Translations under genes and position numbers: made by a program
Source: a virus
IMG/VR virus record: IMGVR_UViG_3300045110_000463
Location: 1-40,647 of that record
Length of the DNA: 40,647 bases
Reading direction: 5' to 3' (one strand)
Shown: piece by piece, positions 1 through 40,647 of the stretch
How positions within the stretch are numbered: the first letter of the stretch is position 1
How the letters are laid out: each line of letters opens with the position of its first letter
Notes under the pieces: generated by a model
The model's database searches: none
Seen by the model: only the letters and a program-made list of their open reading frames with translations
What the model was told of the DNA's origin: nothing

Positions 1-1
1 G

Positions 2-163
2 GTGATCAATGGCGATGCAGACGACCTTCGATTCTTAGACCCGGCTCACGTGTTCGTCGGTCTCAAAGGTAAGGGACGCGCCAAACAAGATACGTCCGGA
101 TTCGTGATTCAGCCGGACGGCTATGTATTCGAATCCGCGGTCGCGACAGTAGCGGCCGCCTGA
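2..163 (+). CDS. Hypothetical protein, 5' end at window edge
   Basis: This frame is open from the first bases to a TGA at 161-163 and encodes about 53 residues. The first in-window start would be GTG at position 2, so the gene may be complete or may begin outside the window. I do not recognise the family. The stop overlaps a CTAAC motif that recurs at the ends of several neighbouring small genes, and the next gene has a GAGAGGA ribosome site just downstream. Confidence 0.45.
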   Translation: MINGDADDLRFLDPAHVFVGLKGKGRAKQDTSGFVIQPDGYVFESAVATVAAA

Positions 164-187
164 CTAACTCACGAGAGGATTGAACCA

Positions 188-367
188 ATGTCTTACCCCA
201 ACTATGTAGACCCGGCTGTACTAGAGCCGGGGCAAACCGTTGTCGCGCTACTCGACAGCTCGCACACGCCATTGACCGTGCTTCGCGTTGAGCCGATGGT
301 GGTATGCCGCAAGCCGGACGGGACAGAACTAACCCTGTTCGCTCACGAAGTCGAGTTGTTCTCATGA
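188..367 (+). CDS. Hypothetical small protein (59 aa)
   Basis: ATG at 188 follows a GAGAGGAT ribosome-binding site, giving 59 residues with a run of short beta-like segments (TVVALLDSS, LTVLRVEP, TELTLFAHEVEL). The stop overlaps the next ATG by four bases (ATGA), so the two are translationally coupled. It is the first clear gene of an early leftmost + strand cluster. No family recognised. Confidence 0.6.
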   Translation: MSYPNYVDPAVLEPGQTVVALLDSSHTPLTVLRVEPMVVCRKPDGTELTLFAHEVELFS

Positions 368-528
368 GCGACAGCCTGTCCAGATATCTCCCGTATGACG
401 ACATGCGGGCGGCGCGGCGTCAGATTCTCGCCGTCCAGGATCCTCAGGCACAGGATGCCTTGTTTACCGTGCTCGGCTTACTCGCGCGCCTCGCGGAGCA
501 GCTCGACCGACAGCCTGTCCAGAACTAA
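364..528 (+). CDS. Hypothetical small protein (54 aa)
   Basis: I choose ATG 364 rather than the longer in-frame start at 304 because 364 forms an ATGA overlap with the preceding gene. The 54-residue product is helical. Its N-terminal and C-terminal codons both lie in copies of the 15-bp repeat CGACAGCCTGTCCAG, read in two different frames (DSLS and RQPVQ), so that sequence is conserved as DNA rather than as protein. Function unknown. Confidence 0.55.
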   Translation: MSDSLSRYLPYDDMRAARRQILAVQDPQAQDALFTVLGLLARLAEQLDRQPVQN

Positions 529-569
529 CCCACGATAGGCGCCGCAGCGCCACGATAGGAGTAAGCATC

Positions 570-734
570 GTGACCCATAGTGAAGCGCTCGAGTATGTGC
601 TCGAGCGCCTGTCTCGTGAGGCGACCGTTCGCCCCAAAGATCAGCACCCCGAAGCGCTCGCGCGCAAGCTGGGCGCCATTGAAGCGCTGACGGAGCTGCG
701 CGACAGCCTGTCCAGCAACGCAAGGCTTCCATGA
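570..734 (+). CDS. Hypothetical small helical protein (54 aa)
   Basis: GTG at 570 follows ATAGGAGTAAGC, a good ribosome site. The 54-residue product is mostly helical (ALEYVLERLSREA, ALARKLGAIEALTELRDSLSS). Its stop overlaps the next ATG (ATGA at 731). The C-terminal codons coincide with the third copy of the 15-bp repeat. Function unknown. Confidence 0.5.
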   Translation: MTHSEALEYVLERLSREATVRPKDQHPEALARKLGAIEALTELRDSLSSNARLP

Positions 735-1000
735 CCAGCATTGAAGCTCTCACAGAGCGCGTAACGCGTCTAGAGGCCCAGCAGGGCCTCGCAACCAAAG
801 CCGATATCGCCAACGCCCGAGTCGACATCAGCCGCGATATTGCTGACCTGGCGAACGGCGTCGGCAATGACCTGCGGGCGATCCGTCAAGACATTACCGG
901 CCTGCGCGGCGACATTCGCGAGGTCCGTCAAGAACTGACCGGCATCCGCGAACTGCTCGAACGCCACACCTTCCGCTGGCCCTGGGAGCGCCGCCCATGA
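731..1000 (+). CDS. Coiled-coil protein (89 aa)
   Basis: The product has long heptad-like helices (ALTERVTRLEAQ, LRAIRQDITGLRGDIREVRQ) and a basic aromatic C-terminus. This looks like an oligomerising coiled coil; there is no catalytic motif. It overlaps both neighbours by ATGA, so it is co-translated with the XRE regulator behind it. A role as a partner of that regulator is inference only. Confidence 0.6.
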   Translation: MTSIEALTERVTRLEAQQGLATKADIANARVDISRDIADLANGVGNDLRAIRQDITGLRGDIREVRQELTGIRELLERHTFRWPWERRP

Positions 1001-1224
1001 CGCCAGTTGAGTTACGCAAGTGGCGTAAACGCCAGCAACTAACCCAGGGCAGCCTCGCCGGGCGCCTGGGTCTACATATCAATACCGTCCACCGGTGGGA
1101 GAGTGGCGAGGTCACCATCCCACCATTCCTCGGGCTGGCGCTCGAAACACTCGAGCGCCGCGCCTCGGCACCTGACCGACAGCCTGTCCAGCGCGTAGCG
1201 CTGCGCGCTCAGGCTGCGAGCTGA
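997..1224 (+). CDS. XRE/Cro-type helix-turn-helix regulator (75 aa)
   Basis: Residues about 1-50 form a compact Cro/CI-like HTH: TPVELRKWRKRQQLTQ, then LAGRLGLHINTVHRWESGEV, the usual recognition helix and W-E-x-G pattern of the XRE family. It would bind DNA as a small phage regulator. ATG 997 overlaps the previous stop (ATGA). Its 3' end carries the fourth 15-bp palindromic repeat, a possible operator of this or another regulator. Target sites are not known. Confidence 0.75.
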   Translation: MTPVELRKWRKRQQLTQGSLAGRLGLHINTVHRWESGEVTIPPFLGLALETLERRASAPDRQPVQRVALRAQAAS

Positions 1225-1254
1225 ACTAACCCCGCGCGTAGCGCTACGCGCTCA
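1191..1254. repeat. Two near-identical 21-bp palindromic repeats
   Basis: Positions 1191-1211 and 1234-1254 differ at one base. The second contains a perfect 18-bp palindrome (GCGCGTAGC followed by its complement, 1234-1251). They flank the XRE gene stop codon and could be operators or RNA hairpins. Confidence 0.6.
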
Positions 1255-1268
1255 CCGCCCACGCTGTT

Positions 1269-1300
1269 GGGGCGGGCGCTGCTAGGAACAGCCCCGCCCC
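1269..1300 (+). promoter_or_regulatory. GC-rich leader hairpin
   Basis: GGGGCGGG (1269-1276) pairs with CCCGCCCC (1293-1300); after a one-base bulge GCTG pairs with CAGC around a 7-nt loop. No T tract follows, so it is not a classic intrinsic terminator. It sits 20 bases before the AAGGAG of the leader peptide and may control that RNA. Confidence 0.5.
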
Positions 1301-1334
1301 GCGGCACCAGCCGATCTGACAAGGAGATCAACCC

Positions 1335-1379
1335 GTGCACATCAAGACTATCGCCTGTTCCGCCGCGAGCTACCCATGA
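1335..1379 (+). CDS. Possible 14-aa leader peptide
   Basis: A GTG at 1335 has an excellent AAGGAGATCAACCC ribosome site and reads VHIKTIACSAASYP before a TGA that overlaps the next ATG (ATGA at 1376). A very short ORF with a strong ribosome site and coupled stop behaves like a translational leader for the membrane peptide behind it. Expression is unproven. Confidence 0.35.
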   Translation: MHIKTIACSAASYP

Positions 1380-1453
1380 GCGGCGACGTGATACTCGTGC
1401 TGATCGCCCTCGCCGGCACCTGCCTACTGCTGCTGTACGAGCGCTGGAACTAA
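1376..1453 (+). CDS. Single-helix membrane peptide (25 aa)
   Basis: The product is one hydrophobic helix (VILVLIALAGTCLLLLY) with a short charged tail (ERWN). It starts in an ATGA overlap with the leader peptide. Its TAA lies in the fourth GAACTAACCC repeat. It is the last gene of the leftmost + strand cluster, 21 bases before the end of the opposing operon. Function unknown. Confidence 0.5.
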   Translation: MSGDVILVLIALAGTCLLLLYERWN

Positions 1454-1474
1454 CCCAGCGCCACTGCCGCGCCG

Positions 1475-1627
1475 CTAACCCCGCCGGTCGCTCAGGCACG
1501 AGTGGCCGCGGTACGCGACCAGTTCGTCGTGTACCAGGCAGAAGAACCGCTCGCACAGCGGGCAGTACGTAGCCACCCGCCGGCTACAATCCGGCCGCTC
1601 GCACAGATCAGGAACACGCTCAGTCAT
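1475..1627 (-). CDS. AN1-like zinc-finger protein (50 aa)
   Basis: The residue pattern C-x4-C-x7-C-x2-C-x4-C-x2-H-x8-H-x-C (CERPDC, YCPLC, CLVH, HSC) closely resembles the AN1-type zinc finger, apart from C-x4-C in place of C-x2-C and a longer H-H spacing. I use ATG 1627, which overlaps the preceding stop in ATGACTGA. That start codon lies in the loop of a 16-bp hairpin. Last gene of the minus-strand early operon. Role, possibly protein or nucleic acid binding, is inferred. Confidence 0.6.
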   Translation of the reverse strand: MTERVPDLCERPDCSRRVATYCPLCERFFCLVHDELVAYRGHSCLSDRRG

Positions 1628-1650
1628 CTCGGGCACTGAGCGTGTTCCTG
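1609..1650 (+). terminator. Perfect 16-bp hairpin, + strand terminator in minus coding DNA
   Basis: Arms 1609-1624 and 1635-1650 (starting CAGGAACACG) are perfectly complementary around a 10-nt loop, and on the + strand TCTTTT follows at 1651-1656. This fits an intrinsic terminator for the leftmost rightward genes. On the minus strand the same hairpin holds the ATGACTGA junction of two coupled zinc-protein genes. Confidence 0.65.
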
Positions 1651-1832
1651 TCTTTTGGTGGCCGGCCATAGCGTCGCGGCTCGAGGTCCTGGTCGAGTTT
1701 GCAGGCGACACACAGGTCGCCCAGACGATCGAGCACGAACGTGTAACAGCCGGGCGTCTTGCATACCCGGCGCTGGTGGTATTGGTGCATCGGGTAGCTC
1801 TGCTGGCCGAGCCCGTCGCGCCGTTCCGTCAC
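1620..1832 (-). CDS. Small zinc-ribbon-like protein (70 aa)
   Basis: A Cys4 pattern (CKTPGC ... LCVAC) with a basic C-terminal tail suggests a small zinc-binding, possibly nucleic-acid-binding protein. GTG at 1832 overlaps the previous gene's stop (GTGA); an internal ATG at 1790 would give 56 residues that still contain all cysteines. The stop overlaps the next start by eight bases. Family unrecognised. Confidence 0.5.
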   Translation of the reverse strand: MTERRDGLGQQSYPMHQYHQRRVCKTPGCYTFVLDRLGDLCVACKLDQDLEPRRYGRPPKDRNTLSARDD

Positions 1833-2593
1833 GCGCTCAGCCTGATCCGCCGGCTGTGGTGCTCGTCGCACACGTGGTCGTGACCCCACCGCTCTCCACA
1901 CTCAGGGCAGTAGCCGTGCTGGTTGTGGCACTCAAGCTGGTCCTGGGCGACGGCGACCGCGGTCGCGCACATACGGCCGTAGGCCGCGTTCATCTGCTCC
2001 CACCACTCGTCCGACGTCCACTGACGCTGGAAGCGATCGAGACTGCCGGTCACGCGGTTGAGCACGATGTATTCGAACGTTGGCCAGTCGCCGGTCTCCT
2101 CGACGACAGCCCACGTGTACAGCATGGGCTGCCACACTTCAGCTTGAGCGCGCTCTTGCGACCACACGCCGCGGGTGGTCTTGAAGTCGTACACCGTAGG
2201 TGTACCGCCCTCGCCCTCAGCGTCGTAGAGATCGAGGGCGCCAATGATGGGCGCGCCCAGCTCCACGTTGGTGTCGAGGGCGAAGCCTCGTTCGGGCACT
2301 CCGTGCAGGTCGAGGTCGAACACCTGCTCGATGAGCCTGAGGCCCATACCGGTGAGCTGACGCTGCACCACAGCCCCCTGAGCGGCCAGGGTGAGGGATT
2401 CGGCCTTCCAGGCCGCGCGGAAGGCGCGCTCGCCGTCCTGGCCGTTGTAGTGCGCCTCCAGCCCCATGTGGACGGCCTTGCCGAAGCACATCGCCTCGGT
2501 CGGCTCGATAGCGACGCCGTCGACGTACCGCGCGCGGAATTCTGAGCGGCACTGATCGAAGAGCATGAAGCGCGTCGCGCTCCAGTGCGGCAT
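1829..2593 (-). CDS. RecB/Cas4-like PD-(D/E)XK nuclease (254 aa)
   Basis: Motifs of the RecB/Cas4/PDDEXK_1 family are in order: FGKAVH (His42), GALDLYD (Asp121), VYDFKTTR (Asp136, Lys138) and QAEVWQPMLY (Gln150, Tyr159). A cysteine cluster near the C-terminus (C222, C229, C232, C242) may hold zinc or an iron-sulphur cluster, as in Cas4 and AddB relatives. Expected activity is DNA exonuclease or endonuclease, serving replication or recombination beside the SSB-like protein and prim-pol. I prefer ATG 2593, 11 bases after the previous stop, over a GTG at 2632 that would overlap that gene. Confidence 0.8.
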   Translation of the reverse strand: MPHWSATRFMLFDQCRSEFRARYVDGVAIEPTEAMCFGKAVHMGLEAHYNGQDGERAFRAAWKAESLTLAAQGAVVQRQLTGMGLRLIEQVFDLDLHGVPERGFALDTNVELGAPIIGALDLYDAEGEGGTPTVYDFKTTRGVWSQERAQAEVWQPMLYTWAVVEETGDWPTFEYIVLNRVTGSLDRFQRQWTSDEWWEQMNAAYGRMCATAVAVAQDQLECHNQHGYCPECGERWGHDHVCDEHHSRRIRLSA

Positions 2594-2604
2594 GACGATG
2601 GGCT

Positions 2605-2793
2605 TCACGGTACGGTGGTCGGTCTCGACCACTTCGTCTGAACGAGCTCTGCCTGCGTATCGGCCAAGTCCACGATATCGAAGTCGTCGTCGGCAAGAGC
2701 CATGCGGTGGACATACGCCGTTGACAGCAGCTCGAGCGCCTCGGCACAGCGCTCAGTCGCCGCGATCAGCCGCTCAGCCTGTTCAGTCGTCAT
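2605..2793 (-). CDS. Hypothetical helical protein (62 aa)
   Basis: ATG 2793 overlaps the preceding stop (ATGA). The N-terminal half is a helix (EQAERLIAATERCAEALELLS) and the rest is acidic. There are no recognisable motifs. It lies in the replication operon between the attenuated 80-aa gene and the RecB-like nuclease. Confidence 0.55.
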   Translation of the reverse strand: MTTEQAERLIAATERCAEALELLSTAYVHRMALADDDFDIVDLADTQAELVQTKWSRPTTVP

Positions 2794-3032
2794 CGCGCCT
2801 CTGCCTTCTTCGCCTCAGTGGCGATTCGCTTCCAGCCGGACGGCGCCTGATCAGCCAGAATCGAGTACCACGTGCCCTCGACGGGGTCCCGAACATTCAG
2901 CCATCCGTGCGCCCGAGCCCACAGGATTTGAGGTGGCCAAAAACTCAGACTCCCATTCCCACCTATATATATGTGGGAGCCGGAGCCTGAGTTTTTTTGG
3001 GAGTGGCGCACGCCCTCGGGCTCAGTCGTCAT
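2790..3032 (-). CDS. Hypothetical protein with terminator hairpin in its 5' coding part (80 aa)
   Basis: The start overlaps the end of the prim-pol gene by 11 bases. The C-terminal two thirds look protein-like (ARAHGWLNVRDPVEGTWY), while the first 30 codons are dominated by a long inverted repeat with flanking A and T runs. The repeat may be an inserted or retained terminator that became coding, or true initiation may lie further downstream. Function unknown. Confidence 0.5.
   Translation of the reverse strand: MTTEPEGVRHSQKNSGSGSHIYIGGNGSLSFWPPQILWARAHGWLNVRDPVEGTWYSILADQAPSGWKRIATEAKKAEAR
2939..2998. terminator. Bidirectional intrinsic-terminator-like hairpin
   Basis: AAAAACTCAG (2939-2948) pairs with CTGAGTTTTT (2987-2996), with inner pairing of CCCAC (2958-2962) to GTGGG (2973-2977) around an AT-rich loop. 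Seven T follow the stem on the + strand, and five T follow on the minus strand. On the minus strand it would attenuate expression of genes behind prim-pol. Confidence 0.65.
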
Positions 3033-4935
3033 CGCCCAGCCAGACCCGCTGGTAGAAGTGCTGACTCGGCCGTTGTTTGCCCTCGCGTTTCTTCATGACG
3101 ACCTCGACTAGGTGCTCGCGGATCAGTGCCTTGAGCACCCGCCCGACCTCAAGCGCTCGCCCGGCTACCCGCCGTTCCACCTCTTCGCGATCGATCGCAT
3201 CCTCGACGTCCGTCGGCAGCGCCGCCTGAATCTCGATGCGCAGGTCACGCGTCTTGATCTGATCGACGTTGCCGACGAGGCGGTACGCCTGCGGCTCGTC
3301 CTCGCTCAACTCGATGAGCAAGTTGTCGGGCGTCTCCTCGAACCGAGATAGCCCGTCGATCACCCGCTGGCGCTCGGTGCCAGGCTTCGCCTCGGGCCGG
3401 TCCAGGTGCAGGATGATGTCGACGGCGCCGGCGAACGCCGAGCTCCCCCGTCCGCTATCGCCAACTGCCCCACCGGCCTTGCGATCGTGGCGACTGATCA
3501 TGATCCCGAGCGGACGTTTCGTCGCCGCTTGCAGTGGCTCCATCACCTCGAGCGCCGCGCCCGAGCGGTTCTCGTCATCGCCACGCACGCCACTGAACTG
3601 CGCGAGCGTATCAATGATCAGCACGTGCGCCCCGACCTCTTCGACTTTCGCCAGCACCTCGGGAATCAACTGCCCCCACTCCCAGCCCTCAGTGTCGCCC
3701 CACAGCAGCAGGTGGAATGCGTCGCCATCGACCAGGCCCGAGCGACGCAAGCTGCGCCTGAAGCTCGGCCCCGACTGCTCGGTCAGGTAGACCACCGGCG
3801 AGTACGTGGTCGGCTGACCGAAGAATGGCTCGCCGTGCAGGACGGCGCGCGCCAGCGCCAGCAGCAGGGTGGTCTTGCCCGAGCGCTTGGCCTTGCCATC
3901 CAGCTCGGTGATCAGCCCGTCGCCGATGACGCCCACGACCGACCACGCGATGTCCTCGTCCACGCTGGCGTTGAACTCCGTCACCGACTGCCAGTGCAGT
4001 GGGGAGTGCGCCTTTGGCTGCGGCTGGGCCGCTGGCTGCCCAGTCCCATTCAGGTGGATACGCTGCGGTCCCTGGCTCGCGCGTGCGCGTTCAACGATCA
4101 CGCTATAGCGCTCGTCAGCGTCGCGTCGATCCGTGAACTTGTCCCAGCCTAGCGCCACGTCGCGCTCGGCGAGCAGGTCCTCGACAAAGCGCGACGAGCA
4201 GCCGGCGTCGAGTAGCGCCACGGCAATCGCCCACAGCGAGTAGCTGCGATCGAGGTCCCCGGTCTCGGGGTTCGTATCGAAGACGCGCCCATGCCAGCGC
4301 TCGAGCGCCTCGCCACGCAACCGCACCGGTGGCGCGTCTGGCTCTTCGGGCGTAGTCGACGGCTGACGACGCACGAGTCGCTCCCCGAGCATGGTCAGCG
4401 CCCACGCTGGCTGCACCGAGTCCGGCACAACGTCCGGCAGACCGCCATCTGGCTCGCGCCAGGTGTAGCGCCGCCCGCTGGCATGCAACGAGGGCGGCAT
4501 GACCGCGTAGCCGTTCGCCAGAATGTCGTACTGCCCGGTCTCGGTCAGTCGGTGGGTCGGACACTCGGCTGAACGCGCGTACAGGTAGTGGACGTGCCCG
4601 TCGCCCCCGCCCGAGTTGAACGCGAGCGTCGCTGGCAGACCGCGCGCAATGAACTCGCCGTGCCAGTCGACCGAATCGGGCGCGATATCGACCAGTCCCG
4701 AACGAGCGAGATCGATGCCGATGTTGGCGTGGGGCCACATCCCCCACCAGCGTTTGATGGTCGCCCGGTCAGCCGACGCATCATCAAGACCGTGCCGCGT
4801 GCGCGGATCTTTGCCTGGTGCCGTGCACGCCCCCCGCTTCGGACAATCACAGATCCCGTGCTCGTCGGGCGTGTGCAGCGGCACCACCAGCCAGCCGAGT
4901 TCGGCGTAGTGCAGCGCTGCTTCGAGAGGCGTCAC
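3022..4935 (-). CDS. Bifunctional primase-polymerase / RecA-fold ATPase (637 aa)
   Basis: The N-terminal region (1-185) follows the prim-pol (AEP) fold: YAELGWLVVPL, PGKDPRTRHG, WWGMWPHANIGI, GGGDGHVHYLY and AVMPPSLHASGRRYTW. The acidic motif reads VDIAPD (Asp83, Asp87), where the classical form is D-x-D. The C-terminal region is a RepA/AAA_25-like ATPase with Walker A GKAKRSGKTT (347-356) and Walker B HVLIIDT (437-443). It should prime, and perhaps unwind, phage DNA in the cytoplasm. It overlaps the VRR-NUC gene by ATGA. No DNA polymerase gene is present, so the host enzyme probably elongates. Confidence 0.85.
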   Translation of the reverse strand: MTPLEAALHYAELGWLVVPLHTPDEHGICDCPKRGACTAPGKDPRTRHGLDDASADRATIKRWWGMWPHANIGIDLARSGLVDIAPDSVDWHGEFIARGLPATLAFNSGGGDGHVHYLYARSAECPTHRLTETGQYDILANGYAVMPPSLHASGRRYTWREPDGGLPDVVPDSVQPAWALTMLGERLVRRQPSTTPEEPDAPPVRLRGEALERWHGRVFDTNPETGDLDRSYSLWAIAVALLDAGCSSRFVEDLLAERDVALGWDKFTDRRDADERYSVIVERARASQGPQRIHLNGTGQPAAQPQPKAHSPLHWQSVTEFNASVDEDIAWSVVGVIGDGLITELDGKAKRSGKTTLLLALARAVLHGEPFFGQPTTYSPVVYLTEQSGPSFRRSLRRSGLVDGDAFHLLLWGDTEGWEWGQLIPEVLAKVEEVGAHVLIIDTLAQFSGVRGDDENRSGAALEVMEPLQAATKRPLGIMISRHDRKAGGAVGDSGRGSSAFAGAVDIILHLDRPEAKPGTERQRVIDGLSRFEETPDNLLIELSEDEPQAYRLVGNVDQIKTRDLRIEIQAALPTDVEDAIDREEVERRVAGRALEVGRVLKALIREHLVEVVMKKREGKQRPSQHFYQRVWLGDDD

Positions 4936-5303
4936 ACGACGAACGTCCTTTCAATATCTGGCCAGTCGGACGGACGCCAGACTTTGCAGTCGACGCCGCA
5001 AGCCGCAAGCTCGGCGATCACCTGCTTCTGGCGAGGTAGCACCACGCCGCTCTGGCTCTTCAACTCACGCAGCATGAATAGCCCTTTGCGTGGATGCCAG
5101 AACGCCCAGTCTGGCCAGCCGTACGCGTCACTGGGTGACACACCCATGACCACGCCATAGCTCTTCCTGGTGTGGTACCCGCGCCACCCGCGCAATCTGG
5201 CCAGGAGGATGACCTGTTGTTCAAACCGCTCCTCGGAGATGCTGCCGCGCGTCGACGCCCGGCCCGGCCGTCGCATCCGAACGAGACCGGGACGGACATC
5301 CAT
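4932..5303 (-). CDS. VRR-NUC family nuclease (123 aa)
   Basis: The product shows the VRR-NUC order: SEERFEQQVILLARLRGW, then YGWPDWAFW (Asp65), LRELKSQSG (Glu80, Lys82), Gln94, and a CKVWRPSDW ending. VRR-NUC domains are stand-alone PD-(D/E)XK nucleases, several of which act on Holliday junctions or flaps. I use ATG 5303, which overlaps the previous stop as TGATG, rather than a longer frame reaching 5426. It ends in ATGA with the prim-pol gene, so a role in replication or recombination is likely. Confidence 0.85.
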   Translation of the reverse strand: MDVRPGLVRMRRPGRASTRGSISEERFEQQVILLARLRGWRGYHTRKSYGVVMGVSPSDAYGWPDWAFWHPRKGLFMLRELKSQSGVVLPRQKQVIAELAACGVDCKVWRPSDWPDIERTFVV

Positions 5304-5497
5304 CAGGCACCCTGTGCCCGCCAGTACGCCGCGAGTTGAGCTGACCAGTAACTGCTGCGCGACCGACAGTTCGGGCCACACCACAGCTTCTGCTTCCGCT
5401 CCAGGGTCCGGTCGCAGCGCCGACACCGAGGCAGAAACGGCTCGAGTTGCCGGTTCGGCCGCGGTCGTCGAATGAACTTCGGCTCGTCAATCGTCAA
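5303..5497 (-). CDS. Small Cys4 zinc-ribbon-like protein (64 aa)
   Basis: Residues RCRRCDRT and WCGPNCRSR form a C-x2-C ... C-x3-C pattern with many basic residues, typical of small zinc-binding nucleic-acid proteins. No ATG is available; a TTG at 5497, preceded by AAAGGGG and overlapping the end of the SSB-like gene, is the best start. The stop is coupled to the VRR-NUC start (TGATG). Confidence 0.55.
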   Translation of the reverse strand: MTIDEPKFIRRPRPNRQLEPFLPRCRRCDRTLERKQKLWCGPNCRSRSSYWSAQLAAYWRAQGA

Positions 5498-6038
5498 TAC
5501 GACGTCGCCCCTTTGGCGCTGCGGCCGGTTCAAGCTCTGGGTCGGGCGCCGAAGGCGCCCCCGTGACTGCGGGTGCCGCCGCTCGAGCCGCCTTCGGCGG
5601 CGCCTTATCCGGCCGCAGCAGCAGCAACTTCAGCCGCTCGTTGCCATCGCTGGTGGTGTAGATCTCGAAACTGGCGCGCGCCGTCTTGCCCACCAGCCCT
5701 TCGGCGAAGCCGTTATCAATGAGTTCGTCGACCTCGGCATCCTTGAGTGGGCCGCCCATGAACGCCTCGATGTAGCCACGTCCTTTCGACGTACCGAACG
5801 TGCTGTCGGAGCTCCACGCCCACACGTCGAATACCTCGCCCGTGCGCGGATCCTCGAACGCAGTGCCGTCATCGCGATAGATGTTCAGTTTCCACACGAT
5901 CGCCATCGCCCCCTTGGCGTCGGGGAACTGGCTCTCGCGTTCTTCGACCTCCCACAACTTGACCCTGTAACTCAGCGACTCGTCGAAGTCGTCGTCGATC
6001 GACAGGCTGAAGCCTGATGAACTTGGCCGTCTCGGCAT
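5487..6038 (-). CDS. SSB-like OB-fold protein (183 aa)
   Basis: The N-terminal 140 residues look like a phage single-strand-binding or DUF669-type beta-rich domain (LSYRVKLWEVEERESQF, AMAIVWKLNIYRDDG, KTARASFEIYTTSDG). It is followed by an Ala/Pro linker and a terminal RRRIDD with acidic end, as SSB tails often have. Operon context with prim-pol and two nucleases supports a replication role. A GGAAGGA ribosome site precedes ATG 6038. Family assignment is by pattern, not by a signature motif. Confidence 0.6.
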   Translation of the reverse strand: MPRRPSSSGFSLSIDDDFDESLSYRVKLWEVEERESQFPDAKGAMAIVWKLNIYRDDGTAFEDPRTGEVFDVWAWSSDSTFGTSKGRGYIEAFMGGPLKDAEVDELIDNGFAEGLVGKTARASFEIYTTSDGNERLKLLLLRPDKAPPKAARAAAPAVTGAPSAPDPELEPAAAPKGRRRIDD

Positions 6039-6078
6039 GCTGGTCTGTCCTTCCGTCCAGTGGCGCTTCGCGCCGAAT

Positions 6079-6243
6079 TCACCCCTTCAACGCTCGGTAG
6101 ATCGCGATAGCGGCGATGATCAGCACGAGCCACAGCAGCATGCCGACCAGGATCGCCACGATGTGCGCCAGACGCATGTGGTAGTGCGGCGCACAGTCAT
6201 CGAAATAGATGCCTTTCGGGAGCGGGTGCTCGGTCAACGGCAC
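6079..6243 (-). CDS. Single-TM membrane peptide (54 aa)
   Basis: GTG 6243 overlaps the transglycosylase stop. Residues about 25-49 form one strong membrane helix (IVAILVGMLLWLVLIIAAIAI) with a short basic tail after it. Pairing with a secreted muramidase suggests an anchor, holin-like or superinfection-type partner, but this is inference. Confidence 0.6.
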   Translation of the reverse strand: MPLTEHPLPKGIYFDDCAPHYHMRLAHIVAILVGMLLWLVLIIAAIAIYRALKG

Positions 6244-6629
6244 GACCACGCTCCCACGCCGCCCTGATTGATGCGCTGGGCCAGGAACCTGACTGCCTGG
6301 TACGGGTCGTCTGGATCGTCATAGCCCCACGCGTAGAAGCGCAGCAGCTCGCCACGCGGGTGGAGTTGCACCGCGCCGCGTTCGCCGAGGCGGCCGCGAG
6401 CGTACGGGTTGTAGTCGCCGCCGGTCTCGCAGCGCACGATCGAACGCAGCCAGGTGTAACTGATGTCGAACTCGATGCTGTACTGCCAGATCGCCGCCAG
6501 CGTGTCGTCCGCGGTATAGCCGCTCTCCTGCGCGCGGGCGGGAGCCGCGAGGTAGATGAGTGTGAACGCGATCAGCAGCGCGCACAGTAGGAACGTGAGC
6601 GACCACGCCTCGCGCCGCGACAGCGCCAT
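6234..6629 (-). CDS. Secreted lytic transglycosylase / lysozyme-like protein (131 aa)
   Basis: An N-terminal signal sequence or anchor (WSLTFLLCALLIAFTLIYLAAPARAQ) precedes a small SLT/lysozyme-like domain. Glu68 in RCETGGDYNPYARG is the likely catalytic acid, followed by GERGAVQLHP and DPYQAVRFLAQRI. It should cleave peptidoglycan outside the membrane. It sits in the early replication operon, away from the lysis module, so it may serve superinfection exclusion or wall remodelling rather than final lysis. Starts in a TGATG overlap. Confidence 0.75.
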   Translation of the reverse strand: MALSRREAWSLTFLLCALLIAFTLIYLAAPARAQESGYTADDTLAAIWQYSIEFDISYTWLRSIVRCETGGDYNPYARGRLGERGAVQLHPRGELLRFYAWGYDDPDDPYQAVRFLAQRINQGGVGAWSCR

Positions 6630-6940
6630 CAGCCCTCGTCCTCGTCGAGTCGCGCGCCACAGTGCGGACAGACGGGTGGAGCTGCGTCCTGGGCTTGAGC
6701 CAGCAGCAGGATGTACTCGGCCGCCGTCTGCAGCGCTGGACTGAGCGCGGCGCTGTTGCGCAGCGCGTGCACCATGCCGTCGCGCCAGATCAACCAGAAG
6801 GTCGCGGCGTCGACGTGCCCCACGTCGGGGTGCCAGTGGCGTAGCGCGAAGCGGCGCCGTGTAGCGGTCTGCTCGATGTCGAGGGTGGCGATGCTGGTGT
6901 CCGCGCGAGGCATGGCTTCGCCCTGGGTCGTTCTGGGCAT
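6629..6940 (-). CDS. Hypothetical protein with C-terminal CxxC (103 aa)
   Basis: ATG 6940 lies four bases after the RHH gene stop; a second in-frame ATG at 6913 is possible. The middle is helical and Trp-rich (ATFWLIWRDGMVHALRN), and the C-terminus has CPHCGARL, half of a zinc ribbon. The stop overlaps the transglycosylase start (TGATG). Function unknown. Confidence 0.55.
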   Translation of the reverse strand: MPRTTQGEAMPRADTSIATLDIEQTATRRRFALRHWHPDVGHVDAATFWLIWRDGMVHALRNSAALSPALQTAAEYILLLAQAQDAAPPVCPHCGARLDEDEG

Positions 6941-6944
6941 CGGA

Positions 6945-7112
6945 CTACGCCGCTACTGACTGTTGTTCAGACTCGAGTTCGACCGATTCCAGTGCTTTGC
7001 GCAACAGGACAGCGGCCTGGTCGCCGGGTGCGCGACGCTCTTCGGCGCTGATCTTGCGCAACCGCTCAAACGTCTGCACGTCGAGCTTGACGTACAGGGA
7101 ACTGTTGCTCAT
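6945..7112 (-). CDS. Ribbon-helix-helix (Arc/MetJ-like) regulator (55 aa)
   Basis: The product begins SNSSLYVKLDVQTFERLRKI, a strand then helix pattern of RHH_1 proteins, followed by the second helix GDQAAVLLRKALESVE. Such proteins dimerise and bind short palindromes, often autoregulating. It is the first gene of the minus-strand early operon, and a perfect 27-bp palindrome lies 45 bases upstream of its ATG. Repression of the early operon through that palindrome is a direct prediction, but is inference. Confidence 0.65.
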   Translation of the reverse strand: MSNSSLYVKLDVQTFERLRKISAEERRAPGDQAAVLLRKALESVELESEQQSVAA

Positions 7113-7157
7113 GCGGCCGACTATGCCGCCCCGTGTCTAGCCGCGTCGACGCCTGTA

Positions 7158-7184
7158 ATCGGACAGATCGTCGATCTGTCCGAT
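7158..7184. promoter_or_regulatory. Perfect 27-bp operator-like palindrome
   Basis: The 13-base arm ATCGGACAGATCG (7158-7170) is followed by one central base and its exact complement (7172-7184). An additional half-site CGGACAG lies at 7188-7194. It stands upstream of the RHH-led early operon and behind the 111-aa HTH gene. Confidence 0.7.
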
Positions 7185-7194
7185 CAGCGGACAG

Positions 7195-7530
7195 TCACAC
7201 GTGAGCGCGTATCGCAAGCGACCAGTAGCGCAGAAATCCGTCCCAGCCAGCGATGCCGGCTTTAGCCAGCCAGCGCCCGATCGTGCGTGTGGTACGCCCG
7301 AATGCTCGAGCAGCGTCAGACTCGCGCGGTGGAAGATCCTCGGGTGGCAGCCGTGCCGCCCACTGACTCAGATCGAGCAGGAATTCAGTTGTCGACGACC
7401 AGGTCGCCGTCGAACTCGGATGGCCTGTCTTGTTGTGACCACGCAGTGCGACCGCGAGCTCAGCCCGATCAGCGGCCGATAGCTGAGCCTGCTGAATCTC
7501 GTCCAGAATACGCCGCGCAAGCTGGTCCAT
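7195..7530 (-). CDS. HTH-containing regulator candidate (111 aa)
   Basis: ATG 7530 has a TTGGAG ribosome site seven bases upstream; a longer TTG start at 7542 would overlap that site. The C-terminal part RESDAARAFGRTTRTIGRWLAKAGI is a helix-turn-helix-like segment. The gene is divergent from the 7752 gene, and a GAAC-N4-GTTC box lies just upstream. Position suggests a lysogeny regulator, but the family is not recognised. Confidence 0.6.
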   Translation of the reverse strand: MDQLARRILDEIQQAQLSAADRAELAVALRGHNKTGHPSSTATWSSTTEFLLDLSQWAARLPPEDLPPRESDAARAFGRTTRTIGRWLAKAGIAGWDGFLRYWSLAIRAHV

Positions 7531-7547
7531 GCCCCACTCCAACGCTA

Positions 7548-7559
7548 GAACATGCGTTC
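7548..7559. promoter_or_regulatory. LexA-type SOS box candidate
   Basis: GAACATGCGTTC is a perfect GAAC-N4-GTTC dyad, the SOS box type bound by LexA in Bacillus and many actinobacteria. It lies 18 bases before the start of the 111-aa HTH gene on the minus strand, where it could link that gene to DNA damage. Chance occurrence of an 8-base dyad in 40 kb is not negligible; placement is the main support. Confidence 0.5.
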
Positions 7560-7624
7560 CACACTGTACGGGGCTGGCCTCTCCTCATGCCAGTCCTGTC
7601 GCATACCTGTTACACGCCTTCGGG

Positions 7625-7654
7625 TTGCAATTCAAGTCTACCGGCGTGCACAAT
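7625..7654 (+). promoter_or_regulatory. Possible sigma70-type promoter
   Basis: TTGCAA (7625-7630) and CACAAT (7649-7654) are 18 bases apart and would start transcription near 7661, ahead of the + strand HTH gene and the integrase. Weak consensus; operator-like repeats lie immediately downstream. Confidence 0.3.
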
Positions 7655-7683
7655 GGCAGGACTTTCGGCCAACTTCGTCCTAG

Positions 7684-7707
7684 ACAGTCTGACTGTGCAA
7701 CGGACAG
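7684..7707. promoter_or_regulatory. Inverted repeat and CGGACAG half-site
   Basis: ACAGTCTGACTGT (7684-7696) is a perfect 13-bp dyad. CGGACAG (7701-7707) repeats the half-site of the 27-bp palindrome. Both sit between the putative promoter and the 7752 gene, as a repressor-operator region would. Confidence 0.45.
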
Positions 7708-7751
7708 ACCACTGCTTGGCACACGACACCGCAATCCGGTGTCAAGGGGGC

Positions 7752-8153
7752 ATGGCTATACTGCGCCTTCGATGGGCCGGTACCGGCGCTGTCGCGGGCG
7801 AAGTGGCAGGACTTGAGCGGAACCGCTTCCTGACCCGCGAGGCGTACCTGGAAGTAGCACGACCTCTACTCGAAACGCGGCCCGACATCGGCACGCTCGA
7901 GCAACTGGCTCACGCCCTGGACATATCGTCGCGGACACAGGCGCGCTACTTCGCTCGATTCGGTATCGACAAAGACGAGCTGGCAGATTGGCCGGCGCGC
8001 CGTGCGCGTGCTCGATCCATAACCAGCACCACGGCGCCGTGCCGGTGGACCTTTGGGCTGGTGGTAACGGCATCTACTCTCGAGGAAGCCGTGGCTCGCT
8101 TTCGCGCTGAGATCAGCCCGTCCGTCGAGATCGAAAGCGTCCAGAAGCGCTGA
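7752..8153 (+). CDS. HTH regulator candidate (133 aa)
   Basis: I use ATG 7752; the open frame runs further upstream (ATG 7653 also possible) without a clear ribosome site. The centre (IGTLEQLAHALDISSRT, then QARYFARFGI) looks like a helix-turn-helix. The layout mirrors the divergent 111-aa protein, whose HTH also ends in a similar RTIGRWLAKAGI pattern. It lies between operator-like repeats and the integrase, fitting a switch or excision-control protein. Family not recognised. Confidence 0.5.
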   Translation: MAILRLRWAGTGAVAGEVAGLERNRFLTREAYLEVARPLLETRPDIGTLEQLAHALDISSRTQARYFARFGIDKDELADWPARRARARSITSTTAPCRWTFGLVVTASTLEEAVARFRAEISPSVEIESVQKR

Positions 8154-8176
8154 CCTGCTGCCGGCATACAGAAACC

Positions 8177-8206
8177 CTGTCAGGTGACACGACAGACCAC
8201 TGACAG
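8177..8206. promoter_or_regulatory. Inverted repeat with GACAGACCACTG
   Basis: CTGTCA (8177-8182) and TGACAG (8201-8206) form a dyad. Within it, GACAGACCACTG (8191-8202) is an exact copy of 7703-7714. Together these suggest a second operator for the same regulator, upstream of the integrase operon. Confidence 0.4.
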
Positions 8207-8268
8207 ATACCCAATGTGTCCTGACGCAGGCGTCGACGGCGGCAACACTTGCGCACAGACTGACTGGC

Positions 8269-8439
8269 ATGTCCGAAAAACCGGGGCCGCTGCCATCCCG
8301 CCCGCCCGAAGACGCCATCCGCGAGCTGGTCGCGCTGTTACGTACTGGTTACAAAGCTTTGTTAGAGACACGCGGAGATACTGCAAGCAGCACCACTAAG
8401 CGTGTAGACTCTGAGGATGCTAGCGACCCAGCCGCTTGA
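8269..8439 (+). CDS. Small hypothetical protein overlapping integrase start (56 aa)
   Basis: ATG 8269 opens a 56-residue frame (EKPGPLPSRPPEDAIRELV, then a Ser/Thr-rich tail) that runs 23 bases into the integrase gene in another frame. Amino-acid texture is protein-like and the overlap suggests coupling, as for a recombination directionality factor, but no motif supports that. The gene contains the dyad ACAAAGCTTTGT (8351-8362). No strong ribosome site. Confidence 0.4.
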   Translation: MSEKPGPLPSRPPEDAIRELVALLRTGYKALLETRGDTASSTTKRVDSEDASDPAA

Positions 8440-10030
8440 TGGGCGGCGCATCCTGCGCGGCGTACGTGTCTCGACACCGCATCAAGTCGAGAATTGGTCG
8501 GTCCTCGCGCAGGAAAAAGACTTCGACCTGGTGCTCACCGCGTGGGGCGCCACCATCGTGCCGTTCAACGAGCAGCAGGTTTCAGGGCGCGACCTGGCCA
8601 AACGCAAGGTCCTGCTTGCCCAGCTCGAACGTCTCGAACGTGGCGAGGCCGACGGCATCGCCTACTACGACATCAAGCGGCTGACGCGTAACGAGCTCGG
8701 CATCGACGGCGGCATCATCGCCAAGCAATTGATCCGCCTGCGCGCGGTGCTGGTCACCTACCGCAAGATCTTCGAACTCTGGAAAGAGTCGGACCTGAAG
8801 GACTTCCAGTTCGAATGCATGCTCGCGGGTATCGACGTTCGTGGCATTCGCGACACCTTCTGGCGCGGTCTGTTTCAACGCGCCGATAGCGAGGCGTTTC
8901 AGATGGGCAAGCCGCCGATCGGCTACACCAACCGCAAAGAAACTGCGCTCAACTCGAAGGGCCGCGAAGTGGTGCGCAAGATCCTCGAGAAGGATCCCGC
9001 CCAGGCCGACATGATGACGCGCATGATCGCCCTGCTGGACGAGTGCCACAGTCTCGGCGAGGTCTGCCGACAGCTCAACCAGGCTGGGATGCTTCTCACC
9101 GCGCGCGGCGAGCAGCGCGGTGAGAAGATCGTGCCCTGGAAGCCGAACAACCTTCGACGCATGCTCGAGAACACGCTCTACGCCGGCCAGTGGTATTTCG
9201 GTCGCAATAGCAAACGCGAGTCAGCAGTCTGGGAAGGTCGCGAGCATCGCCGTTTTCATCATGAGGTGCCAGAGTTGGCGTACTGGTCCGCAGCTGACGC
9301 GATCCGCTGGCGGCGCAAGTTCCACCCAACAGGCGCCTGGGTCCCGCAGTCTCGTGCTCGCAAGTACAGCCGCGGGCTGATTGGCGTGCTCGCCTGCGTG
9401 ACCTGTGGACGGCCGATGGTCAGCGCCGGCCAGTTGGGTTACCAGTGTTCGAGCCAGCGCAACGGCCTCTGCCCGGCCGCTCAGGTACTCAGCGAGCGTG
9501 GCGCCCTCATTGCGCTGCGCGAGATTCTGCCAGCCTTGCTGCCGTCAGCCGAAGCGCTCGAAGCCGAGAACGCCCGTCAATCCCAGGCCGATGAGCGCGT
9601 CAGCGGGCTCGAATCGAAGTTGGTAGTGCTCCAGGCTCAGCAGGAAGAAGACACACAACAGTGGATGCGGATCCGCGGCGTCAAACCGCTGAGCATCACG
9701 CGTGCGTTGCAGGAGCGCGAAGAGCAGATGGACCTGACGCGTGCCCAACTCGAGGAGGCGCGTGCCGACGCGATCGCTAATCAGAAAGGGTTTGTCGGCG
9801 CGCGCGAGCTACTCGACCACTCGGTCGAGATCATTGACAAGCTAACGCCGTACCAGCAAGCGCGCGTCTATCGGCTGCTCGTGACTGACGTACGAGTGCG
9901 CGGAGTAGGTATCGCGCGCGGCCGACGGTGGACCATTGACTCGTACACGCCACTCCTCACCGAAGCCACGCTTAGCGATCCTTCTGCTGGCAGTTTGTGG
10001 CCTAAACTATCCTTAGCCATGAGCGCCTGA
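8417..10030 (+). CDS. int: Large serine recombinase (integrase), 537 aa
   Basis: The N-terminal resolvase fold has RVS (Ser19, likely nucleophile), VSGRDLAKR (Arg58) and YYDIKRLTRN (Arg88, Arg91). A recombinase domain follows (QMGKPPIGY through LYAGQWYFG). A zinc ribbon has C327, C330, C344 and C352 (ACVTCGRP, QCSSQRNGLC), and a coiled coil at about 395-460 precedes the C-terminus, as expected for a large serine integrase. It should join attP to attB without host factors, giving lysogeny. ATG 8417 is the only start before the first conserved strand. The residues before Ser19 differ from the usual AIYARVS. Confidence 0.9.
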   Translation: MLATQPLDGRRILRGVRVSTPHQVENWSVLAQEKDFDLVLTAWGATIVPFNEQQVSGRDLAKRKVLLAQLERLERGEADGIAYYDIKRLTRNELGIDGGIIAKQLIRLRAVLVTYRKIFELWKESDLKDFQFECMLAGIDVRGIRDTFWRGLFQRADSEAFQMGKPPIGYTNRKETALNSKGREVVRKILEKDPAQADMMTRMIALLDECHSLGEVCRQLNQAGMLLTARGEQRGEKIVPWKPNNLRRMLENTLYAGQWYFGRNSKRESAVWEGREHRRFHHEVPELAYWSAADAIRWRRKFHPTGAWVPQSRARKYSRGLIGVLACVTCGRPMVSAGQLGYQCSSQRNGLCPAAQVLSERGALIALREILPALLPSAEALEAENARQSQADERVSGLESKLVVLQAQQEEDTQQWMRIRGVKPLSITRALQEREEQMDLTRAQLEEARADAIANQKGFVGARELLDHSVEIIDKLTPYQQARVYRLLVTDVRVRGVGIARGRRWTIDSYTPLLTEATLSDPSAGSLWPKLSLAMSA

Positions 10031-10096
10031 TGTCATGACACTGTCTGCCTGATACAGTGACATAAGAAGCCCCCGCACTGGTTGGCAGTCGGGGGC
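10030..10096 (+). terminator. Tandem hairpins behind integrase (terminator or attP candidate)
   Basis: CACTGT (10039-10044) pairs with ACAGTG (10054-10059) with partial outer pairing (10030-10063). GCCCCCG (10069-10075) pairs with CGGGGGC (10090-10096), extended by ACTG/CAGT. No T tract follows. The position next to the integrase is also where attP sites often lie; the sequence alone does not decide. Confidence 0.45.
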
Positions 10097-10123
10097 GTGG
10101 CAACCGAAAGAGGTGACAATCGG

Positions 10124-10267
10124 ATGCAGCAACAGTCTACCGCGCGCCTGATTACGTGCCTGGCCGTCTATCGCGCCCAGCGTGTGAACCACCACTGCAC
10201 GTTGCCGCGGCCGCATATGGCCCACCGCTGCCCGTGCGGTATTGAATGGCCCGAGACAGATGGCTGA
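10124..10267 (+). CDS. Small Cys/His-containing protein (47 aa)
   Basis: AAAGAGGTGAC precedes ATG 10124. The 47-residue product has C, H-H-C and H-R-C-P-C residues that could bind a metal. Its stop overlaps the next ATG by eight bases (ATGGCTGA). First gene of the operon downstream of the integrase. Function unknown. Confidence 0.55.
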   Translation: MQQQSTARLITCLAVYRAQRVNHHCTLPRPHMAHRCPCGIEWPETDG

Positions 10268-10871
10268 ACTGCGAGTGGCTGGCAGGCAGCCGTACTGCAC
10301 CGGGTGCTGGAATGGTGTAGCCGCGACAGACGAGCGCAGCTTGTGTCCTGACTGTGCCCTGAAGCCAGTGGTCAGAGTGATCAACCACAGCGGTCGGCGG
10401 ATGTGGGTACTCAAAAGCCAGGCCGCGGTGTGCGCCGGCTGCAGCGAGTGGTTCTACAGCAACACCAACAACCGATTCACACGCCGATGCGAGGGCTGTT
10501 TTGAGCTCGGCGGGGCAGGCAAGGCGCTCAAACTAGCTGGCGTCAAGTCGCAGACGCTGTATGACCGCTTGCGCTATGACCGCTTGCTACCCGAAGACAT
10601 CGTACGTATCCCGTATCGCGACCGAGCAACTATGCGTGGCGTTGGTCGGAAATCGCTCGAGTTGCTCAACCAGCTCATGCCCTACATGCCTGCCCCTGAA
10701 CCCGATGACGGCCAGCACATGATTAAGCTGCAACTGACCGACATCGAGGCAGAGTGGCTAGTGGCCGTGCTCAGCCTCGTGCAGATGTTGGCCAGGAAAT
10801 GGGATGACCGTACCGCGATCGACACGGCCAACGCGGTCTGGGCCAAGGTCAGCGCCGCCCGTCTCGACTGA
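10260..10871 (+). CDS. Zinc-binding protein with HhH/alpha-CTD-like segment (203 aa)
   Basis: The N-terminal 80 residues have repeated cysteine pairs (YCTGC, LCPDC, VCAGC, RCEGC), enough for two zinc ribbons. Residues around RIPYRDRATMRGVGRKSLELLNQL resemble the helix-hairpin-helix of the RNA polymerase alpha C-terminal domain (R-x-P ... G-x-GRKSL). This might allow DNA or transcription-complex binding. The C-terminus is a helical domain. ATG 10260 couples to the preceding gene; TTG 10242 is a less likely start. Assignment is by local resemblance only. Confidence 0.55.
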   Translation: MAELRVAGRQPYCTGCWNGVAATDERSLCPDCALKPVVRVINHSGRRMWVLKSQAAVCAGCSEWFYSNTNNRFTRRCEGCFELGGAGKALKLAGVKSQTLYDRLRYDRLLPEDIVRIPYRDRATMRGVGRKSLELLNQLMPYMPAPEPDDGQHMIKLQLTDIEAEWLVAVLSLVQMLARKWDDRTAIDTANAVWAKVSAARLD

Positions 10872-11089
10872 TGAGCTACGTCTATACGGATCGAGACGGC
10901 ATCGGCGTACAGGATCCAGCAATTCGTGCGTACGGCTGCCAGTGGATTGGGCAAGAGTGCGAGCGCGCCGGGGCGTGGCGACGCGGCAAAGCATTGGTCC
11001 GGTTTCAGGACGGCACGCTCGTGCTAGTGCGCTCCCGGTTGCTGCGGAAGATTGCCGTGACCACGCCCGCGGCAGAAGTCCTGCCATGA
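10871..11089 (+). CDS. Hypothetical protein (72 aa)
   Basis: ATG 10871 overlaps the preceding stop (TGATG). The product is beta-rich (KALVRFQDGTLVLVRSRLLRKI), suggesting a small SH3-like or KOW-like barrel, though no motif is diagnostic. Its stop overlaps the next start (ATGA). Confidence 0.55.
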   Translation: MSYVYTDRDGIGVQDPAIRAYGCQWIGQECERAGAWRRGKALVRFQDGTLVLVRSRLLRKIAVTTPAAEVLP

Positions 11090-11721
11090 TGATCGATGCT
11101 CAGCACCTAGTGGAGCTGGTGAACCGAACCGCTGTGCGCCTGTGGCGTCGCCACGATACGTGCGTCGCTTCGACTGCGGCGCTTATCCGCATTCTTGCAG
11201 CGCACGATATCCAGGCACGTGCGCTGCGTGTCGAAGCTCACGTCTGGCCGCCCTCCGGCCATCCGCCCAATGTGTACGGTAGCGTGCTCGGCAGCGCCGG
11301 CGACGGAAGTCGTCGGCCAGCCGCCAAGCCGGGCATGTGGCACGGGCATCTCGCCTGTCTGGCTGAAGAATCCTGGCTACTCGATTCCACCCTCGACCAA
11401 GTGTGTTACGGCAAGAAAACCCGGATCACTGCCGTTCGAATCAAGCCGCTAGCGGCACGCATTCCTGAAGGGTTCCTCGAGCTACCCGCAGAACGGTGGG
11501 CTCCGGGTACACCACTTGATGTGCCGCAAGCTGATGGCTGGTACGCGCGCTACTGGATGTTTCGTCGCCAGGTGGGCTGGAAAAGCGCAGGCGCCTTCCG
11601 CCCATCTCAACACGCTGATTTGGTATATGCGGTGCTGGACGAGCTTGATCGGCGCCGACAGAACATCGTCCTTGATGGTGACAGAGCTAATGGTCGTGCC
11701 GAAGAAGTCCACCGAGCTTGA
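11086..11721 (+). CDS. Transglutaminase/papain-like fold protein (211 aa)
   Basis: A possible Cys-His-Asp triad is visible: Cys26 in RHDTCVASTAALIRIL, a His in GMWHGHLACL (86 or 88) and Asp100 in SWLLDSTLDQ, with the spacing of transglutaminase-like proteins. The segment after Cys26 (LAAHDIQARALRVEAHV) also matches that fold. Activity could be a protease, amidase or acyltransferase; substrate unknown. ATGATG at 11086 overlaps the previous stop. It lies in a non-essential-looking small gene array, so a host-interaction role is possible. Confidence 0.6.
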   Translation: MMIDAQHLVELVNRTAVRLWRRHDTCVASTAALIRILAAHDIQARALRVEAHVWPPSGHPPNVYGSVLGSAGDGSRRPAAKPGMWHGHLACLAEESWLLDSTLDQVCYGKKTRITAVRIKPLAARIPEGFLELPAERWAPGTPLDVPQADGWYARYWMFRRQVGWKSAGAFRPSQHADLVYAVLDELDRRRQNIVLDGDRANGRAEEVHRA

Positions 11722-11947
11722 GATAGCGTGCGCTGACCTGATCGCGTCAGCGACAGCCGAGCTCGAGACCGCTCTCCAGAAGGAAGTCGCCTGGCGCGAG
11801 GAGCTGCAATTCCTGACCATCGACCAGGCCGTCGAGATCGGTAAGCTGCGCGAGACATTGCGCCAGATCCTCAACGACCCCGATGCGCACATCCTCGACT
11901 CCCACCGTGACGACGGATGGGCCGCGCTCGCGCGCAAGGTGCCCTGA
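11690..11947 (+). CDS. Coiled-coil hypothetical protein (85 aa)
   Basis: The product is mainly helical (ELEIACADLIASATAELETAL, EIGKLRETLRQILND). The start is uncertain: ATG 11675 and ATG 11690 are in frame, both inside the end of the preceding gene and with weak ribosome sites. Function unknown. Confidence 0.5.
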   Translation: MVVPKKSTELEIACADLIASATAELETALQKEVAWREELQFLTIDQAVEIGKLRETLRQILNDPDAHILDSHRDDGWAALARKVP

Positions 11948-11973
11948 TGAGCCAAACATAATGGCGCTTAGGT

Positions 11974-12417
11974 ATGACTAAACCAACCGACCAGCCCCGA
12001 AACATCAGCCGCGAGTGGGACGAGATCCACGCCGAGCGTGACGCCCTGCGCGCGGAGATCGAGAAACTCAGGGCGATAAAAGCGGGCGTTGTCCGTGTCG
12101 AACTAGCCAACCGACTGTTCGGTTCAGACAAATACGTTCCTGAACAAGCACTCGACGCCCTGCGCGCCGAGGTCGAGCGACTGCTGATCCCCTGTACTGA
12201 CCTCGAACCGCATGACGCCTTCTGTAGCGGCGGGCCACGGTGCGTAAAGGCGATGCGCGAGGAAGTCAAAGAGCAATATGCCGACCACGTCGAGCGACTG
12301 CGGACGGCACTTGAGGAGATCACCGACCTCGAACTGGAGGGCGATGCGTCCCTCGCTGATGCGATGACAATTGCCGACGAGGCGCTCAACCCGCCGCCCG
12401 ATGCTAGTCAGAGCTAA
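11974..12417 (+). CDS. Coiled-coil hypothetical protein (147 aa)
   Basis: Two long coiled-coil stretches (EIHAERDALRAEIEKLRA, ALDALRAEVERLL) flank a short Cys/His segment (IPCTDLEPHDAFCSGGPRC) that might bind metal. The DALRAE phrase recurs in the 13087 gene, suggesting shared ancestry of the helices. The gene ends in DASQS, encoded by the CTAGTCAGA junction repeat. Confidence 0.6.
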   Translation: MTKPTDQPRNISREWDEIHAERDALRAEIEKLRAIKAGVVRVELANRLFGSDKYVPEQALDALRAEVERLLIPCTDLEPHDAFCSGGPRCVKAMREEVKEQYADHVERLRTALEEITDLELEGDASLADAMTIADEALNPPPDASQS

Positions 12418-12437
12418 TTGTTGTTAGAGGGACCAAG

Positions 12438-12566
12438 ATGAACACGCGCCAAGCCATCGCGCTCAAGCACCATTGCCGTCTGGCGTGCGAAACCATGAAT
12501 CCTCGATTCCGCTGGCGGGCCATCACGCATTCGATCGTGCTATCGGTCAACAGCGGCTATGAGTGA
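12438..12566 (+). CDS. Small basic hypothetical protein (42 aa)
   Basis: AGAGGGACCAAG precedes ATG 12438. The 42-residue product is basic with several His, Cys and Trp (ALKHHCRLACETMNPRFRWRA) and a hydrophobic end. It is too short to classify. Confidence 0.5.
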   Translation: MNTRQAIALKHHCRLACETMNPRFRWRAITHSIVLSVNSGYE

Positions 12567-12572
12567 CTGGAG

Positions 12573-12866
12573 ATGAACCTGGGCGGGCCAGTCTGGCACG
12601 CGAGCGCAGCACCTCTCAGTCAGTTCCTGCCGATCGGGCGCGACGCCCTGCGCGCTCACGCGCTCGAAGCGCTGGACGGTGTCGGTAGTGTTTTGCGCGG
12701 TGAGTGGGAAGAATGGTCGGGGCGCGCTTACCACGTGCGGCGGCGTCTGTCGGAAGCCGAGCAGGCGCAGGTTGGCCCGGTGGTAGACGTGCGGAACACC
12801 CCAGAGGCCGAACGCCTGTATGCTCGCGCGCAGCGCTTCTTGCCCGCTGGCGTACCGATGCTTTGA
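12573..12866 (+). CDS. Hypothetical protein (97 aa)
   Basis: ATG 12573 follows GGAG directly. The protein starts MNLGGPVWHASAAP and is helical further on (RDALRAHALEALDGVGSVL). No catalytic motif or family recognised. Confidence 0.55.
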   Translation: MNLGGPVWHASAAPLSQFLPIGRDALRAHALEALDGVGSVLRGEWEEWSGRAYHVRRRLSEAEQAQVGPVVDVRNTPEAERLYARAQRFLPAGVPML

Positions 12867-12878
12867 GGCTTAGGTCTA

Positions 12879-13094
12879 TTGAAACAAGGCAGCCAGGAAT
12901 GCGTACGCCGCGAGTGCCCGGTCGATAGCGTGTTCGACTACGAGCACCATCAGGTGATCGTGCGTCACGGCCAGGACCGCTTCGCGGCGCCGTTACCGAC
13001 CGTGTATCGCCTGTTCGAGGAATACGACCGCTGGGTCGATTTGCTGCATGCTCGCGACGATGCGCGGGCAACAGATCGAGCAACCCATGACTGA
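12879..13094 (+). CDS. Hypothetical protein (71 aa), TTG start
   Basis: TTG 12879 follows GCTTAGGT, the same octamer that precedes the start at 11974. The product has a beta then helical core (DYEHHQVIVRHGQDRFAAP, TVYRLFEEYDRWVDLLHA). The stop overlaps the next start by eight bases (ATGACTGA). GTG codons inside the frame are alternative starts. Confidence 0.45.
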   Translation: MKQGSQECVRRECPVDSVFDYEHHQVIVRHGQDRFAAPLPTVYRLFEEYDRWVDLLHARDDARATDRATHD

Positions 13095-13323
13095 CGCAGG
13101 AATCATTCCGGCGTTTGTTGATGAGATCGACGCTCTGCGTGCCGAGAACGTGCGGCTCAAGGCTGAGCTAGCGCGCTGGAAGCCCTCGGAGTGCGGGAAA
13201 ATCTTCCCCTGGCCGCGACCGGGCGAGGTCGTCATTCACTGCGTGCGGGAACCTGACCACGATGGTGCCCACCACGCCGAGACAGGCGAAGTCTGGGTCT
13301 TCGCTGAAACTAGTCAGACATAA
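13087..13323 (+). CDS. Hypothetical coiled-coil/metal-site protein (78 aa)
   Basis: ATG 13087 is coupled to the previous stop. A short leucine-zipper-like helix (EIDALRAENVRLKAELARW) leads to a compact C-terminal motif with CGK ... HCVREPDHDGAHH. This resembles small Cys/His motifs common in proteins of high-GC Gram-positives and their phages. Function unknown. Ends in the CTAGTCAGA repeat. Confidence 0.55.
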   Translation: MTDAGIIPAFVDEIDALRAENVRLKAELARWKPSECGKIFPWPRPGEVVIHCVREPDHDGAHHAETGEVWVFAETSQT

Positions 13324-13325
13324 AG

Positions 13326-13562
13326 ATGGTTAGACCTACCAAGATCCTGACCGACGAGTACCTCGCGGCGCGAGGTGCTGCGTTCGACGCGAAGCTCTTT
13401 CTTGATCCGTCCGTGGCCGACTTCCTCGACGGTGACGAAGTGCTCGCCGCCCAGGCATGGCTGGCATTCATGGCCGGCTCGGACTGGGAGCGCAAATACC
13501 GTGGCCGCCGCTACACCGACGAGACGACCGGCACCACGCCGTTCATCGACCAGCAGGCTTGA
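13326..13562 (+). CDS. Hypothetical protein (78 aa)
   Basis: The gene starts two bases after the preceding TAA, inside the junction repeat. The product is acidic and helical (KILTDEYLAARGAAF, DFLDGDEVLAAQAWLAFM) with a short Arg-rich turn. No family recognised. Confidence 0.5.
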   Translation: MVRPTKILTDEYLAARGAAFDAKLFLDPSVADFLDGDEVLAAQAWLAFMAGSDWERKYRGRRYTDETTGTTPFIDQQA

Positions 13563-13579
13563 TAGATCTAAGTGCCGTA

Positions 13580-13801
13580 ATGTCTGACAAGATCATCGTC
13601 ACTTGCATGCAGGAGCGGTGGGACAACGCCACGATGATCGTCCGAGTCAACGGCAAGGTGCTCGGGCGGCTCGTGCAAGACAGCGCGCACAAATGGCTGG
13701 TCTACCCACCCGAACCGCCCACGATCAGTGTGTACCCCTCGCTAACTGCCGCAGTCGATGCCCTCGTGAGCGCCGAGCTAACCGAATCTAGTCAGATCTA
13801 A
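13580..13801 (+). CDS. Hypothetical beta-rich protein (73 aa)
   Basis: ATG 13580 gives a beta-rich protein (KIIVTCMQERWDNATMIVRVNGKVLGRLV) ending in SSQI. Its TAA overlaps the opposing gene's stop, where CTAA serves both strands. Last + strand gene before the lysis module. Confidence 0.5.
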   Translation: MSDKIIVTCMQERWDNATMIVRVNGKVLGRLVQDSAHKWLVYPPEPPTISVYPSLTAAVDALVSAELTESSQI

Positions 13802-13917
13802 CTGGCCTTAGCGCGGCCAAGCACCCAGGCGACCACGGCGACGATGCCCGCGAGCACTGCTGCGACCACCGCGCAGCCAAGCGCGAGCAAGGCCCAGTAC
13901 ACCAGGCGATCGACCAC
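13798..13917 (-). CDS. Single-TM membrane peptide (39 aa)
   Basis: GTG 13917 directly follows the previous TGA. The product is one long hydrophobic helix (YWALLALGCAVVAAVLAGIVAVVAWVLG) with a short basic tail. It is the last gene of the lysis-type module and could be a holin, antiholin or spanin-like peptide. Confidence 0.5.
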   Translation of the reverse strand: MVDRLVYWALLALGCAVVAAVLAGIVAVVAWVLGRAKAS

Positions 13918-14097
13918 TCACTCCATCAGCCTATTCATGTGATCGATGAGCGCTTGTTGCAGCTTGGCGTTCTCCTCGCGCATGGCTGCGATGGTCTTCG
14001 CGTGCTCGCGCCGGTCCATGAAAATGAAGATCACGAGCAACGCAGCCACAGGCGTTTGCACCAGCAGTTCGCGCAGCAGTGTCCCGTCGAAGATCAC
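13918..14097 (-). CDS. BhlA/UviB-like holin candidate (59 aa)
   Basis: One N-terminal membrane helix (ELLVQTPVAALLVIFIFM) is followed by a charged coiled coil (REHAKTIAAMREENAKLQQAL), the layout of BhlA/UviB-type small holins. GTG 14097 overlaps the preceding stop (GTGA). Its neighbours include other small membrane proteins and a peptidase-like protein. Holin function is inferred from topology. Confidence 0.55.
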   Translation of the reverse strand: MIFDGTLLRELLVQTPVAALLVIFIFMDRREHAKTIAAMREENAKLQQALIDHMNRLME

Positions 14098-14300
14098 TTG
14101 AACTCCTCGAACAGCAGCCGCTCGGCCAGGTGGCGCGCGAACAGCACATGGTCAAGCCAGTGCTGATCCAAGAGCGCGCGGTGGGCGGGACACTTGCCAG
14201 TGCCGATCTCAGGATCGGCGCACGAACAGTTGCGCTCCACGGCCGCCAACAACGCCATCAACTCTGCCGGGTTGCCGTGGAAGACCGCCGACAGCACCAT
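14094..14300 (-). CDS. Hypothetical Cys/His-rich protein (68 aa)
   Basis: The product has CSCADPEIGTGKCPAHRALLDQH, a possible small metal site, between two helices (ELMALLAAVERN, DHVLFARHLAERLL). It is coupled to the holin candidate by GTGA. No family recognised. Confidence 0.55.
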   Translation of the reverse strand: MVLSAVFHGNPAELMALLAAVERNCSCADPEIGTGKCPAHRALLDQHWLDHVLFARHLAERLLFEEFK

Positions 14301-14311
14301 GCATATTTGCC

Positions 14312-14389
14312 TTAGACGATCCCGAGGATCTTAAGCAGGATGATGATGATCAGGATGGTGATGATCAGCCCGCCCACGCCATATCCCAT
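14312..14389 (-). CDS. 25-aa membrane peptide
   Basis: The whole product is one membrane helix (GVGGLIITILIIIILLKILG). ATG 14389 follows the previous TAG by two bases. It is part of a run of membrane peptides in the lysis-type module. Function unknown. Confidence 0.45.
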   Translation of the reverse strand: MGYGVGGLIITILIIIILLKILGIV

Positions 14390-14391
14390 GC

Positions 14392-14553
14392 CTACGTCAG
14401 ACGCGCTACCGCGAGCGCCGCGATGAAGCCGAAGACCACTGGCGCCGACAGCGGCAGCACGCCCACCAGGCCCAGGATCGCCAGCACCAGCACGATCAAC
14501 GCGATCAGCGAACCAATGGTCACCGGATAACTCCCCACAACACCTAGCTGCAT
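14392..14553 (-). CDS. Two-helix membrane protein, holin candidate (53 aa)
   Basis: Two hydrophobic segments (IGSLIALIVLVLAILGLVG and VVFGFIAALAVA) are joined by a short LPLSAP turn. A GGAGGG ribosome site overlaps the end of the upstream peptidase gene, one base from its stop. The topology and coupling to a lysin-like gene fit a class II-type holin; this is inference. Confidence 0.55.
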   Translation of the reverse strand: MQLGVVGSYPVTIGSLIALIVLVLAILGLVGVLPLSAPVVFGFIAALAVARLT

Positions 14554-14554
14554 G

Positions 14555-14998
14555 TCATCCCTCCACTGAGATACACGAGAACGGCCCGAGGCGCTGCCAG
14601 TCTTCGCGACTGAGCACGTCGTAGATACCGCGGTACCCAGGGCCAGAATTGGCGATCCAGATGTTCGAGCCTTGCACGCCGCGGAAGGCTACCCAGTGGT
14701 AGAAGGCCGCGCCCGAGCCCAGTCCAAACGTCTGGCTATAGCGCTCGTACGCCTCGTCGAAGCTCAGCCAGTCGTGCCGTGTGTCGAGCCCAGCGTGCTC
14801 GCGCAGCACCCGCCGCAGCTCCCTACCGGTGCCGTCCATGAGTCCGTACGTGGCATTGATGTTGTCGGGATAGCCGATGGCCGCACCCACCGCCTCGCGG
14901 TTGGCGTACACGTCATCCGAACGAGCGGCGCCACTGGCGCGTTCGACGTACTCGGTGGCGCACACCGAGCAGGTCCAGTCATAAAACTGAGGCGGCAT
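14555..14998 (-). CDS. Papain/C39-like cysteine peptidase protein, lysin candidate (147 aa)
   Basis: The layout suggests a papain-fold peptidase: Cys10 in YDWTCSVCATEYV, His101 in FYHWVAFRGV and Asn117 in IWIANSGPGY, followed by a GIYDVLSREDWQRLGPFS end. With holin-like genes right behind, it is the best endolysin candidate in the late operon, cutting peptide cross-links. The frame is open upstream of ATG 14998 back to the previous gene's end (WDPWTA and AEEV residues), so it may be made as a fusion with the 60-aa protein by +1 frameshifting. Confidence 0.6.
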   Translation of the reverse strand: MPPQFYDWTCSVCATEYVERASGAARSDDVYANREAVGAAIGYPDNINATYGLMDGTGRELRRVLREHAGLDTRHDWLSFDEAYERYSQTFGLGSGAAFYHWVAFRGVQGSNIWIANSGPGYRGIYDVLSREDWQRLGPFSCISVEG

Positions 14999-15050
14999 GG
15001 CTGTCCACGGATCCCAGGCTATGGTGTCCGGCGGTACTTCCTCGGCAACC

Positions 15051-15060
15051 TCAAAAGGGC
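15051..15060 (-). other. Possible +1 frameshift site CCC-TTT-TGA
   Basis: At the end of the 60-aa ORF the minus strand reads CCC TTT TGA G. Slipping from TTT onto the next TTT (+1) avoids the TGA and enters the open frame that leads without a stop into the cysteine-peptidase gene. It resembles the slip-on-stop design of prfB. No Shine-Dalgarno-like stimulator is evident. Confidence 0.35.
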
Positions 15061-15233
15061 GACATCTTCACGTCGTTGTCGCGCTCCATCCAGTAGTAAA
15101 TGAAGTCGCGGCCGAACGTCTGCGACACCTTGTCACCCTCGCGCAGGATTATGAACTGCTCGTCGCTCCTTGGTTCGTCACCGTTCTCGGCGATCGCCTG
15201 GGCAACTCCAGGCCCAATGGAATACTCGCTCAT
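15051..15233 (-). CDS. Hypothetical protein, possible N-terminal domain of the lysin (60 aa)
   Basis: ATG 15233 overlaps the previous stop (ATGA). The product begins SEYSIGPGVAQAIAENGD and has a QFIILREGDKVSQTFGRDFIYYW core, looking like a complete small domain rather than a free protein. Its stop is at the CCC-TTT-TGA site, 52 bases before the peptidase ATG. It could function alone or as an N-terminal extension of the peptidase. Confidence 0.55.
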   Translation of the reverse strand: MSEYSIGPGVAQAIAENGDEPRSDEQFIILREGDKVSQTFGRDFIYYWMERDNDVKMSPF

Positions 15234-15511
15234 GACTCCTCCTCTGGCCGCAGCGTGACGGTGCTGGAGCGCCAATCGATGGAGTAACGATCAGTCGACG
15301 CCATGCTCAGACCAGCGCTCTCGAACGCTTCGATCAGCGCCTGTTGAAAGGCGAGCTGCGCAGCCTGGTGCAGCTCGGCTGCCCACTCGGCGCGTGTGTA
15401 CAGCCGGTGGACTCGTCGAGCGGCCGACGGGCTGAGGCTGACCGTATTCGGACCGCTCACCGTCTGCCACTCGTGCCTATCGTTGAGCCGCTCATCGAGC
15501 ACATCGGTCAT
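15230..15511 (-). CDS. Hypothetical protein (93 aa)
   Basis: ATGA overlaps join it to the tail-fibre gene before and the 60-aa gene after. The middle is a helix (RAEWAAELHQAAQLAFQQALIEAFESAG) and the end is beta-like (YSIDWRSSTVTLRPE). It could be a small baseplate or fibre-associated protein; no family recognised. Confidence 0.55.
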   Translation of the reverse strand: MTDVLDERLNDRHEWQTVSGPNTVSLSPSAARRVHRLYTRAEWAAELHQAAQLAFQQALIEAFESAGLSMASTDRYSIDWRSSTVTLRPEEES

Positions 15512-16617
15512 GGCTCAAGTGCCTGGACGCGCGCGTCGAGCTGGCGTAGGGCGCCCCACAGCAATGCGGCCATGTTCGAGTAGTTGACCCCGACCGGCGT
15601 GCCGTCGCGGAGAGCTGCGAACTCGGGTGAAGCCGCGTAGATCTGAGCCGCGTCGAAGCCAATGTCGGTGGGTGTAGGTGTAACTCCATCAGGCGGAGTG
15701 CTGCCGCCCTCCGGCGGCGCAAGTTGGTACGAGTAAACGCTCACGCCAGGATCGCGAATCCGCGCGATGCACACGTCATCGGTCATGACCGCGGCGCCAC
15801 TCTTGAGCCGCATATCGGAGGTCTGAACGAGGTTCTGGCAGGTAATCGTGTGACCCACCGTGAAATCGAAGAAGACGGCCCCGTGAGTCCCCATGTACAC
15901 CGTGTTTGCCGACGAACCGCTCAGATCGCCCTGGTTGATGCTCGCGCCACCCGGCCATTGCAGCTTGTAGGCGGCCGCGATATTGACGGTCTGGTTGTGG
16001 GTGGTCACACCATTGAACGTGGACGCACCGGTCACGCTCAGATTCCCGCTGAGCGCGGCAGACTGGATATTCACCAAGCCGGCACCGCCACGTATCAGGG
16101 TCGTATCGCCCGTCGACCCCAGGAACAGGTTGCCGTTGCCGACGACAATGTCCGTACCAGCGGTGATGCGGGCAGTGGTCGTGATCGACGTTGTGCCAAT
16201 CCCAGCGTTCGCGTTCAGCACGCCGCTCAAGTTGAGTGCACCCATGACACTGCCGGTGACCGTGAGCGCACTTAGCGTAGTCGCGCCGGTAACACCCAGC
16301 GTGCCCGTAATGGTGGCGTTGCCGTCGGCCGAGATATTGCCTGAGTGAGTGACATTGATGGACTGGAAGCGCAGCGTGGTGCCCGTGCTGAAGGGGCCGA
16401 GCGTAGCGCCATTGGCGAACGCGATCGAGGTCGTGCTGAGCACGCCGAAGACCAGCGCGCCCCCCTGGTGGGCACCATTGTGGTTGTGCCCGGTGGCGGA
16501 TGAGAACTCACCATCGATGACGTTCAGCGCTGAAGCCAGAGTACTGACGAGATAATTGGCTGTATCGTCACTCCCGACCGCGGTGCCCAGGGCAAGCTCC
16601 GGAGTAAGTCCGCTCAT
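15508..16617 (-). CDS. Tail fibre/spike with S74-type intramolecular chaperone (369 aa)
   Basis: The first 260 residues are Thr/Ser/Gly-rich repeats typical of trimeric fibres (TITGTLGVTGATTLSALTVTG). The C-terminus is a peptidase S74 / endosialidase-type chaperone domain: TSDMRLKSG with Ser267-Asp268 as the likely self-cleavage dyad, then DIGFDAAQIYAASPEF, VNYSNMAALLWGAL and a final coiled coil (RQLDARVQALEP). It folds the trimer and is then cut off. Starts in a TGATG overlap. Probably host recognition. Confidence 0.8.
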   Translation of the reverse strand: MSGLTPELALGTAVGSDDTANYLVSTLASALNVIDGEFSSATGHNHNGAHQGGALVFGVLSTTSIAFANGATLGPFSTGTTLRFQSINVTHSGNISADGNATITGTLGVTGATTLSALTVTGSVMGALNLSGVLNANAGIGTTSITTTARITAGTDIVVGNGNLFLGSTGDTTLIRGGAGLVNIQSAALSGNLSVTGASTFNGVTTHNQTVNIAAAYKLQWPGGASINQGDLSGSSANTVYMGTHGAVFFDFTVGHTITCQNLVQTSDMRLKSGAAVMTDDVCIARIRDPGVSVYSYQLAPPEGGSTPPDGVTPTPTDIGFDAAQIYAASPEFAALRDGTPVGVNYSNMAALLWGALRQLDARVQALEP

Positions 16618-18659
16618 CAGAGGTACCTCAAACTATCGATGGAGTAGCCCGACAAATCAGAAATTCTGGTCCCAAGTAATCTGCTTATGATTCCGTACAC
16701 CGTTAGCACCCGGAACTCGGTGGCCTGGAAGTCGATCAGCCACCCACCGCCACCCCCCGCGCTCCGCGGCAGCCAGCGTTCCGAATAGCCGAAGAAGGCC
16801 ACACCCTCGATGGTTTCGTCGGGCATCTCGAGCGTGGCGAGTTGGGGCGCGGTGACCGCGTTCATCATCGCCTGGTGGACGCTCTGACTGCTCAGCCGCG
16901 CCGCGGCGCCATCCAGTCGCGCGGTATACAGACGCCCGTCAACCGTTCCGTTGAAGTCGCGGCGGAAGGCCGGCACCACCCGTTCGTGGATGGCGATCGT
17001 ATCGATGACCGGGGTGGTTGCCGTGCTCGAGTTGACCAGGCCGATCTTGAGCGACAACCCGCTGCCGGCTAAGGTGGCCGGCGCATCGATGGTCTGGCCA
17101 TTGGCCTGGAAGGTACCCAGCGGTAGCCAATCGCCGGTCGGGTCGGTGGGTGGGCCACCGGCGCTGGCCATGATGCGGTAGGACACGTGCGCCTCGTCAC
17201 CCACGCGCATGACCGGGCCGAACAGGGTGAAGCTCGTCCATTGTTTGATGTCGGCCTGGAACATGGCCGTGTGCAGCGGCAGCACGAGCTCGCTCGGCCC
17301 GAGAGAAAACTCGGCACCACTGCCCGTGGCCAGCGGTGACTGGACCAGCTTGATCCAGTCCCAGCCGCCGTCGGCGAAGCCGATGTACAGCCGCTCGGTA
17401 CCCGAGGCGCCGCTGACCGACATGGCCGTGATCTTGCGCCCGGTCCAGTGGGCGAGAGCTCCGTCCCACTGATCGTCGAAGACCGAGGATGCGCCATCCT
17501 CGGCCTGCTTCATCTCCCACGAGCCGTAGGTGAGCAGATAGCTGATGTTGTCCTGCGGGTTCCACAGCCCGAGGTAACCCTGGTAGCCGCCCCAGCCACA
17601 GAACACTCTGGACTCACCCCGAACGGGTGATCCGTTGTCGAGCAGCTTGCCTGGACCAATCGGCACGAGGCTGGCGCCGGGCATATCCAGACGGTAGAAG
17701 GATGGGCCGACTCGGAACCACAGCGCGTTCATCCACGCCTGGGCGCGCAAGCCGTTCTCGGCATTGATGGGGCTGGTCAATCCTGGGTACAGGTCGTTGG
17801 TGGTGCCGTCACTGTTGAGCGTGAAGATCGAGCCATCCTCTTTGAAGATCACCAAGGTGTTGGCCGTCTGACGAAGAGTGGTAATCCTGACGGACGGGTC
17901 GCCGACGAAGAATGGACCGCTCCAATTGGCCGCGACTTTCGGGTCAGCGGTGACTTTACGAATGACGCAGTTGACGATGTCCGCGGCCCACAGCTCGGTA
18001 CCCACCACCTCGAGGGCATAGGCACCGAAGCCGGCCGGCAGGGTGGCCTGGGTCCACACGTTGGCCGGCGTGCGCTCCCACAGCGTGCCGCCATTGGTGG
18101 TCACGTACAGACTGGCCGCGGCACCAGCGAAGCCACCCTGGTAGACCACGCCGTCCATCACCACGTTGGGCGTAAAGTCGCGCAGAACCGTCTGGCCGCC
18201 GTTGGTATCGTCGGCACGGCGGTACGCCTTGGTCCCGGCCAGGATGACCTGGTCGCGCGTACCGCCCACATTGGGCACGTCGACGAACTTGTAGACCTGA
18301 CCGCCGGCTACCGATGTGGGCACAATCGGGTGGACCAACGGTCCTTTGCCCACCAGGCCGCCACTGATCGTGACGTCCAAGCCCCAGTAATAGCGTCGGT
18401 CGGTATGCGAGGACTGGACGCGTTCGCCGTAGCCGCCGGTCGGTTTACAGGTGAACGTCCGCTCACGGTAGATCGGCGCCGAGTCGTACTCCTGCTGGGT
18501 CGGTACGACCCCTTCCAAGGTTTGCTGTTTCTTGCCGATCAGCAGGCCGTCCTGGTTGGCCAGCAGCATCAAGCCGATGCGGTCCGCGCTGCTGGAGATG
18601 GCCGAACCTAATCTCAGATGCCAGGGGAACGGGCGCCTTTTGCTACTTATTTGGGACAT
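16617..18659 (-). CDS. Large tail protein, beta-propeller-like (680 aa)
   Basis: This long beta-rich protein carries repeated blade-like segments (TNGGTLWERTPANVWTQATLP, FKEDGSIFTLNSDG, GTERLYIGFADGGWDWI). It lies between a fibre gene and a short structural gene, suggesting a tail hub or stopper-type protein of a podovirus. No enzymatic motif seen. Starts in a TAATG overlap with the preceding gene and ends in TGATG with the fibre gene. Confidence 0.6.
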   Translation of the reverse strand: MSQISSKRRPFPWHLRLGSAISSSADRIGLMLLANQDGLLIGKKQQTLEGVVPTQQEYDSAPIYRERTFTCKPTGGYGERVQSSHTDRRYYWGLDVTISGGLVGKGPLVHPIVPTSVAGGQVYKFVDVPNVGGTRDQVILAGTKAYRRADDTNGGQTVLRDFTPNVVMDGVVYQGGFAGAAASLYVTTNGGTLWERTPANVWTQATLPAGFGAYALEVVGTELWAADIVNCVIRKVTADPKVAANWSGPFFVGDPSVRITTLRQTANTLVIFKEDGSIFTLNSDGTTNDLYPGLTSPINAENGLRAQAWMNALWFRVGPSFYRLDMPGASLVPIGPGKLLDNGSPVRGESRVFCGWGGYQGYLGLWNPQDNISYLLTYGSWEMKQAEDGASSVFDDQWDGALAHWTGRKITAMSVSGASGTERLYIGFADGGWDWIKLVQSPLATGSGAEFSLGPSELVLPLHTAMFQADIKQWTSFTLFGPVMRVGDEAHVSYRIMASAGGPPTDPTGDWLPLGTFQANGQTIDAPATLAGSGLSLKIGLVNSSTATTPVIDTIAIHERVVPAFRRDFNGTVDGRLYTARLDGAAARLSSQSVHQAMMNAVTAPQLATLEMPDETIEGVAFFGYSERWLPRSAGGGGGWLIDFQATEFRVLTVYGIISRLLGTRISDLSGYSIDSLRYL

Positions 18660-19006
18660 TACATCGGCACCTGTTCTCGAGGAACGAGCCCGCTCATGAT
18701 GTTGTTGATCGTCGTCTTGCGAGCATTGGTCGTCGCCGGGTTCTGAAACTCCGCGGCGTACTCCTCGTCCGTCTTATCGCGCAGTGCCACATGACTGGTG
18801 ATGGCACTTTCGACCTGCGGCACATCGGCAGCGGGAAAATCGGCAGGCACGGCGCCGTCGTAGGTGAAGATGATCTGGAGGTCGTCGGCCATGCCGAGCC
18901 CTTCCGCCACGCCCACGCCGGCCGCGACCATCTCTGTCTGGAGTTGGGCGAGGTTGATTGGCTTCCCGCCGGTCGGGACACCAGTCGGCAGCCCTGACTG
19001 GGTCAC
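18659..19006 (-). CDS. Small structural protein candidate (115 aa)
   Basis: GTG 19006 overlaps the collagen-like gene stop (GTGA). The protein has a beta segment ([18 protein letters not shown]) and a helical C-terminal half ([21 protein letters not shown]). Position in the tail block suggests a virion or assembly role. Family not recognised. Confidence 0.55.
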
Positions 19007-20295
19007 GGCTTGACTTCCTCGACCAGCAGCGAGCGCGCGCTATCCGTCGTCGTGCTCATCGTTCCCCCAGACGTAGACCAGCCCATGGCGTAGGTGTGCG
19101 CGCCAGCAGCGGGTGTGAGCCGCCAGGCGCCCGCCAGGGCAACGCGGCCAACTGCCTTCGGCACATTCGAGCTCGATCCGACAGACACCAGCACGCCGTC
19201 AGCGAACAGGCTCAGGAACACGTCCTGAATGGCCGTGTTCTTGAATGCCGCGTGGGCGAATACCAGGACCACCCCGCCCGTGGTGGTGAGCGTGACGCTC
19301 GAATTGGGAATGATGACGGCGGCCGCGGACGTGGAGCTCTGCGCGTCGGTGGCGTTGACCATGACGGTCTGGACCACACCCGACGGACCTTGCGCGCCCT
19401 GCGGCCCAGCCGCTCCAGTGGCACCCGTCGCACCGGTCGCGCCCGCGGGTCCAGGCGCCCCCTGCGGCCCGGCGGCACCGGTCGGTCCAGGAACGGTTGA
19501 CGCCGCCCCGGCCGGGCCCTGAGGGCCTATCGGACCTTGTGGGCCGGCTGAACCGGGCGGCCCTGGCACGGTCGAATCAGCGCCCGGCGGGCCTTGAATG
19601 CCTTGCGGTCCAGGTGGCCCAGCAACGGCAGCACCACCAGCGATTGTTGTCGGCTGATAATCGGCCGGCGCGGAGCCAACCACCAGATTTGCGTTGTCGA
19701 TCGAGAACTCGTACGCACCAATGCCGCCAAGCGCGACGATCACGGGGCCTGGAGTGTCGGGCAGCGTGCAGGTCATGCGTACGACTTGCCAGTCGCCCGT
19801 ACCGTCGAGTGGCTGCGGCAACTGGTACCCAACGTCGCCCAGAATGCCGATCACCGCCTGAATCTTGCAGCCGATCGGAGCATTGGCGAGAAACGACAGG
19901 GACACTGTCACGCCATTCAGCGCACACAGGGCAGGGTCAATCGTCTGCTCGATCATGTTGGCGACGGTGCTCGCCCCAGTGATCTTGATGCACGACAGGG
20001 AGCCGGCAGGTGCCGTCGATGGCTGCTCCTGGGTAACAACCGGCACTTCGCCAAACCGATTGGGATACACCACCCACTGATCGGCCGATTCCTGATTCGG
20101 CTGGTCGAATGGCCCTGGTCCGTTGGACCACTCCTCGAAGCCTCCGTTCCGCAGCAAGTTCGGCCGCGGTAAGTCGAAGTCGACACCAAAGTTCGTGACG
20201 CGTTGGATCAACGGCGGAATGGCAGCAGGCAGCATCTCCGTCAGGGGCGTGCCCTGCTCGGGCATCGCCGGAGCCGGCGCGAACAGTTCAATCAC
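19003..20295 (-). CDS. Collagen-like tail fibre protein (430 aa)
   Basis: I use GTG 20295, which overlaps the previous stop; the much longer open frame upstream has non-coding texture. Residues 40-200 are a carbohydrate-binding-like sandwich ([17 protein letters not shown]). About 80 residues of Gly-x-y repeats follow ([15 protein letters not shown] and similar), then a TNF/C1q-like C-terminal beta domain (VILPN-type strands, [19 protein letters not shown]). This suits a trimeric receptor-binding fibre. Confidence 0.75.
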
Positions 20296-20657
20296 GGCGC
20301 CAGCTCGAAGTGGCCGCCCGGCCAGATGACAATCGGGCTGCTTCCAGTCGTTGTGAAGGCACTGCCGGTCCAGCGCACCACCGAATGCGCCGTTCCCATG
20401 TCGAACGCGGTTCCGGACCAGCGCACCGCGGTTGTCGGAATCGGCGAGAACACATAGTCGACCATCATGCCGATGCTGCCGAGGCGGCGCGCCGGATTCG
20501 TCGTGACCTCGACCGATAACCCGGCCGAACCGAACTGGATGCCTTGCGGCACCCTGACATCGACAGACAGGAACCCGGCACCAGCCTGGCGCTCTTTCGC
20601 CTCGACCGGGCGAATATCGACGGTGAGATCCGCACCGCCAACCTGTCGGTCGGCCAT
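20292..20657 (-). CDS. Tail-associated hypothetical protein (121 aa)
   Basis: Two similar beta modules occur ([12 protein letters not shown] / [13 protein letters not shown] and [13 protein letters not shown] / [13 protein letters not shown]), so the protein is built of internal repeats. TGATG and GTGA overlaps tie it to its neighbours. Likely a small virion decoration or tail protein; function inferred from place. Confidence 0.55.
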
Positions 20658-21727
20658 CAGCGCACCGTGGCTCCAAGCTCGGCCGCGTCAACCGCGGCAG
20701 CCGTCCATGCTGCACCCGTGGCGGGGTCGGTTTCCCATAGCTGGCGCACGTACGCCGCGCTCGTGCTCAGACCGGTGGCCGTGCCCTCGTTCGTAGTCCC
20801 GCCAGACCTGATGGTCGGCGCAATCGAGCCACCGCTAGCGTCCGAGTTCACCGCGAACAGTACGCCCTCGACGCAGTTGACGCTCTGTACCGCCACGCCC
20901 AGGTTGCTAAGCGTGTACAGGTCGCGCTGACCAACCGTCGCTGAACTGACGTACTGGGTCATGCTGGGCGGCAGTTCGTTGACCTGCGAAAAGTTGGCTC
21001 CGGTGTCGGTCCCGCCGCGCGTCAGTTGGGTAGACGAACCCGCACCGTCGGGTGTCAGCATGAGCACGCGGCCGTCGCCTGGGCGGCCATTGTTGATCGA
21101 TCCAGACGTGCTGTTGGCAGCAATGTCGTCGTACGCCAGAAAGTGCAGAGCGGCGCTTCCCAGGCCGGCGGCGTTTTGCAAGCCGAGCCGAACGCTCTGC
21201 ACATTCAGCGTGGCTGAGGCTGAGTTGTCTCCTGAGAAAGTGATGATCTGATTGCCATCCAGCCACACCTCGCTCGTACCTGTTGTGCTGGTCAGGATCT
21301 GTGTCCGCCACTCGATGACGTGCCAGGTGTCCTGGGGCATGACGGTGCTGCCAGTGCCGAGCAGGACGAGATTCAGGCCCCGATACAGGCGGATCAGCCC
21401 GTCCGATGGGCTGTAGCTCAGCCCACACTGGACGCCAGCAGCAGCGTCCAGCACGGCAGCAAATGTCGTTTCCGTCGAGAGCGCGACGATATGCGCCATG
21501 AACGCGAAGCGAAGCCACACGTCGGTCTGCGCTGACGGCAATGCGATGGTCTTGTGGGTCGCGTTAAATGTCCCAACACCCGTTGCGGCAGCTTTCAAAC
21601 AAAAGTTGCCAGCTCGGGGCGTGGGTGTGCTCGAAGCGCACGTCAGCGCACCGCCCGAACCGATGGTGGATGTGCCCGCTTCGTTGATGTCTCCGCTCTC
21701 GTAGCCCGTCGTGAGCAGTCGGGTCAT
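20657..21727 (-). CDS. Lectin-fold (LamG-like) tail protein (356 aa)
   Basis: The N-terminal 200 residues look like a concanavalin A/LamG jelly roll ([51 protein letters not shown]), common in phage tail proteins that bind glycans. The remainder is a second beta domain. Starts in ATGA with the preceding gene. Host-surface binding is probable but inferred. Confidence 0.65.
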
Positions 21728-22218
21728 GGTGGTGGGGGCGGTGGGCCGCCAGGATTGATAGTCGACATGATCGCCATGATGTACGTTCGCAACTCGGTAT
21801 CTATCCCCAATCCGCCCGTACCGGAACTCGCCGTCCCGGCGTAGCCGACAACCACCCGCTCAGAGCCGCTGAACGCGCTCGCAAACGTCAGCACGGCACC
21901 GACACGGCTGTAGTGACCGGCAGTCTGCGACTGGACGATGCCGCCGCGCGCCACCACCACCACCGTGTCCGGGACGTGTGCCAAGGTGACGGTCGTCGCC
22001 GCGGCCGCGGGCAAGAATTCCTCATGAAAGGCCGCGCCGGCCGGGCCAGCAGGTCCCGGAGCACCATCAGCGCCCGCCGGCCCCGGAGCGCCAGCCGGAC
22101 CAGTTGGGCCGTCCGGCCCCTCCGGGCCTGGCGGCCCTTGTGGACCAACCAGCGAGTTGTGACTCGTGCAATGGTCCGTCACGAGCGGGATCGACGTCGT
22201 TCGTGTAAGCGTGGTCAT
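21724..22218 (-). CDS. Short collagen-like tail protein (164 aa)
   Basis: About 40 residues of Gly-x-y repeats ([17 protein letters not shown]) connect an N-terminal 23-residue segment to a small beta domain ([19 protein letters not shown]). The protein ends in an acidic-aromatic helix and a poly-proline tail. A trimeric fibre or adaptor is likely. ATGA overlaps on both sides. Confidence 0.7.
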
Positions 22219-23120
22219 AACGACAGTGCCACGACTTCCCTGAACGCAATCTGACCCTGGCCCTCAGGATTCCAGATGAACGACTGGCGGGTGAACTCGC
22301 GCGCGGCCATTTCCTGAGTCGCCTGCAGATTGCCCGCCGCGGCATAGAACATCCTCGAGGGGAACAGATGCCACGCCTCGATATGCGCGGCACTAGCCGC
22401 ATAATCCAGATCGACCGCCAGGCAATCTGTATCGAGCGTCGGTCCTTCAGCCGTGTCCGTGTCATTGACCCATTCGAAGTGACTCCGGCGCACCGTCACG
22501 CGGAAGTTGCCGTAACACCCTGCGTGTATCCAGACATGCCCACACTCGCTGAAGACCGAGAACGGCACGTCACTCAGCGAGCCATACCCTGTCGGACCAT
22601 TGACCACCACACTCGATGAACCGTAGCCATACCCGCTCTGGAGATTGAGCACCTGCTGCGGGTCAATCAGCCACGGCAAGGCCGCCGTCAGATCCGCCTC
22701 ATACATGAATCCGCCGAGTCCATAGCGGTCAGTGAAAAAGCAGCGGCGCAACCCCGCCAGCACCACCTGGCGCAGCTCCTGGGCCGGGTCGAGATGGTGG
22801 AACTCGGCGATCTCACCGGGCGCCAGGGGCACGTTCCAGTTGCGATCGACGGCCACCCGCCCGGACGCCCCGTCGAATGACAGCACCAGTCGCTGTCGAT
22901 CGGCGTCCTGGACGGTGATGTCGTCGCCACCCTGAACGTGGCCCCGACGTAGTAGCCACAGGTTCTCTGGACCACCGATCACCGCATTGGTTTGCAGCAG
23001 CGGCATGATCGCCGAGGTGCTGGTGGAGGACGTGGGCGAGCCCAGCGCCTGGTACGCCGTGAAGTACGGCCCGAGACGACGAGCCGTGGCCTGCTCGAGT
23101 TGCTCCAGTGTGATGGTCAC
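22215..23120 (-). CDS. Structural protein, probable tail or adaptor (301 aa)
   Basis: GTG 23120 overlaps the previous stop (GTGA); the longer open frame to 23225 is not supported. The N-terminal helix (TLEQLEQATARRLGPYFTAYQ) is typical of small head-tail adaptor proteins, and a beta-rich body follows (RLVLSFDGASGRVAVDRNWNV). Position after the capsid genes and before fibres suits a tail connector. No signature motif. Confidence 0.6.
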   Translation of the reverse strand: MTITLEQLEQATARRLGPYFTAYQALGSPTSSTSTSAIMPLLQTNAVIGGPENLWLLRRGHVQGGDDITVQDADRQRLVLSFDGASGRVAVDRNWNVPLAPGEIAEFHHLDPAQELRQVVLAGLRRCFFTDRYGLGGFMYEADLTAALPWLIDPQQVLNLQSGYGYGSSSVVVNGPTGYGSLSDVPFSVFSECGHVWIHAGCYGNFRVTVRRSHFEWVNDTDTAEGPTLDTDCLAVDLDYAASAAHIEAWHLFPSRMFYAAAGNLQATQEMAAREFTRQSFIWNPEGQGQIAFREVVALSL

Positions 23121-23329
23121 TTCTCTTTGGACGGTTCTTTCGCCGCGGCCTGCGTCGGCTGTACCTCGTCGGGCGTGTAGTTCAGGATCTCGGCCTTGCC
23201 GTCGTTCCGGAGCTGGCGCACCCACGGCTCGTCTTCGGACACGAAGTCGAGCTTGTGGCCAGCTCCGTAAATGGTGTCGGGGTCGTTCGGATCGGCCGCC
23301 GCCACCAGCATGCGCAGCGTGCCCGGCAT
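23117..23329 (-). CDS. Small YGAGH-domain protein (70 aa)
   Basis: The core TIYGAGHKLDFVSEDEPWVRQLRNDGKAEIL is clearly related to the N-terminus of the 23603-24016 product ([29 protein letters not shown]), so these are paralogous small domains. A lysine-rich tail follows. Probably a minor capsid or decoration protein. Confidence 0.6.
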   Translation of the reverse strand: MPGTLRMLVAAADPNDPDTIYGAGHKLDFVSEDEPWVRQLRNDGKAEILNYTPDEVQPTQAAAKEPSKEK

Positions 23330-23332
23330 GGC

Positions 23333-23593
23333 TCAGCCTTTCTTGGCCTTGGGCGCTTCTTCAGTGGTCGGTGTCACCTCACCGGTATCCGCACGCGTGG
23401 TGCGCGCGTTGTAGACGCCCTCCGGACCAGCCTCTAGCTGACCGGCCTTCTGTTCCTTTTCACTGGCCGCGACCGTGCCAGCCGCGCGCAGGGCAGCGTA
23501 GTCCTCGTCGGACAGAGTGATCTCGGCGCCGGCTGCCACCGGCTCGCCGGTGGTCGGGTGGATGATCGGCGCGAGTGTGGTGGTCTTGGGCAT
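23333..23593 (-). CDS. Hypothetical small virion-region protein (86 aa)
   Basis: The N-terminal half looks like a small domain (PIIHPTTGEPVAAGAEITLSD), with a helix (EDYAALRAAGTV) and a disordered Thr/Glu/Lys tail. It lies between two YGAGH-domain genes. AGGAGG precedes ATG 23593. Confidence 0.55.
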   Translation of the reverse strand: MPKTTTLAPIIHPTTGEPVAAGAEITLSDEDYAALRAAGTVAASEKEQKAGQLEAGPEGVYNARTTRADTGEVTPTTEEAPKAKKG

Positions 23594-23602
23594 GGCTTCC
23601 TC

Positions 23603-24016
23603 CTAAGCCGTGGTAAAGGTTGCGTCCGGGGTCAGCGTGACCGCTGTCCCGACCGTGACCGTGACGCGATAGTGATAGAGCGTCGCGGTGGTCAGACCAG
23701 TCAGGTTGGCCACAATCGCGCCTGAGCCCGAGGCTGGTGTAGCGGCCTGAGTGCCACCGTACGCGGTGGTGGTGCCGTAGTTGACCGCCATCGAGGTGCA
23801 CGCCTGGTCGACCGTGAAGTTGACGGTGGCTGTCGTCGCGGCGATGGGGGCCACGTACTGACCGCGCACCTGGGCGCCCACCACCGAGACTTTGCCATCG
23901 CGCTGGAAGTTGCGCAGCATCGCCTCGTCGGCGATCGCCGCGGTATGGCCCGCACCGTACACGGTGGTGGGCGTGGTCGTGTCCTGAGTAGTGACCAGGA
24001 AGGTGACGGTGCTCAT
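23603..24016 (-). CDS. YGAGH-domain protein with FN3/Ig-like C-terminus (137 aa)
   Basis: Residues 1-50 match the 70-aa neighbour (YGAGH ... RDGKVSVV). Residues 60-137 form a fibronectin type III or Ig-like domain ([37 protein letters not shown]). Ig-like domains often decorate capsids. Position just behind the capsid gene supports a head decoration role. ATGA overlap with the preceding gene. Confidence 0.65.
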
Positions 24017-24144
24017 TTCTTCCTCGACTTCCCGGCCGACCTCATGGCGATCGCAATCGCCTGTTTTTGAGGACGCCCGGCGCGGATCTCGCGCCGGATG
24101 TTCTCACTGATCGTCTTCTTGCTCGAGCCCTTCTTCAGGGGCAT
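24013..24144 (-). CDS. Small basic conserved-type protein (43 aa)
   Basis: The product [19 protein letters not shown] and [17 protein letters not shown] is a short, highly basic helical protein of a kind seen behind capsid genes in many phages. A strong AGGAGG lies six bases before ATG 24144. It may bind nucleic acid in the head; this is inferred. Confidence 0.65.
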
Positions 24145-24146
24145 CG

Positions 24147-24251
24147 CTAGCCTCCTGGTGCAGGTGCCGGCTGTGGCTCGGGCTGGTCGTCGTCGTCCGG
24201 TTCCGGCTCGGGCTGTGGTGGCGTTGGTGGCTTGGGGTCTTCGCGCATCAT
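24147..24251 (-). CDS. Proline/acid-rich peptide (34 aa)
   Basis: GGAGG stands five bases before ATG 24251. The product is almost entirely Pro, Glu, Asp and Gln ([20 protein letters not shown]), so it is disordered. It overlaps the ribosome site of the next basic gene, and opposite charges may be meaningful. First gene behind the capsid stop. Confidence 0.5.
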
Positions 24252-24295
24252 CTAATCCTCCAGAAATACCACGATGAATCGAAGAACAACTACCA

Positions 24296-25542
24296 CTAAC
24301 CCTCGCCTCCAGTGGCCGCTTTTTGCTGCAGAGCGAAGAAAGGATAGCGACTTGCTTTCGTGGATTGCTGCCGATTCACGGGGTTAGGAACGGCCCAAGC
24401 AAACCTCGCAACGATTCGCAACGCGACCATGTCTTGCTGCATGAGATTGAATTGAATAACTGGCGGGCTACCGTTATCGGTAATAACACCAGTATCAAAC
24501 ATCTCCATACTGATATCGTCCCTGACGGCGAGCATCGACTGGTCCCATTCGCCACCGATCATCGAGTAGTTCGCGGCGCCTGTAGCGAAGCCCGACAGAC
24601 CAGCATTGCTGAAGATGACCGGCTCGCCATACAGGCTGCCAACATTGGGCGATTCGGTCGGTGACGTATCGGGGTAGTACAGCATGCCCTTGGTCGTATC
24701 GCGCAGACCGCGGAGCTTGGCCTTGACCTGACGACGTGCCCAGAACCCGGTCACGTCGAAGCCGTCAGCTTCCACAGTCGCCATGGCGTTGTTTACGTCG
24801 TCGAGATAGTCGACTGCTGACGCACCAGCCAGGATGACGTTGCCGGCCGCGGCCGCGCTGGCCACGATGCTGGTGGGGAACGTAGCTGGCGCGTTGACGC
24901 CAAAGAAGATGGCTTCGTCTAAAGCAACGCCGAATGCTTCCGTAACCTTCGGTTTGATTTCGGTCCAGAAGTCGAAGTCCATGTCATCGAGGAGGTTCTT
25001 TGCGATCGGGACGATCACAGCCATCTCTTCAGCGTTGAGGTAGACGTTGTCCCACTGCAGACTAGTCGTCTGCTTCATGCCGATATCGCGTGCATCGAGG
25101 CTGGCACCAGCCACCCAGTAGGCGATCGGAAGCTGGCTGAGGACCGGGATGCGCTGCTGGGCGCGCTTCATGCGTACGTGCGGCATGAGCTGCAACGCCG
25201 CGGACTTCACTTCGATGGACTGGACGATGCTGCGCTGAACCTCTTCTGGGATGCACGTTGGTCGAACACTTTCATGCTCGCGTGGACTATCTCATCATCG
25301 TGACCGAAGTCGCGAGCTGGGCGCTCTAGCCGGTAATTAAGGGGACTGCACCCCTCCGGTAGTCTCTGAACCTTCCGTCGGTGTACCGACGGCTTGGCTG
25401 CGGATTGCCATACGCCTGGCGACGCTTAGGGTTCCCGCAATTCACCCAGTGTTTCACTCGCCTGATCTCAGGCGACGTGCCCCCATAGGTCGAGGGGACC
25501 TGAGCCTGGTATGGCTCGTGTGGCGATCGAGTTGTATGGAAT
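24296..25542 (-). CDS. Major capsid protein, HK97 fold, split by a group I intron (334 aa spliced)
   Basis: Coding exons are complement(25498-25542) and complement(24296-25255). Spliced product: 15 residues reading (M)[14 protein letters not shown] joined to [19 protein letters not shown] and then the HK97-type body ([56 protein letters not shown]). The IPEEV motif near residue 17 is normal for this family and is lost if GTG 25210 is used as start. Exon 1 has no ATG, GTG or TTG after an in-frame TAG; ATT 25542, eight bases behind AAAGGG, is the apparent start. Unspliced reading stops 24 codons in. Confidence 0.8.
25256..25497 (-). ncRNA. Group I self-splicing intron (242 nt) in the capsid gene
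   Basis: Core elements on the minus strand, in order: P AATTGCGGGAA (25432-25442), Q AATCCGCAGCCAAGC (25392-25406), R GTTCAGAGACTA (25360-25371) and S GAGATAGTCC (25284-25293). P4 (TGCGGG/TCCGCA) and P7 (GACTA/TAGTC) pair, and P6, P8 and a GAAA-loop P9 (25263-25280) form. P1 joins exon end CTCAGGT to the guide GCCTGAG (25467-25473), with the T at 25498 in a U-G pair. The intron ends in G (25256); exact ends fit the reading frame uniquely. No ORF inside. Confidence 0.93.
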
Positions 25543-25583
25543 CGGAGTGGCCCTTTCCTTCTAAGAATGGGGCCGAGGCCCTC

Positions 25584-26357
25584 TCAGCCCGAACTGTTGT
25601 TGTGTTCTCTGGGTGTTGGCAGGTCGTAGAACCCGCGCAAAATGCTTGAGACTGTCTGATCGCTTGTTGAGCCACCACTCGTCCCTGGGATGAGCTCCGG
25701 CTCGGCATACCCGCCCCGCGCTTCACTCAGGATCTGTTTGCGGAACGCGGCGTTTTTTCTGAGTCTGGCCTCCGCGGCTTTTTCGCCTTCGGCCTTCCAG
25801 TGCTTTTCGAGTGCCTTCAGGCTCTCACTCACAACCAACTTGCGGCCCGCCAGACCTACCCCTGCCCCGTCGAGTTTGGTGATCCGTTCCTGCTCACTCT
25901 TCGGGAGGGCCAGGAAGATCGGATCGATCGTCACCCGGTCGTGCTCTGAACCGACATTGGTGACGAACTGCTCGAGTTGAACATTGCCCATCTGGGCTTG
26001 TTCGGTCTTGCGCTCTTCCTCGGCGTATGCCCACGGGTCCTTGTCGCGGAGTTCGCGACGGGCTCGGGCGGCAGCTTCAGAAGCTCGCTTGGCCTCACGA
26101 CGATCAGTTTCGGCCTGTACGCGACGCTCTAATTCCGTCTGTGACAGCACCACCTTGTCTGGTTCGGCACTCGTCTCGGTCTCCTGACTCGGTTCGGTCT
26201 CCTCCCGGCCACGAGGCTGACGCCTCGTGATGCGCTGCCACCAGTTGGGTGACGATTCAGAAGAAGACTCGGAAGCCTGCTCAGAAGTCTGGGCCGATGC
26301 CTCGGCGTCAGGACTGGGTGATGGTTCCGCAGATGAAATATTTGGTTGTTCCTGCAT
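25584..26357 (-). CDS. Scaffold-like protein (257 aa)
   Basis: The protein is rich in Glu, Gln, Ser and Arg, with long helices (LSQTELERRVQAETDRREAKRAS, LKALEKHWKAEGEKAAEARL), and disordered Ser/Pro at the N-terminus. Location directly before the capsid gene and overall composition are classic for a capsid scaffold. It is not proven that it is a scaffold rather than an internal core protein. Stop is 41 bases before the capsid start. Confidence 0.65.
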   Translation of the reverse strand: MQEQPNISSAEPSPSPDAEASAQTSEQASESSSESSPNWWQRITRRQPRGREETEPSQETETSAEPDKVVLSQTELERRVQAETDRREAKRASEAAARARRELRDKDPWAYAEEERKTEQAQMGNVQLEQFVTNVGSEHDRVTIDPIFLALPKSEQERITKLDGAGVGLAGRKLVVSESLKALEKHWKAEGEKAAEARLRKNAAFRKQILSEARGGYAEPELIPGTSGGSTSDQTVSSILRGFYDLPTPREHNNSSG

Positions 26358-26383
26358 ATCTTACGCGCCTTTCTCGTCTCGTT

Positions 26384-28117
26384 CTATGGCCCGGCGGTAA
26401 AGCCGCTGTTACCGCCACCGCCGCCGCCGAAGGGCCACTGGTAAGGGTTCTGCGACTGGGTGTAGTCGTAGCCAGGCAACAATGGCATGACGCCGCTGAA
26501 CGCGGCGGGGTTGTACGGCAGTGGCCCACTGCCGCTCGCCATGGCTAACGCTGGTGCTTGCGGCAACGGCATGCCACCTGATCCGATTGCACCGAACGGG
26601 CTGTTGTTGGGATTGCCGGTCGCCGCGGCAGTCTGCTGACTGGCGAGCTGGCGGTTGTACGCCTGCTGGGCGGCCAGCATCGGGTTGTTTCCGATCGCCC
26701 CCAGCGGGCTGTTGTTCGGATTCATGTTGGGCATCGCCTCGGGCGTCGGTGCCGGTCCTTGCATCGGCATCGCCTCAGGCGTTGGTGGCGCCCCGCCAGG
26801 CACCCACTGATTGCGATTGAGCAGGCTCTGAAAGTCCATGCCTGGCGCAACGTTGGGCTGGGCACTCGCCAGTTGCTGGATCTGCTGATCGAGATTCGGC
26901 GCTTTGAACGTCGACCAGCCCGTCCCCAGATCGGTGGGCGCGCCCGTCTCACCGGGGAAGCGCGTGTTCATCGTGTGCTGGACGATGCCCTCGAGCGCCT
27001 GGCCATAGCCTGGCCCGACGCGATAGGGCATCAAGCCCTGCATGGCTGTCGACGCCGAGGTCAGGTTCTTCTGCTGCAGCTCGAGCGCTTTCTGCGTCTC
27101 GTCCTGGATGATGGCTTGCTGCTGCTGCTCGAGCGCGCCAACCTGTGGCGCAACGTTCTGGTCGTACCAGGCGTTGAAGCGTGCAGCTTGCTGATCGGGC
27201 TTGATGCTCTGGTCCTGGGCGATCTTGTCCTTCATCTGCTGCATCTGTGTGCGCAGCAGTGCCGTCCGCTGGGCGAGCTCGCCACGCGTGGTGGGTGCCT
27301 TCGGCCCCTGATAGTTCTGGTTCGGCTCGACCAGCAGTTGGCCGCTGGGATCCCGCCGCATCAGGAACTGCTGATCCACCCCCGCCGTAACGTCTGTCGG
27401 CTTGAGCAGTTCCTGCTTGATCTTCTCGGCCTGGGCATCGTCGAGTAGTCCAGCCTTCACCGCGCGAACGCGATCGGCCTCTGTCTTGATCCCGAGTGCC
27501 TGCATCGACGCGCGGTTGAGCTCTGATTCAGTACCTAGCTTGGTCGTCTCTGCGCCAGACTTGGCGATGGAGGCCGCGTTGGCTGCCGCGTCGAGCTTGG
27601 CCTTGTCGTCAGCCCGTTTGTTGTCTTCGACCCACTTGTCACGGTTGAGCTTGAGCGTGTCCTCAGACACCTTCCCTTCACGCCGTAGCCGATCCTCGGT
27701 GACCACCTGCTCATCCGTCAGGAAGCCCTTACCGGCCGCGTCATTGCGCAGGAGTTCGTTGCGCCGCAGCTCATCAACCTGCGCCTTGAGCGCCTTGCTG
27801 CGGTCCTCGTCGGGATTGGGCGGCGTCCCTGTCTGTGGCGGAACAACCTGCGTGTACCCGGCGGCAGGGTTCGCCGGGTCTATGGGCGCCCAATTGCCGT
27901 ACTGCGAACCCGCGATGGGTGCGGCTGGTGCAGTCGGCTTCGGTGCGGTGTAGTTGTCGTTCTTGTAGAAGTCGTACGTCTTTGTCTCGTCATTCCAGCG
28001 CGCGAGAAACTGCTGTGTAGCTGGGGCCGAGGTCGCCGGCGAACCACCCTTGCTCAGCGCGGCAAACGCCTGTGCGATCGCTAGATCTTTTTCTGCTTGC
28101 GTTGGCGTATCAGCCAT
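26384..28117 (-). CDS. Internal virion / ejection-type protein (577 aa)
   Basis: The product is Gln-, Ala- and Pro-rich with central coiled coils (SKALKAQVDELRRNELLRN, LRTQMQQMKDKIAQDQS). A C-terminal third has repeated NPNNSP-L/F-GAIG units and a poly-Gly end. No enzyme motif. It lies between the giant transglycosylase protein and the scaffold, where podovirus ejection proteins are often encoded. GGAGGTG precedes ATG 28117. Confidence 0.55.
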   Translation of the reverse strand: MADTPTQAEKDLAIAQAFAALSKGGSPATSAPATQQFLARWNDETKTYDFYKNDNYTAPKPTAPAAPIAGSQYGNWAPIDPANPAAGYTQVVPPQTGTPPNPDEDRSKALKAQVDELRRNELLRNDAAGKGFLTDEQVVTEDRLRREGKVSEDTLKLNRDKWVEDNKRADDKAKLDAAANAASIAKSGAETTKLGTESELNRASMQALGIKTEADRVRAVKAGLLDDAQAEKIKQELLKPTDVTAGVDQQFLMRRDPSGQLLVEPNQNYQGPKAPTTRGELAQRTALLRTQMQQMKDKIAQDQSIKPDQQAARFNAWYDQNVAPQVGALEQQQQAIIQDETQKALELQQKNLTSASTAMQGLMPYRVGPGYGQALEGIVQHTMNTRFPGETGAPTDLGTGWSTFKAPNLDQQIQQLASAQPNVAPGMDFQSLLNRNQWVPGGAPPTPEAMPMQGPAPTPEAMPNMNPNNSPLGAIGNNPMLAAQQAYNRQLASQQTAAATGNPNNSPFGAIGSGGMPLPQAPALAMASGSGPLPYNPAAFSGVMPLLPGYDYTQSQNPYQWPFGGGGGGNSGFTAGP

Positions 28118-28150
28118 CTGTCACACCTCCCCGAAAAGATTCGTTCCTGA

Positions 28151-31100
28151 TCATGGGCGTGGTACTGGCGATGCGCCGGATCGCACCGGCCCGCCCGAGC
28201 TAGACACCGGTCCACCAGGGCGGGGTGACGGTGACGGCATAGGTGTAGCGGCCTCCGCCGCGGGTGTGGACGCCGACGCCGACGATGGGACCGCGGCCTG
28301 AGCACGTGCTTCCTTCACACGCGCCTCGATCGACTGTTCGAACATGCCCGGCACCATCGTCTCGCGGATCACTGAACGCGTCTTGTCATAGACAGCGTTG
28401 ATCATCTTGGCCTTCTCAGGATCGGGCGCCTTCTCGTACTCGGAGCTGCCGATCAGGAGGTCGAGGAACGTCTTCGACAGGTAGCCGCTCATCTGCTGGT
28501 AGTGGCGCTGCTGTTCCTCGGTCATCTTTGTGTCCTGGCCCAGGACGTTGGCCGTTCCGCCCACTAAACTCGGTTGGACCCCGTAGGACGGATTCTTTGC
28601 CAGTCGCTCCAGTTCGACCTCGACCTTATCCGTGGTCGCCGCACTCGGGTTGAACACGTTGATGAGTGCTTCAGCGCCGCTGATCGGACGACGGATGGGC
28701 TCACCCCACGCGTTGAGCTCGCTGCGTACCTGCCCCTGCGTGAACGGATTGCCGGCCATGATGCCTTCGATCGGATTCTGCGGATCGCGCAGGACATCGT
28801 CCGTCGCTCGCGCGAACCAGCGCAGAATCCCAGGATTGACGTTCGTCGCCTGGCGCGTCGCGAACTTGTTGATGGCATCACCTGGATCGGTTGCCTTGCC
28901 ATTGACGATGTCGAGGGCGTCGGCGAGTTGGGTAGTCCACTGCGTGTCGAGCAATCCGTCGGCGGCCGCGGCGCCCAACTGCACGCCGAGCATGCCGATG
29001 CTGTCGGGATTTGAAATCTGACCTTTCTTCCATGCGTCGGCCACGCTCGCCGCAGCACCGAACATGGTCGAGTACGGCTGCAGCGGCAGGTAACTCACCC
29101 ACGACCCATCAGTGGGATTGCGGAACGAGTACGGTTGCTTGCCTTCACGACGGAAAGCGTCGCGTTCCGTGGGATCGCTCGGTGTCTTGCCCGTCAGGTT
29201 GCCATCGAACGCTTGCTTAGCCAAGACGCCCCACAGCGTTGTGCCGATGGTCGCGCGACTCATGCGGTCAGCCAGATCGCCAGCTCCACGCTCCTGTAGC
29301 GCTGCGCGCCCTTCCTTGCTCGCAAAGTCTTTCACGATGCCGGCAGCCCCGACCGGCGAGCGCTCGAGTACATAGTTCATCAGGTTGAGCGGCGTTTTGA
29401 CGAAGGGCAGCAAGAATCGTCCTACGGCCGTGTCGCCACGGAACTGGTTGATCTTGTTGGCGAACGCGTTCTCTTGTTGGAAGACGCGGTACGTCCCGGT
29501 TTGAGCCGCCTGATCGAGCATGTCTTCAGTGGGCCGCTTGAGCAACTCCGCAATGCGATCGGTGAGCACTTCACCCGTGTGGCCTTCCTGGCGCGCGGTC
29601 CGCACGGCCAGTCCGTGCAGGGCTCCACCTTCATTGACCGTGCGGAAGAAGTCGTCTGACGCTGCCAGCGCGCGACCAGGGATGTTGATCGGATTCTTGA
29701 GTCCGCCGCCGAGCGCTTCGCCGATTGGTCCAGAGAGTGCCGCACCCGTGAGTTCGTTAGCCGCGGTCGCTCGATCAGAGATACCGAGTGCCATGCGCCG
29801 CAAACCTTGACTGACGCCGTCGCCCAGCGAATTGGCCATGCCTACGTATTCGGCTGGGAATTCCTGAATGTAGCGCTGGCGTGGCCCGGTATCGCCGAGC
29901 ATCTTCCGCGCGAGCGGATCGAAGCCTGACGCAACTGCACCTTCAACGGGTGCGGTGATGCCTGCAATCGTGTTCGACAACCCGTTGCGGACGTGGGTCA
30001 GCGGATTCGACAACAGGCTGAAGTACCACACGGCCATGGCCTTGTCCTTGAAGGTGTAGCCGTAGGCTTTCTTGGCGAAGTCGGCGATGCTGGCGGGATC
30101 GGTGAAGTCGGCCTCGTCGCGCACGTGGCTCATGAATTCGTCGGGCAGCATCTTCCACCGCTTGGCCATGTCGCTCAGGGTTTCGTCGTAGCGGAACGAA
30201 TCCAGCGACCGACCCGCTCGCGGCTCCAATCCTGCCACGGTTTCTTGCAGAGCACGCTGGCCAGCGATTTCACGGACCACGTCGCGGGTAGCGTTCAGGT
30301 CGTCGGGCGCCTTCTGGAGCGCGAGTTGTGCTTGCCGCAGCCGTGCGGCTTGATCGTCGAATGCCTGCTTCAGCACGTACGCCGTCTTGGCATTGGCGGG
30401 ATCGTCGAGCTTGAGGACGGCACGCACACGGTCAGCGCTCGTCTTGCCGGCCGCGGCGAGGTCCTCGAGCACGCCGGGCTCGATGGTGCCGCTCCGCGCG
30501 GCCTGGGCCGCAGTACTCGTCTCATCCCACGCGCGGCCAATGATGCGCTGCACGCTGTCGGGCACATAGTTCGGCAGCTTGACGCCACCCACACCGGGCA
30601 CAGCGGGCTCGCCCGTATCGACGAGTTGGCCCACTCGCGCGTTGCTAGGGCGGTACACATCACCGCGCGCTGTTCCTGCAGCTCCACCCGTCTCGAGCGG
30701 TGTCCCAGCGCCACCGCCTGAGGCTCGTGGTGCGCGCAGGCCGGCGTTGAGGTCCTCGACGACTTGTGCGGCGAGCTGCGGTGTGGTGGTTGTTGGTGCG
30801 AGGACCTGGGCGCGCGCGGCAGCGCGTGGGTTTTCCTCCATCCAGCGGACCACGGTCTGGGCGATGCTCGAGGCGGGCGCATTCGTCGCATTCGCCCACT
30901 CGCGAATAGGACCAGCGAGCTCTTCGGGATAACCCTTGAGCTGACCGAGCGCATCCTTCAGCATGCCCTCGCCCGTCTTGATCCCACCCGGCGCGCCGGG
31001 TCCCGCGGACATCGCGACCGATTCGCCGATCCGCATATCGCGCAACGCCTGAACGACCTCGGCGTCCGTCGGTTCCCCGCCGCCCAGCGCCAGCTTGCCT

Positions 31101-33487
31101 GTGCGAGCGAGACTCCGCGCCGCGTCCATCGCTTCAGGTGTGGCGTTCTTGGCCAGGTCTTCGTCACTCACGAGCAGTGGTCCGCGCGCCATACCGAGCG
31201 CTCCGCCGAGGACCGGCGCGTTCGCGATCGCTTCGCGGAGTGGTGCACCTGGCGAGAGCGGCCGATTACTTGTGTCGCCAATCCGATCGAAGATCGTCGG
31301 CTGTGGTGGCGCGATCATGCCCGCAGGCTGTCCGGTGAGTCGTGCGGAGTCCTGGGGGCCGTTACCTGTACCGAGCGGGTTGGTGAGTACGTCGGACGGG
31401 ATGGGCTGCTGCTGCGCTGTCTGGATACCGCGCATGTCATCGCCGAATGCTGGTTGGCGCGAGGTATCCCCAGCGCCGTAGCGCGTGGCCTGATCCTGAT
31501 GTAGTTGCTGGGCGTAAGCCGTGGCCGCCTCGGGCGACGAGAAGATCCCCAAGTGCTTGCCCGTGCGCTGATATAGGGCGATCGCCTCCTGGTTGGACAG
31601 GATGCGGCCGTCGTCGGACACCGTCGGGATCAGGACCTCGCCGTCATCAGTGCCGACCGAGATCGAGCGCACGGTACTGATCGAACCGTCGGAATTCCTT
31701 ACAACTGGGCGAGCGTTCAGATCGATATTGCCCGGCTCGATAGGCGTCTGCTCGCCCACACTGGCGATCTTCTGATCGAAGTCGTGAACTTCGGGTGTGG
31801 ACTCCAGGCTGAGCGCACCCTTGAGCGGCTCGATGACCCTCCGCTGAAAGATGTTGTCGCCGCCCGTGAGACTATCGACCATGGAGTCCTTGGCGCGACC
31901 CAGCCAGCCCAGCGGATTGGTGTCCTGATCGGCCAGACTCGGACTGGCCACCTTGGGGTTATCGGCGAGCAGGCCGCCCTGAACCGGACCCATGATCGCG
32001 GTCATCTGCTCGGGCGTCATCCATTCCGAACCACCCTTCAGGTCGAGCCCGGAGCGACCGACGTGGAAGCGATTGGTGTCGGGATCCCACCCGTCCGCGG
32101 TGAAGTAGTGACCACCCGTCTGCGAGCTGTATGTGGAGATGGTGACGGGGTTACCAGTCCTGGCCTCATTGGCGAATGTGCCCCAGTCGGCGCCCGATAC
32201 CAGCTTCGTCGGCACCCCCATCTTGTCCATGAGCGCTTTTTCGGAGCCCAGGCCGGCCATCCCCTGGCTGCTCGTCCAGCCGACCGTCCTGGCGAGGTCG
32301 GTCGCTTCGCGGAGGCTCGGATTCCGCCCGAATCTTTGAGCAAATCGGACAGCGGCAGCAGGGCCACATGCAGCGTATGCCTCGTCATTGGTGAGCTGGC
32401 TGTCGCCGAACTGGCTGATGTCGCGGCCTGAGGCCGCTTGCTGCGCCCATCCGCCAGTCTGGCCGAGCGCCTGTTCGGCCGCGGTCGTTGGTCGAGGTCC
32501 TGGGGCTTGGCCGCTAAGAATGGTGTTGACGTAGCGCTGCGTCTCTTCGAACGGCGGGACACCACCGTACCGATCGACGGCGCCCGCGCCAGCGTTGTAG
32601 GCGCTCAATGCCTTGGCGTAATCGCCGCCGTACTTGCCCAGGTTGGACTTCATCAGGTTCGCGGCGTAGTCGAGGCTGGCATAGGGGTCCGTCGGATCCA
32701 CGCCAGGGTGGTATTGGGGCACGATCTGTGCGATGCCCGTTGCGCCCGCAGGGCTCTTGGCAGAAGGGTTGAAACCCGACTCTTGCTGAATCTGGCGGGA
32801 AAAGATGTCAGGATCTACGCCCGCTCGCAATGCCGCTTGTCGGGCGTAGTCCTGCAGAGGCCCGCCGGGTACCGGCACCCCACTCGCGGAGGCAGCGGTG
32901 GGCGCCGGCCCGGCTGGCTTTTCTGGTGGCTGGAAGCGATCGGCGAACGTCTGTACGTCCGCGCCGGCTGCCGCCGCGGCGCCGAGTGCCTGGCCGTAGG
33001 CCGACTGTGCATCTGTCGCACGACTCAGGCCGCTGCCGAACTTATCGGCGAAGGTCTGTACATCCCCGCCAGCTTGACTGATGGCGCCCAGCGCCTGCCC
33101 AAAGACTTGCGTCTGCCAGTCGTCCGGAGCCGCGATAGGCGACGGTGTGGGAGGCGAGGGCGCGACAGGTGCCGCAGCCGGCGCCACCGGTCCTGGCGGA
33201 GCCGGTGGCGCGGCCAGCGACGGCTCGGGAGACGGTGGTGCCTCCGCAGGGGGAACCTCCGGAGTGGGAGCCGGCTCAGGAGCCGCGGGCTCTAAAGGCG
33301 GTGCCGGCGCTGCCGGCTGTTGATATTCAGTGGCCGCCCACGCCCCGATGCGATTCAGATCGGCGAGCCGGTCATTGTGCGCCTGGGTGAGGTCCAGCGC
33401 ATGGATCTTCCGATCGGCCTCTTCCTGGAAGAGCTGGTTGTGCCAATCGTCGTACCCCTGCTCGTCGACATCCGGGAGCATGCTCAT
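28151..33487 (-). CDS. Giant internal virion protein with SLT transglycosylase and C39-like peptidase domains (1778 aa)
   Basis: Residues 1-60 are helical, followed by a Pro/Ala linker. Two copies of a YGQALGA...GADVQTFADRF repeat lie at about 127-183. A lytic transglycosylase domain (212-325) has Glu236 in QQESGFNPSAKSPAGATG. A C39-like peptidase region (365-480) has Cys374 in AACGPAAAV and His460 in GGHYFTADGWD. A segment NARPVVRNSDGSIS is common in podovirus ejection proteins, and LSNPLTHVRNGLSN near 1200 in large polyvalent ones. It should be carried in the head, injected, and open the cell wall. A two-enzyme wall-opening tool seems likely. Confidence 0.8.
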   Translation of the reverse strand: MSMLPDVDEQGYDDWHNQLFQEEADRKIHALDLTQAHNDRLADLNRIGAWAATEYQQPAAPAPPLEPAAPEPAPTPEVPPAEAPPSPEPSLAAPPAPPGPVAPAAAPVAPSPPTPSPIAAPDDWQTQVFGQALGAISQAGGDVQTFADKFGSGLSRATDAQSAYGQALGAAAAAGADVQTFADRFQPPEKPAGPAPTAASASGVPVPGGPLQDYARQAALRAGVDPDIFSRQIQQESGFNPSAKSPAGATGIAQIVPQYHPGVDPTDPYASLDYAANLMKSNLGKYGGDYAKALSAYNAGAGAVDRYGGVPPFEETQRYVNTILSGQAPGPRPTTAAEQALGQTGGWAQQAASGRDISQFGDSQLTNDEAYAACGPAAAVRFAQRFGRNPSLREATDLARTVGWTSSQGMAGLGSEKALMDKMGVPTKLVSGADWGTFANEARTGNPVTISTYSSQTGGHYFTADGWDPDTNRFHVGRSGLDLKGGSEWMTPEQMTAIMGPVQGGLLADNPKVASPSLADQDTNPLGWLGRAKDSMVDSLTGGDNIFQRRVIEPLKGALSLESTPEVHDFDQKIASVGEQTPIEPGNIDLNARPVVRNSDGSISTVRSISVGTDDGEVLIPTVSDDGRILSNQEAIALYQRTGKHLGIFSSPEAATAYAQQLHQDQATRYGAGDTSRQPAFGDDMRGIQTAQQQPIPSDVLTNPLGTGNGPQDSARLTGQPAGMIAPPQPTIFDRIGDTSNRPLSPGAPLREAIANAPVLGGALGMARGPLLVSDEDLAKNATPEAMDAARSLARTGKLALGGGEPTDAEVVQALRDMRIGESVAMSAGPGAPGGIKTGEGMLKDALGQLKGYPEELAGPIREWANATNAPASSIAQTVVRWMEENPRAAARAQVLAPTTTTPQLAAQVVEDLNAGLRAPRASGGGAGTPLETGGAAGTARGDVYRPSNARVGQLVDTGEPAVPGVGGVKLPNYVPDSVQRIIGRAWDETSTAAQAARSGTIEPGVLEDLAAAGKTSADRVRAVLKLDDPANAKTAYVLKQAFDDQAARLRQAQLALQKAPDDLNATRDVVREIAGQRALQETVAGLEPRAGRSLDSFRYDETLSDMAKRWKMLPDEFMSHVRDEADFTDPASIADFAKKAYGYTFKDKAMAVWYFSLLSNPLTHVRNGLSNTIAGITAPVEGAVASGFDPLARKMLGDTGPRQRYIQEFPAEYVGMANSLGDGVSQGLRRMALGISDRATAANELTGAALSGPIGEALGGGLKNPINIPGRALAASDDFFRTVNEGGALHGLAVRTARQEGHTGEVLTDRIAELLKRPTEDMLDQAAQTGTYRVFQQENAFANKINQFRGDTAVGRFLLPFVKTPLNLMNYVLERSPVGAAGIVKDFASKEGRAALQERGAGDLADRMSRATIGTTLWGVLAKQAFDGNLTGKTPSDPTERDAFRREGKQPYSFRNPTDGSWVSYLPLQPYSTMFGAAASVADAWKKGQISNPDSIGMLGVQLGAAAADGLLDTQWTTQLADALDIVNGKATDPGDAINKFATRQATNVNPGILRWFARATDDVLRDPQNPIEGIMAGNPFTQGQVRSELNAWGEPIRRPISGAEALINVFNPSAATTDKVEVELERLAKNPSYGVQPSLVGGTANVLGQDTKMTEEQQRHYQQMSGYLSKTFLDLLIGSSEYEKAPDPEKAKMINAVYDKTRSVIRETMVPGMFEQSIEARVKEARAQAAVPSSASASTPAAEAATPMPSPSPRPGGPVSSSGGPVRSGASPVPRP

Positions 33488-33494
33488 CCGAGCA

Positions 33495-34640
33495 TTACCT
33501 CAAGCGCCACGTTCCCGCGGTCGCGGCATTGCTGCCGTACTTGGGTAGACTCTGGTTCATGAGCGCCTGCACATCGTTCTTGTCCCAGCCCTGCGCTTCA
33601 TAACCGCCAAGCAGCATCTGCTGCTGCGACGGCGCCATGTTGTTCCACGACTGAGCAGCGATCTGATTTGGCGCGGGCAGGTTCATCTGATTCTGCGGCT
33701 GCGGCTGGGCACCGTACATATTCGTGCCATTGCCCTGGGCGTTCTGCGCTTGGGTTGGCTGCGCATTGGCACCCGCCCAGCCGCTCTGATTGATCTGTGA
33801 GCCTGTGGCTGATGGGCTGTACTGATAGTTGGCCGCGGGTTGCGTCGCCTGACTCACTGCCGCTTGCGGTGTGAACGCCGCGACGTTCGGCTGACCCCCT
33901 TGCTGCTGGTACATGCCCGCGCTGTTCTGGCCGTACACGTTGGGCGTGTTCAGTTGGCCGCCCCCCTGGCCGGAGTACGGGTTGCCGCTCACATCGCCCA
34001 TCAAGCTCTGCAAGCTGACTGCCTGGGGCTGCACGCCCGTCGTCGCGCCACCACCTGGTACGTACTGGCCCATGGCTGCCGCGTATAGATCGCGCATGCC
34101 GCCCGGTGTCGAGCCCAGGACCTGCTGATACTTCTGCCAATCGGCCGGTCCTCTGAGACTCGCCAGCAAGCTCAGGTACTGCTGGGCTTGCGACTGTTGC
34201 TGGGCCTGCGCGGCGCGCTGCTCTTGCTGCGTACGCAATCCCTGCGTGAAGCCCTGTTCGGCGCCAGCTAGCGTCTGCTGCCCCTGACCAGGCGCCGTAC
34301 CGGGCGCGTAGTACTGACCGTACAACCCGGCGAGTGTGGTGCCCTGACCAAACGCCTGTTGGTTTCCGGCCAGCGTCTGCTGACCCGGCGTTGGCGTGCC
34401 CCAGGTGCCAAACATGTTGGCGAAATCCATCTGGGTGGGCATCGTGTACTGGCCTTCGAACATGCCCGTGAGGCCAGCCGTATCGAGCCTCTGCTGCCAG
34501 GCAAACTTGGCCGCGGCTTGCGACCGATCCTCACTCTCACCACGCAGCTTGGCCTGGTTGTATGCGTTGGTGCGGTCGTTATTCGCCGCCGTCAGAATAT
34601 TCTGGTTCTGCAGGTAGCTCGAGTAGTCACCCATCGTCAT
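33495..34640 (-). CDS. Gln/Gly-rich virion protein (381 aa)
   Basis: I use ATG 34640: GGAGGT lies nine bases upstream and it overlaps the previous stop (ATGA); the open frame extends further to 34685. The product is very rich in Gln, Gly, Ala and Tyr (QAQQQSQAQQYLSLLASL, YGQYYAPGTAPGQGQQ), with helical ends and no enzyme motif. It is grouped with the ejection proteins by place and composition. Confidence 0.6.
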   Translation of the reverse strand: MTMGDYSSYLQNQNILTAANNDRTNAYNQAKLRGESEDRSQAAAKFAWQQRLDTAGLTGMFEGQYTMPTQMDFANMFGTWGTPTPGQQTLAGNQQAFGQGTTLAGLYGQYYAPGTAPGQGQQTLAGAEQGFTQGLRTQQEQRAAQAQQQSQAQQYLSLLASLRGPADWQKYQQVLGSTPGGMRDLYAAAMGQYVPGGGATTGVQPQAVSLQSLMGDVSGNPYSGQGGGQLNTPNVYGQNSAGMYQQQGGQPNVAAFTPQAAVSQATQPAANYQYSPSATGSQINQSGWAGANAQPTQAQNAQGNGTNMYGAQPQPQNQMNLPAPNQIAAQSWNNMAPSQQQMLLGGYEAQGWDKNDVQALMNQSLPKYGSNAATAGTWRLR

Positions 34641-35095
34641 GCGGGCGGTACCTCCATCATGGGATCGGGCGGTGGCGGCTTCCATTCTGGATGCGCTCTG
34701 AGGACCGCCTCATACACACTGGCGAATTGCTCGACGCCCAGGCGCGCCACCTCGCGCTGGCGGCCCTGCTGATTGGGGCTGCCGTCAGGATTGAAGAGCA
34801 TTCTTGAGTAGTAGTCGAGCTTGGCGCTCTCAGTCAGATTTGCGGAGAAAGGGGCTCGTCCAGGCGCGAACGCTAATGCGACTTCTGTAGCTGTTTGATC
34901 GATCCAAAGAGCAAGGTCAGAAGCTACTTCCTCGAGCATTCCCTGGCGCTGTGGAGGACGATGGGTACGCGCGGGCTCGGGAGGAGCCGGGGCCTGCACC
35001 CCGGACTCCTCCGTTGCCACCCCGGTCGACGACGGAGGGATGCCCATTCCCGTCGTCGGCACGTCCGCACTCGTTGGCGCCGCGTACATGCTCAT
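34637..35095 (-). CDS. Hypothetical virion-region protein (152 aa)
   Basis: A disordered Pro/Thr-rich N-terminus (40 residues) is followed by a helical domain (LEEVASDLALWIDQTATEVAL, AKLDYYSRMLFNPDG). It starts at ATG 35095 without a strong ribosome site, since upstream DNA contains the inserted HNH gene. It ends in ATGA with the next gene. Function unknown; probably virion-associated. Confidence 0.55.
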   Translation of the reverse strand: MSMYAAPTSADVPTTGMGIPPSSTGVATEESGVQAPAPPEPARTHRPPQRQGMLEEVASDLALWIDQTATEVALAFAPGRAPFSANLTESAKLDYYSRMLFNPDGSPNQQGRQREVARLGVEQFASVYEAVLRAHPEWKPPPPDPMMEVPPA

Positions 35096-35228
35096 CGACG
35101 GCGCCGCCGCAACTCATCACTCGAGCAGTACCCGCCGCTGATCCCGCTGAGGACCACGAACCAGTAGTAGAAGCGGCTGTGGCGGAGCATCGGTCGCTTG
35201 AGCATCTACAATGCTCCCCACATAAGTG

Positions 35229-35255
35229 CCCCTGGCGTGCGCAAACACCCAGGGG
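35229..35255 (+). promoter_or_regulatory. Hairpin upstream of the HNH gene
   Basis: CCCCTGG (35229-35235) pairs with CCAGGGG (35249-35255), with an inner GTG/CAC pair and a short loop. It precedes the AGGGGG ribosome site of the HNH gene by about 10 bases. The surrounding 35096-35280 holds no other recognisable gene. It may limit endonuclease expression or end leftward transcription. Confidence 0.45.
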
Positions 35256-35280
35256 CTGACACCACAGGGGGCTTCCTGCG

Positions 35281-35976
35281 ATGCCTGTTCATCGTAACTG
35301 CGCAAGGTGCAGCACACCATTCGAGACGACCCGAAGCCGTATTGCTAACGGGCGCGGGTTCTACTGCACCAAGGTCTGCTTCACACGAGATCATCGAGTG
35401 ATCTTCAAGTGCAAAGGATGCAGTCAGACCATCGAAATGGTCGGCTGGGAAGCGCGCGAGCGACGGTACTGCACCAAGTCTTGTTGGCAAGCCCACCGCT
35501 CTGCTCTTGTGATCGAACGCTTCGCCCAGCGCGTTATATGCGACATCGCGACTCGTCACTGGTACTGGACCGGAAATCTTGACCGCAAAGGCTACGGACG
35601 CCTTGCCCGAGGTGGTACATCGCGCAAACCCGGTGCGCGGACGCGGGCCGCCCATCGAGTCGCCTACACACTGTTCAAGGGACCTATCCCGGACGGCATG
35701 TTCGTGCTCCATAACTGCGACACGCCGCCATGTGTCAATCCAGAACATCTGCGTGTCGATACCCAAGACGCCAATCTCGAGGAGATGCGCGCCAAAGGGC
35801 GTCAAACTCGCGGTAGCGCGGTCTGGAGCAGTCGACTCACTGAAGACCACGTCCGCACCATGCGTGATCAATGGGCGGCAGGTGCGACTATTCGTTGGCT
35901 GGCAACTGAGTACGGCGTCGGCACTGCCACGATTAGTAAGGCTGTTCGTGGTCTTACATGGCAACATGTCAACTAG
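35281..35976 (+). CDS. Free-standing HNH homing endonuclease (231 aa)
   Basis: Residues 1-75 hold several CxxC-type pairs (CARC, CTKVC, CKGC, CTKSC), likely two zinc ribbons. An HNH_3-type catalytic core follows: AAHRVAYTLFKGPIPDG, LHNCDTPPCVNPEHLRV (His144, Asn153, His156) and ANLEEMRAKGR. An HTH (SRLTEDHVRTMRDQW through GVGTATISKAVRG) gives target binding. It is on the opposite strand to all virion genes around it and overlaps the portal stop within CTAG. This is typical of a mobile endonuclease gene. Confidence 0.88.
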   Translation: MPVHRNCARCSTPFETTRSRIANGRGFYCTKVCFTRDHRVIFKCKGCSQTIEMVGWEARERRYCTKSCWQAHRSALVIERFAQRVICDIATRHWYWTGNLDRKGYGRLARGGTSRKPGARTRAAHRVAYTLFKGPIPDGMFVLHNCDTPPCVNPEHLRVDTQDANLEEMRAKGRQTRGSAVWSSRLTEDHVRTMRDQWAAGATIRWLATEYGVGTATISKAVRGLTWQHVN

Positions 35977-38111
35977 GGGCCTCCGCCCGGTAACTGGAGC
36001 ATGTTGGCAGGTGGCCCTTGGACATTTGGATTCCCCGAAATTCCTCCAGGTGGCATCGCTCCGCCGGCCATGCCAGGGGGCGGCGGGGGTGCCAGCGGAA
36101 GTCCTGCACCGGGGCTAGGGACGACGTTCGATGGAGGCCCGCCGATGTTCCCAGGATTGGGCACGCCCGGTGTCCCGCCAGGAACACCGGTGGCCCCCGC
36201 GGTTGGCTGACCGGCCAGCTCCTGCGGACTGGGCGCGCCGGCCGCGGCCATGCGTTCGGTCTGGATAGTGGCCACCTTCTCGAACACGGCTTTCTTGAGC
36301 ATGGCTTGCACTTCCTGCGAGTTTTTCAGGTCGTGCAGCAGCCAGCTCTTTTCGACTTCGTCGGGATTGGAGCCACTCTGCTCGACAGCATCCTCGTAGG
36401 TGATCAGCTTGAGCTGCATCTTTTCGCCGATCGCGCGCGTCGCCACAATCTCATTCGATGGAGTCGACGGCGCGAGCGTTGCCTCGTAGCGGTGGACTCC
36501 TTTGAGGTCCTCCGGACCGAGCGCTAACCAGGCTGCCTTGGACTGGCCCGAGATCGTCTTCTTGCCCCTGGTTGCCTCGATCTCACCCCACGCGTAGACC
36601 TTCTCGGCAATCCTGTTCTCGATGATCCACGACTCGTGTCCAACCCGCTCGCCGAGCGCCACCTCGGCATTCTTGACAATCGGATCCCACTGAAGTCGCG
36701 CGAGGTAGGCGGCCTGATTCAGGGCGTAGCCGGAGGTGTCTCCGGAGACCATGCCCTGTACTGATGACGGCAGTGCGGACTCCAGCATTTGCTTGACATT
36801 GCCGTACAACTTATCGGAGTCCACGCCGGATTTGGGCTGATCAATCGGACTCACATCGAACGGATACAATTTGCCCGGCTCGATCTGCTCCGCCTTGCGG
36901 CCCTCGCGTCCATCCTGGCCATACGGTGCCGTACCCAGCCCAGGCACTACGCCCGGTGGGGTGTTCTTCTTGAACGCCGGGAAGCCCGTCATATACGCCG
37001 CATTGGCCTGCATGGTCAGCAGACTGTCCACCAGCGGGAAGAGGGAGAGGTACTGGTACAGGACTGACAGGCCCGCATGCTCCGGCAGCCTGGACCCGGT
37101 CGTAATCCCCAGCGCGTGGAAGTAGGGTCCTCTCAGAACCTTGAGCAACGGATCCCCGTACGCATGTCTGACGACCTTGCACAGCGTGCCCTCACCCAGT
37201 TTGCCAGTCTTGTGGCGCTGATTCGGTCCCTGCAGCAGAATCACCTGGCACTGCCAGTCCCACGCCTCGATACACCGAATCGTGTTCTGCGTCCCAACCT
37301 TGCCGCCGCTCGAGCGCATCAATCGGCCCCACTCCGCTCGGGCGAGCTCCGCGGCTCTCGGATCCAATCCTGACCAGGTCTTGGGATCGACGACATTGCC
37401 GCTGCTGTCGAGACCGGCGCCGAACCGCTCGAGCGCCGTCTGGTAGGGCACTTCTTTGATCTCGACGCACGACGTGAAGCCGTTCTCGTTTTTGGTGTAG
37501 TAGAAGGTTTCGGGCGGAACGTCGGTGGTAGCAATCGGGTAGGGCAGGCCGAGCTTCAGTTGCTCGGTCTGGTGGTCGTACATGGCGTCCTGGGCGTGCT
37601 GGTCGTAGGTTTTGGCTTCGTCGAGCAACTTCTGAATGTCGCTCGCCTTCTTCGGATAGTCCGCCCACGCCGTATGACACCGTTCGACGGTTTTCAGAAT
37701 GCCCTCACCTTTGACCACCAGGCTCCACAGGAAGAGGCGTAGCAGTGGCCGTCGGGCCTCTTGCTCCTGACGGAGCCAACTCGCCTCGAAAAACTTCTCG
37801 CGGAGTGTGGAGTTCTGCTGGTACGTGTCGCCGAACCCGATCGGCTTGAAACTGACGTTCATTGGATTGGTGCTGAGCGCCGCGGTCACACTGGTGGCGA
37901 TATCCAACGCCATCGGCGATCTCACTTCGATGGCGGTCTTGCGATAGGCATCGGGGATGGCGATCGGTAAATTGCCGAAGAGGACGGCGTCAATATCCGC
38001 GTACAACTGGTCGCGATCGCGAAACTGATCTTTGAGGTCCTCGGCCAACTCCATAGTGGCCTTTTCCATGGCTTCTTCCTGCGACGGCGTATACGTTCGC
38101 GATTCAGCCAT
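35973..38111 (-). CDS. Portal protein (712 aa)
   Basis: Length, order behind the terminase and long helical regions (MELAEDLKDQFRDRDQLYADIDAVLFG, IKTREDL-type helices, PMALDIATSVTAAL) fit a P22-size podovirus portal. The C-terminal 80 residues are a Pro/Gly-rich disordered tail. I start at ATG 38111, where the previous stop forms TGATG. The portal forms the head vertex ring for packaging and ejection. The stop shares CTAG with the opposite HNH gene. Confidence 0.8.
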   Translation of the reverse strand: MAESRTYTPSQEEAMEKATMELAEDLKDQFRDRDQLYADIDAVLFGNLPIAIPDAYRKTAIEVRSPMALDIATSVTAALSTNPMNVSFKPIGFGDTYQQNSTLREKFFEASWLRQEQEARRPLLRLFLWSLVVKGEGILKTVERCHTAWADYPKKASDIQKLLDEAKTYDQHAQDAMYDHQTEQLKLGLPYPIATTDVPPETFYYTKNENGFTSCVEIKEVPYQTALERFGAGLDSSGNVVDPKTWSGLDPRAAELARAEWGRLMRSSGGKVGTQNTIRCIEAWDWQCQVILLQGPNQRHKTGKLGEGTLCKVVRHAYGDPLLKVLRGPYFHALGITTGSRLPEHAGLSVLYQYLSLFPLVDSLLTMQANAAYMTGFPAFKKNTPPGVVPGLGTAPYGQDGREGRKAEQIEPGKLYPFDVSPIDQPKSGVDSDKLYGNVKQMLESALPSSVQGMVSGDTSGYALNQAAYLARLQWDPIVKNAEVALGERVGHESWIIENRIAEKVYAWGEIEATRGKKTISGQSKAAWLALGPEDLKGVHRYEATLAPSTPSNEIVATRAIGEKMQLKLITYEDAVEQSGSNPDEVEKSWLLHDLKNSQEVQAMLKKAVFEKVATIQTERMAAAGAPSPQELAGQPTAGATGVPGGTPGVPNPGNIGGPPSNVVPSPGAGLPLAPPPPPGMAGGAMPPGGISGNPNVQGPPANMLQLPGGGP

Positions 38112-38269
38112 CACGTGTCCCTCGCCCAGTCCCACGGTGGCGTCCGTAACCCCGGCCTTGGCTTCGGCTCACGTAACCCCAGCGCGATTGTCTGAAAGAT
38201 CACCAGCTTCACCTCAGCATCCAGGTCCGGTAGCAGGCGTAATCCCGTCAAGATCTCCGCCAGCGTCAT
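38111..38269 (-). CDS. Small hypothetical protein (52 aa)
   Basis: The product has a helical core (LAEILTGLRLLPDLDAEVKLVIFQTIAL) and a basic/proline tail. It overlaps the upstream gene by ATGA and the portal start by TGATG. Unrecognised; conserved position between terminase and portal suggests packaging or assembly. Confidence 0.55.
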   Translation of the reverse strand: MTLAEILTGLRLLPDLDAEVKLVIFQTIALGLREPKPRPGLRTPPWDWARDT

Positions 38270-38514
38270 GCCAGTACCACCGACTTCCACAATCCCCCAC
38301 TGCGGACGTACAGACGCAGCGTGCTCGTGTCCAGCATCATCAATCCGTCCACCGGCACGACGAAGTCCGCATCAACCGGTGCCCCGACCTTGGTCCGTAT
38401 CGCGCCCTCCAGCGGCCCGCCGCGTACCACCAGTTTTCCTCTGTGCGTCCAAAGCCCGTCAGAGACCCGCTCGCCACCCAGAACGGCGTCTTCGGATGCA
38501 TGAGAGACCGTCAT
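38266..38514 (-). CDS. Small beta-rich hypothetical protein (82 aa)
   Basis: ATG 38514 overlaps the terminase stop (ATGA). The product shows repeating beta strands ending in RLYVRSGGLWKSVVLA, a pattern frequent in small virion decoration or fibre-type domains. Function unknown. Confidence 0.55.
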   Translation of the reverse strand: MTVSHASEDAVLGGERVSDGLWTHRGKLVVRGGPLEGAIRTKVGAPVDADFVVPVDGLMMLDTSTLRLYVRSGGLWKSVVLA

Positions 38515-39866
38515 GCTGCCCACACCATGTCCGCCGGCGATTCATCAGCCTGTGGCTGCGCTTCCGCGGCGAGCCCGTAGCGGAGGGCGTCGGCCTCGTC
38601 GTCGGGCGTTCGGACCGAACGAATCTTGTCCGCCACATCCTCGGGATCCAGCGGATCCATGACCATGGCCGGCAGGTTGCGCATCAGGTTCGGGCACCTG
38701 CTGCCCATGATTCTCAACCGCGGCAGCTCCTCGGGCTCAACTCCTCGTTGGGTGGCGACGGCATCGCCGTGTGCTAGCGCTCTCCTGACAATCGCCCAGC
38801 CCTGACGCCGGCTGTTCATGCCTGGCACGATCCCGTTCCGGCTGATCTGCTGGACGCCAACCTGGGCGTAGATGGTGGCGATACTGGGTCGAGCTTGCTC
38901 GCCGCGCTGGTTAAACATGCTCGGGTCGAGCACCACCAGGTCGATGCGCTCGTCGCCCGTGCGCTCGAGGATCAGATTGGCTTGCTGCTCGTCCCTGAGC
39001 CCGATCGCGCTCACCTCGCGGTAGACGTAGATGGGCCCACCGGGCCGCTCCCTGGTGAACCACAGCGCGACGAACGGGTGGGCATAGCCGTAGTCGACGG
39101 CGATCCACCTGGTCCAGTCCTCGGGCGGGTCGAACGCTTCCACAATGTGGAGCCGCGGATCAAACTCGGTGAAGTACATGCCTTCTGCCGCTACTCTCAG
39201 CCCCAGGAGCAGGCGATCTCTGAGGTAGCCCGAGAGGGCTTCGAGCGGCGCCAGCCGTTCCGGCGTGATGGTGGGGTTATCGGCGTGTTTCGGAAACAGG
39301 AAGGTAGTGATGCCGGCCGCCTCGCGTTCGTACATCCACCAGCCTGGCTCGCGCGGGTTCAGGTCGGCGATCACCTGCTGGTAGGGCATCGTTCCACCAC
39401 GACCCGTCACGCGCGTGGTCAGGATTTCCCAATCGGCCCGCTCGACTTCGCTGACTTCCTGCACGTACGCCATGTCCAACTCGGCTGATTTGAGTCGCTC
39501 GGGGTCATCAAGGCCGAAGAGGTAGATCTTCGAGCCGTTGACGAAGCGATACTCCTCGCCTTGCCACAACTTGCAGGCGCCCTCAGGCGCTACCTGCCGT
39601 TCGAAGGTCTGCATCGCCGTCGCTGTGAGGCTCTTACGGGTCTTGCGCACGAAGGCCGCGCGCGCACCGGGATACTTGGCCATCGCCATGTACACCTTTT
39701 CCAGGCAAGCCCGGCTCTTGCCGACGTCGGCAGCTCCTTCGAGTACGACTTCGCGGTCGCGACAACGGAATAACTCAGCACACGCGCCGTATGGCCGGTA
39801 CGGCCGTGTCTCCGAGTCGAAACTCATGCCCCGACGATGCGCCTCGACGAGTAGCTCGACGGGCAT
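38511..39866 (-). CDS. terL: Large terminase subunit (451 aa)
   Basis: Walker A VLEGAADVGKS (41-51), Walker B-type LDMAYVQEVSE with Glu137 and the coupling motif region AYVQE are followed by an RNase H-type nuclease: VDYGYAHPF (Asp258), VVLDPSMF (Asp314) and DDEADALRYGL near the end. The enzyme cuts concatemers and pumps DNA into the prohead through the portal. ATG 39866 overlaps the small subunit stop (TGATG); the longer open frame upstream is the small subunit gene in another frame. Confidence 0.92.
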   Translation of the reverse strand: MPVELLVEAHRRGMSFDSETRPYRPYGACAELFRCRDREVVLEGAADVGKSRACLEKVYMAMAKYPGARAAFVRKTRKSLTATAMQTFERQVAPEGACKLWQGEEYRFVNGSKIYLFGLDDPERLKSAELDMAYVQEVSEVERADWEILTTRVTGRGGTMPYQQVIADLNPREPGWWMYEREAAGITTFLFPKHADNPTITPERLAPLEALSGYLRDRLLLGLRVAAEGMYFTEFDPRLHIVEAFDPPEDWTRWIAVDYGYAHPFVALWFTRERPGGPIYVYREVSAIGLRDEQQANLILERTGDERIDLVVLDPSMFNQRGEQARPSIATIYAQVGVQQISRNGIVPGMNSRRQGWAIVRRALAHGDAVATQRGVEPEELPRLRIMGSRCPNLMRNLPAMVMDPLDPEDVADKIRSVRTPDDEADALRYGLAAEAQPQADESPADMVWAA

Positions 39867-40510
39867 CAGACGGCGACCCAGGCGTCTGCATCGACCGTCT
39901 TGACGATCTGCGTCTGCGTCACGCTCAGCTTCTCGCCATACACTTCGGGCTTGAGCGCTTGGAGCAGTTTGACCAACGTCGTCTCCTGCGGTCGCCACTC
40001 GATCACTCGCTCGATCAACCGATCACCCCGCCACACTTCCCTGATCAACTTCGCGCCGTGCATCGCCCGATCGAGCGCCGTCGCCTCGAGTTGATCCACC
40101 ACCGCCGCCTTAGCCTGGTGGAACCTGAGCGTGAACTGCTCGTCATGCTCGAGCCAGATCTGGATCGTGGCGCGCGTGATACCCGCCTCGAGCGCCGACC
40201 CCAGAAAGTCGCCTTTTCTGGCGTACTCGGTCAGGAAGTGCTCCTTGGCGTCTGCCTCGACCTCAGGTGACGGTACTGCGTTCTTCGCACGACGATCGAC
40301 GCGCTTACGACGTACACCACCCTTCTCCACCGCCGAGAGCTTCGACTCGACCAGCGTTACGGTCGCCGCATGATCAGCCCGATGCCGCATCAGTGCGTAG
40401 CGAGTCAGGTGAAACCGACGCGCCAACTCGTGGATCGACAGTCCAGCCCGTAGGCCGCTATCGACCGCCTTGAGCTCGGGGTGAGCACACACCCTACAGC
40501 GCTGCGGCAT
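39866..40510 (-). CDS. terS: Small terminase subunit (214 aa)
   Basis: A short N-terminal motif with RCRVCAHPEL and HTH (GLSIHELARRFHLTRYALMRHRADH) precedes a terS-type HTH and helical domain (FLGSALEAGITRATIQIWLEHDEQFTLRFHQAKAAVVDQL). The C-terminal region probably oligomerises. It should recognise pac or cos DNA and load the large subunit. First gene of the leftward late operon; ATG 40510. Confidence 0.85.
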   Translation of the reverse strand: MPQRCRVCAHPELKAVDSGLRAGLSIHELARRFHLTRYALMRHRADHAATVTLVESKLSAVEKGGVRRKRVDRRAKNAVPSPEVEADAKEHFLTEYARKGDFLGSALEAGITRATIQIWLEHDEQFTLRFHQAKAAVVDQLEATALDRAMHGAKLIREVWRGDRLIERVIEWRPQETTLVKLLQALKPEVYGEKLSVTQTQIVKTVDADAWVAV

Positions 40511-40647
40511 CGTATCGATCCTGACCTGATGCTGTAGTCAGCATGTACTCGGCTGCAGTGTACGCCCAAGCGCACCCCTGTGCGGTTCAGAGCCCCTCCG
40601 GGGGTGCGGTTCCCGGTCAACCCTCAGTTTTTGTCTGTCTGGGGCCC
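40511..40647. other. Region upstream of terS with repeats; possible late promoter or packaging site
   Basis: No gene is seen. CGCACCCC (40571-40578) and GGGGTGCG (40601-40608) form an inverted repeat enclosing CCCCTCCGGGG. GTGCGGTTC is repeated at 40580-40588 and 40604-40612, and ATGCTG-TAGT-CAGCAT (40529-40544) is a hairpin. Packaging sites often lie beside terS, but nothing is decisive. Confidence 0.4.

Follow-up and report, generated by a model that had tools for sequence, protein, structure and literature searches.

The major capsid gene of an uncultured soil-type phage is interrupted near its 5′ end by a short structured element. The gene lies on the minus strand of IMG/VR record IMGVR_UViG_3300045110_000463, and the whole 40,647-nt stretch that was analyzed is called the window here. 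The locus raises the question of what this element is, where exactly it would leave the transcript, and how it could have entered a capsid gene. Our main reading, to which we assign a probability of roughly 80%, is that of a group I self-splicing intron without an ORF, moved by collaborative homing via a NUMOD4-HNH gene that related phages carry directly upstream of their capsid gene.

A genome scan for the host found only distant Firmicutes matches (38 to 41%). The window encodes a large serine recombinase (8417 to 10030, plus strand; phrog_95 integrase, PF07508/PF00239), and therefore the phage is probably temperate. On the minus strand, positions 28151 to 33487 encode a 1,778-aa protein with a transglycosylase SLT domain that matches internal virion or tail lytic proteins.

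A group I intron in the major capsid gene

The RNA of the window's capsid gene matched the Rfam group I intron model RF00028 at positions 25263 to 25512 (minus strand) with a score of 66.4 bits (E = 7.7e-15), exceeding the gathering score of 50 bits. This was the sole Rfam match above the cutoff in the window, and no further group I intron reached the cutoff outside the capsid gene. The RF00028 search had been proposed in a preliminary description of this DNA, which also located the P, Q, R, and S core elements on the minus strand of 25200 to 25560; these were found at the positions that it gave. Its central claim of a group I intron within the major capsid gene held as well, since the RF00028 match was accompanied by a PF05065 protein upon joining of the exons (E = 2e-27 for the capsid joined at the junction of that description). 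The window capsid gene thus holds a real group I intron.

Joined, the two exons specify a major capsid protein of 335 aa with the HK97 fold. Exon 1 (25493 to 25542, minus strand) is 50 nt long, ends with two nucleotides of a Leu codon, and is conserved in about 70 intronless relatives. Exon 2 (24296 to 25253, minus strand) carries PF05065 and matches the phrog_10 major head protein. When the exons were joined at the corrected junction given below, 977 phage records contained homologues of the protein, of which those in Arthrobacter phages came closest (43% identity). Exon 2 had 66 relatives in IMG/VR. The lineage set used for comparison consisted of 74 distinct capsid genes, 70 of them intronless.

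Three related introns were found. Those of L087 (the same contig as L172; IMGVR 3300045242_000244) and L156 (3300049178_000024) occupy the insertion site of the window (site A), and that of L045 (the same contig as L086; 3300027874_000321) is 7 nt downstream. The RF00028 scores were 70.8 bits for L087/L172 and 63.0 bits for L156. The L045 intron, the most divergent of the four, scored under the Rfam detection level, and an RF00028 scan of the whole records of 50 relatives, including L045, gave no match at E ≤ 0.001. This means that Rfam misses the most divergent member of the intron family.

The fold of the window intron RNA was more stable than 200 out of 200 shuffled sequences (z = −3.35), and nine helices are common to the four introns (P1, P2, P3, P4, P6a, P7, P7.1, P8, and P9; all coordinates are on the minus strand). 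Compensatory changes were found in P3, P6a, P7.1, P8, and P9, with pairing kept throughout. A good example is P3, where the 5′ strand CTGGGTG (25443 to 25449) pairs with CGCCCAG (25317 to 25323) and a TA>CG>GC compensatory change runs across the four introns. Such changes also occur in the P6a hairpin CCGTCGG/CCGACGG (25375 to 25392), in P7.1 and its nested hairpin (25330 to 25359, all four introns), and in the P8 hairpin with its UUCG loop (25298 to 25315), which has one mismatch in the window. The P4-P5 domain spans 25398 to 25440, with P4 formed by TTGCGG (25435 to 25440) and CCGCAG (25398 to 25403). P7, formed by GACTA (25360 to 25364) and TAGTC (25285 to 25289) in the region of the G-binding site, is unchanged in all four introns, and the P9 hairpin CGAGCAT-GAAA-GTGTTCG (25263 to 25280) keeps its pairs in the four introns apart from one mismatch in L156. 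Of the P1-to-P9 fold drawn earlier, P4, P7, P8, and the GAAA-capped P9 pair as proposed, but P1 does not.

The U·G at P1 (U25493 with GGGG) and ωG25254 are kept in L087 and L156, and L045 has the same features at its own site. With its P3-to-P9 core, P/Q/R/S elements, ωG, and U·G at P1, the window intron is like other RF00028 introns, with no structural difference, and guanosine-initiated self-splicing can be inferred. The P7.1 insert between P7 and the 3′ strand of P3 resembles that of subgroup IA introns, to which the window intron may belong. The open reading frame list contained no endonuclease-sized ORF within the 239-nt intron, in agreement with its earlier description as ORF-less, and so it is not a classical mobile group I intron.

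Splice sites and the start of the capsid gene

The best intron placement appears to be 25254 to 25492 on the minus strand (239 nt), with P1 formed by CCCU at the end of exon 1 (25493 to 25496) and GGGG within 25480 to 25484. This P1 is short (4 to 5 bp), with its wobble U at 25493, and the CCCU exon end pairing with the intron GGGG is identical in all four introns. With cuts after U25493 (5′ site) and G25254 (3′ site), PLIPE is recovered exactly in both the window and L087. Equivalent cuts also restore PLIPE in L156, as read from the sequence, and the L045 intron at its own site restores SPLIPEDV. The three introns of this insertion site (window, L087, and L156) all retain G25254. At the junction, the joined window protein agrees with about 70 intronless relatives; nearly all intronless capsids of the lineage read PYNS....PG..PLIPE. 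In the site A intron alleles (window, L087, and L156), the site is preceded by the Pro codon CCC, compared to CCG or CCA in every other tabulated allele, which suggests that the P1-pairing exon base travels together with the intron.

According to this placement, the exon-end CCCU would pair with the intron GGGG as P1, with the U·G at the cut. An exogenous guanosine would attack after U25493, and the freed exon 1 would then attack after ωG25254. The exons would be joined as ...PGSG-PL-IPEEV..., giving the spliced junction GGTCCCCT|CATCCC.

P2 (CGCCTG-AGAT-CAGGCG, 25459 to 25474) is fully paired in all four introns, in L156 through a different sequence, and is present in the minimum-energy fold of the window intron. 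It includes an in-frame TGA (25468 to 25470), at which translation of the unspliced window RNA from exon 1 stops (coding nucleotide 75). In all four introns, translation of the unspliced RNA ends in or ahead of P2. A stop ahead of the core is the usual arrangement and shields the intron core from ribosomes. Because of this in-frame stop, full-length capsid protein would come from spliced RNA only.

Two other accounts of the element bear on these boundaries and on its function. The preliminary description had placed the intron at 25256 to 25497 (242 nt), with CTCAGGT/GCCTGAG as P1. In the window, that placement is in frame, has a U·G at the 5′ site, and ends with a G, but the related introns make it very improbable. 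Its P1 forms 7/7 pairs in the window and fails in L087, L156, and L045 (the three related introns have 4/7, 2/7, and 2/7 pairs), whereas P2, which uses the same strand, holds; GCCTGAG belongs to the 5′ half of this conserved P2. The proposed terminal G at 25256 is a T in L156, and the resulting junction, GSG-C-IPE, loses the PL that is present in nearly all intronless relatives. The start of the intron would therefore lie 5 nt, and its end 2 nt, further 3′ than first described. The 3′ end drawn by Rfam at 25263 was rejected as a splice site because it is out of frame. The other account holds that this is a real group I relic that splices inefficiently, with the capsid protein translated from a downstream GTG at 25210. 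The ATT that we take as the start of the window capsid gene (25540 to 25542, minus strand) is weak, the GTG is available, and P8 has its mismatch. However, the exon 1 protein is conserved over about 70 relatives with mostly synonymous nucleotide change, separate alleles share an intact, conserved intron core, and the exact in-frame junction is kept in every intron allele. This leaves the relic with hardly any probability.

The capsid starts in the 74 related contigs were GTG (21), ACG (17), ATT (17), ATG (11), TTG (5), ATC (2), and CTG (1). The start codon was AUG or a one-letter variant of AUG in 74/74, and the codon preceding it was an AUG-like variant in merely 4/74. For the 37 capsid genes with an ACG, ATT, ATC, or CTG start, 36 had no in-frame ATG, GTG, or TTG from the upstream stop to the start codon. 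Standard and nonstandard starts were exchanged 16 times on the capsid tree. In half of this phage lineage, translation of the most abundant protein seems to begin at codons of the ACG or AUU type.

Horizontal spread and the upstream NUMOD4-HNH gene

The intron is present in 4 of the 74 lineage capsids, a distribution that takes four changes to explain on the capsid tree (74 rows). Intron-motif scans of IMG/VR matched only L087, L045/L086, and L156/L175; one over-strict pattern had no match in IMG/VR. The capsids nearest to that of the window (L111 and L112, 95% aa identity) are intronless, and the collections may omit closer records. Between the window and L087, identity is 92% for the intron compared to 72.5% for exon 2, a difference that indicates horizontal spread. 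The patchy distribution likewise indicates, at the level of sequence comparison, that the intron moves horizontally between phages.

A freestanding gene with NUMOD4 and HNH_3 domains lies directly upstream of the capsid gene in the intron-bearing L087 and L045, and relatives of this gene are found upstream of the capsid gene in about 10 intronless contigs. L156 has the intron and lacks the gene. The gene is also absent from the window, where the corresponding position (25543 to 25586, minus strand) consists of the upstream gene's stop codon and an intergenic stretch. Among the Pfam-scanned ORFs of the window there was no homing-type endonuclease, and the L087 enzyme had no match in the window. 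Besides NUMOD4 and HNH_3, the L045 endonuclease (1905 to 2873, minus strand) has a second HNH/HNH_5 domain at its C-terminus, which the other two scanned enzymes do not have. The HNH-like matches located upstream of the capsid gene in L157 (85 to 393) and L158 (2604 to 2912) are on the plus strand, opposite to all others.

Three close pairs of contigs differ by the NUMOD4-HNH gene: L172/L173, with the intron, and L143/L142 and L144/L147, which are intronless. In the three pairs, the upstream gene was 96.5 to 97.6% identical until 17 to 36 nt ahead of the point at which the capsid gene starts in the partner without the NUMOD4-HNH gene. Exon 1 then differed at 14 to 16 of 54 positions. This tract ended with a mismatch at coding nucleotide 54 in each pair, and the 200 nt after it held only 5 to 9 mismatches (P of about 1e-6 or below for each). 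The intron sites are at coding nucleotides 50 and 57, beside the tract end at nucleotide 54. In L172/L173, the endonuclease gene, exon 1, and the intron form one divergent block with flanks that are about 94 to 97% identical. Seven close pairs without the NUMOD4-HNH gene were used as controls; 2/7 had a mild exon 1 excess (P of 0.01 to 0.04), 1/7 had the opposite, and the remaining pairs showed nothing significant. The window and L112 had 14/54 versus 16/250 mismatches (P = 1e-4), a weaker contrast than in the three pairs, and no divergent exon 1 tract was visible between the window and L111. A divergent tract ending at the insertion site is the footprint expected of collaborative homing. Because two of the three co-converted pairs are intronless, only L172/L173 shows the intron and the endonuclease moving together.

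In the mechanism that we propose, the candidate NUMOD4-HNH enzyme would cut the intronless capsid gene in trans beside the intron insertion site, probably near nucleotides 50 to 57. Repair would then copy the endonuclease gene, exon 1, and the intron, where present, as one unit. The window intron would have arrived by such homing and would now stand without the endonuclease gene.

A different possibility is that the intron is static, or that reverse splicing or simple recombination spread it, and that the HNH genes home alone, making the association incidental. The window and L045 introns have a common guide, GGGGGCAC, and their insertion sites, each preceded by CCCU, are separated by 7 nt, as RNA-guided reverse splicing would give; the window and L156 also have no endonuclease gene. 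This possibility is nevertheless unlikely. The endonuclease gene, exon 1, and intron of L172/L173 diverge as a single block, and the block in the endonuclease-only pairs likewise stops beside the intron site. With collaborative homing as the preferred reading, the two neighboring sites with one guide could reflect either reverse splicing or homing that was imprecise. It is possible, and we put this forward only tentatively, that two related ORF-less introns 7 nt apart and one HNH nuclease share the capsid target, the second site having been reached by reverse splicing. If so, intronless, endonuclease-only, intron-only, and combined alleles would all coexist naturally, and the putative HNH cut site would lie between both intron sites.

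Comparison with known systems and significance

An ORF-less intron in a capsid gene had been regarded in the preliminary description as unusual. A capsid-gene intron has been published for mycobacteriophage LittleE (Cluster J), with splicing demonstrated by RT-PCR and N-terminal sequencing, and that paper cites the lactococcal phage Tuc2009 for another (PMC3706429). Like the window, LittleE has a group I-type intron in the major capsid gene, with U as the last exon base and G as the last intron base. At 820 bp and with a LAGLIDADG-like ORF of its own, the LittleE intron differs from that of the window, which has 239 nt and no ORF and belongs to another phage lineage. More widely, self-splicing introns have been documented in many phage genes (PMC11878797).

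Collaborative homing is known for the psbA intron of S-PM2 and the freestanding F-CphI (PMC6083498), and a precedent is also found in PMC3984707. As in L087 and L045, the freestanding endonuclease gene of S-PM2 adjoins the intron-bearing gene, F-CphI targeting the intronless allele, and the S-PM2 intron core is about 77% identical to that of the window over 80 nt. F-CphI is an Endo VII-type enzyme acting at psbA, whereas the candidate here is a NUMOD4-HNH enzyme predicted to cleave the major capsid gene. In Synechococcus phage S-SRM01 (L105, 207559 to 210692), the psbA region is split by an intron that is 78.5% identical to the window core over 135 nt, and two endonuclease genes are nearby, one of them annotated between the psbA pieces. 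It is debated whether collaborative homing leads towards mobile introns or is what endonuclease turnover leaves behind, the latter being an alternative origin of loci of this type (PMC10448857).

Gene finders would truncate this capsid gene, an annotation error that the placement given here corrects. Intron-bearing alleles occur in a gene requiring very high expression. The capsid intron itself is of a known kind; the newer part is the population-level footprint ascribed to an HNH enzyme beside the capsid intron site. Collaborative homing has so far been defined from very few laboratory phages. Four allele states and sharp co-conversion footprints within one lineage make the order of events testable.
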